From a virus: a DNA stretch of 39,709 nucleotides. The notes beneath the pieces are model-generated. The model ran no database searches and was not told the origin of the DNA. It saw only the letters and a list, made by a program, of their open reading frames with translations. A program made the position numbers and the translations under genes. The first letter of the stretch is position 1, and each line of letters starts with the position of its first letter. Shown here one piece after another: positions 1-39,709 of the stretch. The stretch is taken from the IMG/VR virus record IMGVR_UViG_3300037196_000141, positions 1 to 39,709 of that record. The stretch is one strand, 5' to 3'.

Positions 1-127
1 CTGATAGAAGAATAACAACTATGAACATGTTACCTAAACTGTTGATAGATAAGATCAATGCAAACATTAAGGCTTGGCTAGGCTTGCCAGACAAAGAAAA
101 GAAACAATGGCCGCCTTTGCGCCGTGC
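1..127. repeat. Terminal direct repeat, copy 1
   Basis: These 127 bases are identical to 39583-39709. The gene at 21-272 starts inside the repeat and is cut off at the right end, so the copies represent the same locus and the molecule closes on itself. A length of exactly 127 equals a common assembler k-mer, so this is most simply an overlap from assembling a circular or circularly permuted genome. A true short terminal redundancy cannot be excluded from sequence alone. Confidence 0.95.
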
Positions 128-272
128 TGTATGCGATGTTAGGCCCAATGCATCTATCGGAGAAATACCATCCGTTATTAAGGCGATCATCAAAGAGCTA
201 TCGAACGCTAAGAAACAGATCAAGGCTCTCAATGCCAAGGTTGCAACACTCAAGCGCAAGGCTAAGAAATGA
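21..272 (+). CDS. Small basic helical protein, unknown function
   Basis: 83 aa, Lys-rich, no family recognised. Residues 52-82 have regularly spaced Leu/Ile/Val and read as a short coiled coil ending in a basic tail. It is the first of a chain of small genes lying between the terminase small and large subunit genes. Its stop overlaps the next start (ATGA at 269-272), so the two are probably translationally coupled. The leader has only a weak AGAAG element. The gene spans the circle junction, and its 5' part is repeated at 39603-39709. Confidence 0.75.
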   Translation: MNMLPKLLIDKINANIKAWLGLPDKEKKQWPPLRRAVCDVRPNASIGEIPSVIKAIIKELSNAKKQIKALNAKVATLKRKAKK

Positions 273-502
273 ACGATTGGATTAGTGTAGATGATGAACT
301 ACCGCCTTGCGATGGTACATATTGGATAAGCAACTTCGCGTTTAATATGGATGATCCAGTAATAGTACAAAACGTGGAACACGCACCTTGTTTGGCGTAT
401 TACGATGGATACGGATTTAAATATGGGATAGCTTACAGAACTCCTAAGTATTGGGGATATTACACTGAATTACAAAAGCAGTACGGTAAGGTTGCCAAAT
501 GA
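269..502 (+). CDS. DUF551-like small phage protein
   Basis: 77 aa. The N-terminus reads N-D-W-I-S-V-D-D-E-L-P-P, the signature opening of DUF551-type phage proteins (W-[IV]-S-V-x-[DE]-x-L-P). Aromatic residues dominate the rest (several Tyr/Trp, 'KYWGYYTEL'). The usual C-terminal W-x-P-L-P motif is not present, so this is either a divergent or shortened member. Function of the family is unknown. It overlaps the neighbours on both sides by ATGA junctions. Three other proteins in this genome share parts of the signature (5836-6105, 28994-29239, 39353-39586). Confidence 0.75.
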   Translation: MNDWISVDDELPPCDGTYWISNFAFNMDDPVIVQNVEHAPCLAYYDGYGFKYGIAYRTPKYWGYYTELQKQYGKVAK

Positions 503-924
503 TATGGCCATTCACGAAGAGCAGGAAGCAAGAAGAACTAGACTACTACAATAAGAAGATGCTCCTCATGGAGCTACAAAAGCAAGAGATAGAGTTGCAG
601 CTATCCATGATAAGGGCCGATTTAAATAAGACGCTGGGCTTGACATGTAGCAATGAAAGGCGCATAGAAATATTAGAAGAAGACATACAAATTATCGTGG
701 GTGATTTGGATCAAGGTAACAGGCATCTAAATTATTTACATGACGAATTTGAAGGAACAGTAAGAGACATGGACAAGTTAATAAAGAAAGTAGAGAAAGA
801 TGTCAAGGGCGGAAAGAAAGCCAAGGCAGTCAAAGATATAGTTACCCTTAAGAAGGCCGATAAGGTTCAGGATAAGAAGGTTGCTAAGTGCGATATGAAA
901 AGTAAGATGAAAGGAAAGAAGTAG
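499..924 (+). CDS. Coiled-coil protein with Lys-rich tail
   Basis: 141 aa. Residues about 10-45 and 50-100 are charged heptad-like helices ('EELDYYNKKMLLMELQKQ'), consistent with an extended coiled coil. The last 40 residues are extremely Lys-rich, suggesting nucleic-acid or membrane contact. No family recognised. The start is set by the ATGA overlap at 499-502. The next gene begins at the base after its stop. Confidence 0.75.
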   Translation: MIWPFTKSRKQEELDYYNKKMLLMELQKQEIELQLSMIRADLNKTLGLTCSNERRIEILEEDIQIIVGDLDQGNRHLNYLHDEFEGTVRDMDKLIKKVEKDVKGGKKAKAVKDIVTLKKADKVQDKKVAKCDMKSKMKGKK

Positions 925-1278
925 ATGGTTAAGAAAGCAAAGGCACAAGTTACAGAGCATTGTAACTTAGAAGACATTAAAAATGATATCAATGAATTGC
1001 AGCTAGACATTCAGGACATTTTCGAGGACCTCGAATCTATCCCATGTTCAGGCCCTTCATATGAAGAGATGGAGCAACACTTTGTAACAAAGAAAGAGCT
1101 CTTCTTGTTCGGTCGTATTGTACAAGGTAACTTCGATGCAATTGACGATGCTCACAAGAGCTTAGTCGGCAGCATTGATAACCTGGTCCATGCGTTCAAT
1201 CGCATCTCTACAAAGGTTACTGCGCTTGAGCAAAGGTTTAATGGCCTTGTTGATGGTTCTTTTATCAAGAGATGCTAA
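925..1278 (+). CDS. Acidic helical protein, unknown function
   Basis: 117 aa, largely helical and acidic in the first half, with coiled-coil character at residues 10-40 and 75-110. No enzymatic motif is visible. It directly abuts the upstream coiled-coil gene (stop TAG then ATG), so the two could form a pair of interacting helical proteins, but this is only inferred from position. Confidence 0.7.
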   Translation: MVKKAKAQVTEHCNLEDIKNDINELQLDIQDIFEDLESIPCSGPSYEEMEQHFVTKKELFLFGRIVQGNFDAIDDAHKSLVGSIDNLVHAFNRISTKVTALEQRFNGLVDGSFIKRC

Positions 1279-1281
1279 GTA

Positions 1282-1470
1282 ATGGCTAGATATAGAGTAA
1301 TTTTTACTGGCGGCGTAGGGGCACTTGACCTTACGGCCGAATACTTTAGAGTTACAGATGGTATTCTGTACTTCTACGACAATCCCCAGCAGTTTGTGCA
1401 TTGTATCAAGCAATGGGATCAATTCGAAGAAATTCAAATGGATCATGTAGAAGATCAAGACGTCGAGTAG
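1282..1470 (+). CDS. Small protein, unknown function
   Basis: 62 aa with a predicted beta-rich N-terminus (R-Y-R-V-I-F-T-G-G-V...) and an acidic C-terminus. No family recognised. The start follows the upstream stop by three bases. It belongs to the same run of compact rightward genes that leads to the large terminase. Confidence 0.65.
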   Translation: MARYRVIFTGGVGALDLTAEYFRVTDGILYFYDNPQQFVHCIKQWDQFEEIQMDHVEDQDVE

Positions 1471-1484
1471 AATGAATGTCTTTG

Positions 1485-1574
1485 ATGGAGTTTACTTACT
1501 TCTTTGTAGGATTTGTCGCTGGTGCGTTGTACACATTAATCCTTGGTGGCTTTGATGATAGGCATGGAACATGA
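1485..1574 (+). CDS. 29-aa single-pass membrane protein
   Basis: A short ORF starting ATG-GAG at 1485. The product is almost entirely one hydrophobic segment (M-E-F-T-Y-F-F-V-G-F-V-A-G-A-L-Y-T-L-I-L) followed by a short charged tail. The next ORF starts inside its stop codon (ATGA at 1571-1574). The tidy junctions and repeated topology in the two following ORFs support real coding. Function unknown. A holin-like or membrane-modulating role is possible but unsupported by any motif. Confidence 0.55.
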   Translation: MEFTYFFVGFVAGALYTLILGGFDDRHGT

Positions 1575-1666
1575 ATGATTGCTTTATTGCTGGGGTAGTG
1601 ACAGGGCTTGCTTTCTTTGTCATTGCGTTAATTGCAAATGTATTTGCTCGGATGTTAGTGGGTTAG
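1571..1666 (+). CDS. 31-aa single-pass membrane protein
   Basis: Second of three tandem micro-proteins. It starts at the ATGA overlap at 1571. One transmembrane helix spans residues 5-27 (F-I-A-G-V-V-T-G-L-A-F-F-V-I-A-L-I-A). It shares the F-x-x-G-x-x-x-G small-residue pattern of the proteins before and after, suggesting common ancestry or similar helix packing. No family recognised. Confidence 0.55.
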   Translation: MNDCFIAGVVTGLAFFVIALIANVFARMLVG

Positions 1667-1669
1667 TCA

Positions 1670-1762
1670 GTGGAATTTAGTTTTATATCTTACTTCATTG
1701 GTGCATGTGTTGGGTGCGTGATGACCTTGATGGTTCATTACTGGCTGTCGTGGTGGTCGTAG
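1670..1762 (+). CDS. 30-aa single-pass membrane protein (GTG start)
   Basis: Third tandem micro-protein, starting at GTG 1670 after the preceding TAG. It reads M-E-F-S-F-I-S-Y-F-I-G-A-C-V-G-C with a Trp-rich end (H-Y-W-L-S-W-W-S). The first residues (M-E-F-x-[FY]) match the 29-aa protein at 1485, which supports duplication. Its stop TAG overlaps a GTG that opens the next reading frame. An ATG at 1705 in another frame would give a longer version of the next gene, so the boundary is uncertain. Confidence 0.5.
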   Translation: MEFSFISYFIGACVGCVMTLMVHYWLSWWS

Positions 1763-1953
1763 TGATAATCATAGAGGGCTACTACCCTAGGGCTATCTGT
1801 AGCGATTGTGCTAGTGAGCATGGAGGCGAATGGCCCGAAGGGCATGTTGGCTCCTTTTACTTAGACAAATGCGGTTGGTGTCGTGAGACAAAAGTTGTGA
1901 CTGCGCCTAGGGATTATGGCTATCCCGAGTATCCCTTCAAAAACAAGAAATGA
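1762..1953 (+). CDS. Small zinc-binding protein with two CxxC pairs
   Basis: 63 aa if started at GTG 1762. Two Cys pairs (I-C-S-D-C near residue 13 and K-C-G-W-C-R near residue 37) should bind one zinc ion. The segment after the second pair, 'ETKVVTAPRDYGYP', resembles a recurrent motif in small phage zinc proteins. An alternative ATG at 1705 would add a V-V-V-V-V-V-I-I-I stretch that overlaps the upstream membrane ORF, which I consider less likely. The stop overlaps the large terminase start (ATGA at 1950-1953). Confidence 0.65.
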   Translation: MIIIEGYYPRAICSDCASEHGGEWPEGHVGSFYLDKCGWCRETKVVTAPRDYGYPEYPFKNKK

Positions 1954-3278
1954 AGCAAGAAATAAATATACAAGTTCCTTATGAATATAAATGCCGAGAC
2001 TATCAAGTAAAGTTTTGGGAAGAGATGCGCACAAAGAAACGCGCTGTTCTTGTTTGGCATAGGAGGGCTGGCAAGGAGAAGACTTGCTGGAACTACTTGA
2101 TCACTCAAGCGCTCATTCGTGTTGGCATCTACTACTACATATTCCCCGATTCTAAGATGGCTAGGCGCATTCTATGGGACGGCATTGATAAGGCTGGCTT
2201 TAAGCTTTTAAAGCACATTCCTGAGCCTTTGATAGCTGGTATCAACAACACCGAGATGAAGATCACCCTTAAGAATGGTTCAGTTATCTTAGTTCTTGGT
2301 TCTAGGGATGAAGACACGCTTCGAGGTCCGAACCCTATAGGATGCGTCTTCTCTGAATATGCTGAACAAAGCCCTATGGCTTGGCAGATTGTGTCGCCTA
2401 TTCTAGCCGAGAACGGGGGCTGGGCTATATTCAACTTCACCCCTAAAGGACAGAATCATGCGAAGGACTTGTTCGAGATGGCAAAGTCTTCGCCTAACTG
2501 GTTCGCCGAGATTCTAACCAACAATGATACGCATGTTATCAGCCCTGAGGAGATAGATCGCCAGCGGGCCGAGTCTATGATGTCTGAAGACATGATACAA
2601 CAGGAGTACTTCTGTTCATTTACCCTTGGTATTGAGGGTAGTTATTACGCTAAGTATATACAAGAGGCTAAGGACGATGGAAGAATTGGAAACGTTCCAT
2701 GGGACAGAAACACCCGTGTATATACAGCATGGGACATTGGCTACGGGGATAGTACTTCCATCATCTTCTACCAGATTGTTGGACAAGAGGTTCACATTAT
2801 CGACTACTATGAGAATCATGGAGAGGGATTCGCCCACTATGCCAAAGTCATTGACGAAAAGCCATACATTTACGCGGATCACTTCGGGCCTCATGACATT
2901 GAAGCCCACGACTTTTCTTCTGGCCTGTCCCCTAAAGAGATCGGAAGGGACATGGGCATTCGATTCACAACTCTCCCCACGCTTAAAGTCGGTCTTGACA
3001 ACGGGATCGAAGCTTTGCGCTCTATATTCCACCGTCTTTGGATTGATGCTAGTAAATGTAAACAACTATTGAAGTGTTTAGAGAACTATAGAAAGCAGTT
3101 CGATATACATCATAACGTGTATAAGATCAAGCCTTTACATGACTGGACGAGTCACGGGGCCGATGCTACTCGTTACATGGCTATAGCAGTGAAGCGATAT
3201 GTTGATGGACCAAAAGACGGCATTGATGATAAACAGGCGAATAAGTGGTATGAAGATAACAACCCGAGGTTTGATTAG
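1950..3278 (+). CDS. terL: Terminase large subunit
   Basis: 442 aa DNA-packaging motor: an N-terminal ATPase that pumps DNA into the prohead and a C-terminal RNase-H-fold nuclease that cuts the concatemer. Walker A is H-R-R-A-G-K-E-K-T (residues 37-45), the 'WHRRAGK' form common in phage terminases. The Walker B-like strand is G-C-V-F-S-E-Y-A-E (131-139), with Ser in place of the usual Asp before the catalytic Glu. The nuclease shows D262 and D267 (W-D-I-G-Y-G-D-S), D310 (Y-A-D-H-F) and D405 (H-G-A-D-A-T-R-Y). The start overlaps the upstream stop. The small subunit is separated from it by about 2.8 kb across the circle junction, an unusual distance. Confidence 0.97.
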   Translation: MKQEINIQVPYEYKCRDYQVKFWEEMRTKKRAVLVWHRRAGKEKTCWNYLITQALIRVGIYYYIFPDSKMARRILWDGIDKAGFKLLKHIPEPLIAGINNTEMKITLKNGSVILVLGSRDEDTLRGPNPIGCVFSEYAEQSPMAWQIVSPILAENGGWAIFNFTPKGQNHAKDLFEMAKSSPNWFAEILTNNDTHVISPEEIDRQRAESMMSEDMIQQEYFCSFTLGIEGSYYAKYIQEAKDDGRIGNVPWDRNTRVYTAWDIGYGDSTSIIFYQIVGQEVHIIDYYENHGEGFAHYAKVIDEKPYIYADHFGPHDIEAHDFSSGLSPKEIGRDMGIRFTTLPTLKVGLDNGIEALRSIFHRLWIDASKCKQLLKCLENYRKQFDIHHNVYKIKPLHDWTSHGADATRYMAIAVKRYVDGPKDGIDDKQANKWYEDNNPRFD

Positions 3279-3533
3279 ATGGTAATTGATAGATCAAGAC
3301 CTGAATACATTAAGTTGACTCAATGGGCTAGATATTTTGACTTCCCCTCTTATGGAACTATGAAAAACATAGTTAGCAAAAGGGATGAAAACGGCGCTAC
3401 TTATTTCCTTTCCTGGGTTTCAAATAGCTTATATGTAAATGTTGAAAAGTTCTTTAGCTGGATGGAAATGAACAAGTTAAAGAAATCTTCCACGGAATCC
3501 ACCGATTCCACGGATCTAAAGAGGTTTGATTAG
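3279..3533 (+). CDS. Possible HTH/excisionase-like small protein
   Basis: 84 aa, starting directly after the terminase stop. The order helix, 'WARYFDFPSYGTMKNIVSKR', short strands 'TYFLSWVSNSLYVNVEKFFSWM' is reminiscent of excisionase/MerR-type winged helices, in which a Val-Asn-Val strand leads into a Trp-containing helix. The C-terminus is a Ser/Thr-rich tail. No certain family assignment, so DNA binding is a guess from this pattern only. Confidence 0.7.
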   Translation: MVIDRSRPEYIKLTQWARYFDFPSYGTMKNIVSKRDENGATYFLSWVSNSLYVNVEKFFSWMEMNKLKKSSTESTDSTDLKRFD

Positions 3534-3535
3534 TT

Positions 3536-3733
3536 ATGGCGCACAAGGGAAGAATTACAGCAAATGATATGGGAACTGGGAAGCTAAAAGTCCAGAATAG
3601 GATCAGTTACGAAGAACTTCTTCGCGATCACTCGCGATTGAACGAGCTTACTAGGTTTCAACAAGACGAACTAACCAAATTACGTTGGGAGCTAGACGCA
3701 TTGAAGTTTAAGAAGGCAATGAATATAGAATAA
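3536..3733 (+). CDS. Small coiled-coil protein
   Basis: 65 aa. Residues 24-60 form a strong amphipathic helix with Leu heptads ('LLRDHSRLNELTRFQQDEL'). The N-terminus is basic. No family recognised. Spacing to both neighbours is only a few bases, fitting the same transcript as the terminase. Confidence 0.65.
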   Translation: MAHKGRITANDMGTGKLKVQNRISYEELLRDHSRLNELTRFQQDELTKLRWELDALKFKKAMNIE

Positions 3734-3736
3734 ATT

Positions 3737-3955
3737 ATGGGAAGTTATAGACAGAAAGTGTCTAAAGATGATGTTCAATACGCCCTCGAAAGGATGAGTT
3801 CATATATCGACAATGCATCAAAAGAAGAGTTTAACAAAATTATTTCAGGAAGCTGTGTAAATTCAGTAATGATTCCTCCTTTGTTTACTCTTGACGATAT
3901 TAATTTAAAGGATGAGCCAAGAAGATTAGTTCGCCTTGAATTTAGGGTGATATAA
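3737..3955 (+). CDS. Small protein, unknown function
   Basis: 72 aa of mixed composition with no motif I recognise. It is the last gene before a 187-base non-coding stretch (3956-4142) that holds the tRNA-like RNA. Codon use matches the surrounding phage genes. Confidence 0.6.
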   Translation: MGSYRQKVSKDDVQYALERMSSYIDNASKEEFNKIISGSCVNSVMIPPLFTLDDINLKDEPRRLVRLEFRVI

Positions 3956-3968
3956 AAAACAATTTATC

Positions 3969-4047
3969 GCTGGGATAGCTAATAGGTAAAGCGCCTTCGA
4001 CATGAGACATGTTCAAGGAGACATCGGTTCGAACCCGATATCTGGCG
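3969..4047 (+). ncRNA. tRNA-like RNA with abnormal anticodon arm
   Basis: The T-arm is textbook: stem ATCGG/CCGAT around loop TTCGAAC (4023-4039). The D-arm is also tRNA-like (TA, then GCT-AATAGGTAA-AGC at 3976-3992). The acceptor GCTGGGA (3969-3975) pairs with ATCTGGC (4040-4046) only through several G-U pairs and one A-A mismatch. The central arm (3994-4018) is wrong for a tRNA. It folds as a 9-bp stem with one C-C mismatch and a 7-nt loop TGAGACA lacking U33, so no anticodon can be assigned. No CCA is encoded. This is either a decayed tRNA or a tRNA mimic. Confidence 0.5.
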
Positions 4048-4052
4048 TTGAG

Positions 4053-4104
4053 ATGCCTTGTGGTGGAGGCATGTAAAATATAGTCCATTTCCAGCTTTGA
4101 GCTG
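4053..4104 (+). promoter_or_regulatory. Two hairpins downstream of the tRNA-like RNA
   Basis: Hairpin one is ATGCCT (4053-4058) with AGGCAT (4067-4072). Hairpin two is CAGCT-TTG-AGCTG (4092-4104). Bases TTCCAGC (4089-4095) are also complementary, with one G-U, to the 5' acceptor strand GCTGGGA (3969-3975), so the two folds compete. The stretch lies directly upstream of the GroES-like gene and may be a structured leader. No terminator-like T-run follows either hairpin. Confidence 0.4.
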
Positions 4105-4142
4105 TATGCTGAAAAACACGCTCACCAATTTACGAGAATCCT

Positions 4143-4436
4143 ATGATCAAAGCTACGGCTAAAAGATTAATAGCAATACCTATAGTTGAGAAACTAGAGA
4201 AGGGTAAGCTTATATTTACCGCGGAACCTGAAACCTTCAATGCTGTAATTATAGCAAAGGGAGAAGAAGTAACGAAGAACATCGACATTAACGATGTAGT
4301 GATATTGAAGAGAATGAGTGGGTTCCCCTTTGAAGTAGGACAAACAAAGATGCTCTCGATAGTAGAGCAAGAGATTATAGCAATTATCCCAGGTAATGGG
4401 GTTCAAGAGACGATGGAGCACGATGGAACAGCTTAG
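4143..4436 (+). CDS. GroES-like (Cpn10) co-chaperonin
   Basis: 97 aa, the length of bacterial GroES. The opening 'IKATAKRLIAIPIVEK' matches the first GroES strand (I-x-P-L-x-x-R-V-x-V-x). Next come a short mobile-loop-like segment with a hydrophobic G-K-L-I-F, a strand with 'NAVIIAKGEEV' (compare G-E-V-L-A-V-G-x-G), 'DINDVVILKR' (compare V-G-D-x-V-I-F), and the C-terminal 'SIVEQEIIAII' (compare M-x-E-x-D-I-L-A-I-V). Family knowledge: such proteins cap the host GroEL ring, and phages such as T4 (gp31) use their own version to fold the capsid protein. The assignment rests on pattern matching, not a search. Confidence 0.7.
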   Translation: MIKATAKRLIAIPIVEKLEKGKLIFTAEPETFNAVIIAKGEEVTKNIDINDVVILKRMSGFPFEVGQTKMLSIVEQEIIAIIPGNGVQETMEHDGTA

Positions 4437-4680
4437 TAAAGAGAAGGAAGAAGAGCTGGCAAAAGAGTTATTCGCTCTTACTATTAAATGGATCAAGGAT
4501 GAGAAGATGCCTATGCCTCATTATGTTAGTATGCTGGCTGGCGGGGCCTATGGTCTTACATATCAGTCTATCGGCAACAAGGAGATGAGCGGTAATATAT
4601 TCCGGTCTATTGTACAAACCGAGATGGACCGATGCCATCAGATCTTTGAAGATCTAAAAGGCCCTCTTCCAACTAACTAA
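4423..4680 (+). CDS. Small helical protein, unknown function
   Basis: 85 aa from ATG 4423, chosen because GGAG lies 7-10 bases upstream, whereas the earlier ATG at 4396 has no ribosome site. It overlaps the GroES-like gene by 14 bases, suggesting coupled translation. Mostly helical and acidic at the N-terminus, with a Gly/Tyr stretch in the middle ('SMLAGGAYGLTYQS'). No family recognised. Confidence 0.65.
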   Translation: MEQLSKEKEEELAKELFALTIKWIKDEKMPMPHYVSMLAGGAYGLTYQSIGNKEMSGNIFRSIVQTEMDRCHQIFEDLKGPLPTN

Positions 4681-4716
4681 TGGCATGTGATATTGCGTTT
4701 GTATTGAGAGGTACAA

Positions 4717-5451
4717 ATGGAATATCACAAAATACACAGTCTCTATAAGAGAGAATTGACAGAAGTAGACCGCGAAACTGGGGAAACTCGCTTCAAAGAC
4801 AAGGGAAAGTCGGGCAATCCGCTAATTATTGGCGACTATGCCTGCCCTGAGTTCGAAAACATCAAATATTGGATCGTCGATGAGAAGATGGACGGTACTA
4901 ATATACGAATATTCTGGGAATGGGTTCCCTTAGACCATGGTCCTAGAGTTCAATTCGCTGGAAGAACTAGCCGTGCTTTGATACCTGAGCCATTACTTCG
5001 TTATTTAGAAGAAACGTTTACAGTTGAAAAGTTAATGGATCGTCAGCCTATAAAAGAGGGTGATTGCATGTGTTTCTATGGCGAAGGGATAGGTCCAAAG
5101 ATCCAAAGTGGTGGCTATTACAGCACAACACCTCAATTTGTCCTCTTTGACATTAGGATCAAGGACTGGTGGCTTAAGAAAGAGGACGTAAATAACATCG
5201 CTACATCACTCGGCATCAATCACGCGCCTCTTATTCGATGCATAGCAGATAATCTTAGACCCGTTATTCGTTGGACCACTGAAGATATCATAGAATTCGT
5301 CAAATCAAAGCCACTTTCCCTATTTGCCATGGCCAATACTGGAGAAAAAAGGGTAATGGAGGGCATTATAGCGAGAGCAGAGCCGCAGGTTTTATTCAGG
5401 AAGGATAAGAATCCGGTTCTATTTAAGCTTAAATGTAAGGATTTTCCATAA
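4717..5451 (+). CDS. RNA ligase family protein
   Basis: 244 aa ATP-dependent nucleotidyltransferase of the RNA ligase type. Motif I is E-K-M-D-G-T-N (K57 the predicted adenylated Lys, K-x-D-G). The segment 'YGEGIGPKIQ' (121-130), motif III-like 'FVLFDI' (141-146), motif IV E-G-I-I-A-R (215-220) and motif V 'LFKLKCKDF' (235-243, K237/K239) are all present in order. It is a compact enzyme without an extra C-terminal domain. Known relatives seal broken RNA, including tRNAs cut by host anticodon nucleases. No polynucleotide kinase neighbour is seen. The tRNA-like RNA at 3969 lies about 0.7 kb upstream on the same strand. Start supported by GAGAGG seven bases before ATG. Confidence 0.9.
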   Translation: MEYHKIHSLYKRELTEVDRETGETRFKDKGKSGNPLIIGDYACPEFENIKYWIVDEKMDGTNIRIFWEWVPLDHGPRVQFAGRTSRALIPEPLLRYLEETFTVEKLMDRQPIKEGDCMCFYGEGIGPKIQSGGYYSTTPQFVLFDIRIKDWWLKKEDVNNIATSLGINHAPLIRCIADNLRPVIRWTTEDIIEFVKSKPLSLFAMANTGEKRVMEGIIARAEPQVLFRKDKNPVLFKLKCKDFP

Positions 5452-5894
5452 TGGATCATGAACAGGTTTCGGAAAGAAAGGCTCAACTATTTGCAAGGTT
5501 CGACGATATTTGGCCTACTTTAGAGATGAAGAACAATGCCATAGCTACTTTACTTGGAAGTGGCGTCAAACTCACATCTTATTTTGGACATTCTGGCAAT
5601 TTCCCTATTAATACTTATCCACAAGACATTAAATATTGCATGTGCCTACTTATTAATAACATGCGCGCTATTCAAACAGATAAATCAAAGACGGTTCACC
5701 AAGACCATACATTTGATGAGCTTGATTGTGGGGATGCTCAGGAAAGAAGCCACCGGATATTAAAAAAGATTGTAAAAATAATGTATGAATCGGTTATGGA
5801 GGAGGAAAGAGAAGAGGCTGATCTAAAGAGGCTATGTGAAGACGATGGAAAAAGTGACAGTTTACGAAGTGAAGGAGCATCTTCCTCCCGATAA
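5451..5894 (+). CDS. Protein of unknown function
   Basis: 147 aa. The middle part (residues 20-75) is hydrophobic to mixed, with several Cys and Met. Residues 85-130 are helical and highly acidic ('MEEEREEADLKRL'). The last 15 residues are Ser/Arg-rich where it overlaps the next gene. The start overlaps the RNA ligase stop by one base (TAATG), so it is likely coupled with it. No family recognised. Confidence 0.65.
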   Translation: MDHEQVSERKAQLFARFDDIWPTLEMKNNAIATLLGSGVKLTSYFGHSGNFPINTYPQDIKYCMCLLINNMRAIQTDKSKTVHQDHTFDELDCGDAQERSHRILKKIVKIMYESVMEEEREEADLKRLCEDDGKSDSLRSEGASSSR

Positions 5895-6105
5895 TTTCTA
5901 TTATTATGTCTATTCATCAGTTTTTGGTGTTTATGAACTAGCCAAGTTCTCTCCTGCTAAAGGTTGGAGCGACATATATGGTGAACATTTAAAAGCTATT
6001 ACACATTGGTGGGATCAGCCGATGCCCATGCCTTTCCCAATTACAAGAAAATTAGATGATGATGCTGCTAAACTTTACGAAATAGATAACAGGTCAGTTT
6101 ACTGA
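5836..6105 (+). CDS. DUF551-like C-terminal motif protein
   Basis: 89 aa from GTG 5836 (AGAGG five bases upstream), or 86 aa from ATG 5845. It overlaps the preceding gene by about 50-60 bases in another frame. The segment 'ITHWWDQPMPMPFP' resembles the C-terminal 'T-H-W-x-P-L-P-x-P-P' end of DUF551 proteins, but the N-terminal W-I-S-V signature is absent and the motif lies mid-protein. Membership is tentative. Confidence 0.6.
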   Translation: MKTMEKVTVYEVKEHLPPDNFYYYVYSSVFGVYELAKFSPAKGWSDIYGEHLKAITHWWDQPMPMPFPITRKLDDDAAKLYEIDNRSVY

Positions 6106-6118
6106 TAAAGGATTATTT

Positions 6119-6550
6119 ATGAACAGACAATATCAAAGTGATGATGAATTTTCCATTGGTGGCATAGTACTACTGATTGTGCTTGGCTTTCTAGCCATTG
6201 TAACAGCAATTTGCTTGATCTGGGGCATTAGTGCCGCAAATAGAGTCTATGATGTATGGGCACAAGGCAAAGCAGGCGAAGCCGAACTTGCCAGGGCCGA
6301 ATCCAACCGCCAGATTAAGACGCTAGAGGCCAAAGCGAGGATGGAATCCTCTAAACACTTGGCCGATGCGGAAGTAATCAGAGCGGAAGGGGTGGCTAAG
6401 GCAAATCAGATTATCGGCAACTCGCTACAAGGTAACGAGGGCTACTTGCGCTATCTTTGGATACAGGGGCTACAAACGAACAACATGCAAGTAGTATATG
6501 TGCCTACAGAAGCGAATCTGCCCATCATGGAAGCTAACAGACTTAAATAG
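6119..6550 (+). CDS. Membrane protein with stomatin/SPFH-type C-terminal part
   Basis: 143 aa. One transmembrane helix at residues 13-37, then a long Ala/Glu-rich helix (48-105, 'EAELARAESNRQIKTLEAKA') carrying 'AEVIRAEGVAKANQII', the pattern that follows the SPFH/Band-7 domain in prohibitin-type proteins. The end, 'YLRYLWIQGLQ...VVYVPTEANLPI', also matches that C-terminal region. The SPFH core itself is missing, so this is the membrane anchor plus the oligomerising helix. A membrane scaffolding role is inferred. The leader AAAGGA is well placed. Confidence 0.75.
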   Translation: MNRQYQSDDEFSIGGIVLLIVLGFLAIVTAICLIWGISAANRVYDVWAQGKAGEAELARAESNRQIKTLEAKARMESSKHLADAEVIRAEGVAKANQIIGNSLQGNEGYLRYLWIQGLQTNNMQVVYVPTEANLPIMEANRLK

Positions 6551-6558
6551 AGGCTATT

Positions 6559-6762
6559 ATGTCTAAAGAAAAAATCGATAATTTGTTTTTAGTTGTTTGG
6601 TACGGCGAAAACTATTGTGGCCATCAATCCAAATACACTAATTGTCCAATTGAAGTAGCCAAAATGTTAGGCAATTCCCAATTGCTGGCCAGGGCCTTCC
6701 ATTTTCCAAGCTTACAGGAAATTCAGGATATTGATCATTTCATCAATTACAAGAGTGCTTAA
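6559..6762 (+). CDS. Small protein, unknown function
   Basis: 67 aa with no motif recognised. Contains 'VVWYGENYCGHQSKY' near the N-terminus. It is the last gene of the rightward accessory run. Its stop overlaps by four bases the stop of the oppositely oriented regulator gene, a tail-to-tail junction with no obvious terminator. Confidence 0.6.
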   Translation: MSKEKIDNLFLVVWYGENYCGHQSKYTNCPIEVAKMLGNSQLLARAFHFPSLQEIQDIDHFINYKSA

Positions 6763-6983
6763 TCTATTGATCCGACCCTGAAAATCTTGAGTATTTTTTC
6801 ATGAATCACTCCTTTTATGGGTCGTTTCCCCCTTTCTAATAGAGATATAATGGCAGGATCAACATCAAGTTTTTCTGCCAATACCGCTTGAGTCCAGCCT
6901 TCTATAAGCCTTAATTTCCTTAGCATTGTCCCAATTGTCATTTTTGAGCTGGCCCATCCATAGCGATTTTCAACTTTAGCCAT
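6759..6983 (-). CDS. XRE-family transcriptional regulator
   Basis: 74 aa helix-turn-helix protein. The core is 'MLRKLRLIEGWTQAVLAEKL' (residues 19-38) then 'DVDPAIISLLERGKRPIKG', the classic Cro/CI-type pattern (R-x-x-x-G-x-T-Q-x-x-L-A-x-x-L... I-S-x-x-E-x-G-x-R). No C-terminal oligomerisation or peptidase domain, so it is Cro-sized. It is the only leftward gene between 1 and 23784 and splits the rightward accessory and virion blocks. It probably controls the divergent region 6984-7052. A lysogeny role is unsupported because no integrase is present. Confidence 0.85.
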   Translation of the reverse strand: MAKVENRYGWASSKMTIGTMLRKLRLIEGWTQAVLAEKLDVDPAIISLLERGKRPIKGVIHEKILKIFRVGSID

Positions 6984-7030
6984 ATTTCCTTCCTATGATT
7001 TATTTTCTTATACCCCCGCGACAATATTTC

Positions 7031-7050
7031 CCGCATGTGTTTATATGCGG
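7031..7050. promoter_or_regulatory. Inverted repeat in the divergent XRE / 7053 region
   Basis: CCGCAT (7031-7036) and ATGCGG (7045-7050) are perfect inverted arms with an 8-base spacer, ending two bases before ATG 7053. It could be an operator for the divergent XRE protein or an RNA hairpin hiding the ribosome site of the next gene. A related CCCGC element occurs 15 bases earlier (from 7016). Confidence 0.45.
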
Positions 7051-7052
7051 TC

Positions 7053-7346
7053 ATGGCTAGATTTCCTTTTTTACCTCCTACTGATACTTCCACTGGCGGC
7101 GCTGGTGGCGGTGGAACGGGCGGATTCTCAGGTGGAAGCGGACGCGTAAGCGTTCCAATACCACCCCAATCACGCCCCTTTCCATGGCCGCTGCCTTACT
7201 CAGCGACACAAGGTGGAACTGGATCAATGCCAGGCGGAAAGACTATCACTACGCCTCTCTGCCCATGGAGACAAGCGCCCCATCCCTGGGCGCCATGGGA
7301 TGTATATCCGAGACAATGGCTTCCATGGGGACCTTTACGATCATGA
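7053..7346 (+). CDS. Gly/Pro-rich protein, possibly virion-associated
   Basis: 97 aa from ATG 7053 (an ATG at 7035 would add six residues; neither has a clear ribosome site). Residues 15-40 are nearly all Gly/Thr/Ser ('GGAGGGGTGGFSGGSGR'). The rest is rich in Pro and Trp ('FPWPLPYS', 'HPWAPWDVYPRQWLPWGP'). Low-complexity composition of this kind is seen in some minor virion proteins, but no family is recognised. It overlaps the next gene by an ATGA junction. Confidence 0.6.
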   Translation: MARFPFLPPTDTSTGGAGGGGTGGFSGGSGRVSVPIPPQSRPFPWPLPYSATQGGTGSMPGGKTITTPLCPWRQAPHPWAPWDVYPRQWLPWGPLRS

Positions 7347-7561
7347 TTAATCCTAGAAAATTAACTACAGCTGTAGAAGCCGCTTGCGTTTGCTCAATCT
7401 GCAAGTCAGAGAATGTAATCTTTAGACGATTGGTCATGAATAAAGTATTAGTCCGAAGGCAACTTGGCATTGACCTTGTTTATGCATATGAAGATCAAAC
7501 AATTTCCAGGGACTATTGCGCTGAATGCTACGACGAATATGGAGGCAATTTAAATGCCTAA
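7343..7561 (+). CDS. Small zinc-binding protein
   Basis: 72 aa from ATG 7343, which overlaps the upstream stop (ATGA). Longer starts in this frame fall inside the previous gene. Two Cys pairs, V-C-S-I-C (around residue 16) and Y-C-A-E-C (around residue 61), bracket a basic central region and should bind zinc. Function unknown. The next start lies within its last codons. Confidence 0.65.
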   Translation: MINPRKLTTAVEAACVCSICKSENVIFRRLVMNKVLVRRQLGIDLVYAYEDQTISRDYCAECYDEYGGNLNA

Positions 7562-7706
7562 AGGAACAGTTTCAACCCCCAGGCTACCCTCTGTAGTCCC
7601 TCGCTCTGCAATGAGCCCTATAGGCGTGCAAAGCCCATTCGTTCCAGCCCCTCGAATCCCATACCCGGATGGCCAAGTGCCACCTGTACAAAATACAACA
7701 CCATGA
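7554..7706 (+). CDS. 50-aa Pro-rich protein
   Basis: Short ORF from ATG 7554 to TGA 7706. About a quarter of the residues are Pro ('SPFVPAPRIPYPDGQVPP'). It overlaps the preceding stop region by eight bases, and its own stop overlaps the next start (ATGA at 7703-7706). The chain of overlaps makes it credible as a gene. No family recognised. Confidence 0.55.
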   Translation: MPKGTVSTPRLPSVVPRSAMSPIGVQSPFVPAPRIPYPDGQVPPVQNTTP

Positions 7707-7879
7707 AGATCTCAATGTTTCCATTATTTATTATCTTTCTAATTTTAAAACTATGCAATGTAATTGCTTGGTCTTGGGTTTGGGTCACTGCCCCTATCTG
7801 GATTCCCCTTGCATTAGTTTTTCTAGTAATGGCTTGTATTGGCGTAGTTGGGTTAGTTATACATCTATCAAAAGACTAG
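7703..7879 (+). CDS. 58-aa membrane protein, Fragile-X-F-like
   Basis: Short ORF from ATG 7703. Two hydrophobic helices (residues 6-27 and 33-53) are joined by 'AWSWVWVTAPIWIPLAL'. The order 'FLILKLCNVIAWSWVWVTAPIWIPLA' resembles small phage proteins labelled 'transmembrane Fragile-X-F protein' (L-K-L-x-G-V-I-x-W-S-W-x-W-V-x-x-P-L-W-I). Their function is unknown. It is the last gene before the portal. Confidence 0.7.
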   Translation: MKISMFPLFIIFLILKLCNVIAWSWVWVTAPIWIPLALVFLVMACIGVVGLVIHLSKD

Positions 7880-7884
7880 ACATA

Positions 7885-7911
7885 TTTAACTAGCTATGTG
7901 TTAGTTATAAT
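7885..7911 (+). promoter_or_regulatory. Candidate promoter upstream of portal
   Basis: A perfect -10 TATAAT (7906-7911) lies in the 72-base gap before the portal. The best -35 is weak (TTTAAC 7885-7890, spacer 15). The element TTAGTTATAA (7901-7910) recurs at 24258-24267 upstream of the fibre operon and, as TTAGTTATTT, at 10095, so it may be a shared phage promoter or activator site. Confidence 0.4.
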
Positions 7912-7951
7912 TTTAATCGACTAAAATGCGGTTATCTATATCAGGTAATCC

Positions 7952-10018
7952 ATGTCTAGTCCCATGTCAGATTACTCCCCTTCGCAAGATAGTACGGAGT
8001 TTCTCGAACATTATCGCAAGCAAGTAGTAAAAAGTGACCCACGACTTGAATTCCACCAAGACATTATTAAAGATTTCGGCGAGTCTTATGAACGAGCATA
8101 CCAGCTCTGGAACACATTTTATGCCGAAGCTTACAAAGATCTTTCTTACTACCTTGGTAATCAATGGTCACTTGAAGAACTCGCCTACCTCAACAACCAG
8201 CGCCGATCTAGTTTCACGTATAACAAAATTAGACGACTTATTAATTTGGTGCAAGGTTATCAGCGCAAAAATAGACTTTCCTCCATCGTTTCGCCTATCG
8301 AGGATGCTTCGGAAAATACCGCCTCTATTCTCTCGGACACCTTGCAATACATCATGCAATCCTCCGATGGCTACGAAGCAATCTCCGATGCCTTCAAAGG
8401 CGCCCTAACCACCGGAATCTCTTTTCTCTCTCCATATGTAGATTACAGAGATGATCCGGTATCGGGGGACATTAAATTTGCAAGAGATGACTGGAACGCG
8501 GTAATATTAGACCCATTTTTCACGAAAAGGGACCTTTCGGATTCATCATTCGTCGCTCGTCGTAAGTTCCTCACTAGAACAGATCTAATTTCACTTATTC
8601 CAGATAAAGAAGACTTAATCATGAGTCTTCCTTGGGGAAGTAGGGACGACAAATTTACTTATATGCCCTTTGCAAGACAGTGGGGAACGCAGAAGCTTCT
8701 GAACTACACCGAGTATTGGAGGCAGAAGTGGACTAATAAAGACGTATTAGTCGACATGATGACTGGAGAAACTCAAGTCTGGGACGGAGACAGGAAGCGC
8801 CTTCAGCTATTTCGTGAACTTTACCCGAACATCGAACTCATCCGTAAGCCTGTAAAGTCTGTAGAACTGGGCATCATTGCCGAAGGAGAACTACTTTACT
8901 ATGGCGAGAATCCCGGCGGCCTGGACGAGTACCCTTTCACTCCTTTCATGGCTATTTTCGAACCTTCCTATGACTTGTATACCTGGAAGATTCAATCACT
9001 GGTGCGGATTGTAAGAGATCCCCAAACCGAATTAAACAAACGCCGTTCGCAAATGGTCCAGTCAATCGATTCCCAGTTGCAAACTGGTTGGATTGCCAAG
9101 ACCAATGCGGTTAGCAACCCTACATCTTTGTATAAGTCTGGACATGGACAGGTGATCTTCTTGAAGCCAGATGCTCAGATGACTGACATTCAGCCAATCA
9201 CACCTCCACGCATCGATCCTTCAGTATTCCAGTTAGAAGGGGAGTTTGAGAAGGACATGATGGAAATCATGGGCATATCCCCAGAACAGCTCGGAATGGC
9301 TGAGAATGAAAAGGTAGAGACTGCAGGCGTTCTTGCTAAGATGCGCCAATCGGCTGGCATGGTCAATCTTCAAGATATCATGGACGGGTTGCGAGAATCG
9401 CAAAAGATCTTGTCTCGGAAGGTAGTAAAGCTCATTCAGCTTAACTATTCCCCTGAGAAGATTAAGCTCATCACAAAGAAAGAACCTACTCCTGAATTCT
9501 TCTCAAAAACGTTCGGGAAATATGACATCTCGGTTGAAGAAGGCGCGCTAACTGACACTCAGAAACAGAACAACTTCGTTGGCCGTGTTGCGCTCCGTCA
9601 AATGGGCGTCAATATCACCGATACAGAGATCATCGAATCCTCCAGCCTACACGACAAAGATAAGATATTCCAGCGTATGCAGCAAGAGCAGCAAGCAGCG
9701 CAACAAGCGCAACAGCAACAGATGCAGCTCCAAATGGAGAACCAAGCGTTACTGAATATGTCTGTAGACGCTAAGGCCGACTCCGACCATGCGCTTGCTC
9801 AAGAAAGAAGGGCTAAGATCAGCACAGATGTCGCTCTCAATGTTGAGAGATTATCTAGGGCTGAAGAGGAAGAAAGCGCTCGTATTCTTAACTTTGTGAA
9901 GGCGATTAAGGAACTGGAAGGCATGGATGCCGATACTTTGTTGAAGAAGGTACAGGTGCTTAAAGAATTACAAGGTAAAGAAGAAAGTACCCAGCAACCA
10001 TCCGTAGCTGCCAGGTAG
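7952..10018 (+). CDS. Portal protein (P22 gp1-like family)
   Basis: 688 aa ring protein at the capsid vertex through which DNA enters and leaves. The N-terminal part has the P22-type portal order: a helical 'YERAYQLWNTFYAEAYKDLSYYLGNQW', then 'FTYNKIRRLINLVQGYQRKNR' (residues 89-109), then beta-rich wing sequences. 'IMGISPEQLGMAENEKVETAG' (about 439-459) is a typical stem/crown segment. The C-terminus (about 570-650) is a Gln-rich coiled coil, like the barrel of long portals. Size fits the family. It is followed by small proteins, scaffold and capsid, as expected. Confidence 0.93.
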   Translation: MSSPMSDYSPSQDSTEFLEHYRKQVVKSDPRLEFHQDIIKDFGESYERAYQLWNTFYAEAYKDLSYYLGNQWSLEELAYLNNQRRSSFTYNKIRRLINLVQGYQRKNRLSSIVSPIEDASENTASILSDTLQYIMQSSDGYEAISDAFKGALTTGISFLSPYVDYRDDPVSGDIKFARDDWNAVILDPFFTKRDLSDSSFVARRKFLTRTDLISLIPDKEDLIMSLPWGSRDDKFTYMPFARQWGTQKLLNYTEYWRQKWTNKDVLVDMMTGETQVWDGDRKRLQLFRELYPNIELIRKPVKSVELGIIAEGELLYYGENPGGLDEYPFTPFMAIFEPSYDLYTWKIQSLVRIVRDPQTELNKRRSQMVQSIDSQLQTGWIAKTNAVSNPTSLYKSGHGQVIFLKPDAQMTDIQPITPPRIDPSVFQLEGEFEKDMMEIMGISPEQLGMAENEKVETAGVLAKMRQSAGMVNLQDIMDGLRESQKILSRKVVKLIQLNYSPEKIKLITKKEPTPEFFSKTFGKYDISVEEGALTDTQKQNNFVGRVALRQMGVNITDTEIIESSSLHDKDKIFQRMQQEQQAAQQAQQQQMQLQMENQALLNMSVDAKADSDHALAQERRAKISTDVALNVERLSRAEEEESARILNFVKAIKELEGMDADTLLKKVQVLKELQGKEESTQQPSVAAR

Positions 10019-10060
10019 GTTTTTATCGCTTATCTGATCTTTGAAAGAAAAACCAATGTA

Positions 10061-10088
10061 ATTATGAACAATTCATTTTAACTGTCAA
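10061..10088 (-). promoter_or_regulatory. Candidate leftward promoter antisense to portal end
   Basis: On the minus strand TTGACA (10083-10088) is followed after 16 bases by CATAAT (10061-10066), a near-consensus sigma-70 promoter pointing into the portal gene. It sits in the 139-base AT-rich gap 10019-10157, where chance matches are common. The rest of the gap holds only AT-rich sequence with a weak dyad (TTAGTT ... AACTAA, 10095-10136). Confidence 0.35.
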
Positions 10089-10157
10089 CATATATTAGTT
10101 ATTTTAAAATAAAGTTAAAATTCAAATTAAAACTAACATAAGTAATTAAGGCAAATT

Positions 10158-10346
10158 ATGGAAGGCGATCTCAACTACAAGCACATCACTCCACCGAATT
10201 CATACAGTAGGGAATTAGATAGCCAGGTTCTAGCTCAAGAGAAGCCATATGGCTATACAGATAGCCCACCTCCTGCTGACACAGGTGACTTCAACCAGGG
10301 CCGATTAGAAAGTAAGAAGCATTACTTCCCATACAAGAAAGTTTAA
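10158..10346 (+). CDS. Small protein of the head operon
   Basis: 62 aa, polar, rich in Tyr, Pro and Ser ('KPYGYTDSPPPADTGDF'). No motif recognised. Located between portal and scaffold and coupled to the next gene by a one-base TAATG overlap, so probably a minor virion or assembly protein by context only. Leader AAGG is present. Confidence 0.6.
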   Translation: MEGDLNYKHITPPNSYSRELDSQVLAQEKPYGYTDSPPPADTGDFNQGRLESKKHYFPYKKV

Positions 10347-10627
10347 TGAAAACGAAAGAAAGAATAGCAGCTAATAAAGAAGTAGCCAAAAGCAAAGTTG
10401 CAGAAATGCATAAGAAGCCAGGTGGCTCAAATGTTGGAAAATACAAAGACGTCAAGTCTTTTGCCGGCAAAGCCGGTGGCGCTCCTGCCGGATCGTATCC
10501 AATCAACACAGCTAAAAGGGCCAAAGCTGCCCTTTCATATGCTCACAATGCACCGAATCCATCGGGTATCAGGGAAGCTGTACATAAGAAGTACCCTAGT
10601 TTGGGTAAACCAGAAAAGAAGAAATAG
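10346..10627 (+). CDS. Head-operon protein with conserved phage C-terminal motif
   Basis: 93 aa, basic. The segment 'GSYPINTAKRAKAALSYAHNAPNPSGIREAVHKKYP' region (residues about 49-84) resembles a short motif found at the C-terminus of many phage structural proteins ([FY]-P-I-x-x-x-x-x-A-x-x-A-L-x-x-A ... I-x-x-x-V-x-x-K-x-P). The motif is usually in a larger protein, and here it stands alone with a Lys-rich N-terminal helix. Role unknown. Position suggests a head component. Confidence 0.7.
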   Translation: MKTKERIAANKEVAKSKVAEMHKKPGGSNVGKYKDVKSFAGKAGGAPAGSYPINTAKRAKAALSYAHNAPNPSGIREAVHKKYPSLGKPEKKK

Positions 10628-10635
10628 GAGATGCG

Positions 10636-10851
10636 ATGAAACAGACATATCGCAACGAAGTAGAAGAGCCAACCCTTCCTATGGAAGGACACATGGAACG
10701 TGGCATGGGATGCGACGAATTCAAAGGCGAAGCTATGGACATCGCTTTCGGCCAAGCAGGAGTGCAGGGCTGCAAGTCAGATAGGAAGAAAATCATGGGC
10801 CAAATGAAACATTATCATTGGGACGGCGAATCAGGCAATAGCGGCTACTAA
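10636..10851 (+). CDS. Small protein of the head operon
   Basis: 71 aa, acidic/His-containing, Met- and Gly-rich in the centre ('MEGHMERGMGCDEFKGEAMD'). Strong leader (AGGAG before ATG). No family recognised. It sits between portal and scaffold. Confidence 0.6.
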   Translation: MKQTYRNEVEEPTLPMEGHMERGMGCDEFKGEAMDIAFGQAGVQGCKSDRKKIMGQMKHYHWDGESGNSGY

Positions 10852-10866
10852 AAACGGAGCTATAAC

Positions 10867-11232
10867 TTGAGTCAAGAAATAGGAGAAAGCCGCGAGCAAT
10901 GGGGCCAAGATGTCTGGGCGAAAGCACAAGACTTTGCGACCAACATGAAAGCAGATGGGCGCCCATTTTATGTGGTTTTTGCAGCTAAAGAAGATAAGGG
11001 GCAACCCGGAGCCTTTAGACAGACATTCAAGGCTTACTATCAACGGCCTCCGTTGGTTCTAGGACTTTTAGTGTGGTATGCCGACCAGGCGCAAGGATTG
11101 TTCGAATTTGTACCCGAACTATCTTCGCCCCCAGACATACCGATTGATCCAACCCTTTTGAGCGATAAAGTGTCCGACACATCGTCAAGAGTAGCTGAAC
11201 AAGGTCAAAAATTAAAAATATTACTTTCTTAA
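10867..11232 (+). CDS. Head-operon protein, unknown function (TTG start)
   Basis: 121 aa. The start is TTG 10867, supported by GGAG eight bases upstream. The N-terminal 50 residues look globular ('GQDVWAKAQDFATNMKADGRPFYVVFAAKED'). A hydrophobic stretch 'PPLVLGLLVWYAD' lies at residues 60-72. The tail is Ser/Lys-rich. No family recognised. Immediately upstream of the scaffold, so a head role is likely by position only. Confidence 0.65.
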   Translation: MSQEIGESREQWGQDVWAKAQDFATNMKADGRPFYVVFAAKEDKGQPGAFRQTFKAYYQRPPLVLGLLVWYADQAQGLFEFVPELSSPPDIPIDPTLLSDKVSDTSSRVAEQGQKLKILLS

Positions 11233-11269
11233 ATGGGCGTATCGGGCCGCCGCCAGGCTTAGAGGAACA

Positions 11270-12034
11270 ATGTCGTTAGACATAGATATACAAAATTTCG
11301 CGGGCGAATTGAATGCACCAGCCGCCGTGGAGCAAACAGTAGATCAGAATTTTTATCAGCAAGAGACAAGCGATCTCCAATACGGTGATGTTTCACAAGT
11401 TGAGACGGTTCCAGCGGAACCTGTGCAACATAGGAACACACAAACAGAGAATTTCGCAGCACTCAGACAAGAAGTCGATCGAATAAAAGCACAATCCGAG
11501 CTAGAGAAGAAGGAGTACCAACTCCAACTGGACATGCTTCGGGCCAATGTAGCGCAGCAACAAGTTCAGAGCCAAGCCAAGAAACGTGAAATGTTCGATG
11601 GATTGGACAAAGACTACGTTCCCAATGTCGAAGAGATTCGCCGCGAATGGAGCGATAGAGAAACTGCATATCAGCAACGGCTTGAAGAACTAGAGTTCCA
11701 ATCTCTCCACCCAGATTATGCCGAGGTGATGACGAAGTACGCCATCCCTCTAGTTAGGCAAAAACCGAACCTTGCAGAAGGTCTAAGAGGGGCAACGAAC
11801 AAAGCTTCGTACGCTTACGAATTAGGCAAACTGGCTCAACAGATTGATGTGAATCAAGCTTCAGCGCCACCACAAAGGAACGAAAACGCAGTAAGAATGG
11901 TAGAGAACGCTCGCAAACCTATGCATGTATCACAGGTTTCAGGACAAAATACTCTATCTAAAGCTGATTATTTCGCAACTATGTCAGATGAAGAATTTCA
12001 TAAAATCGCTAGTCGGAATCTGGAAGGTATTTAA
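11270..12034 (+). CDS. Scaffolding protein (putative)
   Basis: 254 aa, acidic, almost wholly helical. Residues 62-145 form a long coiled coil ('LRQEVDRIKAQSELEKKEYQ'). A Gln-rich, disordered N-terminus and a short helical C-terminal motif ('LSKADYFATMSDEEFHKIA', about 229-247) are typical of phage scaffolds, whose C-terminus contacts the capsid protein. It lies directly upstream of the major capsid gene, the canonical position. Leader GAGGAA. The call rests on composition and position. Confidence 0.8.
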   Translation: MSLDIDIQNFAGELNAPAAVEQTVDQNFYQQETSDLQYGDVSQVETVPAEPVQHRNTQTENFAALRQEVDRIKAQSELEKKEYQLQLDMLRANVAQQQVQSQAKKREMFDGLDKDYVPNVEEIRREWSDRETAYQQRLEELEFQSLHPDYAEVMTKYAIPLVRQKPNLAEGLRGATNKASYAYELGKLAQQIDVNQASAPPQRNENAVRMVENARKPMHVSQVSGQNTLSKADYFATMSDEEFHKIASRNLEGI

Positions 12035-12048
12035 CTTTTGGATAGAAA

Positions 12049-12987
12049 GTGGCAATTACATCACTTACTCAACTACCGCCAGAAGTAAGAACCTATTTCG
12101 ATAGACTTTTACTTACATTGGCACGGCCGTATTTTATTTACGACCTTTTCGCCCAAAAACGCCAGATCCCACTTAATAGCGGTAACCAGATGGTTTTCCG
12201 TAGGTATGGCACTTTAACGGCAGCAACCGTCCCTCTCACAGATGGACAAACACCTCCTGGAGATCAACTAAATGTTACAGATTTCCAAGCGCAAATCCAG
12301 TGGTATGGATCATTCGTTACCATCACAGATCAGGTTCAATACGTAGTCCAAGACCGTGTTTTGAACGAAGCAACCAAAGTTTTGAGCTTACAATTAGGCT
12401 TAACTATCGACACGTTAATCCGTGACATGATGGTTTCTACAGCTAGTACTATTTTATGTACTAATGGGCTCAATGGTAATACTCCTACAGAGATTACTGA
12501 CGCAGATATTCAGAACGCGGTAATTGCATTAAGACAGGGTAATGCCAGATTAATGACTAACCCTCTGCCTGGTGAATTAAAATTCGGAACATCACCTGTA
12601 CGTAGTTCTTACTGGGGCTTTATGTCGGTCGACATGCAAGCAGATTTGGAAGCGGTTAGTTCTTTTATCTCAGTAGCTAATTATCCAAATCCACTTAATG
12701 CATTAGAAGCCGAATGGGGCGCCACACGAAACGTTCGTTGGTTATTAAATACTAACGGATTTAGTAATGGTGCTAGTCCAAACGTTTATTCATCGTTTAT
12801 TCTCGGTCAAGAGGCTTATGGTGTGGTTCGTTTAGGCGCGAAAGAAGCAGAATTTATCGTGAAACCTCTAGGGGCTTCTGGTACTGCGGACCCATTAAAC
12901 CAAAGAGGTACAGTAGGTTACAAATATCCTTTTGCAACAAGGATTTTGAACGACAACTGGATCACTCGCTTAACTTCAACTCTATAA
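12049..12987 (+). CDS. Major capsid protein, N4-gp56 family
   Basis: 312 aa, the size expected for this HK97-fold family. Family features: an N-terminal helix 'VRTYFDRLLLTLARPYFIYDLFAQKRQIP' region, 'GNQMVFRRYGTL' (residues 44-55), 'LTDGQTPPGDQLNVTDFQAQ', and 'WYGSFVTITDQV'. The C-terminal 'KYPFATRILNDNWITRL' is the expected end. The start is GTG 12049 with a GATAGAAAG leader, 14 bases after the scaffold stop. It forms the icosahedral shell and is the most likely client for the phage-encoded co-chaperonin. Confidence 0.92.
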   Translation: MAITSLTQLPPEVRTYFDRLLLTLARPYFIYDLFAQKRQIPLNSGNQMVFRRYGTLTAATVPLTDGQTPPGDQLNVTDFQAQIQWYGSFVTITDQVQYVVQDRVLNEATKVLSLQLGLTIDTLIRDMMVSTASTILCTNGLNGNTPTEITDADIQNAVIALRQGNARLMTNPLPGELKFGTSPVRSSYWGFMSVDMQADLEAVSSFISVANYPNPLNALEAEWGATRNVRWLLNTNGFSNGASPNVYSSFILGQEAYGVVRLGAKEAEFIVKPLGASGTADPLNQRGTVGYKYPFATRILNDNWITRLTSTL

Positions 12988-12999
12988 GGATAGATTACT

Positions 13000-13695
13000 A
13001 TGGCTATCGTAAAAGTCGGAACTATTACCGCTACAGGCTCAGCTTTTAATCTGAACTTAGGGTTTGTTCCAAGCTATTTCAAACTCTGGAACGATACTAT
13101 TATCGCTTCCGGCACAGGGGTAGGATATTCAGAATGGTTAAGCTCAATGCCTAACGCTTCTGCTTATATCACTACTTACACCGCTGGTGCTGCCGTTGTG
13201 ACTAAAATCACTTCAAACGGTTTCACACCTTACTTCCCTCCTTTGGGGACCGAATTCGTTCCTCTCACTGGGCTGCCCGCAGGCGCTACCAATACCAACT
13301 TGACCATCACAGGTATCAGCAAAGCAGCTAACGCTTCTATCACTGCTACCCACGCCTTCACTGCTGCTGATATCGGTGTAACAACCGTTACCATCCACGG
13401 GGTTTTAGGTATGAATCAGATCAACACTCTTTCAGGTGTTATCCAGTCGGTGACAAGTACCACAAGTTTCACTGTTAATATTAACTCTACCAACTTTAGT
13501 ACTTATACTTCAGGTGGTATTGCTAACGTTATAACAGGCGTTCCTCCTTCAACTACTACTGGCTTCCAGATTTACAATACTCCTTTGTACAACACAGGCT
13601 TTATTGGGATCACTGTCGGTTCAACTGTAGCAGGTTCAAGCACAAACGTACTTCGGTATGTAGCATTTTTGGACGCTTCCTTTACTAGCGACTAA
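13000..13695 (+). CDS. Virion protein with FCCH-like beta domain
   Basis: 231 aa, Thr/Ser/Gly-rich, beta-structured. Residues 1-60 form one domain. Residues about 102-175 ('ITGISKAANASITATHAFTA' to 'NINSTNFSTYTSGG') match the FCCH-type beta domain found in many phage structural proteins (I-T-x-I-[ST]-x-A ... V-T ... H-x-[FL]-x-x-x-D-x-[IV] ... G-M-x-Q-[IL]-N ... F-x-V-N-I-[ND]-[ST]-T ... Y-T-S-G-G). The same domain occurs in the next gene, pointing to duplication. Directly after the capsid gene, so it may decorate the capsid. Confidence 0.8.
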   Translation: MAIVKVGTITATGSAFNLNLGFVPSYFKLWNDTIIASGTGVGYSEWLSSMPNASAYITTYTAGAAVVTKITSNGFTPYFPPLGTEFVPLTGLPAGATNTNLTITGISKAANASITATHAFTAADIGVTTVTIHGVLGMNQINTLSGVIQSVTSTTSFTVNINSTNFSTYTSGGIANVITGVPPSTTTGFQIYNTPLYNTGFIGITVGSTVAGSSTNVLRYVAFLDASFTSD

Positions 13696-13731
13696 TCAAT
13701 AAGGGCCGGGGGTTTCCCAGCCGAATGGAAT

Positions 13732-13768
13732 GCCAGGGCATTGAAACTCCCTGGCGATTCCTTTTTTT
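13732..13768 (+). terminator. Rho-independent terminator after capsid genes
   Basis: Stem GCCAGGG (13732-13738) / CCCTGGC (13749-13755), 10-base loop, then ATTCC and seven T (13762-13768). It separates the abundant capsid/decoration genes from the less abundant downstream tail genes, which suits a partial attenuator. Confidence 0.8.
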
Positions 13769-13779
13769 AAGAGAAGAGA

Positions 13780-14163
13780 ATGGCATCAAACGCAGTACCA
13801 CCTTCAGTCACGCCTCCTTCGCCGTTCGAATGGCCAGAAACCGTTCGCACTATTACAAACATCACCAATGCTGCACAAGCCGAGGTTACTTCAGCTCTTC
13901 ACGGATTTACATCCGCAGATGTTGGGATTACTTCGATCATGTTCAAACAAGTCTTAGGAATGATCCAGATCAATGGTCAACCAGGCGTTGTACAAGCAAT
14001 CATTGATGATAACAACTTCACGGTCAATATCAATTCGACCAACTATTTTACTTATACATCCGGTGGTGTCTACATCATCGACACGGGTATTCCTCCCTCC
14101 CAGACTGTTGGGTTTCAGACGTTTAATACCCCATTCCAAAACATCGCAAGAAGCTACTACTAA
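13780..14163 (+). CDS. Virion protein, second FCCH-like beta domain
   Basis: 127 aa, essentially a single FCCH-like domain plus a Pro-rich start ('PPSVTPPSPFEWPETV'). Residues 27-119 align closely with residues 102-195 of the preceding protein: shared 'VLGM-x-QIN', 'FTVNINSTN', 'YTSGG', 'TGxPPS-x-T-x-GFQ-x-[FY]NTP'. The DNA is visibly similar too, so this is a recent tandem duplication. Leader AGAAGAGA. A minor decoration role is inferred. Confidence 0.75.
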   Translation: MASNAVPPSVTPPSPFEWPETVRTITNITNAAQAEVTSALHGFTSADVGITSIMFKQVLGMIQINGQPGVVQAIIDDNNFTVNINSTNYFTYTSGGVYIIDTGIPPSQTVGFQTFNTPFQNIARSYY

Positions 14164-14174
14164 AAAGGTGAACA

Positions 14175-14591
14175 ATGGCTAGAAAAAAAAGTGTGTTGAA
14201 CCAAGCAAGCACAGACGTAATTGAAAAGAATTTCTTAGAACCAGATCCAGAAGGCTTCAAGCCGATGGATGCTGCTGAGAAAGAAATTACAGGGGTTGTC
14301 CCAGTACGGGTGATGCCCAAACTTAGAAAGGTTATCTTTCTAAACGGTCGGGACCCAGGAGTTGCACTCCACTTCCACTACCATTCAAAGACTCATCCTC
14401 TGAAACACTACACCCTATTCCATGGGAAAGAACACGAGCTTACTGAAGAGATCATAGATCATTTAGAGAGTTGCGCAGAGAGACAATATGCCTATCGTCA
14501 GGGACCCGATGGTTGCCCAGAACAATATGTAAAGAGTCTCAAATACATCTTCCAATGCCGTAACTCTGGCTCACGTCAATACGCCGCTTAA
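14175..14591 (+). CDS. Protein of unknown function in the virion block
   Basis: 138 aa. It has a basic N-terminus, then 'KVIFLNGRDPGVALHFHYHS' (residues about 51-71) rich in His, then a helical region with two Cys. No family recognised. Position between capsid and tail adaptor suggests a head-completion or minor head protein. Leader AAGG in the expected place. Confidence 0.65.
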   Translation: MARKKSVLNQASTDVIEKNFLEPDPEGFKPMDAAEKEITGVVPVRVMPKLRKVIFLNGRDPGVALHFHYHSKTHPLKHYTLFHGKEHELTEEIIDHLESCAERQYAYRQGPDGCPEQYVKSLKYIFQCRNSGSRQYAA

Positions 14592-14600
14592 GGACCTCAC

Positions 14601-15743
14601 ATGACTTGGACTTTGTTTAATATGAGAGGGATGTTTAGGGGTGTGACTGGCACTCCTAGTCCCGATCAGATCTCTGATACTCAGATTAATACTCTGCTAA
14701 ACAACTACTATGTTTATCAGATGCCCTTCGAGCTGAAGGAACAGATCCAAAATCAATTCCTTACATTCTATACAACTCCCGGGGTTGACGTGTATGCGTT
14801 TCCGGGGGGTTACTTTACAGATTCGCCAGGGGCTTATGCCGATGGCTTCCCCATGGTCTTCTATCAAGACCCTGACATCTTCTTCCAAGACTGGCCCCAG
14901 CAATATGCAGTAGATAACATCGCTGTTGGCAATGGAGTAACTACAATGTTTAGTGGAGGACTTCAAAACCCTCCTATTATAATTGGCACTCCTTTCTTTG
15001 CTGCCGATGATCCAAGCGGCAACCAGCAATTACTAACTGTCGAAGAAGGTCCCACAATAAGCCAATCTATTGCAACAGGTAATGGAACTGCATCATACAA
15101 CGGCACTCTATCAGTTGTACCTGTCACTACTTCTTCTCTATCTATAACGGATGGGATTGAAACATTCAGGGACAATGGATCGGGAATCTTACAAGGAAGT
15201 CTTGGTGGGACGGGAACTATAGCCTATTCGACAGGTATTTGGAGCATTACATTTGCTTCAGTAGTTCCTGTAGGAATCAACATCATTGCGACCTATGCGA
15301 CTAACGATACTATTGGAGTTCTTACTGGCGATGGGAGCGGTACTATTAACTATCTTACTGGCGCCTATTCTCTTACTTTTAATACTCCTCCTGCTAGCAC
15401 TGCGGTAATATACGCAAAGTACCAGGGCTATGCCCCTAATAGGCCGCAAGGTGTGTTGTTCTTCAACAACGAATTCACCCTACGACCAGTTCCACCACAA
15501 GCCTTCACTATTTTGATGCAGGGTTTTGTCCAGCCTACTCTTCTAGTCAATGATGGCGACCTTCCTACACAGCCTGAATGGGGACCTCTGATTGTCTATG
15601 GAGCTGCCTTAGAAAGATTCAGCTTTGTCGGAGATCTCGACAACTATGAACGGTACTACCCGATCTTCAAGAAGTTCGAGAATGTAGCTCTTGGAAGAAC
15701 AATTCAACAATATACAGCCGAGCAATCGGTCCCGAGGTTCTAA
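14601..15743 (+). CDS. Tail adaptor / head-to-tail connector with inserted beta repeats
   Basis: 380 aa. The helical N-terminus ('LFNMRGMFRGVTGTPSPDQI') and the C-terminus ('EWGPLIVYGAALERFSFVGDLDNYERYYPI') suit the helical ring adaptors that bind the portal (P22 gp4 or T7 gp11 type). Residues about 155-280 are a beta insertion made of two copies of a repeat ('ITDGIETFRDNGSGILQGSL' then G-T-I-x-Y-x-T-G-x-[WY]-S-[IL]-T-F). The same repeat is in the tail hub at 16336. The insertion roughly doubles the size of a normal adaptor. Confidence 0.7.
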   Translation: MTWTLFNMRGMFRGVTGTPSPDQISDTQINTLLNNYYVYQMPFELKEQIQNQFLTFYTTPGVDVYAFPGGYFTDSPGAYADGFPMVFYQDPDIFFQDWPQQYAVDNIAVGNGVTTMFSGGLQNPPIIIGTPFFAADDPSGNQQLLTVEEGPTISQSIATGNGTASYNGTLSVVPVTTSSLSITDGIETFRDNGSGILQGSLGGTGTIAYSTGIWSITFASVVPVGINIIATYATNDTIGVLTGDGSGTINYLTGAYSLTFNTPPASTAVIYAKYQGYAPNRPQGVLFFNNEFTLRPVPPQAFTILMQGFVQPTLLVNDGDLPTQPEWGPLIVYGAALERFSFVGDLDNYERYYPIFKKFENVALGRTIQQYTAEQSVPRF

Positions 15744-16336
15744 TGTCTTACAATCCTAGCATCCCTTTACGTACAGACTTTTTAAGTGTAAGCCAAGGAC
15801 AAATAAAAACAAACTTCAGCCAGTTGAATACTGTCTTTGGAAATGACCATGTTCCTTTTGATTCTGGGACTAATCCAGGGCTTCATAATCATGTGACTAT
15901 ACCCAACGCAAGTACCGATCCTACAATTTCTGGTAATACTATAGAGATGTACATGAAGGCATTGGGTGGTATTGGCGCTCCCTTCCTAGCAAGTTCCGCC
16001 TCAACAGGAGTAATGTGGTCAGGTGGAACGACATATCCATCCGTGACAGCGGTAACTGGTGGCAATGGCTCTAATGGATATATCAGGTTTCCTAATGGAA
16101 TAATGATCCAATGGGGCAATGGGATGGGATCAGGCTCCAATCCTTACTCTTTGAACTTTGCAACACCTTTTGCAAATGCTTGTTTTGCTGTAATTCCTGT
16201 TGGTTATGTAGGAAGCAATTTAGTAACCATGGCTGTTAGGCCAGGCGCTTTATCTAAAACAGCTTTCCAATATCAATCTGGCAATAGCGGTTCTATCGCC
16301 AATGTTTCCGTAATGTACATCGCGATAGGTAACTAA
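15743..16336 (+). CDS. Tail fibre-type protein, gp53-like C-terminus
   Basis: 197 aa. The N-terminal part ('SYNPSIPLRTDFLSVSQGQI' onward, with 'NFSQLN' and 'DHVPF') is a common attachment segment of phage fibres. The C-terminus from about residue 113 ('GYIRFPNGIMIQWG', 'FATPFANACFAVIPVG') matches the gp53-like receptor-binding domain (G-Y-[IV]-x-[LF]-P-N-G-[LI]-x-[IV]-Q-W-G). Overlaps both neighbours by TAATG, so it is coupled between adaptor and hub. Probably binds the host surface. Confidence 0.8.
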   Translation: MSYNPSIPLRTDFLSVSQGQIKTNFSQLNTVFGNDHVPFDSGTNPGLHNHVTIPNASTDPTISGNTIEMYMKALGGIGAPFLASSASTGVMWSGGTTYPSVTAVTGGNGSNGYIRFPNGIMIQWGNGMGSGSNPYSLNFATPFANACFAVIPVGYVGSNLVTMAVRPGALSKTAFQYQSGNSGSIANVSVMYIAIGN

Positions 16337-18777
16337 TGGTAGGCTTCCAGCCCTTTCTCATCTCCGAGTTCAAGACTGGGTTGTTTAACTACCTGGAACC
16401 ATGGATACGCCCTAATGAAGCCTTTGAGCCTCTATCCAACGCCTATGTGTATAGAGGTGCTCTCTATAAGCGTAATGGCTATCAACCCTGGGCAATAGGC
16501 ACTCCAGTATCATCCATCGTTATAGATACGGGCGACAGTGTAACCAAGCAATTTAGCGGAAACATAGCTCCTTTGCCAATTCAAGATGGCACTTTGAGCA
16601 TCACAGATGGCGTTGAAACATTAATAGATAATGGAGATGGCACTCTTACGGGAACTCTGGGGGGTGCTGGTACTATTAATTATGTAACGGGGGCTTATGT
16701 CATAGCCTTCGAGACAGCTCCCGGACTTCATGTATCTATCACAGCTTCTTATTCTATATCTAACTCCCATTTATCTTATCAAGATTACTTAGGAACTGGC
16801 AATGGCGGATCTACATATTTTGGAACATTGCAAACTGTTCCTATTGTGCCTGGTACATTTAATCCCTTTAACGGTGTTGAATCGTTTACAGATAATGGCC
16901 TCGGTGTACTTACCGGATCTCTTGGTGGGAATGGAGTTATCGACTATACCACTGGCGCTTATTCTATTGATTTCAACTCTGGTTTTGCCGCAGGAGTCAA
17001 TTTCTACGCAAACTTCAGCCCAGCCTCAAACATAGGGCGCCCTATTATGGGCATCATGCAATGGACCGACGAGTCCTCTGATATGGCCCATCTTGTAGTG
17101 GCTGACACTCGCAGGACCTCTCTTTTCATAGATAACACAGATACTTTTGTTCCTTTGAACACTGTATCGCAAACCTATACGGTGCAAAGTGGATCTAATA
17201 TCCCTTTTACTTTCAATCTTGGCTTTACTGCTGTCTTTCCCTATACCAATGCATTAACGCCATATACCGTCACCGTCTCTTACTCTGGCGGCTCAATGAC
17301 AGATGATGGGACAGGACACTTCACGGGTGGCTCGCCTGGTCTAATGCTCCCATTAACTTCTACTGTAAATTACGGGACAGGAGTAATTGTAGTTCAATTT
17401 CCTGCAATGACTACATTTCCTTTGGGTACTGTTTTCACGGTTACTGCAACATTGGCAGGAGACTATTTCACAGGGAACTTCTCCAACTTCTTCAATTGGG
17501 TGAACTGGCAGGGCAATTTGTTCATGACCAACAATGTAGATCCTATAACCCTATTCAACGGGACCAATCTATTTAGGCCTCCATTTTCCATTACCCAAGC
17601 AGACTATGATTCATTTACTAACGATATTGCCACGTGCCTTGAAATTGATGTTTACAAAAACCGTTTCCTGGTTCAAAGACCTACCCTAACAACGGCGGCG
17701 ACAGGTGTAGGAGAAAATTCTCTTGAAGGACAAAACATTAGATGGTCCGCTATCAATTCTCCTTTCAATTTGGTACAAGACGTAACAGGACAAGGAGGAT
17801 TTCTTGCTGCCCCTACTGACGACTTTCTACAATGCTCTTCCTACCTACGTGATCAGTTTGTTGTTTTCTTTACTAATTCTACGTGGACTTTTAGGTACAC
17901 TGGATCTGATTTTGCTCCTTTCCGGTTCGACAAGATAAACAGCTCTAAAAGCACTAACTGCCCTTATGCGAATATAGATTATGATGAACGAATTACCTCT
18001 ATTGGGTATAAAGGACTTATTGCTTGCGACGGCGTTAATGTTCAGCGTTACGATCTTAACATTATTGACCAGTTTCTAGAGATAGACCAAGCTTGGATAG
18101 GGCAATGCTTCGGCATACGCTTCGACAATCTTAATCAATCATGGATGCTTTACCCTGCCGAAGGGAAGCAAATGTCTACCAATGCTCTTGTTTATAATTT
18201 CCTTGAGACTACTTGGTCTAACTTCAGTCTATCGATGTCATGCCTTGGACTTTACTTCGAGACTCAAGACATAGAATGGGAACAATGCGTGCAAGGGGCT
18301 TTACCCGTGAGCAATTGGGACAACTCAACTGTAGCTTGGGATACCTATCTTGCTCAGGCAAGAATGCCCACTTTGCTCGGAGGTGGTCAAGATGGTGTTG
18401 TATATCAGATGAATGTTGGCAATACGGACGACGGAGTGCCAATAACAGCGGATATTACCTCTACCAGATGGAACCCTTTTATTGGCCAAGGTCAGAAGGT
18501 TCAGTTCGGGCATATTGACTTCTACTATCAGTCTTTTGAAGCACCTAATATCCCTGAAATGACTCTTCAGTTCTATGTAGACAACTCCGAATCTCCTGCT
18601 GCAACACGAACCCTTACAATGGATGGTCTTGTCAGTAATGACTATGCCATGAAGCGGATCTACATAAATGCTATGGGAGAATTCCTAAGAGTAGAGATGA
18701 CTTCTAGTTCAAATGCTCCTTTTAAGATAAATGGAATGGTCCTATGGGCTAGACCTGCTGGGAGACTTACTCCCTAA
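16336..18777 (+). CDS. Tail hub/stopper protein (gp10-like or tail tubular B-like)
   Basis: 813 aa. The opening 'GFQPFLISEFKTGLFNYLEPWIRPNEAFEPLSNAYVYRG' region (residues 3-41) and later propeller-like repeats ('DDFLQCSSYLRDQFVVFFTN', 'WTFRYTGSDFAPFRFDKIN', 'RITSIGYKGLIACDGVNVQRYD') fit the beta-propeller protein that closes the podovirus tail nozzle. Residues about 68-138 and 153-228 are two copies of the repeat also present in the adaptor ('DGTLTGTLGGAGTINYVTGAY'). A third, diverged beta unit spans about 275-378. These insertions enlarge the usual core. Confidence 0.75.
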   Translation: MVGFQPFLISEFKTGLFNYLEPWIRPNEAFEPLSNAYVYRGALYKRNGYQPWAIGTPVSSIVIDTGDSVTKQFSGNIAPLPIQDGTLSITDGVETLIDNGDGTLTGTLGGAGTINYVTGAYVIAFETAPGLHVSITASYSISNSHLSYQDYLGTGNGGSTYFGTLQTVPIVPGTFNPFNGVESFTDNGLGVLTGSLGGNGVIDYTTGAYSIDFNSGFAAGVNFYANFSPASNIGRPIMGIMQWTDESSDMAHLVVADTRRTSLFIDNTDTFVPLNTVSQTYTVQSGSNIPFTFNLGFTAVFPYTNALTPYTVTVSYSGGSMTDDGTGHFTGGSPGLMLPLTSTVNYGTGVIVVQFPAMTTFPLGTVFTVTATLAGDYFTGNFSNFFNWVNWQGNLFMTNNVDPITLFNGTNLFRPPFSITQADYDSFTNDIATCLEIDVYKNRFLVQRPTLTTAATGVGENSLEGQNIRWSAINSPFNLVQDVTGQGGFLAAPTDDFLQCSSYLRDQFVVFFTNSTWTFRYTGSDFAPFRFDKINSSKSTNCPYANIDYDERITSIGYKGLIACDGVNVQRYDLNIIDQFLEIDQAWIGQCFGIRFDNLNQSWMLYPAEGKQMSTNALVYNFLETTWSNFSLSMSCLGLYFETQDIEWEQCVQGALPVSNWDNSTVAWDTYLAQARMPTLLGGGQDGVVYQMNVGNTDDGVPITADITSTRWNPFIGQGQKVQFGHIDFYYQSFEAPNIPEMTLQFYVDNSESPAATRTLTMDGLVSNDYAMKRIYINAMGEFLRVEMTSSSNAPFKINGMVLWARPAGRLTP

Positions 18778-19214
18778 TGTCTGTACCTGTAACCTTTAGA
18801 ACAAACCTTACATCTACAACAACAGTGCCAGAGGCTCCTGAGCTTCTGATACCCTATCTTACTCGGCAATTCGAAGACATATCTACGGCTGTTAACGCAA
18901 GAGACTTCAACTTCTTTCCAATGGCAATCAATAATGTACCCGCCAGCATCATCAACTTGCCGACCTTTGGGAGCTACTTGATTTGCATTAGTGGCATTAC
19001 TTCTGGGCTTCCTACAACTATCGTTGCTGTTTGCAAGAACTCTTCGACCGCTGCTGCAACGATTGCTGTTTTAGCATCGCAGGCGGGAACTGCACCTTTA
19101 GCATTTGTAGGTGCAACTCTAACAGTTTCTTCGACGGCTTCAAACATACAAGTGAATCATTCGGTTGCAACATCAGGCAATTATAACATCAGATTTATAG
19201 GAACACAACAATAA
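18777..19214 (+). CDS. Small tail-region structural protein
   Basis: 145 aa, Ser/Thr/Ala-rich, beta-type composition, no Cys-rich or enzyme motif. The start overlaps the hub stop (TAATG) and its end overlaps the GNAT gene in the same way. No family recognised. A minor tail or fibre role is inferred from location. Confidence 0.65.
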   Translation: MSVPVTFRTNLTSTTTVPEAPELLIPYLTRQFEDISTAVNARDFNFFPMAINNVPASIINLPTFGSYLICISGITSGLPTTIVAVCKNSSTAAATIAVLASQAGTAPLAFVGATLTVSSTASNIQVNHSVATSGNYNIRFIGTQQ

Positions 19215-19639
19215 TGGGATCCTCTATCGATGATCTAACGTTTGTTAGGCTCAAAATACCAAGACTTATACCAGTCGAACTAATCGAATCCGTGAAGGGT
19301 AAAACCTTTACTCCTGACCAATTCTACAAATATATAGAAAACAACAAGGACAACCCTTATGTCCACCTCTATGCCCTGGTCGATAAAGACAAGAAAATAC
19401 ATGGCTACCTCTGGGCCGAAGTCAACTTGTTAGATGGTGCACTTTTCATCAATACCTTTTCAATAGCTAAAGAATATTGGGGTAATGGAGAAGCAATGCC
19501 AAAAGTAATTGAGTTCTTAAGGACATTAAAGGAAAAAGTCAAAGCACAACATGTCTTCTGGATAACAACTAATGAGAAGTTCTTCTTAAAAAAAGGGTTC
19601 AAAAAATCCAAAAACGTACTAATGGAATTTCACGACTAG
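19214..19639 (+). CDS. GNAT-type acetyltransferase-like protein
   Basis: 141 aa. Family features in order: strand 'YALVDKDKKIHGYLWAEVNL' (residues 54-73), strand 'LFINTFSIAKEYWGNGEAMPKVIEFL' (V-x-P-x-[YW]-x-G-x-G-like acetyl-CoA loop), then 'FFLKKGFKKSKNVLMEF' (the usual C-terminal GF motif). The acetyl-CoA loop (Y-W-G-N-G-E) is degenerate against Q/R-x-x-G-x-G/A. GNAT-like genes beside podovirus tail genes are known, but their targets are not. Coupled to the preceding gene by TAATG. Confidence 0.75.
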   Translation: MGSSIDDLTFVRLKIPRLIPVELIESVKGKTFTPDQFYKYIENNKDNPYVHLYALVDKDKKIHGYLWAEVNLLDGALFINTFSIAKEYWGNGEAMPKVIEFLRTLKEKVKAQHVFWITTNEKFFLKKGFKKSKNVLMEFHD

Positions 19640-19648
19640 TGATATAAT
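19640..19648 (+). promoter_or_regulatory. Candidate extended -10 promoter before ejection genes
   Basis: TG-A-TATAAT (19640-19648) is a perfect extended -10 element in the 34-base gap between the GNAT gene and the first ejection-protein gene. No good -35 is visible, as often with extended -10 promoters. Transcription would start near 19655, 19 bases before ATG 19674. Confidence 0.4.
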
Positions 19649-19673
19649 AAAATTAATAATTGACAGGTAACTA

Positions 19674-20213
19674 ATGGGACAATCTAAGAGCCAGTACACA
19701 AAAGAAAGCGTTGTAACGCCTGAACAACAGGGCTATCTAAACCAGCTCCTTCAACAAGCAGGTCCCAATACCCAACAAGCCGCTGCTGGCTTCCAGCAAT
19801 TCCTTCCTGGTGGAGGAGGTGGAGACGCTATTGTTAAGGCTGCCCAGAATCGCTTCCAGCAACAGACCATTCCTCAGATCATGAATGCCTTTGGGACTAA
19901 CGGTAAGTCTTCTAGCGCCCTTAATCAGGCCCTAGCAGCCGGAGGCGCTAACCTCAATACAGATATAGCAGCCCAGCTTGCCCAATTGCAGCTAGGAGCT
20001 GCTGGTGGCCTTGCTGGCATCGGACAGAACCAAGGGGCATTAGGCGCCCAGACACCGCAATTCGCCTTAGCGCCAAAGCAAACACCATTCTGGCAGCAAT
20101 TGCTTCTGGGAACTATCAACCAAGCAGGCCAAGGCGTTGGGGCTGCTGCCGCTGGCGGCGCATTCGCCAAGCCTGCCGGTATTAATATTGGACAGCCAGG
20201 ACTTGGAGGCTAA
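19674..20213 (+). CDS. Internal virion (ejection-type) protein, Ala/Gln/Gly-rich
   Basis: 179 aa. Begins M-G-Q-S-K-S-Q, then 'TPEQQGYLNQLLQQAG' and long Ala/Gly/Gln helices ('NLNTDIAAQLAQLQLGAAGGLAG', residues about 94-116). This composition and the place after the tail hub fit the small DNA-ejection proteins of P22-like podoviruses (compare gp7), which leave the head with DNA and form a channel in the host envelope. Assignment is by pattern and order. Confidence 0.65.
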   Translation: MGQSKSQYTKESVVTPEQQGYLNQLLQQAGPNTQQAAAGFQQFLPGGGGGDAIVKAAQNRFQQQTIPQIMNAFGTNGKSSSALNQALAAGGANLNTDIAAQLAQLQLGAAGGLAGIGQNQGALGAQTPQFALAPKQTPFWQQLLLGTINQAGQGVGAAAAGGAFAKPAGINIGQPGLGG

Positions 20214-20422
20214 TGAAAGACGACGGCTTCGCTAAACAATTTAAAGAAAGAATGCCTCTTGAGCCCATCTCTCCTTTGGGACCTATCCTTAGAGAAGCAT
20301 CGCCCCCTTCTGCCATGAGAAAACGCAATAGCGTTGCTGTAGGCAGCCAGACCGAAGCTAATCCTGGCATGGTAGGGAAACAGGATAGAATGCGAAAGGC
20401 GACTGGAAGGAGCAACTACTAA
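20213..20422 (+). CDS. Small basic protein between ejection proteins
   Basis: 69 aa, rich in Arg, Lys and Pro, no predicted long helix. Overlaps both neighbours (TAATGA at 20212-20217, TAATG at 20420-20424). No family recognised. Likely a minor virion component because it is embedded in the ejection-protein operon. Confidence 0.6.
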   Translation: MKDDGFAKQFKERMPLEPISPLGPILREASPPSAMRKRNSVAVGSQTEANPGMVGKQDRMRKATGRSNY

Positions 20423-21681
20423 TGATTCAGATATTGCCACATATCCCAGGCTTTGGTGAAAGGCTTGCGGATTCTTTGACTGGGGCTGCCGGAAATGTAG
20501 GGCTCGGCTTTGTTAAGCAGATGCAGAATGAGAGAAGTGACAGAGCGCTGCAAGATGTTGCCAATCCGAACCTTTCTCCTTTTGATAGATTTAGAGCATA
20601 TGGCAAGCTATCACCCGAACTACAGAAGAACTTAGCGCAACCTTTTTCTGCGCTTATTGGACCGGAATCTCAAGCTGCTGCTGACATCAAGGGATATCAA
20701 AACTATAATGCCATGAATGGGCAACCACCTCAGCAACCATCTTCAGTGAATAATCCTCAGCAACCTCCTTCGGGTGGTCTAGCTCCACAAAATATTCCAC
20801 AGGGTGTTGCACCGCCGATTGGACAACAACAACCAGCTCAAGAAGATCTAAACCCTCAATCTCCTACTGAACAATTGCAGAATGAAAGAAATCAATTGAT
20901 CAATGAGACTAAAAAGGCTGGCTCAAAAAACCCCTACTTAGCTGGAGAGGGAAAAGCTGCTGAATATAAGCTAAAATATTTGGATAAGATTGAAGACGAA
21001 TGGGTACAGGAAAATAAAAAATTTGGCGAACCATATAGCGATTTAGGTTCACTTCGTCGAAATAAGCAAAAACTTGAAAGTGTCAAAGAACTTCTTAAAA
21101 ATGAAAACTTTAGTTTAGATAAGAATATATTTAGAAACGGCATTACAGCTATCCTTTCAGATGAATTTGATACTTTTGCTGAGCTATTAAAGACTCCTGG
21201 AGAAAAGAAAGCCTGGTCTCTGCTAAGAGATGCATTAAGGCCCAAAGAACTTGGTGGTAGCAACCCGTCAACAAAAGAAGTCCTTTTAGCTAAATCCACT
21301 TTGCCGAGTGGACTAAATGATACTGAAACGAACGAGTATATCCTTGACAACCTGATCTTAGATGCAGATAAAAACATCAAGACGGCCGAGGCTATCAACA
21401 AAGCGAACGCTTCAAGAAAGACAATCGCGATAAATCCCGGAGAGTTTAGAACAGGTATCGACAATGCCGTTTCTCCTTATCTGGAAGAACAGCAGAAGAA
21501 AATCAATGATAAATTCTATGGCCCGAAAATTAAGGCTGCCAATCAAAGAATTAAATCAGAAAATATCCAAGTTGAGCCCAATGAAATATTAATGATTACT
21601 CCGGATGGCAAACCTGTAGCAGTCCTTAAAGATAGAATAGATGAAGCATTAGAAAATAAATTCACTCTTCCGGAGCGTTAA
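20422..21681 (+). CDS. Internal virion (ejection-type) protein
   Basis: 419 aa. It has a helical N-terminus with amphipathic and Gly-rich parts ('GFGERLADSLTGAAGNVGLGF'). A Pro/Gln-rich low-complexity linker (about 95-150, 'QQPSSVNNPQQPPSGGLAPQ') follows. The long charged helical C-terminal region has 'LRRNKQKLESVKELLKNENF'. No enzyme motif such as a lytic transglycosylase was found. Position after the small ejection protein suggests a gp16/gp20-type ejection role. Confidence 0.65.
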   Translation: MIQILPHIPGFGERLADSLTGAAGNVGLGFVKQMQNERSDRALQDVANPNLSPFDRFRAYGKLSPELQKNLAQPFSALIGPESQAAADIKGYQNYNAMNGQPPQQPSSVNNPQQPPSGGLAPQNIPQGVAPPIGQQQPAQEDLNPQSPTEQLQNERNQLINETKKAGSKNPYLAGEGKAAEYKLKYLDKIEDEWVQENKKFGEPYSDLGSLRRNKQKLESVKELLKNENFSLDKNIFRNGITAILSDEFDTFAELLKTPGEKKAWSLLRDALRPKELGGSNPSTKEVLLAKSTLPSGLNDTETNEYILDNLILDADKNIKTAEAINKANASRKTIAINPGEFRTGIDNAVSPYLEEQQKKINDKFYGPKIKAANQRIKSENIQVEPNEILMITPDGKPVAVLKDRIDEALENKFTLPER

Positions 21682-23801
21682 TGGCCACTCAAGCAGCTCC
21701 ATCTTTCTTCAGAGAAATTCCTGAGTCAACAGGAAATAAAATTTCTCACATTAATGACGATATTCTAATTGCCCAAAACAAAGTCTCAGGCAACCCCGAT
21801 GCCTCTCCTTTTTATAGAGATGTGCACGTTCAATCTCAGCAGCAACAAGAAGAGCCAGAAAGTTATTTAAAAGATAAACTTAGAACGGCCCTTCAAATTC
21901 CTCAAGGAGTTGCAGAATTGACTGGCGCTGGAGCATTTACTGGTCTGTCTCATTTCCTTGGAGCTGGGGAAATATTTGATCCAGAAGAAATAGAAAGGAT
22001 CAGGGCAATCTCTGAAAGAGAAGGCATCCCATTTGACGAAGATGCCTACCTTGAAGCTGGCCGAAATGCTTTGAATTTTTTCCCTACCGTACGAAATGTT
22101 GGAAGAGAAGTTGAAAAGCTTACAGGCATTCCTCTGTCTCCAAAGACACGAGAGCAAGAGTATTTAAGATTTGCGACTAATGTAACCAAAGGGCTGGGCG
22201 GAACTAAAACATTTCAGCCTGAAGGTTATGCATTCAGAGGAACAAATCACGTCCTCCCAAATGCCGTGATTGGGGCAGGCGTCGCAGGGGCACGAGAAGG
22301 CTTAGTTGCAGCTGGTGTCCCAGAAGGCATTGCCGATGTTGTTTCTCTCGGACTAATCAAGACTCCTACAGCCGGCGCAACAGCAACTACCATAGGCACG
22401 GCTTCTAAACCATCAGGCCTGCCAACAAGGCAATATGAAAAGACTACTGCTCCAAGGCCTACGCCTGATAAAAAGATCAATCAAATTACTAATAAGGTTC
22501 AAAAGGACTTCGAAAAAGTTTCAGATAAAATAATTGAAAAAAGTCCGATAGGCGAAACTGCTAGCAAATTAGCAAATGATGCATCTTACAAAGCTGATAC
22601 TAAGCAACTTCTAAATGATGCTCAGACTCTTGCAGATTCTATGCCACAGGAAATTTCGCCGCAAATATATAAAGATTCATTAGAAAAAGTTTCACAAAAT
22701 AAGCCGAGAAAAGGGTTTCTGCCAAGTGAGTATGACAAATCCTATCAAAAATTTATGGAACAACTTGAAAAAGATGCTCCTAAAGATAATTTCAAAGCAG
22801 GGAAAGTTGTCGAGCAATATCGAAAGACTAACGAGGAGCTTGGAGAATATTTCGAGCCAGGCGCCTCCCACGCACTAAATAGAGGGAAAAGAGATGCTCT
22901 TCTAGATTCGAATAGAGCCTTAGTCGACGTGTTGGAAAAAACTTCCCCAGATTCCCCATTAATTCCCCTTTTCAAAGAAGGAAATGAGCGTTGGATGAGA
23001 ATCATGGATGCTGAGGCTGTTGATGACTTTATTAAAGACGTCTTTCCTGGCGACACCATTAATTATAAAGCTGTTAAAAAATACTTTGAAGACCCATCTC
23101 ATCAACGACAATTCCAGAGAGCATTAGGGGAAAAGGGTGCAAATGAATTTGAGCAATTACTGACCGATTTAGCTACTACACAAACTCCTTACAAAATGTT
23201 AAGGCGTGCTGAAGGTGAAGGGTTTAAAGAACTTGCAAAGACAGGTGTTTCTTTCATATTTGGAAAGCATGTCGGAGTCACAAGAGCCGGATATAGCTTA
23301 ATTAAGGCTGGACTCAAGAAAACTTTAAACGCTGTTCTAGATAAGCCTCAGCTTGCTGTAACTTGGAAGAAGGCAGTAGAAGATTTGAATAAAGGTAAAT
23401 TTTCCGCCGCCCAAAAGGGTTTTAGCAAATTAAGTGAGGAAGCAAAGATTCTTCCAAGGCAAACCAAATCTTCTCAAAAAGTTGAGCCGAACACTATAGA
23501 AGTTAAGGCAAAACCAATACAAGCGCCTCCATCATCTCCATCAAGCGCTGTCGGGCAAGATATGAAACAGGCATTTTCAACAATGAAAGGCGCTTCAGCT
23601 CAAAAGCTTTATGAAGGCATTTTCAATTCGTTAGAAAAAGGCAAGTCTACATTTGCTGGCATACGGGATCCTTTAATTCAAAAAGCTAAACCATATTTTG
23701 ACAAAGGCTATATTAAATCCCCAGAAGATCTAAAAGAATTTGTAAACAATTTCCAAAGCTTCATCAATAAGCATCAAAAGAAGTCTAATCCACAAAAATA
23801 A
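21681..23801 (+). CDS. Large internal virion (ejection-type) protein
   Basis: 706 aa, last gene of the virion block. It has a Gln-rich N-terminus. Residues 65-90 ('ALQIPQGVAELTGAGAFTGL') and 192-225 ('AVIGAGVAGAREGLVAAGVP') are Ala/Gly-rich amphipathic segments suited to membrane insertion, and a long helical, Lys-rich remainder follows (about 250-620). No peptidoglycan-cleaving motif seen. Overlaps the previous stop (TAATG). Its last 17 bases are also used by a tiny leftward ORF (23785-23856). Confidence 0.65.
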   Translation: MATQAAPSFFREIPESTGNKISHINDDILIAQNKVSGNPDASPFYRDVHVQSQQQQEEPESYLKDKLRTALQIPQGVAELTGAGAFTGLSHFLGAGEIFDPEEIERIRAISEREGIPFDEDAYLEAGRNALNFFPTVRNVGREVEKLTGIPLSPKTREQEYLRFATNVTKGLGGTKTFQPEGYAFRGTNHVLPNAVIGAGVAGAREGLVAAGVPEGIADVVSLGLIKTPTAGATATTIGTASKPSGLPTRQYEKTTAPRPTPDKKINQITNKVQKDFEKVSDKIIEKSPIGETASKLANDASYKADTKQLLNDAQTLADSMPQEISPQIYKDSLEKVSQNKPRKGFLPSEYDKSYQKFMEQLEKDAPKDNFKAGKVVEQYRKTNEELGEYFEPGASHALNRGKRDALLDSNRALVDVLEKTSPDSPLIPLFKEGNERWMRIMDAEAVDDFIKDVFPGDTINYKAVKKYFEDPSHQRQFQRALGEKGANEFEQLLTDLATTQTPYKMLRRAEGEGFKELAKTGVSFIFGKHVGVTRAGYSLIKAGLKKTLNAVLDKPQLAVTWKKAVEDLNKGKFSAAQKGFSKLSEEAKILPRQTKSSQKVEPNTIEVKAKPIQAPPSSPSSAVGQDMKQAFSTMKGASAQKLYEGIFNSLEKGKSTFAGIRDPLIQKAKPYFDKGYIKSPEDLKEFVNNFQSFINKHQKKSNPQK

Positions 23802-23856
23802 GCCATCCAAAGAAAATGACTTTGATGGTCACTATTAAAGCGCCAATGAAGATCAT
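23785..23856 (-). CDS. 23-aa membrane micro-protein
   Basis: ATG 23856 to TAG 23785 on the minus strand, starting within the stop of the 28-aa ORF upstream (ATGA). The product (M-I-F-I-G-A-L-I-V-T-I-K-V-I-F-F-G-W) is one hydrophobic helix interrupted by one Lys. Credible only because it is coupled to two similar genes. It may be part of a lysis or membrane cassette. No family recognised. Confidence 0.4.
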   Translation of the reverse strand: MIFIGALIVTIKVIFFGWLIFVD

Positions 23857-23939
23857 TTCTTCCCTTTCTTCAGTCCGCCACAAGCATATCCCCAGATAAA
23901 GAACAGTACGCAACTAATTATTGTCATTATTTCTTGCAT
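23853..23939 (-). CDS. 28-aa membrane micro-protein
   Basis: ATG 23939 to TGA 23853. The sequence M-Q-E-I-M-T-I-I-S-C-V-L-F-F-I-W-G-Y-A-C is hydrophobic and ends in a basic tail (K-K-G-K-K), giving an N-out or N-in single-pass protein with cytoplasmic positive end. I-I-S-C formally fits a lipobox, but there is no proper signal peptide before it. It overlaps the 90-aa gene by 13 bases. Confidence 0.45.
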   Translation of the reverse strand: MQEIMTIISCVLFFIWGYACGGLKKGKK

Positions 23940-24199
23940 AATTTCTCTCGCTCCTCGATCACGCTAATGCGGCCATGAATTTCTCGCATTTCTTTTTGAA
24001 AATCTCTCAACTCTTCATAAATAAGAGCTTGCATTTGATTGAATTTATCATTGGTTTCTTTTCGCATATCTCTAATTTCCTGAAGACAGTCATTCAGATC
24101 TGAATCTAGTCGGGTAAAAGAGGTGATAGCGAAAGTTAGAAATAAAGCAGCAATGCCTGCAAGCCCAGCACTAACATAAATTCTGTCTTTCCAATCCAT
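23927..24199 (-). CDS. Membrane-anchored coiled-coil protein (spanin- or holin-like topology)
   Basis: 90 aa. One transmembrane helix (residues 9-29, 'VSAGLAGIAALFLTFAITSF') after a short charged start, then a continuous coiled coil to residue 85 ('NDCLQEIRDMRKETNDKFNQ'). N-terminal anchor plus coiled coil is the layout of inner-membrane spanins, but no outer-membrane lipoprotein partner is evident. Strong leader AAGGAGA. It is leftward, between the ejection proteins and the rightward fibre operon. Function unproven. Confidence 0.7.
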   Translation of the reverse strand: MDWKDRIYVSAGLAGIAALFLTFAITSFTRLDSDLNDCLQEIRDMRKETNDKFNQMQALIYEELRDFQKEMREIHGRISVIEEREKLCKK

Positions 24200-24256
24200 A
24201 ATTTCTCCTTTCTACAAGCATTACATAATTTCTATTTCCTGTCGAACTCGGTCGCT

Positions 24257-24284
24257 TTTAGTTATAAACTAAATATTTTATAAT
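24257..24284 (+). promoter_or_regulatory. Inverted repeat and -10 box upstream of fibre operon
   Basis: TTTAGTT-ATA-AACTAAA (24257-24273) is a perfect 7-bp-arm palindrome. Six bases later a consensus -10 TATAAT (24279-24284) faces the fibre genes. No good -35 is seen, so the palindrome may be an activator or operator site. It lies in the 115-base gap between divergent genes (24200-24314). Part of it, TTAGTTATAA, is shared with the portal upstream region. Confidence 0.5.
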
Positions 24285-24314
24285 ACAACTATATTGTTCA
24301 ATTAACGGAATATC

Positions 24315-24932
24315 ATGGCTCCAACCCTATCTCCCCAAGTAACACCTTATTATGGCGGTGGTCAAGTAACTGACCCAGCGAATGTAATTAAAACAACAGG
24401 CGCACCTAGTTCGGCTAACATCTATAACAAACTCGGTACTATCGCAGTAGACAATGCGGCTGCTACCGCCTACATGCTTGTCTCTAAGTCTGGGGGCGTT
24501 GCTACTTGGATTGATCTAGGTGGTGGGTCTGGATCATTCACATCTCTTACAGCTACAACTGGCAACATCACTGCAACCCTAGGGAACGTTGTTCTCAGCG
24601 GAGTTGGTTCAGGGTTTGTAACAACCCCGACAGTTGTAGCTGCTGGTGCATCGCCACAAACTGCCAACGGCAGAATTGGGCAGGTCACATTCAGTGGCGT
24701 ATCCATTGCATCTGGGGCTTCCCAAACATTCACAATCACCAATAGCGCAGTAACAGGCGCTTCTACAGTAGTAGATGTTTCTTGGTATGGCGCAACTGCA
24801 GGTTCTGGGCTTTCGATTGCTAGCATCACCAACTCCGCAGGCTCAACTGCAATCGTCATGACTAATAGCACTTCAGCTACTAACGTGACATCAACTGCGA
24901 ACATTACATTCGTATATCAAGTACTGAACTAA
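24315..24932 (+). CDS. Tail fibre/appendage protein
   Basis: 205 aa, Ala/Gly/Ser/Thr-rich. The N-terminus ('YYGGGQVTDPANVIKTTGAP', then 'YMLVSKSGGVATWIDLGGG') is a segment typical of phage appendage proteins. It also resembles 'KAYILVNKELGIADWLLF' in the fibre at 25270, so both may attach in the same way. The C-terminal 100 residues are beta-type and end in a fibre-like 'NITFVYQVLN'. First gene of the fibre operon. Confidence 0.65.
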   Translation: MAPTLSPQVTPYYGGGQVTDPANVIKTTGAPSSANIYNKLGTIAVDNAAATAYMLVSKSGGVATWIDLGGGSGSFTSLTATTGNITATLGNVVLSGVGSGFVTTPTVVAAGASPQTANGRIGQVTFSGVSIASGASQTFTITNSAVTGASTVVDVSWYGATAGSGLSIASITNSAGSTAIVMTNSTSATNVTSTANITFVYQVLN

Positions 24933-24939
24933 GGAATCC

Positions 24940-25260
24940 ATGGCAACACCTGTATTTAATCAGACCCCTTTTGTGGGCAACAGACCGATTGGAAAGTTGG
25001 ATGCACAGGGCCGAGTAATCCCTAGTACATTCGAAGATCTGGCTTATCAAGCAGATGATGGCTCAGGTACTACAATTACATATAAAGGCTGGGCCCGTGT
25101 AGGCGCATCAACATCTGCTGCTGTCTGGAAGATTCAGAAACTAACCTATGACGCCTCAGGCAATGTATTGACTATTACATGGCCACAGAACACAGCAGGC
25201 ATTGCCACGGCTGAATATGAATTCATTTGGGCAAATAGAGCGTCACTAACTTATTCTTAA
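24940..25260 (+). CDS. Small tail appendage protein
   Basis: 106 aa, compact beta-type sequence without repeats ('ATYEF'-like ending, 'LTYDASGNVLTITWPQNTAG'). Strong leader AAGGA. Lies between two fibre genes and probably links or caps them. No family recognised. Confidence 0.65.
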   Translation: MATPVFNQTPFVGNRPIGKLDAQGRVIPSTFEDLAYQADDGSGTTITYKGWARVGASTSAAVWKIQKLTYDASGNVLTITWPQNTAGIATAEYEFIWANRASLTYS

Positions 25261-25269
25261 AGGGGATCA

Positions 25270-27501
25270 ATGTCAGGCTTAAACCCTCCAGGCCCACTAG
25301 CTTATGCAGGACAAGTCGCTGTCCCATCAATTCAGAGAAATTTCGCACCAACCACTAGCGATAACAAGTTTGGTGTGCCAACTATCTGGTCATTCCCCTC
25401 AGCTAAGAAAGCCTACATCCTTGTAAACAAGGAATTGGGCATTGCTGACTGGCTTCTATTCGCCACTTCAGCAGGTCCCATTGACACCTTTATTACCGAT
25501 GATGGTCACAATGTTATTCCTAATAGCATGGGACAAGTCAATCTTGCAGGCGGAAATAACATTTCCACTAGCAGTGTTGATCTGTCAGATACAGCCACCA
25601 TCTCGGTTTCAGGCACAACCGAATATGCCGTTCAGGTTGGTAGCGCTGCGGGCGCCCTTACAAGTATACCTCTAGGAATATCTGGGCAAATACTTACTAG
25701 CAATGGGGCAGGATTCAATCCTTCCTTCCAGTCATTTTCTGGCTCCGGGATAATTACCATTGATGGCGATTCCGGCTCTATGACCGGCACAACAGTAACT
25801 ATATCAGGGGGCACAACAGGATTCACTACTATCGCTTCAGGCGCCACTATGGACCTCACAGGGACATTGAATGTTGCCAACGGCGGTACAGGCGCAACAA
25901 CCCTGACAGGCGTGCTAACAGGCCATGGAACAGGTTCCGTCACTGGCAATGTCATAACGCAGCATGATGTCCTAGTAGGAGGCGCTTCTAACGCCATCAC
26001 AAGCGTCTCCCCTTCTACAGCCAACTTTGTATTGACCTCAAATGGCATAGGATCAGACCCCAGCTTCAAAGCCGTCTCGGCCTCCGGCGCTATCATAACA
26101 GTAAAGGCCGACGACGCCACTACCGCTTCTCCTGCCGCAGGTGTTCTTACCTTAAGCGGTGGATCAACAGGTTTAACAACTACCGCATCGGGCTCAACTG
26201 TTGACTTAAAAGGAATATTAGCCCTTGCCTCTGGAGGCACAAATGCCAATCTTACAGCCAGTAATGGTGGGATATTCTACTCCAATTCGACATCTGGCGC
26301 GATCCTTGCGGGAACCGCAACGGCAAATCAACTCCTATTATCGGGAGCAAGCACAACCCCTCTCTGGTCCACTTCTACTTACCCTACAACAAACGCAGTA
26401 AACACTCTACTATACGCTTCTTCAGCAAATGTGATGTCTGCATTAGCAACCGCAGACAATGGCGTACTCATTACCAGCAATTCCGGCGTACCTTCATGGC
26501 TTGCCAATGGCACAGCCGGACAAGTTCTTACAGCTAACTCCGGCGCTCCTCCTTCGTGGCAGTCATCGGTGACAGGGGTTTCCTCTGTTACAGGAACATT
26601 GCCCATTGTCGCATCTCCGACAACAGGGGCAGTAGTCGTTTCGATTAATGCTGCTACAACTACAACTCTAGGCGCAGCCAGCTTCAATGGAACAGAATTT
26701 ACCGTAACGGCTGGGGCTGTCTCATCCAACGCGATCACATTGACAGCAGGGAGTGGAATAACTCTCTCCACCACATCGCTTAATCTTGGTGGCGCTCTTA
26801 CAATATCGGCTACGGGAACAGGTGGAACTGTAACTGGGCTAACAGTAGACACCTCCACAGGTCCAGGAACCAACCCCGTACTCCCTTCCTCTGGGAATAT
26901 TAAAGTAACAGGCGGAACGCCCATTAGCGCGGGAACAAATGCCTTTGCAATTCAAACGCAAAGTACAGCCGCTAACACAATGGAACTGGCGTTACAATTG
27001 GCCCAAGGCAATGCAACCTCTCAGACTAATGGCTTCGGGATAGCTCAATTCAATAGCAATGAATTCGGGGTGACTGGCGGATTTGTAACATCTAACAACT
27101 TCACAATTAACACAGGTGCAGGTCTAAGTGGTGGTGGATCAATCACGCTTGGCGGATCTCTGACCCTTACCGCTAGCGGACTCACATTCTCCTGGACCGA
27201 CCAAAGTACAAGCTTCAGCGCAGCAGCCAATAATGGCTACTTCTGCACAGCTACATTGACAGCAACACTTCCCACAACACCAGCTCAAGGGTCTGAGTGT
27301 CTCTTTGCTGTTGATTCTGCCTCTGGAAAGCTGACCATTCAAGCACCTGCGGGCGCTTCTATACGCCTAGGCAATGTTGTTTCTGCCACAGGCGGAACAG
27401 CGGTTAGCACCAAAGATGGCGACTCAATATCACTAGTTTACAGGGTAGCAGATCTTACCTGGATTGCTATTAGCTCAACCGGATCTTGGAACGTAACTTA
27501 A
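25270..27501 (+). CDS. Long repetitive tail fibre protein
   Basis: 743 aa, over half Ala/Gly/Ser/Thr. The N-terminal 75 residues are an attachment module. The shaft is made of imperfect beta repeats such as 'GILALASGGTNANLTASNGG', 'GQVLTANSGAPPSWQS' and 'GTGSVTGNVITQHDVLVGG'. The C-terminus ('GYFCTATLTATLPTTPAQGS', 'SISLVYRVADLTWIAISSTG') is a compact beta domain. No chaperone or protease motif. Leader AGGGG. Expected to form a trimeric fibre that contacts the host. Confidence 0.85.
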   Translation: MSGLNPPGPLAYAGQVAVPSIQRNFAPTTSDNKFGVPTIWSFPSAKKAYILVNKELGIADWLLFATSAGPIDTFITDDGHNVIPNSMGQVNLAGGNNISTSSVDLSDTATISVSGTTEYAVQVGSAAGALTSIPLGISGQILTSNGAGFNPSFQSFSGSGIITIDGDSGSMTGTTVTISGGTTGFTTIASGATMDLTGTLNVANGGTGATTLTGVLTGHGTGSVTGNVITQHDVLVGGASNAITSVSPSTANFVLTSNGIGSDPSFKAVSASGAIITVKADDATTASPAAGVLTLSGGSTGLTTTASGSTVDLKGILALASGGTNANLTASNGGIFYSNSTSGAILAGTATANQLLLSGASTTPLWSTSTYPTTNAVNTLLYASSANVMSALATADNGVLITSNSGVPSWLANGTAGQVLTANSGAPPSWQSSVTGVSSVTGTLPIVASPTTGAVVVSINAATTTTLGAASFNGTEFTVTAGAVSSNAITLTAGSGITLSTTSLNLGGALTISATGTGGTVTGLTVDTSTGPGTNPVLPSSGNIKVTGGTPISAGTNAFAIQTQSTAANTMELALQLAQGNATSQTNGFGIAQFNSNEFGVTGGFVTSNNFTINTGAGLSGGGSITLGGSLTLTASGLTFSWTDQSTSFSAAANNGYFCTATLTATLPTTPAQGSECLFAVDSASGKLTIQAPAGASIRLGNVVSATGGTAVSTKDGDSISLVYRVADLTWIAISSTGSWNVT

Positions 27502-27512
27502 GGAATTATTAT

Positions 27513-28844
27513 ATGGTATGGACGACTGGGGATGATAATTTTGGAGTAACTTCCTATATCGTCGATCCGACACAAGGGAACGGTAACTATCAGACTATCG
27601 CAGCAGCTTTAACAGCTGCATCAGCTGCATCGTTTGCAGGCGATATTTTTATCCGTCCAGGTACATATACTGAAAACCTTACACTTGTAGCTGGAGTAAA
27701 CTTAGTTGCTTGGCCTGCTGATGCGTCTGCTGGAACGGTTATCATCAATGGTAACTGCACATTGTCAACCGCTGGTACTGTAACAATCTCTGGAATACGC
27801 CTTCAAACGAATAGCGCTGCTTGTGTTACCGTAAGTGGGTCGGTTGCTAGTATTTTAAATTTGGTCGGATGTTACATAAATGCCCTCAACAATTCAGCTA
27901 TTGCCTATTCAACAAGTAGCGCCAGTTCGGCATTGAATCTATTTAACTGCCAAGGAAACTTAGCAACTACAGGGATTGCTTTATATACGGCCACTGTCGG
28001 CATAGGAACTATAACGATAGACAATTGTTATATTACAAACACAGGGTATTCATCCACTGCAAGCAATACTTCAGCGGCTGCGATAATCATTTCTAATAGC
28101 TATTTGTCAATTCCTATATCTGCTACATCTGGAGCTATTACACAGAATTATTTCAATTCGTATATATTTTCCGCTGCCGCTACTGCAATTTCTATTAGTG
28201 GTGCAAATGGATACATAATCAATTGTATTGTAGGAACTAACCTTGTTAGCACTTCATCGGTTATTGTGGGCGCAGGCGGTAACGTTGTAATGTCAAATTG
28301 TTTTGTTTATACTGGTACAACACCATCAATTACTGGTTCCGGCACATTAAAATATAACAGTCTTTCTTTCGATAATCCGGCAAACTCAGCCATATCAGTC
28401 ACAACACAGACTAACTCTGGAACATTGGCAGGCGGGAGATTCCAGGCCCCATCGGCCGGATTTTTAGGAGAGAATTTAACTTCCACAGCCGCACAAAACT
28501 CGGTTTCCCTTGTTAGTGCTACCTTCAAAACAATAACAAGCGTTGCTTTAACGCCAGGCAATTGGCTACTTCATGGGATAGCAATTGTTAACGGAACATT
28601 AACAGGAACTCGTTGGACTGTGAGTATTTCCGCAACAAATAATGCTGTCGGAAGTTTAGGTTATGGTATCGATACTTTTGATACTCCAACAGTATCTACT
28701 GCTGCCGCAGGACTATGCGGGGTAGTTCCGGGTCTTTATGTAACCGTTACATCCAATACAACCTATTTTTTAACAGCTGCATGTACATTTACTATTGGGA
28801 CTGGCGCTGCTGGCGGTAGATTAACGGCAGTAAGGGTGGGTTAA
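27513..28844 (+). CDS. Tail spike/fibre with pectin-lyase-like beta-helix
   Basis: 443 aa from ATG 27513, preferred to 27486 because AAGGAA lies upstream and the earlier start overlaps the previous gene. Residues about 20-280 are short repeats of hydrophobic-beta and Asn turns ('YQTIAAALTAA', 'DIFIRPGTYTENLTL', 'ILNLVGCYIN', 'IINCIVGTN'), the rung pattern of right-handed beta-helices. Residues about 310-443 form a separate tip with the ending G-R-L-T-A-V-R-V-G. No catalytic residues can be assigned. Probably the distal receptor-binding or depolymerising protein. Confidence 0.8.
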   Translation: MVWTTGDDNFGVTSYIVDPTQGNGNYQTIAAALTAASAASFAGDIFIRPGTYTENLTLVAGVNLVAWPADASAGTVIINGNCTLSTAGTVTISGIRLQTNSAACVTVSGSVASILNLVGCYINALNNSAIAYSTSSASSALNLFNCQGNLATTGIALYTATVGIGTITIDNCYITNTGYSSTASNTSAAAIIISNSYLSIPISATSGAITQNYFNSYIFSAAATAISISGANGYIINCIVGTNLVSTSSVIVGAGGNVVMSNCFVYTGTTPSITGSGTLKYNSLSFDNPANSAISVTTQTNSGTLAGGRFQAPSAGFLGENLTSTAAQNSVSLVSATFKTITSVALTPGNWLLHGIAIVNGTLTGTRWTVSISATNNAVGSLGYGIDTFDTPTVSTAAAGLCGVVPGLYVTVTSNTTYFLTAACTFTIGTGAAGGRLTAVRVG

Positions 28845-28845
28845 G

Positions 28846-28975
28846 ATGACAGCATTAGCTGGCGTTGCACCTTGGATTGTTAATCAAACAGTCGGCCTTG
28901 GTAATTTCAAATCCTACTTATGCAAGTACCGGAGCAGTTTCGTGGGGAAGAATATCTGCAACTCGTGTAGGCTAG
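28846..28975 (+). pseudogene. Frameshifted relic of a fibre-tip domain
   Basis: Starts ATG 28846 two bases after the spike stop and reads 'MTALAGVAPWIVNQTVGLGNF', then loses sense. Switching to the +1 frame near 28905-28915 gives 'ISNPTYASTGAVSWGRISAT' followed by R-V-G-stop at 28973. This mirrors the end of the preceding spike (G-R-L-T-A-V-R-V-G-stop). It looks like the 3' remnant of a second tip domain left by recombination and then broken by an indel. In the original frame an ORF continues to about 29020 without recognisable features. Confidence 0.55.
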
Positions 28976-28993
28976 ATCCAAAAAGGATCTTTT
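28974..28993 (+). terminator. Hairpin: weak terminator or ribosome-site lock
   Basis: AGATCC (28974-28979) pairs with GGATCT (28985-28990) around five A, followed by four T. It could end the fibre transcript. However, the Shine-Dalgarno AAAAGGA for GTG 28994 lies in its loop and 3' arm, so it could equally hide that ribosome site. Confidence 0.5.
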
Positions 28994-29239
28994 GTGCTCG
29001 ATTTCATGCCTATTGAATATTTCCATTGTCCACAAGATGTGCCCGTACTTGTTCATTTAGTGGATGATCGTTATGCCTTCGCTGTAAATCAAAGCGATGC
29101 ATATGACTCCCATTGGATCATACAGTTTCCTTTTAAGCAGTCTGAAGGCGCGCATCAAGGCATGATCAAAGAGTGGGCGCCTCTTCCGGCTAACCTTTAT
29201 TACGAAAGCCTTTTAAAGGCCCCTAAATACGGCGATTAG
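28994..29239 (+). CDS. DUF551-like protein
   Basis: 81 aa from GTG 28994 (AAAAGGA seven bases upstream), or 77 aa from ATG 29006. 'CPQDVPVLVHLVDDRYAFAV' corresponds to the DUF551 core strand (x-V-P-V-L-V), and 'IKEWAPLPANL' to its hallmark W-x-P-L-P end. The N-terminal W-I-S-V is replaced. Function unknown. It is convergent with the helicase gene. Bases 29240-29304 between them hold nothing recognisable. Confidence 0.75.
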   Translation: MLDFMPIEYFHCPQDVPVLVHLVDDRYAFAVNQSDAYDSHWIIQFPFKQSEGAHQGMIKEWAPLPANLYYESLLKAPKYGD

Positions 29240-29304
29240 AACTGGGTGGCTATGTTGGTATTCCTGGGATCGAGATAATTGATTCTAGGGGCTTTAAATG
29301 GGGT

Positions 29305-30672
29305 CTATGGCGCCTCTTGATTTCTATGATCCCAAGCATATTCATAAAACTTGGAAATGTCGCCCCTAAATTGAAGGGCAAACTTGCCCGTTTCTCCATG
29401 CCTATTCTTGGCAATGATGATATCTGAACGCTCCCCATCCCGATCTACAAAGATAACCTGGTCTGCATCTTGTTCGATTGCACCGCTGTCTCTTAAGTCT
29501 GATAATAATGGCCCAGACTTCCTTTCCTCTGTTTTACGGGATAGCTGAGAGAGGGCAATAACGGGGACATCCAGGTCCTTTGCCATGATTTTAAGGGCTC
29601 GAGAGATAGCGGATATCTCTTGGTTGCGGTTCTCTGTCTTCTTGGAAGATGGAGATGAGATGAGCTGAAGATAGTCGATGACAATGAGCTTGGCGCCGTG
29701 ATTTTGGATGTATCTGCGGCTTAGATCTTTAATCTCATTCATGGTCAATGAGGACTGATCATTTATGATGAATGGAATCTGCTCAATTGTATTTAGAGCG
29801 AAACCAAGGTTGTCAGATTCTTGATCATCAAGCCTCCCCTTCTTGAGAGCATCGCCGGAAATAGTCGATTCCATCGACACAACCTTTTCGAATATCTCCT
29901 TCTCCTTCATTTCCATAGAAAAAAAGATGATGGGCAACTTGGATTCTACGACAACTTTTTGGGCGATGTTCAAAGCAAACGTAGTCTTGCCCATGCCAGG
30001 GCGACCTGCGATGATAACCACGTTTCCTTTGCCTAGGCCATTCAATAAACGATCAAGTGACCTAAACCCCGTCTTAAGGCCCGTCTTGCTGGAATCGGCC
30101 TCTCCATGCTTTTTGTAATATTCTTGACGTTCCTTAACCTCATCCATGTAGGATTGATTCTTATCTGGATCGGGTTGTCTAGCAATATCGGCAAGTGTCC
30201 TGCCCTTTTGATTAATTGTGGAGTTTTTGAGCAAGAAAAGGCTCTGTTGAGTACCTTCGAGAACTTCGTTAAGTGCCTCTCTCTCCAGCTCTTCTTCGCA
30301 GCATCGCTCTTGGCACTTTCTGGCAATGTCTATTGCCTTCCTCTGTTGAGATAAAGTGACGACCTTTTCCAAGTAGAAACGAATATCCAGAGATGACGTT
30401 GCATTTGTGGACAAATCCATCAACACGGCAATCCAATCTTTCAGAGAAACATGTTCGTTCTTAAGCCTCATCGCTAGCGACGTAATTTCAATGTGTTCCG
30501 AAATCGAAAACATCGTTTTCATTGCTTGGAACAATTGCCGATTTCTTGGGATAAAGAAGTCCGATTCATTAAGAGAGCTGAAGACTTCGGAACGGATATC
30601 ATCCCGATTGAAAATGGTCCCAAGTAACAAATATTCAGTCTCTTCGCAATAAAGCTTGGCAAGCTCGTTCAT
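29305..30672 (-). CDS. dnaB: Replicative DNA helicase, DnaB family
   Basis: 455 aa, full length for DnaB. N-terminal domain about 1-110, linker, then RecA-type domain. Walker A G-R-P-G-M-G-K-T-T (223-231), Walker B 'VIDYLQL' (331-337), motif 'ALSQLSR' (373-379), and the diagnostic 'SDLRDSGAIEQDAD' (391-404). It unwinds duplex DNA at the fork 5' to 3' as a hexamer. No primase domain is attached, so host DnaG is probably used. It is coupled to the upstream initiator by an ATGA overlap, so the two are co-expressed. Confidence 0.97.
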   Translation of the reverse strand: MNELAKLYCEETEYLLLGTIFNRDDIRSEVFSSLNESDFFIPRNRQLFQAMKTMFSISEHIEITSLAMRLKNEHVSLKDWIAVLMDLSTNATSSLDIRFYLEKVVTLSQQRKAIDIARKCQERCCEEELEREALNEVLEGTQQSLFLLKNSTINQKGRTLADIARQPDPDKNQSYMDEVKERQEYYKKHGEADSSKTGLKTGFRSLDRLLNGLGKGNVVIIAGRPGMGKTTFALNIAQKVVVESKLPIIFFSMEMKEKEIFEKVVSMESTISGDALKKGRLDDQESDNLGFALNTIEQIPFIINDQSSLTMNEIKDLSRRYIQNHGAKLIVIDYLQLISSPSSKKTENRNQEISAISRALKIMAKDLDVPVIALSQLSRKTEERKSGPLLSDLRDSGAIEQDADQVIFVDRDGERSDIIIAKNRHGETGKFALQFRGDISKFYEYAWDHRNQEAP

Positions 30673-31637
30673 TTACTTTCCTTGAAAATATCTGAAACAT
30701 ACTTGAAAACGTTTAACGAATCTAGTCTTTGTTGGAAAGATATACGGAAGTTATGTTGCTTAAACTCAATGGTTTCTGTCCCATATGGCAGTGTGAACAC
30801 AACGGATCGGCCTATGATATTGATGTCTTTGAAGCCTTTGGAGTTTAACTTCTCTACGACCTTCGATGCTAACTCGGAATTGGGCTTCTCTTTCTCAGCG
30901 ATTCTTTTGAGCTCTTCTTCGGAAGGAGGTTTAGCCATTTCAGTGATTTTCTTCGCTTGAGGATTCAGCTTCTCATACTTTGAGTTAGGCCACTCATGGG
31001 GTTGCAACATCCGGAATGGACGCTTGTAAGGCTTCCCATTCTGTATGGCTTGCGTATCCAGGAACTGAATCATCGTTGCCAAACGTTCTTTTTGGTAAGT
31101 TCCCTCGAGTATTAAGAGTTCTTCTTGGCTTAAACGAATCGTTTCTGTTCCTTCAAAGAGAGGGGGGGGAGGGGCTTTAGCCCCATCAGCTTCTTTCTTT
31201 CTCTTTATTTCTTTAACTGTTTCTTCTTTATAAGCGACATTTTTGTCATGTTCGATGATAGCGACATTTTTGTCATGTTCATCGAACGTGACATTTTTGT
31301 CATGTTCGGTAACATTTTTTGAAAAACCATCGGTTACATAGATTTTTCTATGCTTAACCCAATGAAACTCATGGTTTCCATTTGGAACCATGTGACTTTT
31401 GGTCTCTCTTTTAATGAATCCTGCATTTTCAAGTTGCTCATGCCAACGGTTAATCTGACGAACGGTAACGCCTTTCATTTTTGCCAGACTTTCATCACTA
31501 GCCCAGCAATATCCAAACTTCTTGGCAAGACCAGCCAATATTCCGAAGTGAATTTTTGCGGCATCTGAAAGAGTGGTATCAGCAAGTACAGCGTAGGGTA
31601 TCAATGCTACGTAAGGCAGGTCGAGGTCATGTGTCAT
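30669..31637 (-). CDS. Replication initiator / helicase-loader-like HTH protein
   Basis: 322 aa. The N-terminal winged helix (residues about 24-80, 'DAAKIHFGILAGLAKKFGYC', 'ASDESLAKMKGVTVRQINRWHEQLENAGFI') is of the HTH_36 type found in phage and plasmid initiators. Residues 107-136 carry a tandem peptide repeat, E-H-D-K-N-V-[AT] (three full copies plus K-N-V-T), encoded by DNA iterons. The remaining region is Lys/Glu-rich, with a C-terminal alpha/beta domain (about 230-322). Its position directly upstream of DnaB and the internal iterons imply it binds the origin and recruits helicase, as lambda O does. Leader AGGA. Confidence 0.8.
   Translation of the reverse strand: MTHDLDLPYVALIPYAVLADTTLSDAAKIHFGILAGLAKKFGYCWASDESLAKMKGVTVRQINRWHEQLENAGFIKRETKSHMVPNGNHEFHWVKHRKIYVTDGFSKNVTEHDKNVTFDEHDKNVAIIEHDKNVAYKEETVKEIKRKKEADGAKAPPPPLFEGTETIRLSQEELLILEGTYQKERLATMIQFLDTQAIQNGKPYKRPFRMLQPHEWPNSKYEKLNPQAKKITEMAKPPSEEELKRIAEKEKPNSELASKVVEKLNSKGFKDINIIGRSVVFTLPYGTETIEFKQHNFRISFQQRLDSLNVFKYVSDIFKESK
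31236..31321. repeat. Iteron array inside the initiator gene (putative origin)
   Basis: GACATTTTTGTCATGTTC occurs three times exactly: 31236-31253, 31263-31280 and 31290-31307, with 27-base spacing. A partial copy, AACATTTTTTG, lies at 31311-31321. Each has dyad symmetry (GACA-TTTT-TGTC). On the gene-sense strand the array is followed by a purine-rich, AT-rich tract (31190-31233). Iterons inside an initiator gene next to such a tract is the layout of the lambda origin. Confidence 0.75.
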
Positions 31638-31673
31638 ATTTAAGTCCTAAAGGTTGAAGTTTTTACCTTTGAA

Positions 31674-31750
31674 CTAGTACCTCTTGACGAGAAATTACCC
31701 AGACCATTATTCTCTAGGCATCGTAATTCCCGCTTGTCAAGAGGTACTAG
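31674..31750. promoter_or_regulatory. 77-bp interrupted palindrome with divergent -35 elements
   Basis: CTAGTACCTCTTGAC (31674-31688) and GTCAAGAGGTACTAG (31736-31750) are 15-base perfect inverted arms. Inner arms AATTAC (31693-31698) / GTAATT (31723-31728) extend the symmetry. Each outer arm carries a -35: TTGACG rightward (31684-31689) and TTGACA leftward (31733-31738). It lies 36 bases upstream of the initiator gene, so it is well placed as an operator for the replication operon and a divergent transcript. Confidence 0.75.
31684..31713 (+). promoter_or_regulatory. Candidate rightward promoter within the palindrome
   Basis: TTGACG (31684-31689), 18-base spacer, TATTCT (31708-31713). Predicted start near 31720, only about 80 bases before a strong terminator. 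On the other strand TTGACA (31733-31738) has no equally good -10 at 17-18 bases. Confidence 0.5.
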
Positions 31751-31799
31751 CTCTTACAGCAAACACTTAGGCTCTCCTTCCAAGGGGGGCCTTTTTTTT
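31720..31799 (+). ncRNA. Possible ~80-nt small RNA
   Basis: A transcript from the promoter at 31684 would run about 80 nt and stop at the terminator at 31769-31799. It contains no ORF of note. Its 5' part includes the right arm of the palindrome, so it would be complementary to leaders made from the leftward promoter. The unit promoter-short RNA-terminator is complete, but expression is only inferred. Confidence 0.4.
31769..31799 (+). terminator. Strong rho-independent terminator
   Basis: AGGCTCTCCT (31769-31778) pairs with AAGGGGGGCCT-type 3' arm (31783-31792) through ten pairs, two of them G-U. The loop is four bases, and eight T follow (31792-31799). Rightward orientation. Confidence 0.85.
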
Positions 31800-31861
31800 G
31801 TTGTAATATTATTTTGAATCAATCATTACTGGCAACGGGAAAAAGCACAAGGTCCATTTTA

Positions 31862-31893
31862 AGATGTTGAAATTAAAATATTTAATGACATCT
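31862..31893. promoter_or_regulatory. AT-rich imperfect dyad upstream of 31963 gene
   Basis: AGATGT (31862-31867) / ACATCT (31888-31893) with inner ATTAAA (31872-31877) / TTTAAT (31881-31886). A TTGAAA inside (31867-31872) could be a -35, with only a weak -10 after it. Apart from this dyad, I see nothing recognisable in the rest of the gap 31800-31962. Confidence 0.35.
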
Positions 31894-31962
31894 ATGCCCA
31901 AAACACCATTTTCTAGTATCTTGTAGCAGTAAAGAAGTCAAACAAGAAACCCGGAGAATCGA

Positions 31963-32301
31963 ATGGAACTTCATAACATTGCAGAATGGCTCACTATAAT
32001 TGTATCAATAACAACATCAATCGTATTGATAAATATAGTGCGTGCGCTTAGAGACTTAAAGGATTTGAACGAACAAGTTCGCGGTCCCTATAAACTCAAT
32101 CAAGAGATCAAAGAAAGGCAGGTAGTAGTCCCTGAAACATCAGGCTATCTTCCAAAAAGAAAGCTACCCCCTAGAACCGCAGAACAGCGTAAGAACGCCT
32201 CCATCGCTAGAAAGAATGCATGGGACAAGAAGAAGATTGAAGAAGCAGCCCGTAAGGCTGCCTCTCAAGTTATACTACCTAAGCGGGAGCAGTCACTCTA
32301 G
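31963..32301 (+). CDS. Membrane-anchored basic protein
   Basis: 112 aa. One transmembrane helix (residues 8-29, 'WLTIIVSITTSIVLINIV'), then a basic, Pro- and Ala-rich region (60-112) with 'TAEQRKNASIARKNAWDKKK'. The tail could touch DNA or ribosomes at the membrane face. Leader GGAG six bases before ATG. It is rightward and overlaps the 3' end of the leftward SSB-like gene by 23 bases. No family recognised. Confidence 0.7.
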   Translation: MELHNIAEWLTIIVSITTSIVLINIVRALRDLKDLNEQVRGPYKLNQEIKERQVVVPETSGYLPKRKLPPRTAEQRKNASIARKNAWDKKKIEEAARKAASQVILPKREQSL

Positions 32302-33037
32302 CAACTTCGCTAGCGTATGCAGTTATAAACTTGGATTGAAATTGGGGCATCAGGGCTGCATTAACAACAGACTTGAACGTCCCACTCTTCTTTTCAGCCA
32401 ACCCTTTGACATATTCATTTAGATAGTCCAAAGTGATGCCCGACTCTTTCACCTTTGATTTTAAGGTTTCAAAGTCCTCGCCTTGGTCTTCATGAGCGAT
32501 CAAGGGAGTCTTTGAGACTGGCGCTGCCGCAACCGCTTCGGCTGAGACATTCCAAGGATCTCCTCCAGCGTAAAGATTTTCCAGATGCACCGGGGAATTC
32601 TTTAGGGCTTGCACAATCTCGGGTGACAGATCTTTGTGAGGGAGCGGGGTTACAGAATATCGGGTTTCTTTCCCTGTTCCTTCCTTTTTAATCTTAATAT
32701 CGTACTTTGTAAAGTCGCCCCAGTCCTCGTCCTTAGCAAAGCTTGTAAGAGCCTTGATAATTCCGGCCTGCGTTACTTCCAATAAGTACAGCGACTTTCT
32801 TGCGTAGTCCCATACATACATCGCCCAGAAAGGCTTCATCGGCTTCTCTTCGTCAAAGCTCTTAGACGGCCTTTCATCTGGACGAGAGCGTACTGGCTTG
32901 CTGTCAACCCAGTCGATCCATCCTGCGATAGGACGCATCACTATGCGTATCTTGTTGTCGCCCTCTACCATCTGGCTCATCTTCCAGTATGGCTTCTCTG
33001 TTCTTAGGTGCTCCGCACCTTCGGGTAAAAAGTTCAT
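32279..33037 (-). CDS. Single-stranded DNA-binding-like protein
   Basis: 252 aa. 'NKIRIVMRPIAGWIDWVDSKPVRSRP' region, 'FWAMYVWDYARKSLYLLEVTQAGIIKAL' region, and 'DEDWGDFTKYDIKIKKEGTG' followed by 'TRYSVTPLP' form the conserved core of phage SSB-like proteins (K-x-R-[IV]-[LM] ... F-W-A ... V-W-D-Y ... [LI]-E-[IV]-T-Q ... D-x-D-W-G-D-x-x-x-[YF]-D-[IL]-x-[IV]). The C-terminal 70 residues are helical, without the acidic tip of E. coli SSB. It would protect ssDNA during replication and recombination. Leader AAGGAA. Confidence 0.75.
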   Translation of the reverse strand: MNFLPEGAEHLRTEKPYWKMSQMVEGDNKIRIVMRPIAGWIDWVDSKPVRSRPDERPSKSFDEEKPMKPFWAMYVWDYARKSLYLLEVTQAGIIKALTSFAKDEDWGDFTKYDIKIKKEGTGKETRYSVTPLPHKDLSPEIVQALKNSPVHLENLYAGGDPWNVSAEAVAAAPVSKTPLIAHEDQGEDFETLKSKVKESGITLDYLNEYVKGLAEKKSGTFKSVVNAALMPQFQSKFITAYASEVARVTAPA

Positions 33038-33062
33038 GTTTAAAGTTCCTTGTGTTTAAATG

Positions 33063-33707
33063 TTATCGCACTCTCAGAGTGGTTTGTTTTTCTTCATAGA
33101 ATTCAATCCCGTCGATGTTATCGATGCCCAGCTTCATGTCTCTCTCGATAGCCTTCTCGTCTACCATTAAATACTTCCTTGGAACAGCGGCCATATCGAC
33201 GACCTTGAACTTCTTCTTTACAGTTGTAGTGGCCGTCGCCCCCTCTCCCCGTAAAGTTGAATCTAGAGGCTGAATATAGAGTTCGTCCTCTGAGATGTCT
33301 AATAGCGCGGCAGCCTGTTTAAGTGAAAGGGCTTCCTCTTTCTTTTGCTCTTCCAAGAGCTTTTGATACGATGATGCCTTAGCGTTAGCTATATGAATCA
33401 CTTGATCAAGAGGATCAGTCAAAGACTTAGCGCTGTCGTTAACTTTCGCCAACTGCTTACGGAGCGGCTCGCCGATTGCCTTACGCTTCTCTTCTATTGA
33501 CTTCTTCCATTCCCGGGCGTTGCTATAGATCGAGGTTACTTTTTTGTATCCCCATTCATCCACGACAATCATGTCAGAGATGTAACGGTTCATATCGTTT
33601 ATTGCGTTTAGGATTAGATGATAGGTGCTCTGGTTTAGGTTAACTTGGTCTAATGCTCTAGGTTCTTCTTTGTCTAATATTTGTATGTTAGTAGATAAAA
33701 TAGTCAT
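33063..33707 (-). CDS. DUF1351-like phage protein
   Basis: 214 aa. A long helical N-terminal half with coiled coil ('REWKKSIEEKRKAIGEPLRK', residues about 66-130), then a small beta domain ending 'VPRKYLMVDEKAIERDMKLG' and 'DGIEFYEEKQTTLRVR'. The ending matches proteins of the DUF1351 type (P-x-x-Y-L-x-[VP]-x-x-x-x-I-x-x-x-[IM]-K-x-G ... I-x-G-[IV]), usually next to phage recombination genes. Biochemical role unknown. It lies between SSB-like and zinc-ribbon genes. Confidence 0.7.
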   Translation of the reverse strand: MTILSTNIQILDKEEPRALDQVNLNQSTYHLILNAINDMNRYISDMIVVDEWGYKKVTSIYSNAREWKKSIEEKRKAIGEPLRKQLAKVNDSAKSLTDPLDQVIHIANAKASSYQKLLEEQKKEEALSLKQAAALLDISEDELYIQPLDSTLRGEGATATTTVKKKFKVVDMAAVPRKYLMVDEKAIERDMKLGIDNIDGIEFYEEKQTTLRVR

Positions 33708-33879
33708 TTTTATAGTCTTTAGGTTTAAGGTTTAAAGTAAAATTCTCATCGCAATGTAAACACTGGAACTCTGTACGCGCCCAAGCCTCCGCCATCTGCC
33801 CACAATGAGGACATGTATGTCGTCTTGGCATTGGCGGCTCTTCGGGCGCTGGGTTCCTGCGTTCGTTGTAGAAGCTCAT
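33688..33879 (-). CDS. Zinc-ribbon protein
   Basis: 63 aa. C-P-H-C (residues 23-26) and C-L-H-C (40-43) form a typical zinc ribbon. The C-terminus is basic and aromatic. The start lies in an ATGA overlap with the upstream gene, and the end overlaps the DUF1351-like gene by 20 bases. May bind nucleic acid or act as an adaptor; function unknown. Confidence 0.7.
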   Translation of the reverse strand: MSFYNERRNPAPEEPPMPRRHTCPHCGQMAEAWARTEFQCLHCDENFTLNLKPKDYKNDYFIY

Positions 33880-34052
33880 AGTATCGCTAACATCTTTTCC
33901 ATGTTCTCGATCAATAGCATCTCTATGTTTAATGATCTATACGCGTCCATCTGTAGGGCAACCTCAGCTTCCAGAGTGGAAAATGCAGGATTGACCAAAA
34001 TGCTGGCGTCAATTAAAACTAAGTTATGTGAGGCATCTGCAAGGTGGCTCAT
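33876..34052 (-). CDS. Small helical protein, unknown function
   Basis: 58 aa from ATG 34052, chosen because GGGAGA lies five to ten bases upstream (a TTG at 34064 would place the Shine-Dalgarno inside the gene). Helical and acidic ('STLEAEVALQMDAYRSLNIE'). No family recognised. Coupled to the zinc-ribbon gene. A hairpin and palindromic site lie in the 76 bases upstream. Confidence 0.6.
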   Translation of the reverse strand: MSHLADASHNLVLIDASILVNPAFSTLEAEVALQMDAYRSLNIEMLLIENMEKMLAIL

Positions 34053-34073
34053 TTTTTCTCCCAATTAGGTTTA

Positions 34074-34101
34074 CCCCGGTGGCATTGCCGGGGTTTTGTT
34101 T
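34074..34101 (+). terminator. Rightward terminator antisense to the recombination operon
   Basis: CCCCGGT (34074-34080) / GCCGGGG (34087-34093), 6-base loop, then TTTTGTTT (34094-34101). The T-run is on the plus strand, so it stops rightward transcription, whereas all neighbouring genes are leftward. Read leftward the stem has no T-run. Confidence 0.65.
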
Positions 34102-34118
34102 ATCCTAATAGTTTCACA

Positions 34119-34135
34119 CAAATGATAATCATTTG
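34119..34135. promoter_or_regulatory. Palindromic operator, site 1
   Basis: CAAATGATAATCATTTG is a perfect 17-bp palindrome overlapping the stop codon of the nuclease gene. It matches 13-14 of 15 positions of the site at 34785-34799. The core AATGATAATCATT is also the core of the Fur-box consensus. It could control an internal leftward promoter for genes 33876 and below. Confidence 0.6.
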
Positions 34136-34722
34136 CAAGGGGGAGTTTCTCTTTTCATGAATTCCTCTATAAGATTCATGCATTTAGCGCGCTGATTGGG
34201 ATCGAATTTATAGCGAAAAGCTTTGGGCATACGGCCCTCTTTGTCCAGCTTCAAGAATAGAACACTAGGAGCTATCTTGATGCCCGTCTCTGATACAATG
34301 TAATGATAAAGATGTCCCTGGAGTATCCAACTTGGGGACTCAGCAAATGAAGTCTTAAAGTCTATAATAACAGGAACATCTTCACCTTCCAGGATAGCAA
34401 GTCCATCTATCTGCCCAGTGATGCCCTTTCCTTCGTGGTAGTATCTTGTCTCCGTCTGTATGTACTTAGGGTTGAGATGCTTTTCCCACTCGCAATAACT
34501 ATCAAAATAGGGCACTTCGTCATCTTCTAAAGGGCTGAATCCCCCTTCAATGAATTCATGTATACCCTCGTGTACCTTCGTCCCTATGCGCATCTTGTTC
34601 TCTAAGATACCAACGGGAATGTGCTTAAAATCGGCTGAATTGGAGGCTATGGAACTACACCTTGCCCACCACCTCCCATCATGAAAGTACCATGCTCCCT
34701 CTGTATCTCCTTCTTGTGCCAC
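34129..34722 (-). CDS. PD-(D/E)XK nuclease (RecB/Cas4-like fold)
   Basis: 197 aa. Motifs in order: 'IGTKVHEGIHEF' (46-57, the N-terminal His/Glu motif), E91 ('QTETRYYHE'), D106 in 'ITGQIDGLA', 'VIIDFKTS' (118-125, D121 and K123), and Q135-x-x-x-Y139 in 'QGHLYHYI'. This is the single-domain exonuclease layout used in phage recombination or DNA processing. GTG start at 34722 with GAGGT leader. First gene of the leftward recombination/replication operon, divergent from the XRE gene at 34814. Confidence 0.88.
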   Translation of the reverse strand: MAQEGDTEGAWYFHDGRWWARCSSIASNSADFKHIPVGILENKMRIGTKVHEGIHEFIEGGFSPLEDDEVPYFDSYCEWEKHLNPKYIQTETRYYHEGKGITGQIDGLAILEGEDVPVIIDFKTSFAESPSWILQGHLYHYIVSETGIKIAPSVLFLKLDKEGRMPKAFRYKFDPNQRAKCMNLIEEFMKRETPPCK

Positions 34723-34746
34723 ACTTTACCTCTTTTTTGTTTCTCG

Positions 34747-34776
34747 TTGACCTTATCTCAAATCATAGCATAGAAT
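34747..34776 (+). promoter_or_regulatory. Promoter for the XRE gene
   Basis: TTGACC (34747-34752), 18-base spacer, TAGAAT (34771-34776). Predicted start near 34783, immediately in front of the palindromic operator at 34785-34799 and about 30 bases before ATG 34814. Confidence 0.65.
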
Positions 34777-34784
34777 CAACGTTA

Positions 34785-34799
34785 AAATGATAACCATTT
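34785..34799. promoter_or_regulatory. Palindromic operator, site 2
   Basis: AAATGATAACCATTT, a 15-bp palindrome with one mismatched pair, near-identical to site 1 (34119-34135). It sits at the predicted transcription start of the XRE gene and upstream of the divergent nuclease gene, a classic position for autorepression. Confidence 0.6.
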
Positions 34800-34813
34800 A
34801 TGTTAAGGACTGA

Positions 34814-35026
34814 ATGAGACTAGCCACATATTTAAAAGAAGTAGGTATGGAACCCATCCATTTTGCTGTAAAACTTGGCGTGTCTCAAAACACCATCTAT
34901 CGATATCTCCGTGGAGCAATGCCAACAGTACGCAATCTATCAAAGATAATCAGGGCAACAGATGGCAAAGTGACCATGGATGACTTCATACATGACTCAC
35001 AATCAGCCACTATATTAAAAAAATAA
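34814..35026 (+). CDS. XRE/Cro-type regulator
   Basis: 70 aa. HTH at residues 15-40: 'IHFAVKLGVSQNTIYRYLRG' (F-A-x-x-L-G-V-S-x-x-T-I-Y-R-Y-x-x-G), followed by 'LSKIIRATDGKVTMDDF', a Cro-like ending that sets an amphipathic helix and strand. Leader TTAAGGA. Its promoter carries a palindromic site with a twin downstream of the nuclease gene, so it is the prime candidate to bind both and govern the replication/recombination operon. Confidence 0.88.
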   Translation: MRLATYLKEVGMEPIHFAVKLGVSQNTIYRYLRGAMPTVRNLSKIIRATDGKVTMDDFIHDSQSATILKK

Positions 35027-35041
35027 TTACTATTGCTGCAA

Positions 35042-35058
35042 TTATAGAGAATCTATAA
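35042..35058. promoter_or_regulatory. Short inverted repeat after the XRE gene
   Basis: TTATAG (35042-35047) / CTATAA (35053-35058), 5-base spacer. It lies in the 164-base gap 35027-35190 between the XRE gene and rusA. Besides this repeat and the terminator at 35090, the gap is AT-rich with nothing else recognised. Confidence 0.35.
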
Positions 35059-35089
35059 GTTGCACATGAAGGCAGCGGAGCGCTAGCCG

Positions 35090-35125
35090 AACCCTGGGTG
35101 CAGGTCACAACATCCAGGGTTTTTT
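35090..35125 (+). terminator. Rho-independent terminator after the XRE gene
   Basis: AACCCTGG (35090-35097) pairs with CCAGGGTT (35114-35121) around a 16-base loop, followed by a six-T run (35120-35125). It separates the XRE transcript from rusA. Confidence 0.75.
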
Positions 35126-35190
35126 ATTGCCCCTATTTTCAATTAATTACTTGTCGTGCATTTAAAATATTAAATACATAACGAGTTAAT

Positions 35191-35604
35191 ATGCTTCAGT
35201 TCCGAATATTCGGTAAACCAATACCACAAAAACAGACATGCATCTCAAAGGGGCGCTTCTACGACCCTTCATCCCTAAACAAAAAAGATCTACAAAAACA
35301 ATTTGTAGAAGCTATGGAACGAGAAGGCAAGCCGCCACTCAAAGGACCAGTCAAAGTTACAATGATATTTACCTTCGCCCCCGCCGACTACATAAGCCAA
35401 AAGAAGAAAGATAAGATGTGTGCAGGTAAAATCCACCATATCAAGAAGCCCGATATCGATAATCTAGCCTATCTGGTGACCAATGCAATGAAAAAGATCG
35501 TATATGAAGACGACTCCCAAATAGTGAATCTCACACTAACAAAGTGCTATGGAGAATGGAACAACACTTTCATAGCGGTAACAGAGCTTGACGAATGCGA
35601 GTAA
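35191..35604 (+). CDS. rusA: RusA-family Holliday junction resolvase
   Basis: 137 aa, full length for the family. The signature is 'KKPDIDNLAYLVTNAM' (residues 86-101) with catalytic D88 and D90, then 'VYEDDSQIVNLTLTKCYG' with D107/D108 and K118. N-terminal 'GKPIPQKQ' is also typical. It resolves four-way junctions formed in recombination or concatemer branching before packaging. Lies with small regulator-type genes. Confidence 0.95.
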   Translation: MLQFRIFGKPIPQKQTCISKGRFYDPSSLNKKDLQKQFVEAMEREGKPPLKGPVKVTMIFTFAPADYISQKKKDKMCAGKIHHIKKPDIDNLAYLVTNAMKKIVYEDDSQIVNLTLTKCYGEWNNTFIAVTELDECE

Positions 35605-35768
35605 TCTACGAACAAGACATAGAGCGTACAGACTTCATTGAAATACGTCTCGATCCAGACGAAATACATAATCTTTCTTGGAAACCTGTTGTAAAAGAAT
35701 TTGTTTTCGGCAAAAAGACATTAAATATATTTATTTACAAAGAAGAGGATGATTATGCCATTGATTAA
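35595..35768 (+). CDS. 57-aa protein, unknown function
   Basis: Short ORF from ATG 35595, overlapping the end of rusA by ten bases and the next gene by 14. Sequence 'MRVIYEQDIERTDFIEIRLD' then 'WKPVVKEFVFGKKTLNIFIY' alternates hydrophobic and charged residues as in a small beta protein. No family recognised. Confidence 0.55.
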   Translation: MRVIYEQDIERTDFIEIRLDPDEIHNLSWKPVVKEFVFGKKTLNIFIYKEEDDYAID

Positions 35769-35910
35769 AGGCACATCAAAGAAAGCAATATCAAGCAACA
35801 TATCCGAGCTAAGACATTCCGGCTATGGACAAAAGCAGTCTATAGCAATCAGCCTTTCTAAGGCTGGCAAATCTCGCACTAAGAGCGCTAAATTGCCAAA
35901 GAAAAAATAA
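35755..35910 (+). CDS. DUF6496-like small basic protein
   Basis: 51 aa from ATG 35755 (GAGG eight bases upstream). 'MPLIKGTSKKAISSNISELR' and 'GYGQKQSIAISLSKAGKS' match the short, widespread phage protein type M-P-L-x-K-G-x-S-x-K-x-x-S-x-N-[IV]-x-x-[EL]-x-x-x-G-x-x-x-x-Q-[AS]-[IV]-A-I-[AS]. Very basic. Function unknown, perhaps nucleic-acid binding. Confidence 0.8.
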   Translation: MPLIKGTSKKAISSNISELRHSGYGQKQSIAISLSKAGKSRTKSAKLPKKK

Positions 35911-35964
35911 CTTGCTTCCCTGCGCCCCTTTCATGCTATAGAAATAATTTAAACAGGAGCTTTT

Positions 35965-36228
35965 ATGGCTATCGAATGGGTGATTGTACTCACCAACAAC
36001 CAAAATCTAGGGCATATCTCCGACACGCAAGAAGAAGATGAGGCATTGATTGAGTTCTTTGCGCCAGTAGAACATTATTGTCCAAAGCCTACAGGCTTCA
36101 TCATGCTTAGAAATGGCGAAGTATACCATTTCGTCGATATGAATCATGTAATGGCAGTTATTCGTCGCCCTCATATAGCTCCTGTTGAACGGACTGTTGA
36201 GAACGTGCCTACCGTACCGCCTACCTAA
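35965..36228 (+). CDS. Small protein, unknown function
   Basis: 87 aa with strong AGGAG leader. Beta-rich ('IEWVIVLTNNQNLGHI', 'GFIMLRNGEVYHFVDMNHVM') with a Pro/Val-rich C-terminus. A TATAGA with an upstream TTGCTT in the 54-base gap before it could be a weak promoter. No family recognised. Confidence 0.65.
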   Translation: MAIEWVIVLTNNQNLGHISDTQEEDEALIEFFAPVEHYCPKPTGFIMLRNGEVYHFVDMNHVMAVIRRPHIAPVERTVENVPTVPPT

Positions 36229-36230
36229 CC

Positions 36231-36491
36231 ATGGATAACAAGGAATTCGACAAAGATATTGTCGAAAATGTTCCCTATATAGCCTACTCCAATCATCCAC
36301 CGAAATATGTTTTCGAAGGGATGATTTGGGAGAGAGAGAAGGATTTCATGCGCTTCACTGCCGACTTCAAAGCCGAGGTTTGGCGTAGCAAAACAAGGCA
36401 CGACTATTTTGTAGCCATGCCCGAAAAATCAATATTATTCATACAATCAGGAACCAAATGGATCAAGACCAAGACTCTACCGAAGAAGTAA
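36231..36491 (+). CDS. Small protein, unknown function
   Basis: 86 aa, three bases after the previous stop, with no obvious Shine-Dalgarno, so probably translated by reinitiation. Aromatic and charged ('VFEGMIWEREKDFMRFTADF'). No motif recognised. Overlaps the following gene by 34 bases. Confidence 0.6.
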   Translation: MDNKEFDKDIVENVPYIAYSNHPPKYVFEGMIWEREKDFMRFTADFKAEVWRSKTRHDYFVAMPEKSILFIQSGTKWIKTKTLPKK

Positions 36492-36805
36492 AGCAAACCC
36501 TCGAACAAACATTAGATGAGGAGTTTCACCTAGCTCTTGTGATTGACAAGCACCAACTTGAAGTAATCCGAAGGATTCACAAGGCAATAGAAAGTGTGCG
36601 CATAGACTTCAAGGAATTCCCCATATCCTTTAGAAAGCTCATAGATAATGAGATGGAAAGTATTATGGATAATCTTGAAGCTATTGATTTTCATTGGAAA
36701 AAATGGGTGCTCGAAGGCTTCGAAAGGGACCTATCCAAGCATGAATTCATGCAATCTATTAAGATACAGCCCCGCAAATCTAGGTGGTGGGGAGACCAAG
36801 AGTAA
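36458..36805 (+). CDS. Helical protein, unknown function
   Basis: 115 aa, almost wholly helical, acidic N-terminus ('DSTEEVKQTLEQTLDEEFHL') and basic C-terminus with 'RKSRWWGDQE'. AGGAA leader. Last rightward gene of the cluster. It converges with the XRE gene at 36780 and overlaps it by 26 bases. No family recognised. Confidence 0.65.
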   Translation: MDQDQDSTEEVKQTLEQTLDEEFHLALVIDKHQLEVIRRIHKAIESVRIDFKEFPISFRKLIDNEMESIMDNLEAIDFHWKKWVLEGFERDLSKHEFMQSIKIQPRKSRWWGDQE

Positions 36806-37004
36806 GCGCAACACGAGAAGCCCTGTTCCTCTGAATCAGCTTGACTTGGCCACTCGTGGCCACATCAACTACATAAACAAGCCGCCTCGAAGGCGTCCTT
36901 GTGCCCGATGCAATGGAGTACATGTGATTGACTGAATAGCCGATTAAATCGGCAAAGTCACGCATCGTTATGCCATTCTTAAAGATATATTCTTCTAAGG
37001 TCAT
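36780..37004 (-). CDS. XRE/YdaS-like regulator
   Basis: 74 aa. HTH at residues 12-38: 'ITMRDFADLIGYSVNHMYSIASGTRTPSRRL', i.e. x-F-A-x-x-[IL]-G-x-S-x-x-x-[MI]-Y-x-[IW]-x-x-G-x-R-x-P, Cro-like, followed by 'VYVVDVATSGQVKL' (the strand and T-x-G-x-V ending). Starts at an ATGA overlap and AAGGA leader. Third XRE-type protein in the genome. Confidence 0.82.
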   Translation of the reverse strand: MTLEEYIFKNGITMRDFADLIGYSVNHMYSIASGTRTPSRRLVYVVDVATSGQVKLIQRNRASRVALTLGLPTT

Positions 37005-37276
37005 TGGTCCTTGTATCCTTTAAATTGTTCTCCTATTGCCTGCCTTTTTTGCCTGCGCTTTTGTGCATCTAATGCAATATTAGCGAGGGCATGAAACCAC
37101 TTGCGCCTATCGGCCTCCTTTATCCCAATGCTATTGGCGTACATGACCTTGGCGGCGCACTCCAATAGAAGGGTTATCATCATATCAGGCTCAAGGTGAG
37201 GAGCATAGACAGCTATGCACATGTCCAGCCCCTCCCTCGCCCCCTTGATCCAGGTAAAATTTTCAGGCGTCTCCAT
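37001..37276 (-). CDS. Helical protein, unknown function
   Basis: 91 aa, helical, with Met/Ala-rich middle ('DMMITLLLECAAKVMYANSI') and a very basic C-terminus ('AQKRRQKRQAIG'). Coupled to the genes on each side by overlaps. No family recognised. Sits in the leftward cluster of small early-type genes. Confidence 0.65.
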   Translation of the reverse strand: METPENFTWIKGAREGLDMCIAVYAPHLEPDMMITLLLECAAKVMYANSIGIKEADRRKWFHALANIALDAQKRRQKRQAIGEQFKGYKDQ

Positions 37277-37505
37277 CTAACATACTCCCCGTTATATTCA
37301 ATAAAACAGCGCCTCGCGCCAGTTGATCGCTTATATGTTGCGATTCAATATGGCTCTCGTCTCCTTCCATGTCAAGAGAGTAAATATCCACATAGTACTT
37401 ACCATCCTCGTAAACAAGGTAATGCTTCTTGTTCTCTGTCTCAAGAAAGGGGATAGGCTCCCCGCTCTTGCATTGCTCGATTAATTGGTTAACTGTATTC
37501 GTCAT
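37263..37505 (-). CDS. Small acidic protein, unknown function
   Basis: 80 aa. Contains 'KKHYLVYEDGKYYVDIYSLD', an alternating beta pattern, and an acidic centre. Strong leader GGAAGGGA. Overlaps the 91-aa gene downstream by 14 bases. No family recognised. Confidence 0.65.
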   Translation of the reverse strand: MTNTVNQLIEQCKSGEPIPFLETENKKHYLVYEDGKYYVDIYSLDMEGDESHIESQHISDQLARGAVLLNITGSMLDGDA

Positions 37506-37587
37506 TCCCTTCCCTATATTTAGTTAATCCCTGAGAGTCGGTGTAATTCCACTCAGTAAGAAGATGCTCTAAATCAAGCGCCTTCAT
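37489..37587 (-). CDS. 32-aa micro-protein
   Basis: ATG 37587 to TAA 37489 on the minus strand, with GGGGGA leader nine bases upstream. It overlaps the end of the 69-aa gene by 14 bases and the start of the 80-aa gene by 17. Polar and acidic ('MKALDLEHLLTEWNYTDSQG'). Supported by leader and overlaps only. Confidence 0.45.
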   Translation of the reverse strand: MKALDLEHLLTEWNYTDSQGLTKYREGNDEYS

Positions 37588-37783
37588 TTTCTATCCCCCA
37601 TAAATCAGATGCCAACGAGAATAAAATATATCCTTTTATTCTCTCTTCCCAATCCAAATCTTTTTGGTTTACTGGTCTAGATTGGATGCTAGGGGAGTAA
37701 ATGCTTCCAAGCCTATACTCTGTATCCTCCAAGATTAAAGTTTCCCCCTTCATCATTATAATAAAAGCTTCTTTGAAATTCAT
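37574..37783 (-). CDS. Small protein with Tad2/DUF2829-like start and end (weak)
   Basis: 69 aa with an excellent leader (AAAGGAGG). The opening M-N-F-K-E-A-F-x-x-M-M-K-G and the ending with a D-L-W-x-I motif resemble the outer parts of DUF2829-type proteins (M-N-F-x-x-A-L-x-x-[LM]-K-x-G-K ... A-x-D-W-x-[IV]), some of which act as Tad2 anti-Thoeris proteins. The central signature of that family is missing and the protein is shorter, so the link is weak. Confidence 0.6.
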   Translation of the reverse strand: MNFKEAFIIMMKGETLILEDTEYRLGSIYSPSIQSRPVNQKDLDWEERIKGYILFSLASDLWGIENEGA

Positions 37784-37816
37784 AGGTACCCTCCTTTAGA
37801 TTTTTCAACAGCGTAC

Positions 37817-38131
37817 TCACCACTTTAACCTCTTCACTTCCTGTTTTTCTAATGCTAGCTGTTCCAGCACGCAACAAGCCATATGCATTGATAAATACAT
37901 TTCTCTAGCGTTACGCCTTCCAGCACCGAAAGGGTGACTAATGCATCCCCTTCCCTCTTCCTGCTCGATTACATACCCTCCATAAACAGAGTTGTAATCC
38001 AATATCCAACCCCCTGGAATATGCATCACATCATCGGCATTGTCATTCACCATTATTGGTGCTTGACGCTTGCCATAGGCCTTGAGTAAGCGGGTAAACA
38101 TGCCCTGTACGTCTTTCTTTGTGGTTCTCAT
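37817..38131 (-). CDS. Conserved phage protein, unknown function
   Basis: 104 aa. 'GWILDYNSVYGGYVIEQEEGRG' (residues about 42-63) followed by 'HPFGAGRRNAREMYLSMHMAC' looks like a known short phage family (W-x-[LI]-[DN]-Y-x-x-x-[YG]-G-Y ... P-F-G-x-x-R-x-x-[AR]-E-[ML]-Y), usually without assigned function. GAGGAGA leader. The start overlaps the stop of the 65-aa gene. Confidence 0.7.
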   Translation of the reverse strand: MRTTKKDVQGMFTRLLKAYGKRQAPIMVNDNADDVMHIPGGWILDYNSVYGGYVIEQEEGRGCISHPFGAGRRNAREMYLSMHMACCVLEQLALEKQEVKRLKW

Positions 38132-38325
38132 GCTACTATCTCCTCAATGTAATAATGCACTCCCTTTTCCCCATAACAAGACTTCATTGTTTCTTGGTCC
38201 TCCGACTTGCTGATTCTATCAGCGCATTTCGGACACAACCCAAAGCCCGTGTCCCTATTCCACCATTGACGGCCTAGCGTTCGTTCGCCACAACAACAAC
38301 AATTTAAATGTTTAATGTTCTTCAT
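38128..38325 (-). CDS. Small zinc-finger protein
   Basis: 65 aa. C-C-C-C-G-E-R-T-L-G-R-Q-W-W-N-R-D-T-G-F-G-L-C-P-K-C is split here as C9-C12 and C31-C34 pairs, a common small phage zinc protein with a central 'GRQWWNRDTGFGLC' and a C-terminal 'YGEKGVHYYI'. GAGGACA leader. Function unknown, possibly a host-takeover or nucleic-acid adaptor. Confidence 0.75.
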   Translation of the reverse strand: MKNIKHLNCCCCGERTLGRQWWNRDTGFGLCPKCADRISKSEDQETMKSCYGEKGVHYYIEEIVA

Positions 38326-38326
38326 G

Positions 38327-38584
38327 TTATTTGTCCTCTTGTTTATATAAAAACTTTATTAACGCTTCTAAGCTCTTAATATATCCGTATCTTGTTCCAC
38401 ACGATAACTTGTAAAAAACGGATAGAACAAAATCACCCTCTAAATCGAATGGCATGATAAGCAAGCTAAACTTTGAAGCTTGGCAATTGTATCCCGATCC
38501 ATGTGCATTGTCCTTGAGATTATATCCATATGTTTCTAGCAACTCTCTAACTAGCCCTAGGCTCATCATTGTTTGTGTTGTCAT
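38327..38584 (-). CDS. Small protein, unknown function
   Basis: 85 aa from ATG 38584. The longer start at 38614 is rejected because a promoter -10 (38617-38622) lies only three bases upstream of it, while ATG 38584 has an AAGGA leader. Helical N-terminus ('MSLGLVRELLETYGYNLKDN'), then a beta-type C-terminus with 'FVLSVFYKLSCGTRYGYIKS'. First gene of the leftward early-type cluster. No family recognised. Confidence 0.65.
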   Translation of the reverse strand: MTTQTMMSLGLVRELLETYGYNLKDNAHGSGYNCQASKFSLLIMPFDLEGDFVLSVFYKLSCGTRYGYIKSLEALIKFLYKQEDK

Positions 38585-38616
38585 CTTATTTATCCTTATC
38601 TTGTTATGAAGCATTC

Positions 38617-38646
38617 AATATAGCAACATCACGCATTTACACGCAA
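38617..38646 (-). promoter_or_regulatory. Leftward promoter for the 36780-38584 cluster
   Basis: On the minus strand TTGCGT (38641-38646), 18-base spacer, TATATT (38617-38622). Predicted start near 38610 gives a 26-base leader with AAGGA before ATG 38584. Confidence 0.6.
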
Positions 38647-38663
38647 CATTAATCATGTTAACT

Positions 38664-38678
38664 ATGCAATGCTTGCAT
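38664..38678. promoter_or_regulatory. Palindrome over the rightward -35
   Basis: ATGCAA-TGC-TTGCAT, perfect 6-base arms. The right arm is exactly the -35 of the terminase promoter (TTGCAT 38673-38678), so a bound protein would block RNA polymerase. Sits between divergent promoters. Confidence 0.5.
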
Positions 38679-38700
38679 CTTTTAAAAAGATTACTATGAT
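38673..38700 (+). promoter_or_regulatory. Rightward promoter for terS and downstream genes
   Basis: TTGCAT (38673-38678), 16-base spacer, TATGAT (38695-38700). Start predicted near 38707, in front of ATG 38735. It also implies that the longer ORF start at 38669 is not used, because it would precede the promoter. Confidence 0.65.
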
Positions 38701-38734
38701 GATACACTGCGAATTAAAGACATGGAGAAACAAA

Positions 38735-39142
38735 ATGGCAATGAAAGTAGCGAAAACTAAGCCAAAGCCCTCGCGCAAGTCTCTCACCCCCCCCGCCAAG
38801 GAGATTGCGCCTATGGGGAAAGCTGGAAGGCCCACTAAGCCCATCGATCCAAAGATGGTGATTCAGTTAGCCGCGGATCATTTCAACGTAGAGGAGATTG
38901 CGGCTCACCTTGGTACTGTACCATCCGTCCTCTACGATCGTTTTTCAGAGGAGCTGAATGAAGGCTGGAAGCGCGGCCAAGGCTCATTAAAGCGCAAGAT
39001 GCACGAGAAAGCCCTTGAGGGTAAGGGCGATAGCAATATGCTTATATGGTTGTCTAAGCAGCGCTTAGGCTATCGGGATAAACAGCCTGAGGAGGTTGCC
39101 TCTGTAACCTTCAACATTGCTGTTGTCGAGGTTCCTAAGTAG
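38735..39142 (+). CDS. terS: Terminase small subunit
   Basis: 135 aa from ATG 38735 (GGAG eight bases upstream). After a basic Pro-rich N-terminus: 'GRPTKPIDPKMVIQLAADHF' then 'NVEEIAAHLGTVPSVLYDRF', the HTH of small terminases that recognises phage DNA. Next 'RGQGSLKRKMHEKALEGKGDSNMLIWLSKQRLGYRDK' region, the usual oligomerisation part (A-x-x-G-[ND]-x-x-[ML]-x-I-W-L-x-K-x-x-L-G-x-[KR]). It hands DNA to the large subunit, which is far away across the circle junction. Confidence 0.88.
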   Translation: MAMKVAKTKPKPSRKSLTPPAKEIAPMGKAGRPTKPIDPKMVIQLAADHFNVEEIAAHLGTVPSVLYDRFSEELNEGWKRGQGSLKRKMHEKALEGKGDSNMLIWLSKQRLGYRDKQPEEVASVTFNIAVVEVPK

Positions 39143-39405
39143 TGGAGCCTTTGATTGTTATACTAATAACATTCCTCGTTGTTGTATTCATTGGCCATTG
39201 TCCGCCGATAGATAACACCACGTCTTTGTGCGGTTGTCACTATAAAACTAAAGTGTGTTATTACAAGCCTAAAGAAAGTAGAACTCTTGTACCAATGTAT
39301 CGCCATGTTAAGGTCGAATGTAGTAGGCACAAGAAACAGACAGAGGGTTGTAGTGGACCAGTACCAGAATGTAGAAAAGAAGAAGCGGCAAATAAAGATA
39401 CCTAG
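39142..39405 (+). CDS. Cys-rich membrane-anchored or secreted protein
   Basis: 87 aa. The N-terminal 18 residues are one hydrophobic helix ('LIVILITFLVVVFIG') that could be a signal anchor. The rest is hydrophilic with eight Cys and several His ('CGCHYKTKVCYYKP', 'VECSRHKKQTEGCSGPVPEC'), suited to disulfides or metal. GTG start overlapping the terS stop (39142). No family recognised. It may be a periplasmic or membrane phage protein. Confidence 0.6.
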   Translation: MEPLIVILITFLVVVFIGHCPPIDNTTSLCGCHYKTKVCYYKPKESRTLVPMYRHVKVECSRHKKQTEGCSGPVPECRKEEAANKDT

Positions 39406-39586
39406 AAATATATGGATTAGTGTAAAGGATAATTTGAAGCCTAAAGAATATGATCTAGTGAGATTGCGTGACTATGAAGGACGCATTACTAGCGGATGGT
39501 ATTCTAAAGAGGGATGGGATGGTCCGAGAATGCGGGCTACTACACAAGTTATACAATGGATGAAGCCAAGTGAATACATGTACTGA
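39353..39586 (+). CDS. DUF551-like protein
   Basis: 77 aa from GTG 39353 (AGAGGG upstream). The start is uncertain because ATG 39287 and 39305 in the same frame have no ribosome site and overlap the previous gene more deeply. 'NIWISVKDNL' gives the DUF551 opening. 'LVRLRDYEGRITSGWYSKEGW' gives its core. 'VIQWMKPSEYMY' gives the W-x-P-x-x end. It is the most complete member in this genome. Its stop lies just inside the terminal repeat. Confidence 0.75.
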   Translation: MDQYQNVEKKKRQIKIPRNIWISVKDNLKPKEYDLVRLRDYEGRITSGWYSKEGWDGPRMRATTQVIQWMKPSEYMY

Positions 39587-39709
39587 TAGAAGAATAACAA
39601 CTATGAACATGTTACCTAAACTGTTGATAGATAAGATCAATGCAAACATTAAGGCTTGGCTAGGCTTGCCAGACAAAGAAAAGAAACAATGGCCGCCTTT
39701 GCGCCGTGC
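39583..39709. repeat. Terminal direct repeat, copy 2
   Basis: Exact copy of bases 1-127 at the right end of the window. Removing it leaves a 39,582-bp circle. Confidence 0.95.
39603..39709 (+). CDS. Repeated 5' part of the gene at 21-272 (cut by window end)
   Basis: The first 35 codons of the small basic helical protein described at 21-272, repeated because the ends overlap. It is the same gene, not a second copy. Confidence 0.9.
   Translation, partial: MNMLPKLLIDKINANIKAWLGLPDKEKKQWPPLRR

Follow-up and report, generated by a model that had tools for sequence, protein, structure and literature searches.

A candidate replication origin inside the HTH_36 initiator gene of an uncultured phage, with iterons that may be matched to two residues of the recognition helix

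The window analysed here is the whole of IMG/VR virus record IMGVR_UViG_3300037196_000141 (39,709 nucleotides), and it holds a circular genome of 39,582 bp, the first 127 bases recurring at the end of the record (39583-39709). An end overlap of 123–127 bases is also found in several sister records, belonging to phages with a related portal, which suggests that the repeated ends stem from the k-mer used in assembly and are not a true terminal repeat of the phage. The phage encodes a P22-type portal. The locus described in this work comprises a replication initiator gene and the gene for a DnaB-like replicative helicase, whose start overlaps the last 4 nt of the initiator gene (Table 1). Along the coding strand of the initiator gene, the winged-helix domain is followed by three iterons, then by a purine tract rich in A+T and a GC-rich hairpin, and finally by the C-terminal domain.

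Table 1. Positions of the genes and sequence features at the initiator locus (window coordinates)
Feature	Position	Strand	Basis
DnaB-like replicative helicase, 455 aa	29305..30672	-	PF03796 E=2.5e-87; phrog_19 E=3.6e-98
Replication initiator gene, 322 aa	30669..31637	-	PF13730 E=1.8e-8; phrog_270 'replication initiation protein' E=1.2e-13; structure models
GC-rich hairpin GGGGCTTTAGCCCC, directly beyond the AT-rich tract	31171..31184		no stronger short hairpin in the gene; equalled in 1/100 codon shuffles
AT-rich tract, purine-rich on the coding strand, adjoining iteron 3; candidate DNA-unwinding element	31190..31233		A+T content and strand asymmetry
Iteron 3, core GACAAAAATGTC (coding strand)	core 31236..31247; exact 18-mer 31236-31253	-	
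Iteron 2, core GACAAAAATGTC (coding strand)	core 31263..31274; exact 18-mer 31263-31280	-	
Iteron 1, closest to the HTH domain, core GACAAAAATGTC (coding strand)	core 31290..31301; exact 18-mer 31290-31307	-	
Degenerate fourth site, doubtful: AACATTTTTTGA (also given as TCAAAAAATGTT), 8/12 matches, 21 bp before iteron 1	31311..31322	-	read from the sequence
DNA coding for the winged-helix DNA-binding domain (residues 9-101)	31335..31613	-	N-terminal domain model, with pLDDT of roughly 90 or higher for residues 11-80
Recognition helix (residues 59-71) with R60 and R64	31425..31463	-	both positions co-vary with the iteron half-site

The initiator belongs to the HTH_36 family (PF13730; 34.5 bits, the curated cut-off being 25) and not to Phage_rep_O (PF04492), the family of lambda O. 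Pfam gave no PF04492 match for it, and the O-like matches among the PHROGs were weak (phrog_678, E=6.9e-6); lambda O and P22 gp18 match PF04492 at about 1e-36 to 1e-38. In the AlphaFold2 models the winged helix is confident (about residues 9–101), residues 106–181 are disordered, and the fold of the C-terminal domain is weaker. The solved folds nearest to the N-terminal domain are 4pql, 4pt7, 5kbj, and 4pta, which we take to be plasmid Rep initiator domains, together with 2v79 (DnaD N-terminus), all of them modest matches (E about 3e-3 to 2e-2), and a direct sequence search of solved structures gave no match. The likeness to plasmid Reps is limited to the predicted fold, no RepA_N domain being found in the initiator by Pfam. 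A single-sequence search of viral contigs returned no close relatives of either the initiator or the DnaB. The latter is 30% identical to P22 gp12 (E=1e-47).

The 18-bp sequence GACATTTTTGTCATGTTC (GAACATGACAAAAATGTC on the coding strand) occurs three times without mismatch at a spacing of 27 bp, and has no other copies in the window on either strand. These three exact repeats had already been reported in a first-pass annotation of the DNA, and are confirmed both by exact matching and by the best in-gene repeat score of the initiator gene, which is 36 compared with a maximum of 14 in 100 codon permutations. The same annotation described the whole 18-mer as dyad-symmetric; the symmetry resides in a 12-bp core, GACATTTTTGTC (GACA-AAAA-TGTC), and the additional ATGTTC lies outside the dyad. 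The partial fourth iteron that it proposed corresponds to an existing site, which is degenerate and out of the 27-bp register. The DNA of the repeats encodes the predicted disordered linker (residues 106–181 in the structure models), which places them, as first thought, between the DNA-binding and the C-terminal parts, and it does encode a tandem E-H-D-K-N-V peptide, in a single frame. Shuffling synonymous codons while keeping the peptide reaches the score of 36 in 1 of 100 trials, a result that is not decisive for the window gene alone because E-H-D-K-N-V is itself repeated.

The asymmetric AT-rich tract noticed beside the iterons also stands: positions 31190-31234 are 76% A+T, which ranks them at the 99th percentile among windows of 45 bp, and their + strand is 82% pyrimidine, a bias that only 0.06% of windows equal. 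Past this tract, a GC-rich hairpin like that of the window is also present in three of eight sisters (L034, L028, and L038), which have other initiators, and these hairpins lie mostly near C-rich (proline) runs. The idea that such a hairpin is a third component of all these origins was rejected, since it is restricted to the window and those three sisters; as a part of the origin in this phage, it is suggestive only.

Distant HTH_36 initiators, with 28–40% identity limited to the N-terminal third, contain the same or nearly the same site, as in the phages Leuconostoc LLC-1 (TGACAAAAATGTC), Flavonifractor Cormatin (CGACAAAAATGTCG), and Cellulophaga phi39:1 (CGACAAAATTGTC). When viral contigs were scanned for pairs of GACAAAAATGTC separated by 6–36 bp, at least 119 stretches were found, versus none for a scrambled non-dyad 12-mer of the same composition, and among the matches listed the doublet was located within an HTH initiator, on the coding strand, at 63 of 80 loci. 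GTCA-AAAA-TGAC, initially intended as the negative control, was replaced by that scrambled sequence when it proved to be another iteron type (24 matches, 11 within HTH_36-like initiators). Bacterial and archaeal genomes gave at least 118 stretches with GACAAAAATGTC doublets and, among those listed, 52 fall inside HTH initiators, the genomes concerned representing nine phyla. The listed matches include three contigs labelled as Candidatus Altiarchaeales, archaea (L200, L226, and L275). Two further loci (L094 and L123) have open frames of about 480–510 aa with GACA iterons in another frame (QKC first), the protein of L123 being without a Pfam match.

The reading frame of the site was counted in 55 nonredundant HTH_36 initiator genes, allowing one mismatch to the 12-bp sequence. 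It is read as D-K-N-V in 121 copies, as T-K-M in 38, and as Q-K-C in 11, and two or three frames are mixed within one gene in 35 of the 55 initiators. Since one site is read in mixed frames within single genes, the peptide is not what is kept; at these repeats, selection maintains DNA and not peptide, and the question put by the first-pass annotation, whether iteron DNA is more conserved than its translation, is clearly answered in the affirmative. The spacing in these relatives is mostly 21–24 bp, with 22 and 23 nt common, and 27 bp is seen only in the window. Their A+T content peaks at 0.70–0.80 over the 40 bp that follow the final iteron, the gene mean being 0.58, so that the order of iterons followed by an AT-rich segment is general. 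In an iteron-independent sample of relatives chosen by protein alone (41 nonredundant genes), 37 have a significant in-gene direct repeat, every one starting at codons 75–170, and some of these are short AT-rich repeats, not dyads. Relatives that keep the protein and lack clear repeats, the case that had been set against the origin from the start, are rare (4 of 41).

The half-site of the dyad varies among initiators, and so does the recognition helix. In a de novo search for dyads composed of a half-site, four A-rich nucleotides, and the inverted half-site, 129 of 158 nonredundant initiators proved to have at least two. An R or K at position 60 combined with R64 (window numbering) occurs in 100 of 102 genes with GACA half-sites, most of which had been chosen by their DNA, versus 2 of the 27 genes whose half-sites are different (Fisher 4e-22, or 2e-17 when dereplication is made harder). 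Among the protein-chosen genes the corresponding counts are 3/3 and 0/20 (p=6e-4). Positions 60 and 64, one turn apart on the recognition helix, are the most informative columns of the domain about the half-site. R60/R64 is paired with GACA, S, P, or A at 60 in several cases with GTCA, and mostly T, S, or A at 60 with N, A, S, or T at 64 is paired with CAAG, CCAG, and CCGA. The helix of the window initiator, GVTVRQINRW, predicts GACA, which is the half-site observed. A tree from which the helix columns had been left out provided 16 independent pairs, 12 concordant and none discordant; only two lie on well-supported branches, too few for a tree-corrected estimate of co-variation restricted to such branches. 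From more than 100 relatives, the comparison suggests that two initiator residues (R60 and R64) match the sequence of the repeats.

The window initiator and the HTH_36 phage initiators have in common N4-AAAA-N4' iterons within the gene, after the HTH domain. It seems somewhat more probable than not that one origin design is common to the HTH_36 initiators of phages and prophages from at least nine bacterial phyla, in which in-gene dyads of the type half-site-AAAA-half-site', placed in any frame, have a half-site set by two recognition-helix residues one turn apart. A literature search for the 12-mer and for HTH_36 together with iterons, covering a minority of the subscription journals, met with no account of the iteron family, and both the family-wide design and the specificity code are apparently undescribed.

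Among known systems, the iterons of lambda O, P22 18, and phage L 18 lie within the initiator genes and differ in sequence, and gp12 is DnaB-like (PMC8022706). In P22, as in phage L, the annotated rep_origin is within the initiator gene and a DnaB-like helicase gene follows with a 4-nt overlap, as in the window. The two DnaBs are homologous, whereas the initiators are not detectably so by BLASTP (E=0.10), gp18 being a Phage_rep_O protein, and the iteron sequences differ; a P22-like 18/12 module in the strict sense, with a homologous initiator and a DnaB-like gp12, is therefore not what the window contains. Lambdoid origins are described as lying midway in O and as being made up of iterons together with an AT-rich region (PMC7466680). 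The ori of lambda resembles the window in its mid-gene iterons, which are imperfect dyads of about 20 bp, its asymmetric AT-rich tract, and a helicase-step gene with a 4-nt overlap. It differs in having four iterons at 20–24 bp spacing instead of three at 27 bp, an initiator of a different Pfam family, and a loader, P, that recruits the host DnaB, whereas the window phage has its own. The initial description of a lambda-like origin consequently holds for the layout, which matches lambda O/P and P22 18/12, but not for the initiator, which is HTH_36 and not of the O family. The DnaB gene next to it, confirmed by Pfam, does not break with precedent but follows the known arrangement of P22 and phage L.

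The DNA-binding domain of the window initiator is shared by the HTH_36 initiators of other phages, namely Leuconostoc LLC-1, Cellulophaga phi39:1, Flavonifractor Cormatin, Lactobacillus iLp1308, and Staphylococcus 77. The first three have the window's in-gene dyad, identical or nearly so, in other frames and at 21–24 bp spacing. DnaB is encoded next in several of these phages, as in the window, and a DnaC-type loader in some. In the RepA_N plasmid pSK41 the ori is central in rep and the linker is dispensable, and in the chimera pPR9 a PF13730 N-terminus and ori region that replaced the pSK41 equivalents supported autonomous replication (PMC5703833). These have their origin inside the initiator gene, as proposed for the window, but are plasmids with antisense-RNA control and a host helicase.

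Three dyad iterons follow the DNA-binding part of the initiator gene and precede its C-terminal part, an asymmetric AT tract lies on their C-terminal side, and a helicase gene comes next. Assignment of the element to the class of origins located in initiator genes, with a P22 layout and an HTH_36 initiator, is well supported by these sequence features. We consider the element to be the theta-type replication origin of the phage, placed within the coding sequence of its own initiator, with a probability of about 0.86. We infer a mechanism in which dimers of the initiator would use their N-terminal winged helix to contact the three GACA-AAAA-TGTC dyads, R60 and R64 probably facing the half-site, as the co-variation indicates. 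The bound complex would wrap or strain the DNA so that the adjacent AT-rich tract opens, and the DnaB encoded by the next gene would be loaded there, probably via the C-terminal domain, by analogy with lambda and P22, to initiate theta replication. The peptide encoded by the repeats would be a mere flexible linker, so that initiator binding could shape the DNA in this region at little cost to the protein.

The repeats might instead be initiator-binding sites that act mainly in regulation (autorepression, titration, or handcuffing), with replication starting elsewhere. Iteron arrays can serve copy control in plasmids, and the intergenic region upstream of the initiator start could hold other sites. 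GC skew, a check suggested by the first-pass annotation, gives no origin signal at 31 kb, either raw or at third codon positions: the cumulative curve has its minimum at 38.8 kb (38797) and its maximum at 6.6 kb (6620), not at 31.2 kb. This curve mostly reflects gene content, and its switch near 38.7 kb coincides with a change in gene direction. Regulation as the main role is nevertheless unlikely, since the 12-mer has no other copies in the genome, about 300 nt into the gene is an odd position for a promoter-operator, the AT-rich tract directly adjoins the array on one and the same side, both in the window and, as an average, among the 55 relatives, and the precedents of matching layout (lambda, P22, pSK41, and pPR9) are origins.

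At the matching locus, the sisters have other initiators: two are Phage_rep_O, one is clearly HTH_36, and the rest are other DnaD/initiator types. Six of the eight sister initiator genes have significant repeats of their own, each of a different sequence, at relative positions 0.34–0.44 and with periods of 15, 22, 23, or 27 nt. The other two have no clear repeats, G010 showing a single palindrome at that spot and G016 nothing clear. The initiator-DnaB pair of the window is absent from all the sister genomes examined, apart from one weak HTH match, which indicates that the module was swapped in; judged from these comparisons, the replication module, iterons included, is exchanged as one unit. 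The initiator gene L025 (sister G004), with its own iterons TCCCC-AAAAC-GGGGA, contains at nt 543–558 an isolated site of the window type, GGGACATTTTTGTCCC. The window's DnaB gene is missing from the sisters, and in three of them a small ORF of 119–126 aa overlaps the end of the initiator gene (G006 24742-25122, G007 3995-4354, and G014 1219-1584), possibly encoding a helicase loader.

A module swapped in from another phage could have brought iterons that are now unused. This is very improbable, as the three exact 18-mers and the matching R60/R64 helix are intact, the helicase and initiator frames are open, and no competing initiator was recognised among the window proteins scanned (Pfam and PHROGs). 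Least credible of all is a tandem repeat at the peptide level, an E-H-D-K-N-V linker grown by slippage with the likeness in DNA as a by-product, which would fit the single frame and nine-codon period of the window's copies and the same-peptide shuffles but is rejected on the mixed frames of the relatives, where identical DNA gives different peptides, on their common periods of 22 and 23 nt, and on the tracking of the half-site with the recognition helix.

With an origin inside its initiator gene, this uncultured phage would be a further case of the lambda/P22 class. More useful than the single element is the family-wide result. That one short DNA site is kept through many genes, whatever the frame, is unusually clear evidence for DNA-level selection in a coding region, and it yields a concrete, testable rule that would link the recognition helix of the initiator to the origin. 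If this rule is true, the origin and the specificity domain move and change together, and the sequence of the origin would be predictable from that of the protein. Sequence alone would then allow origin calls in a large number of phages and prophages, and the exchange of replication modules as self-contained units would become easier to explain.
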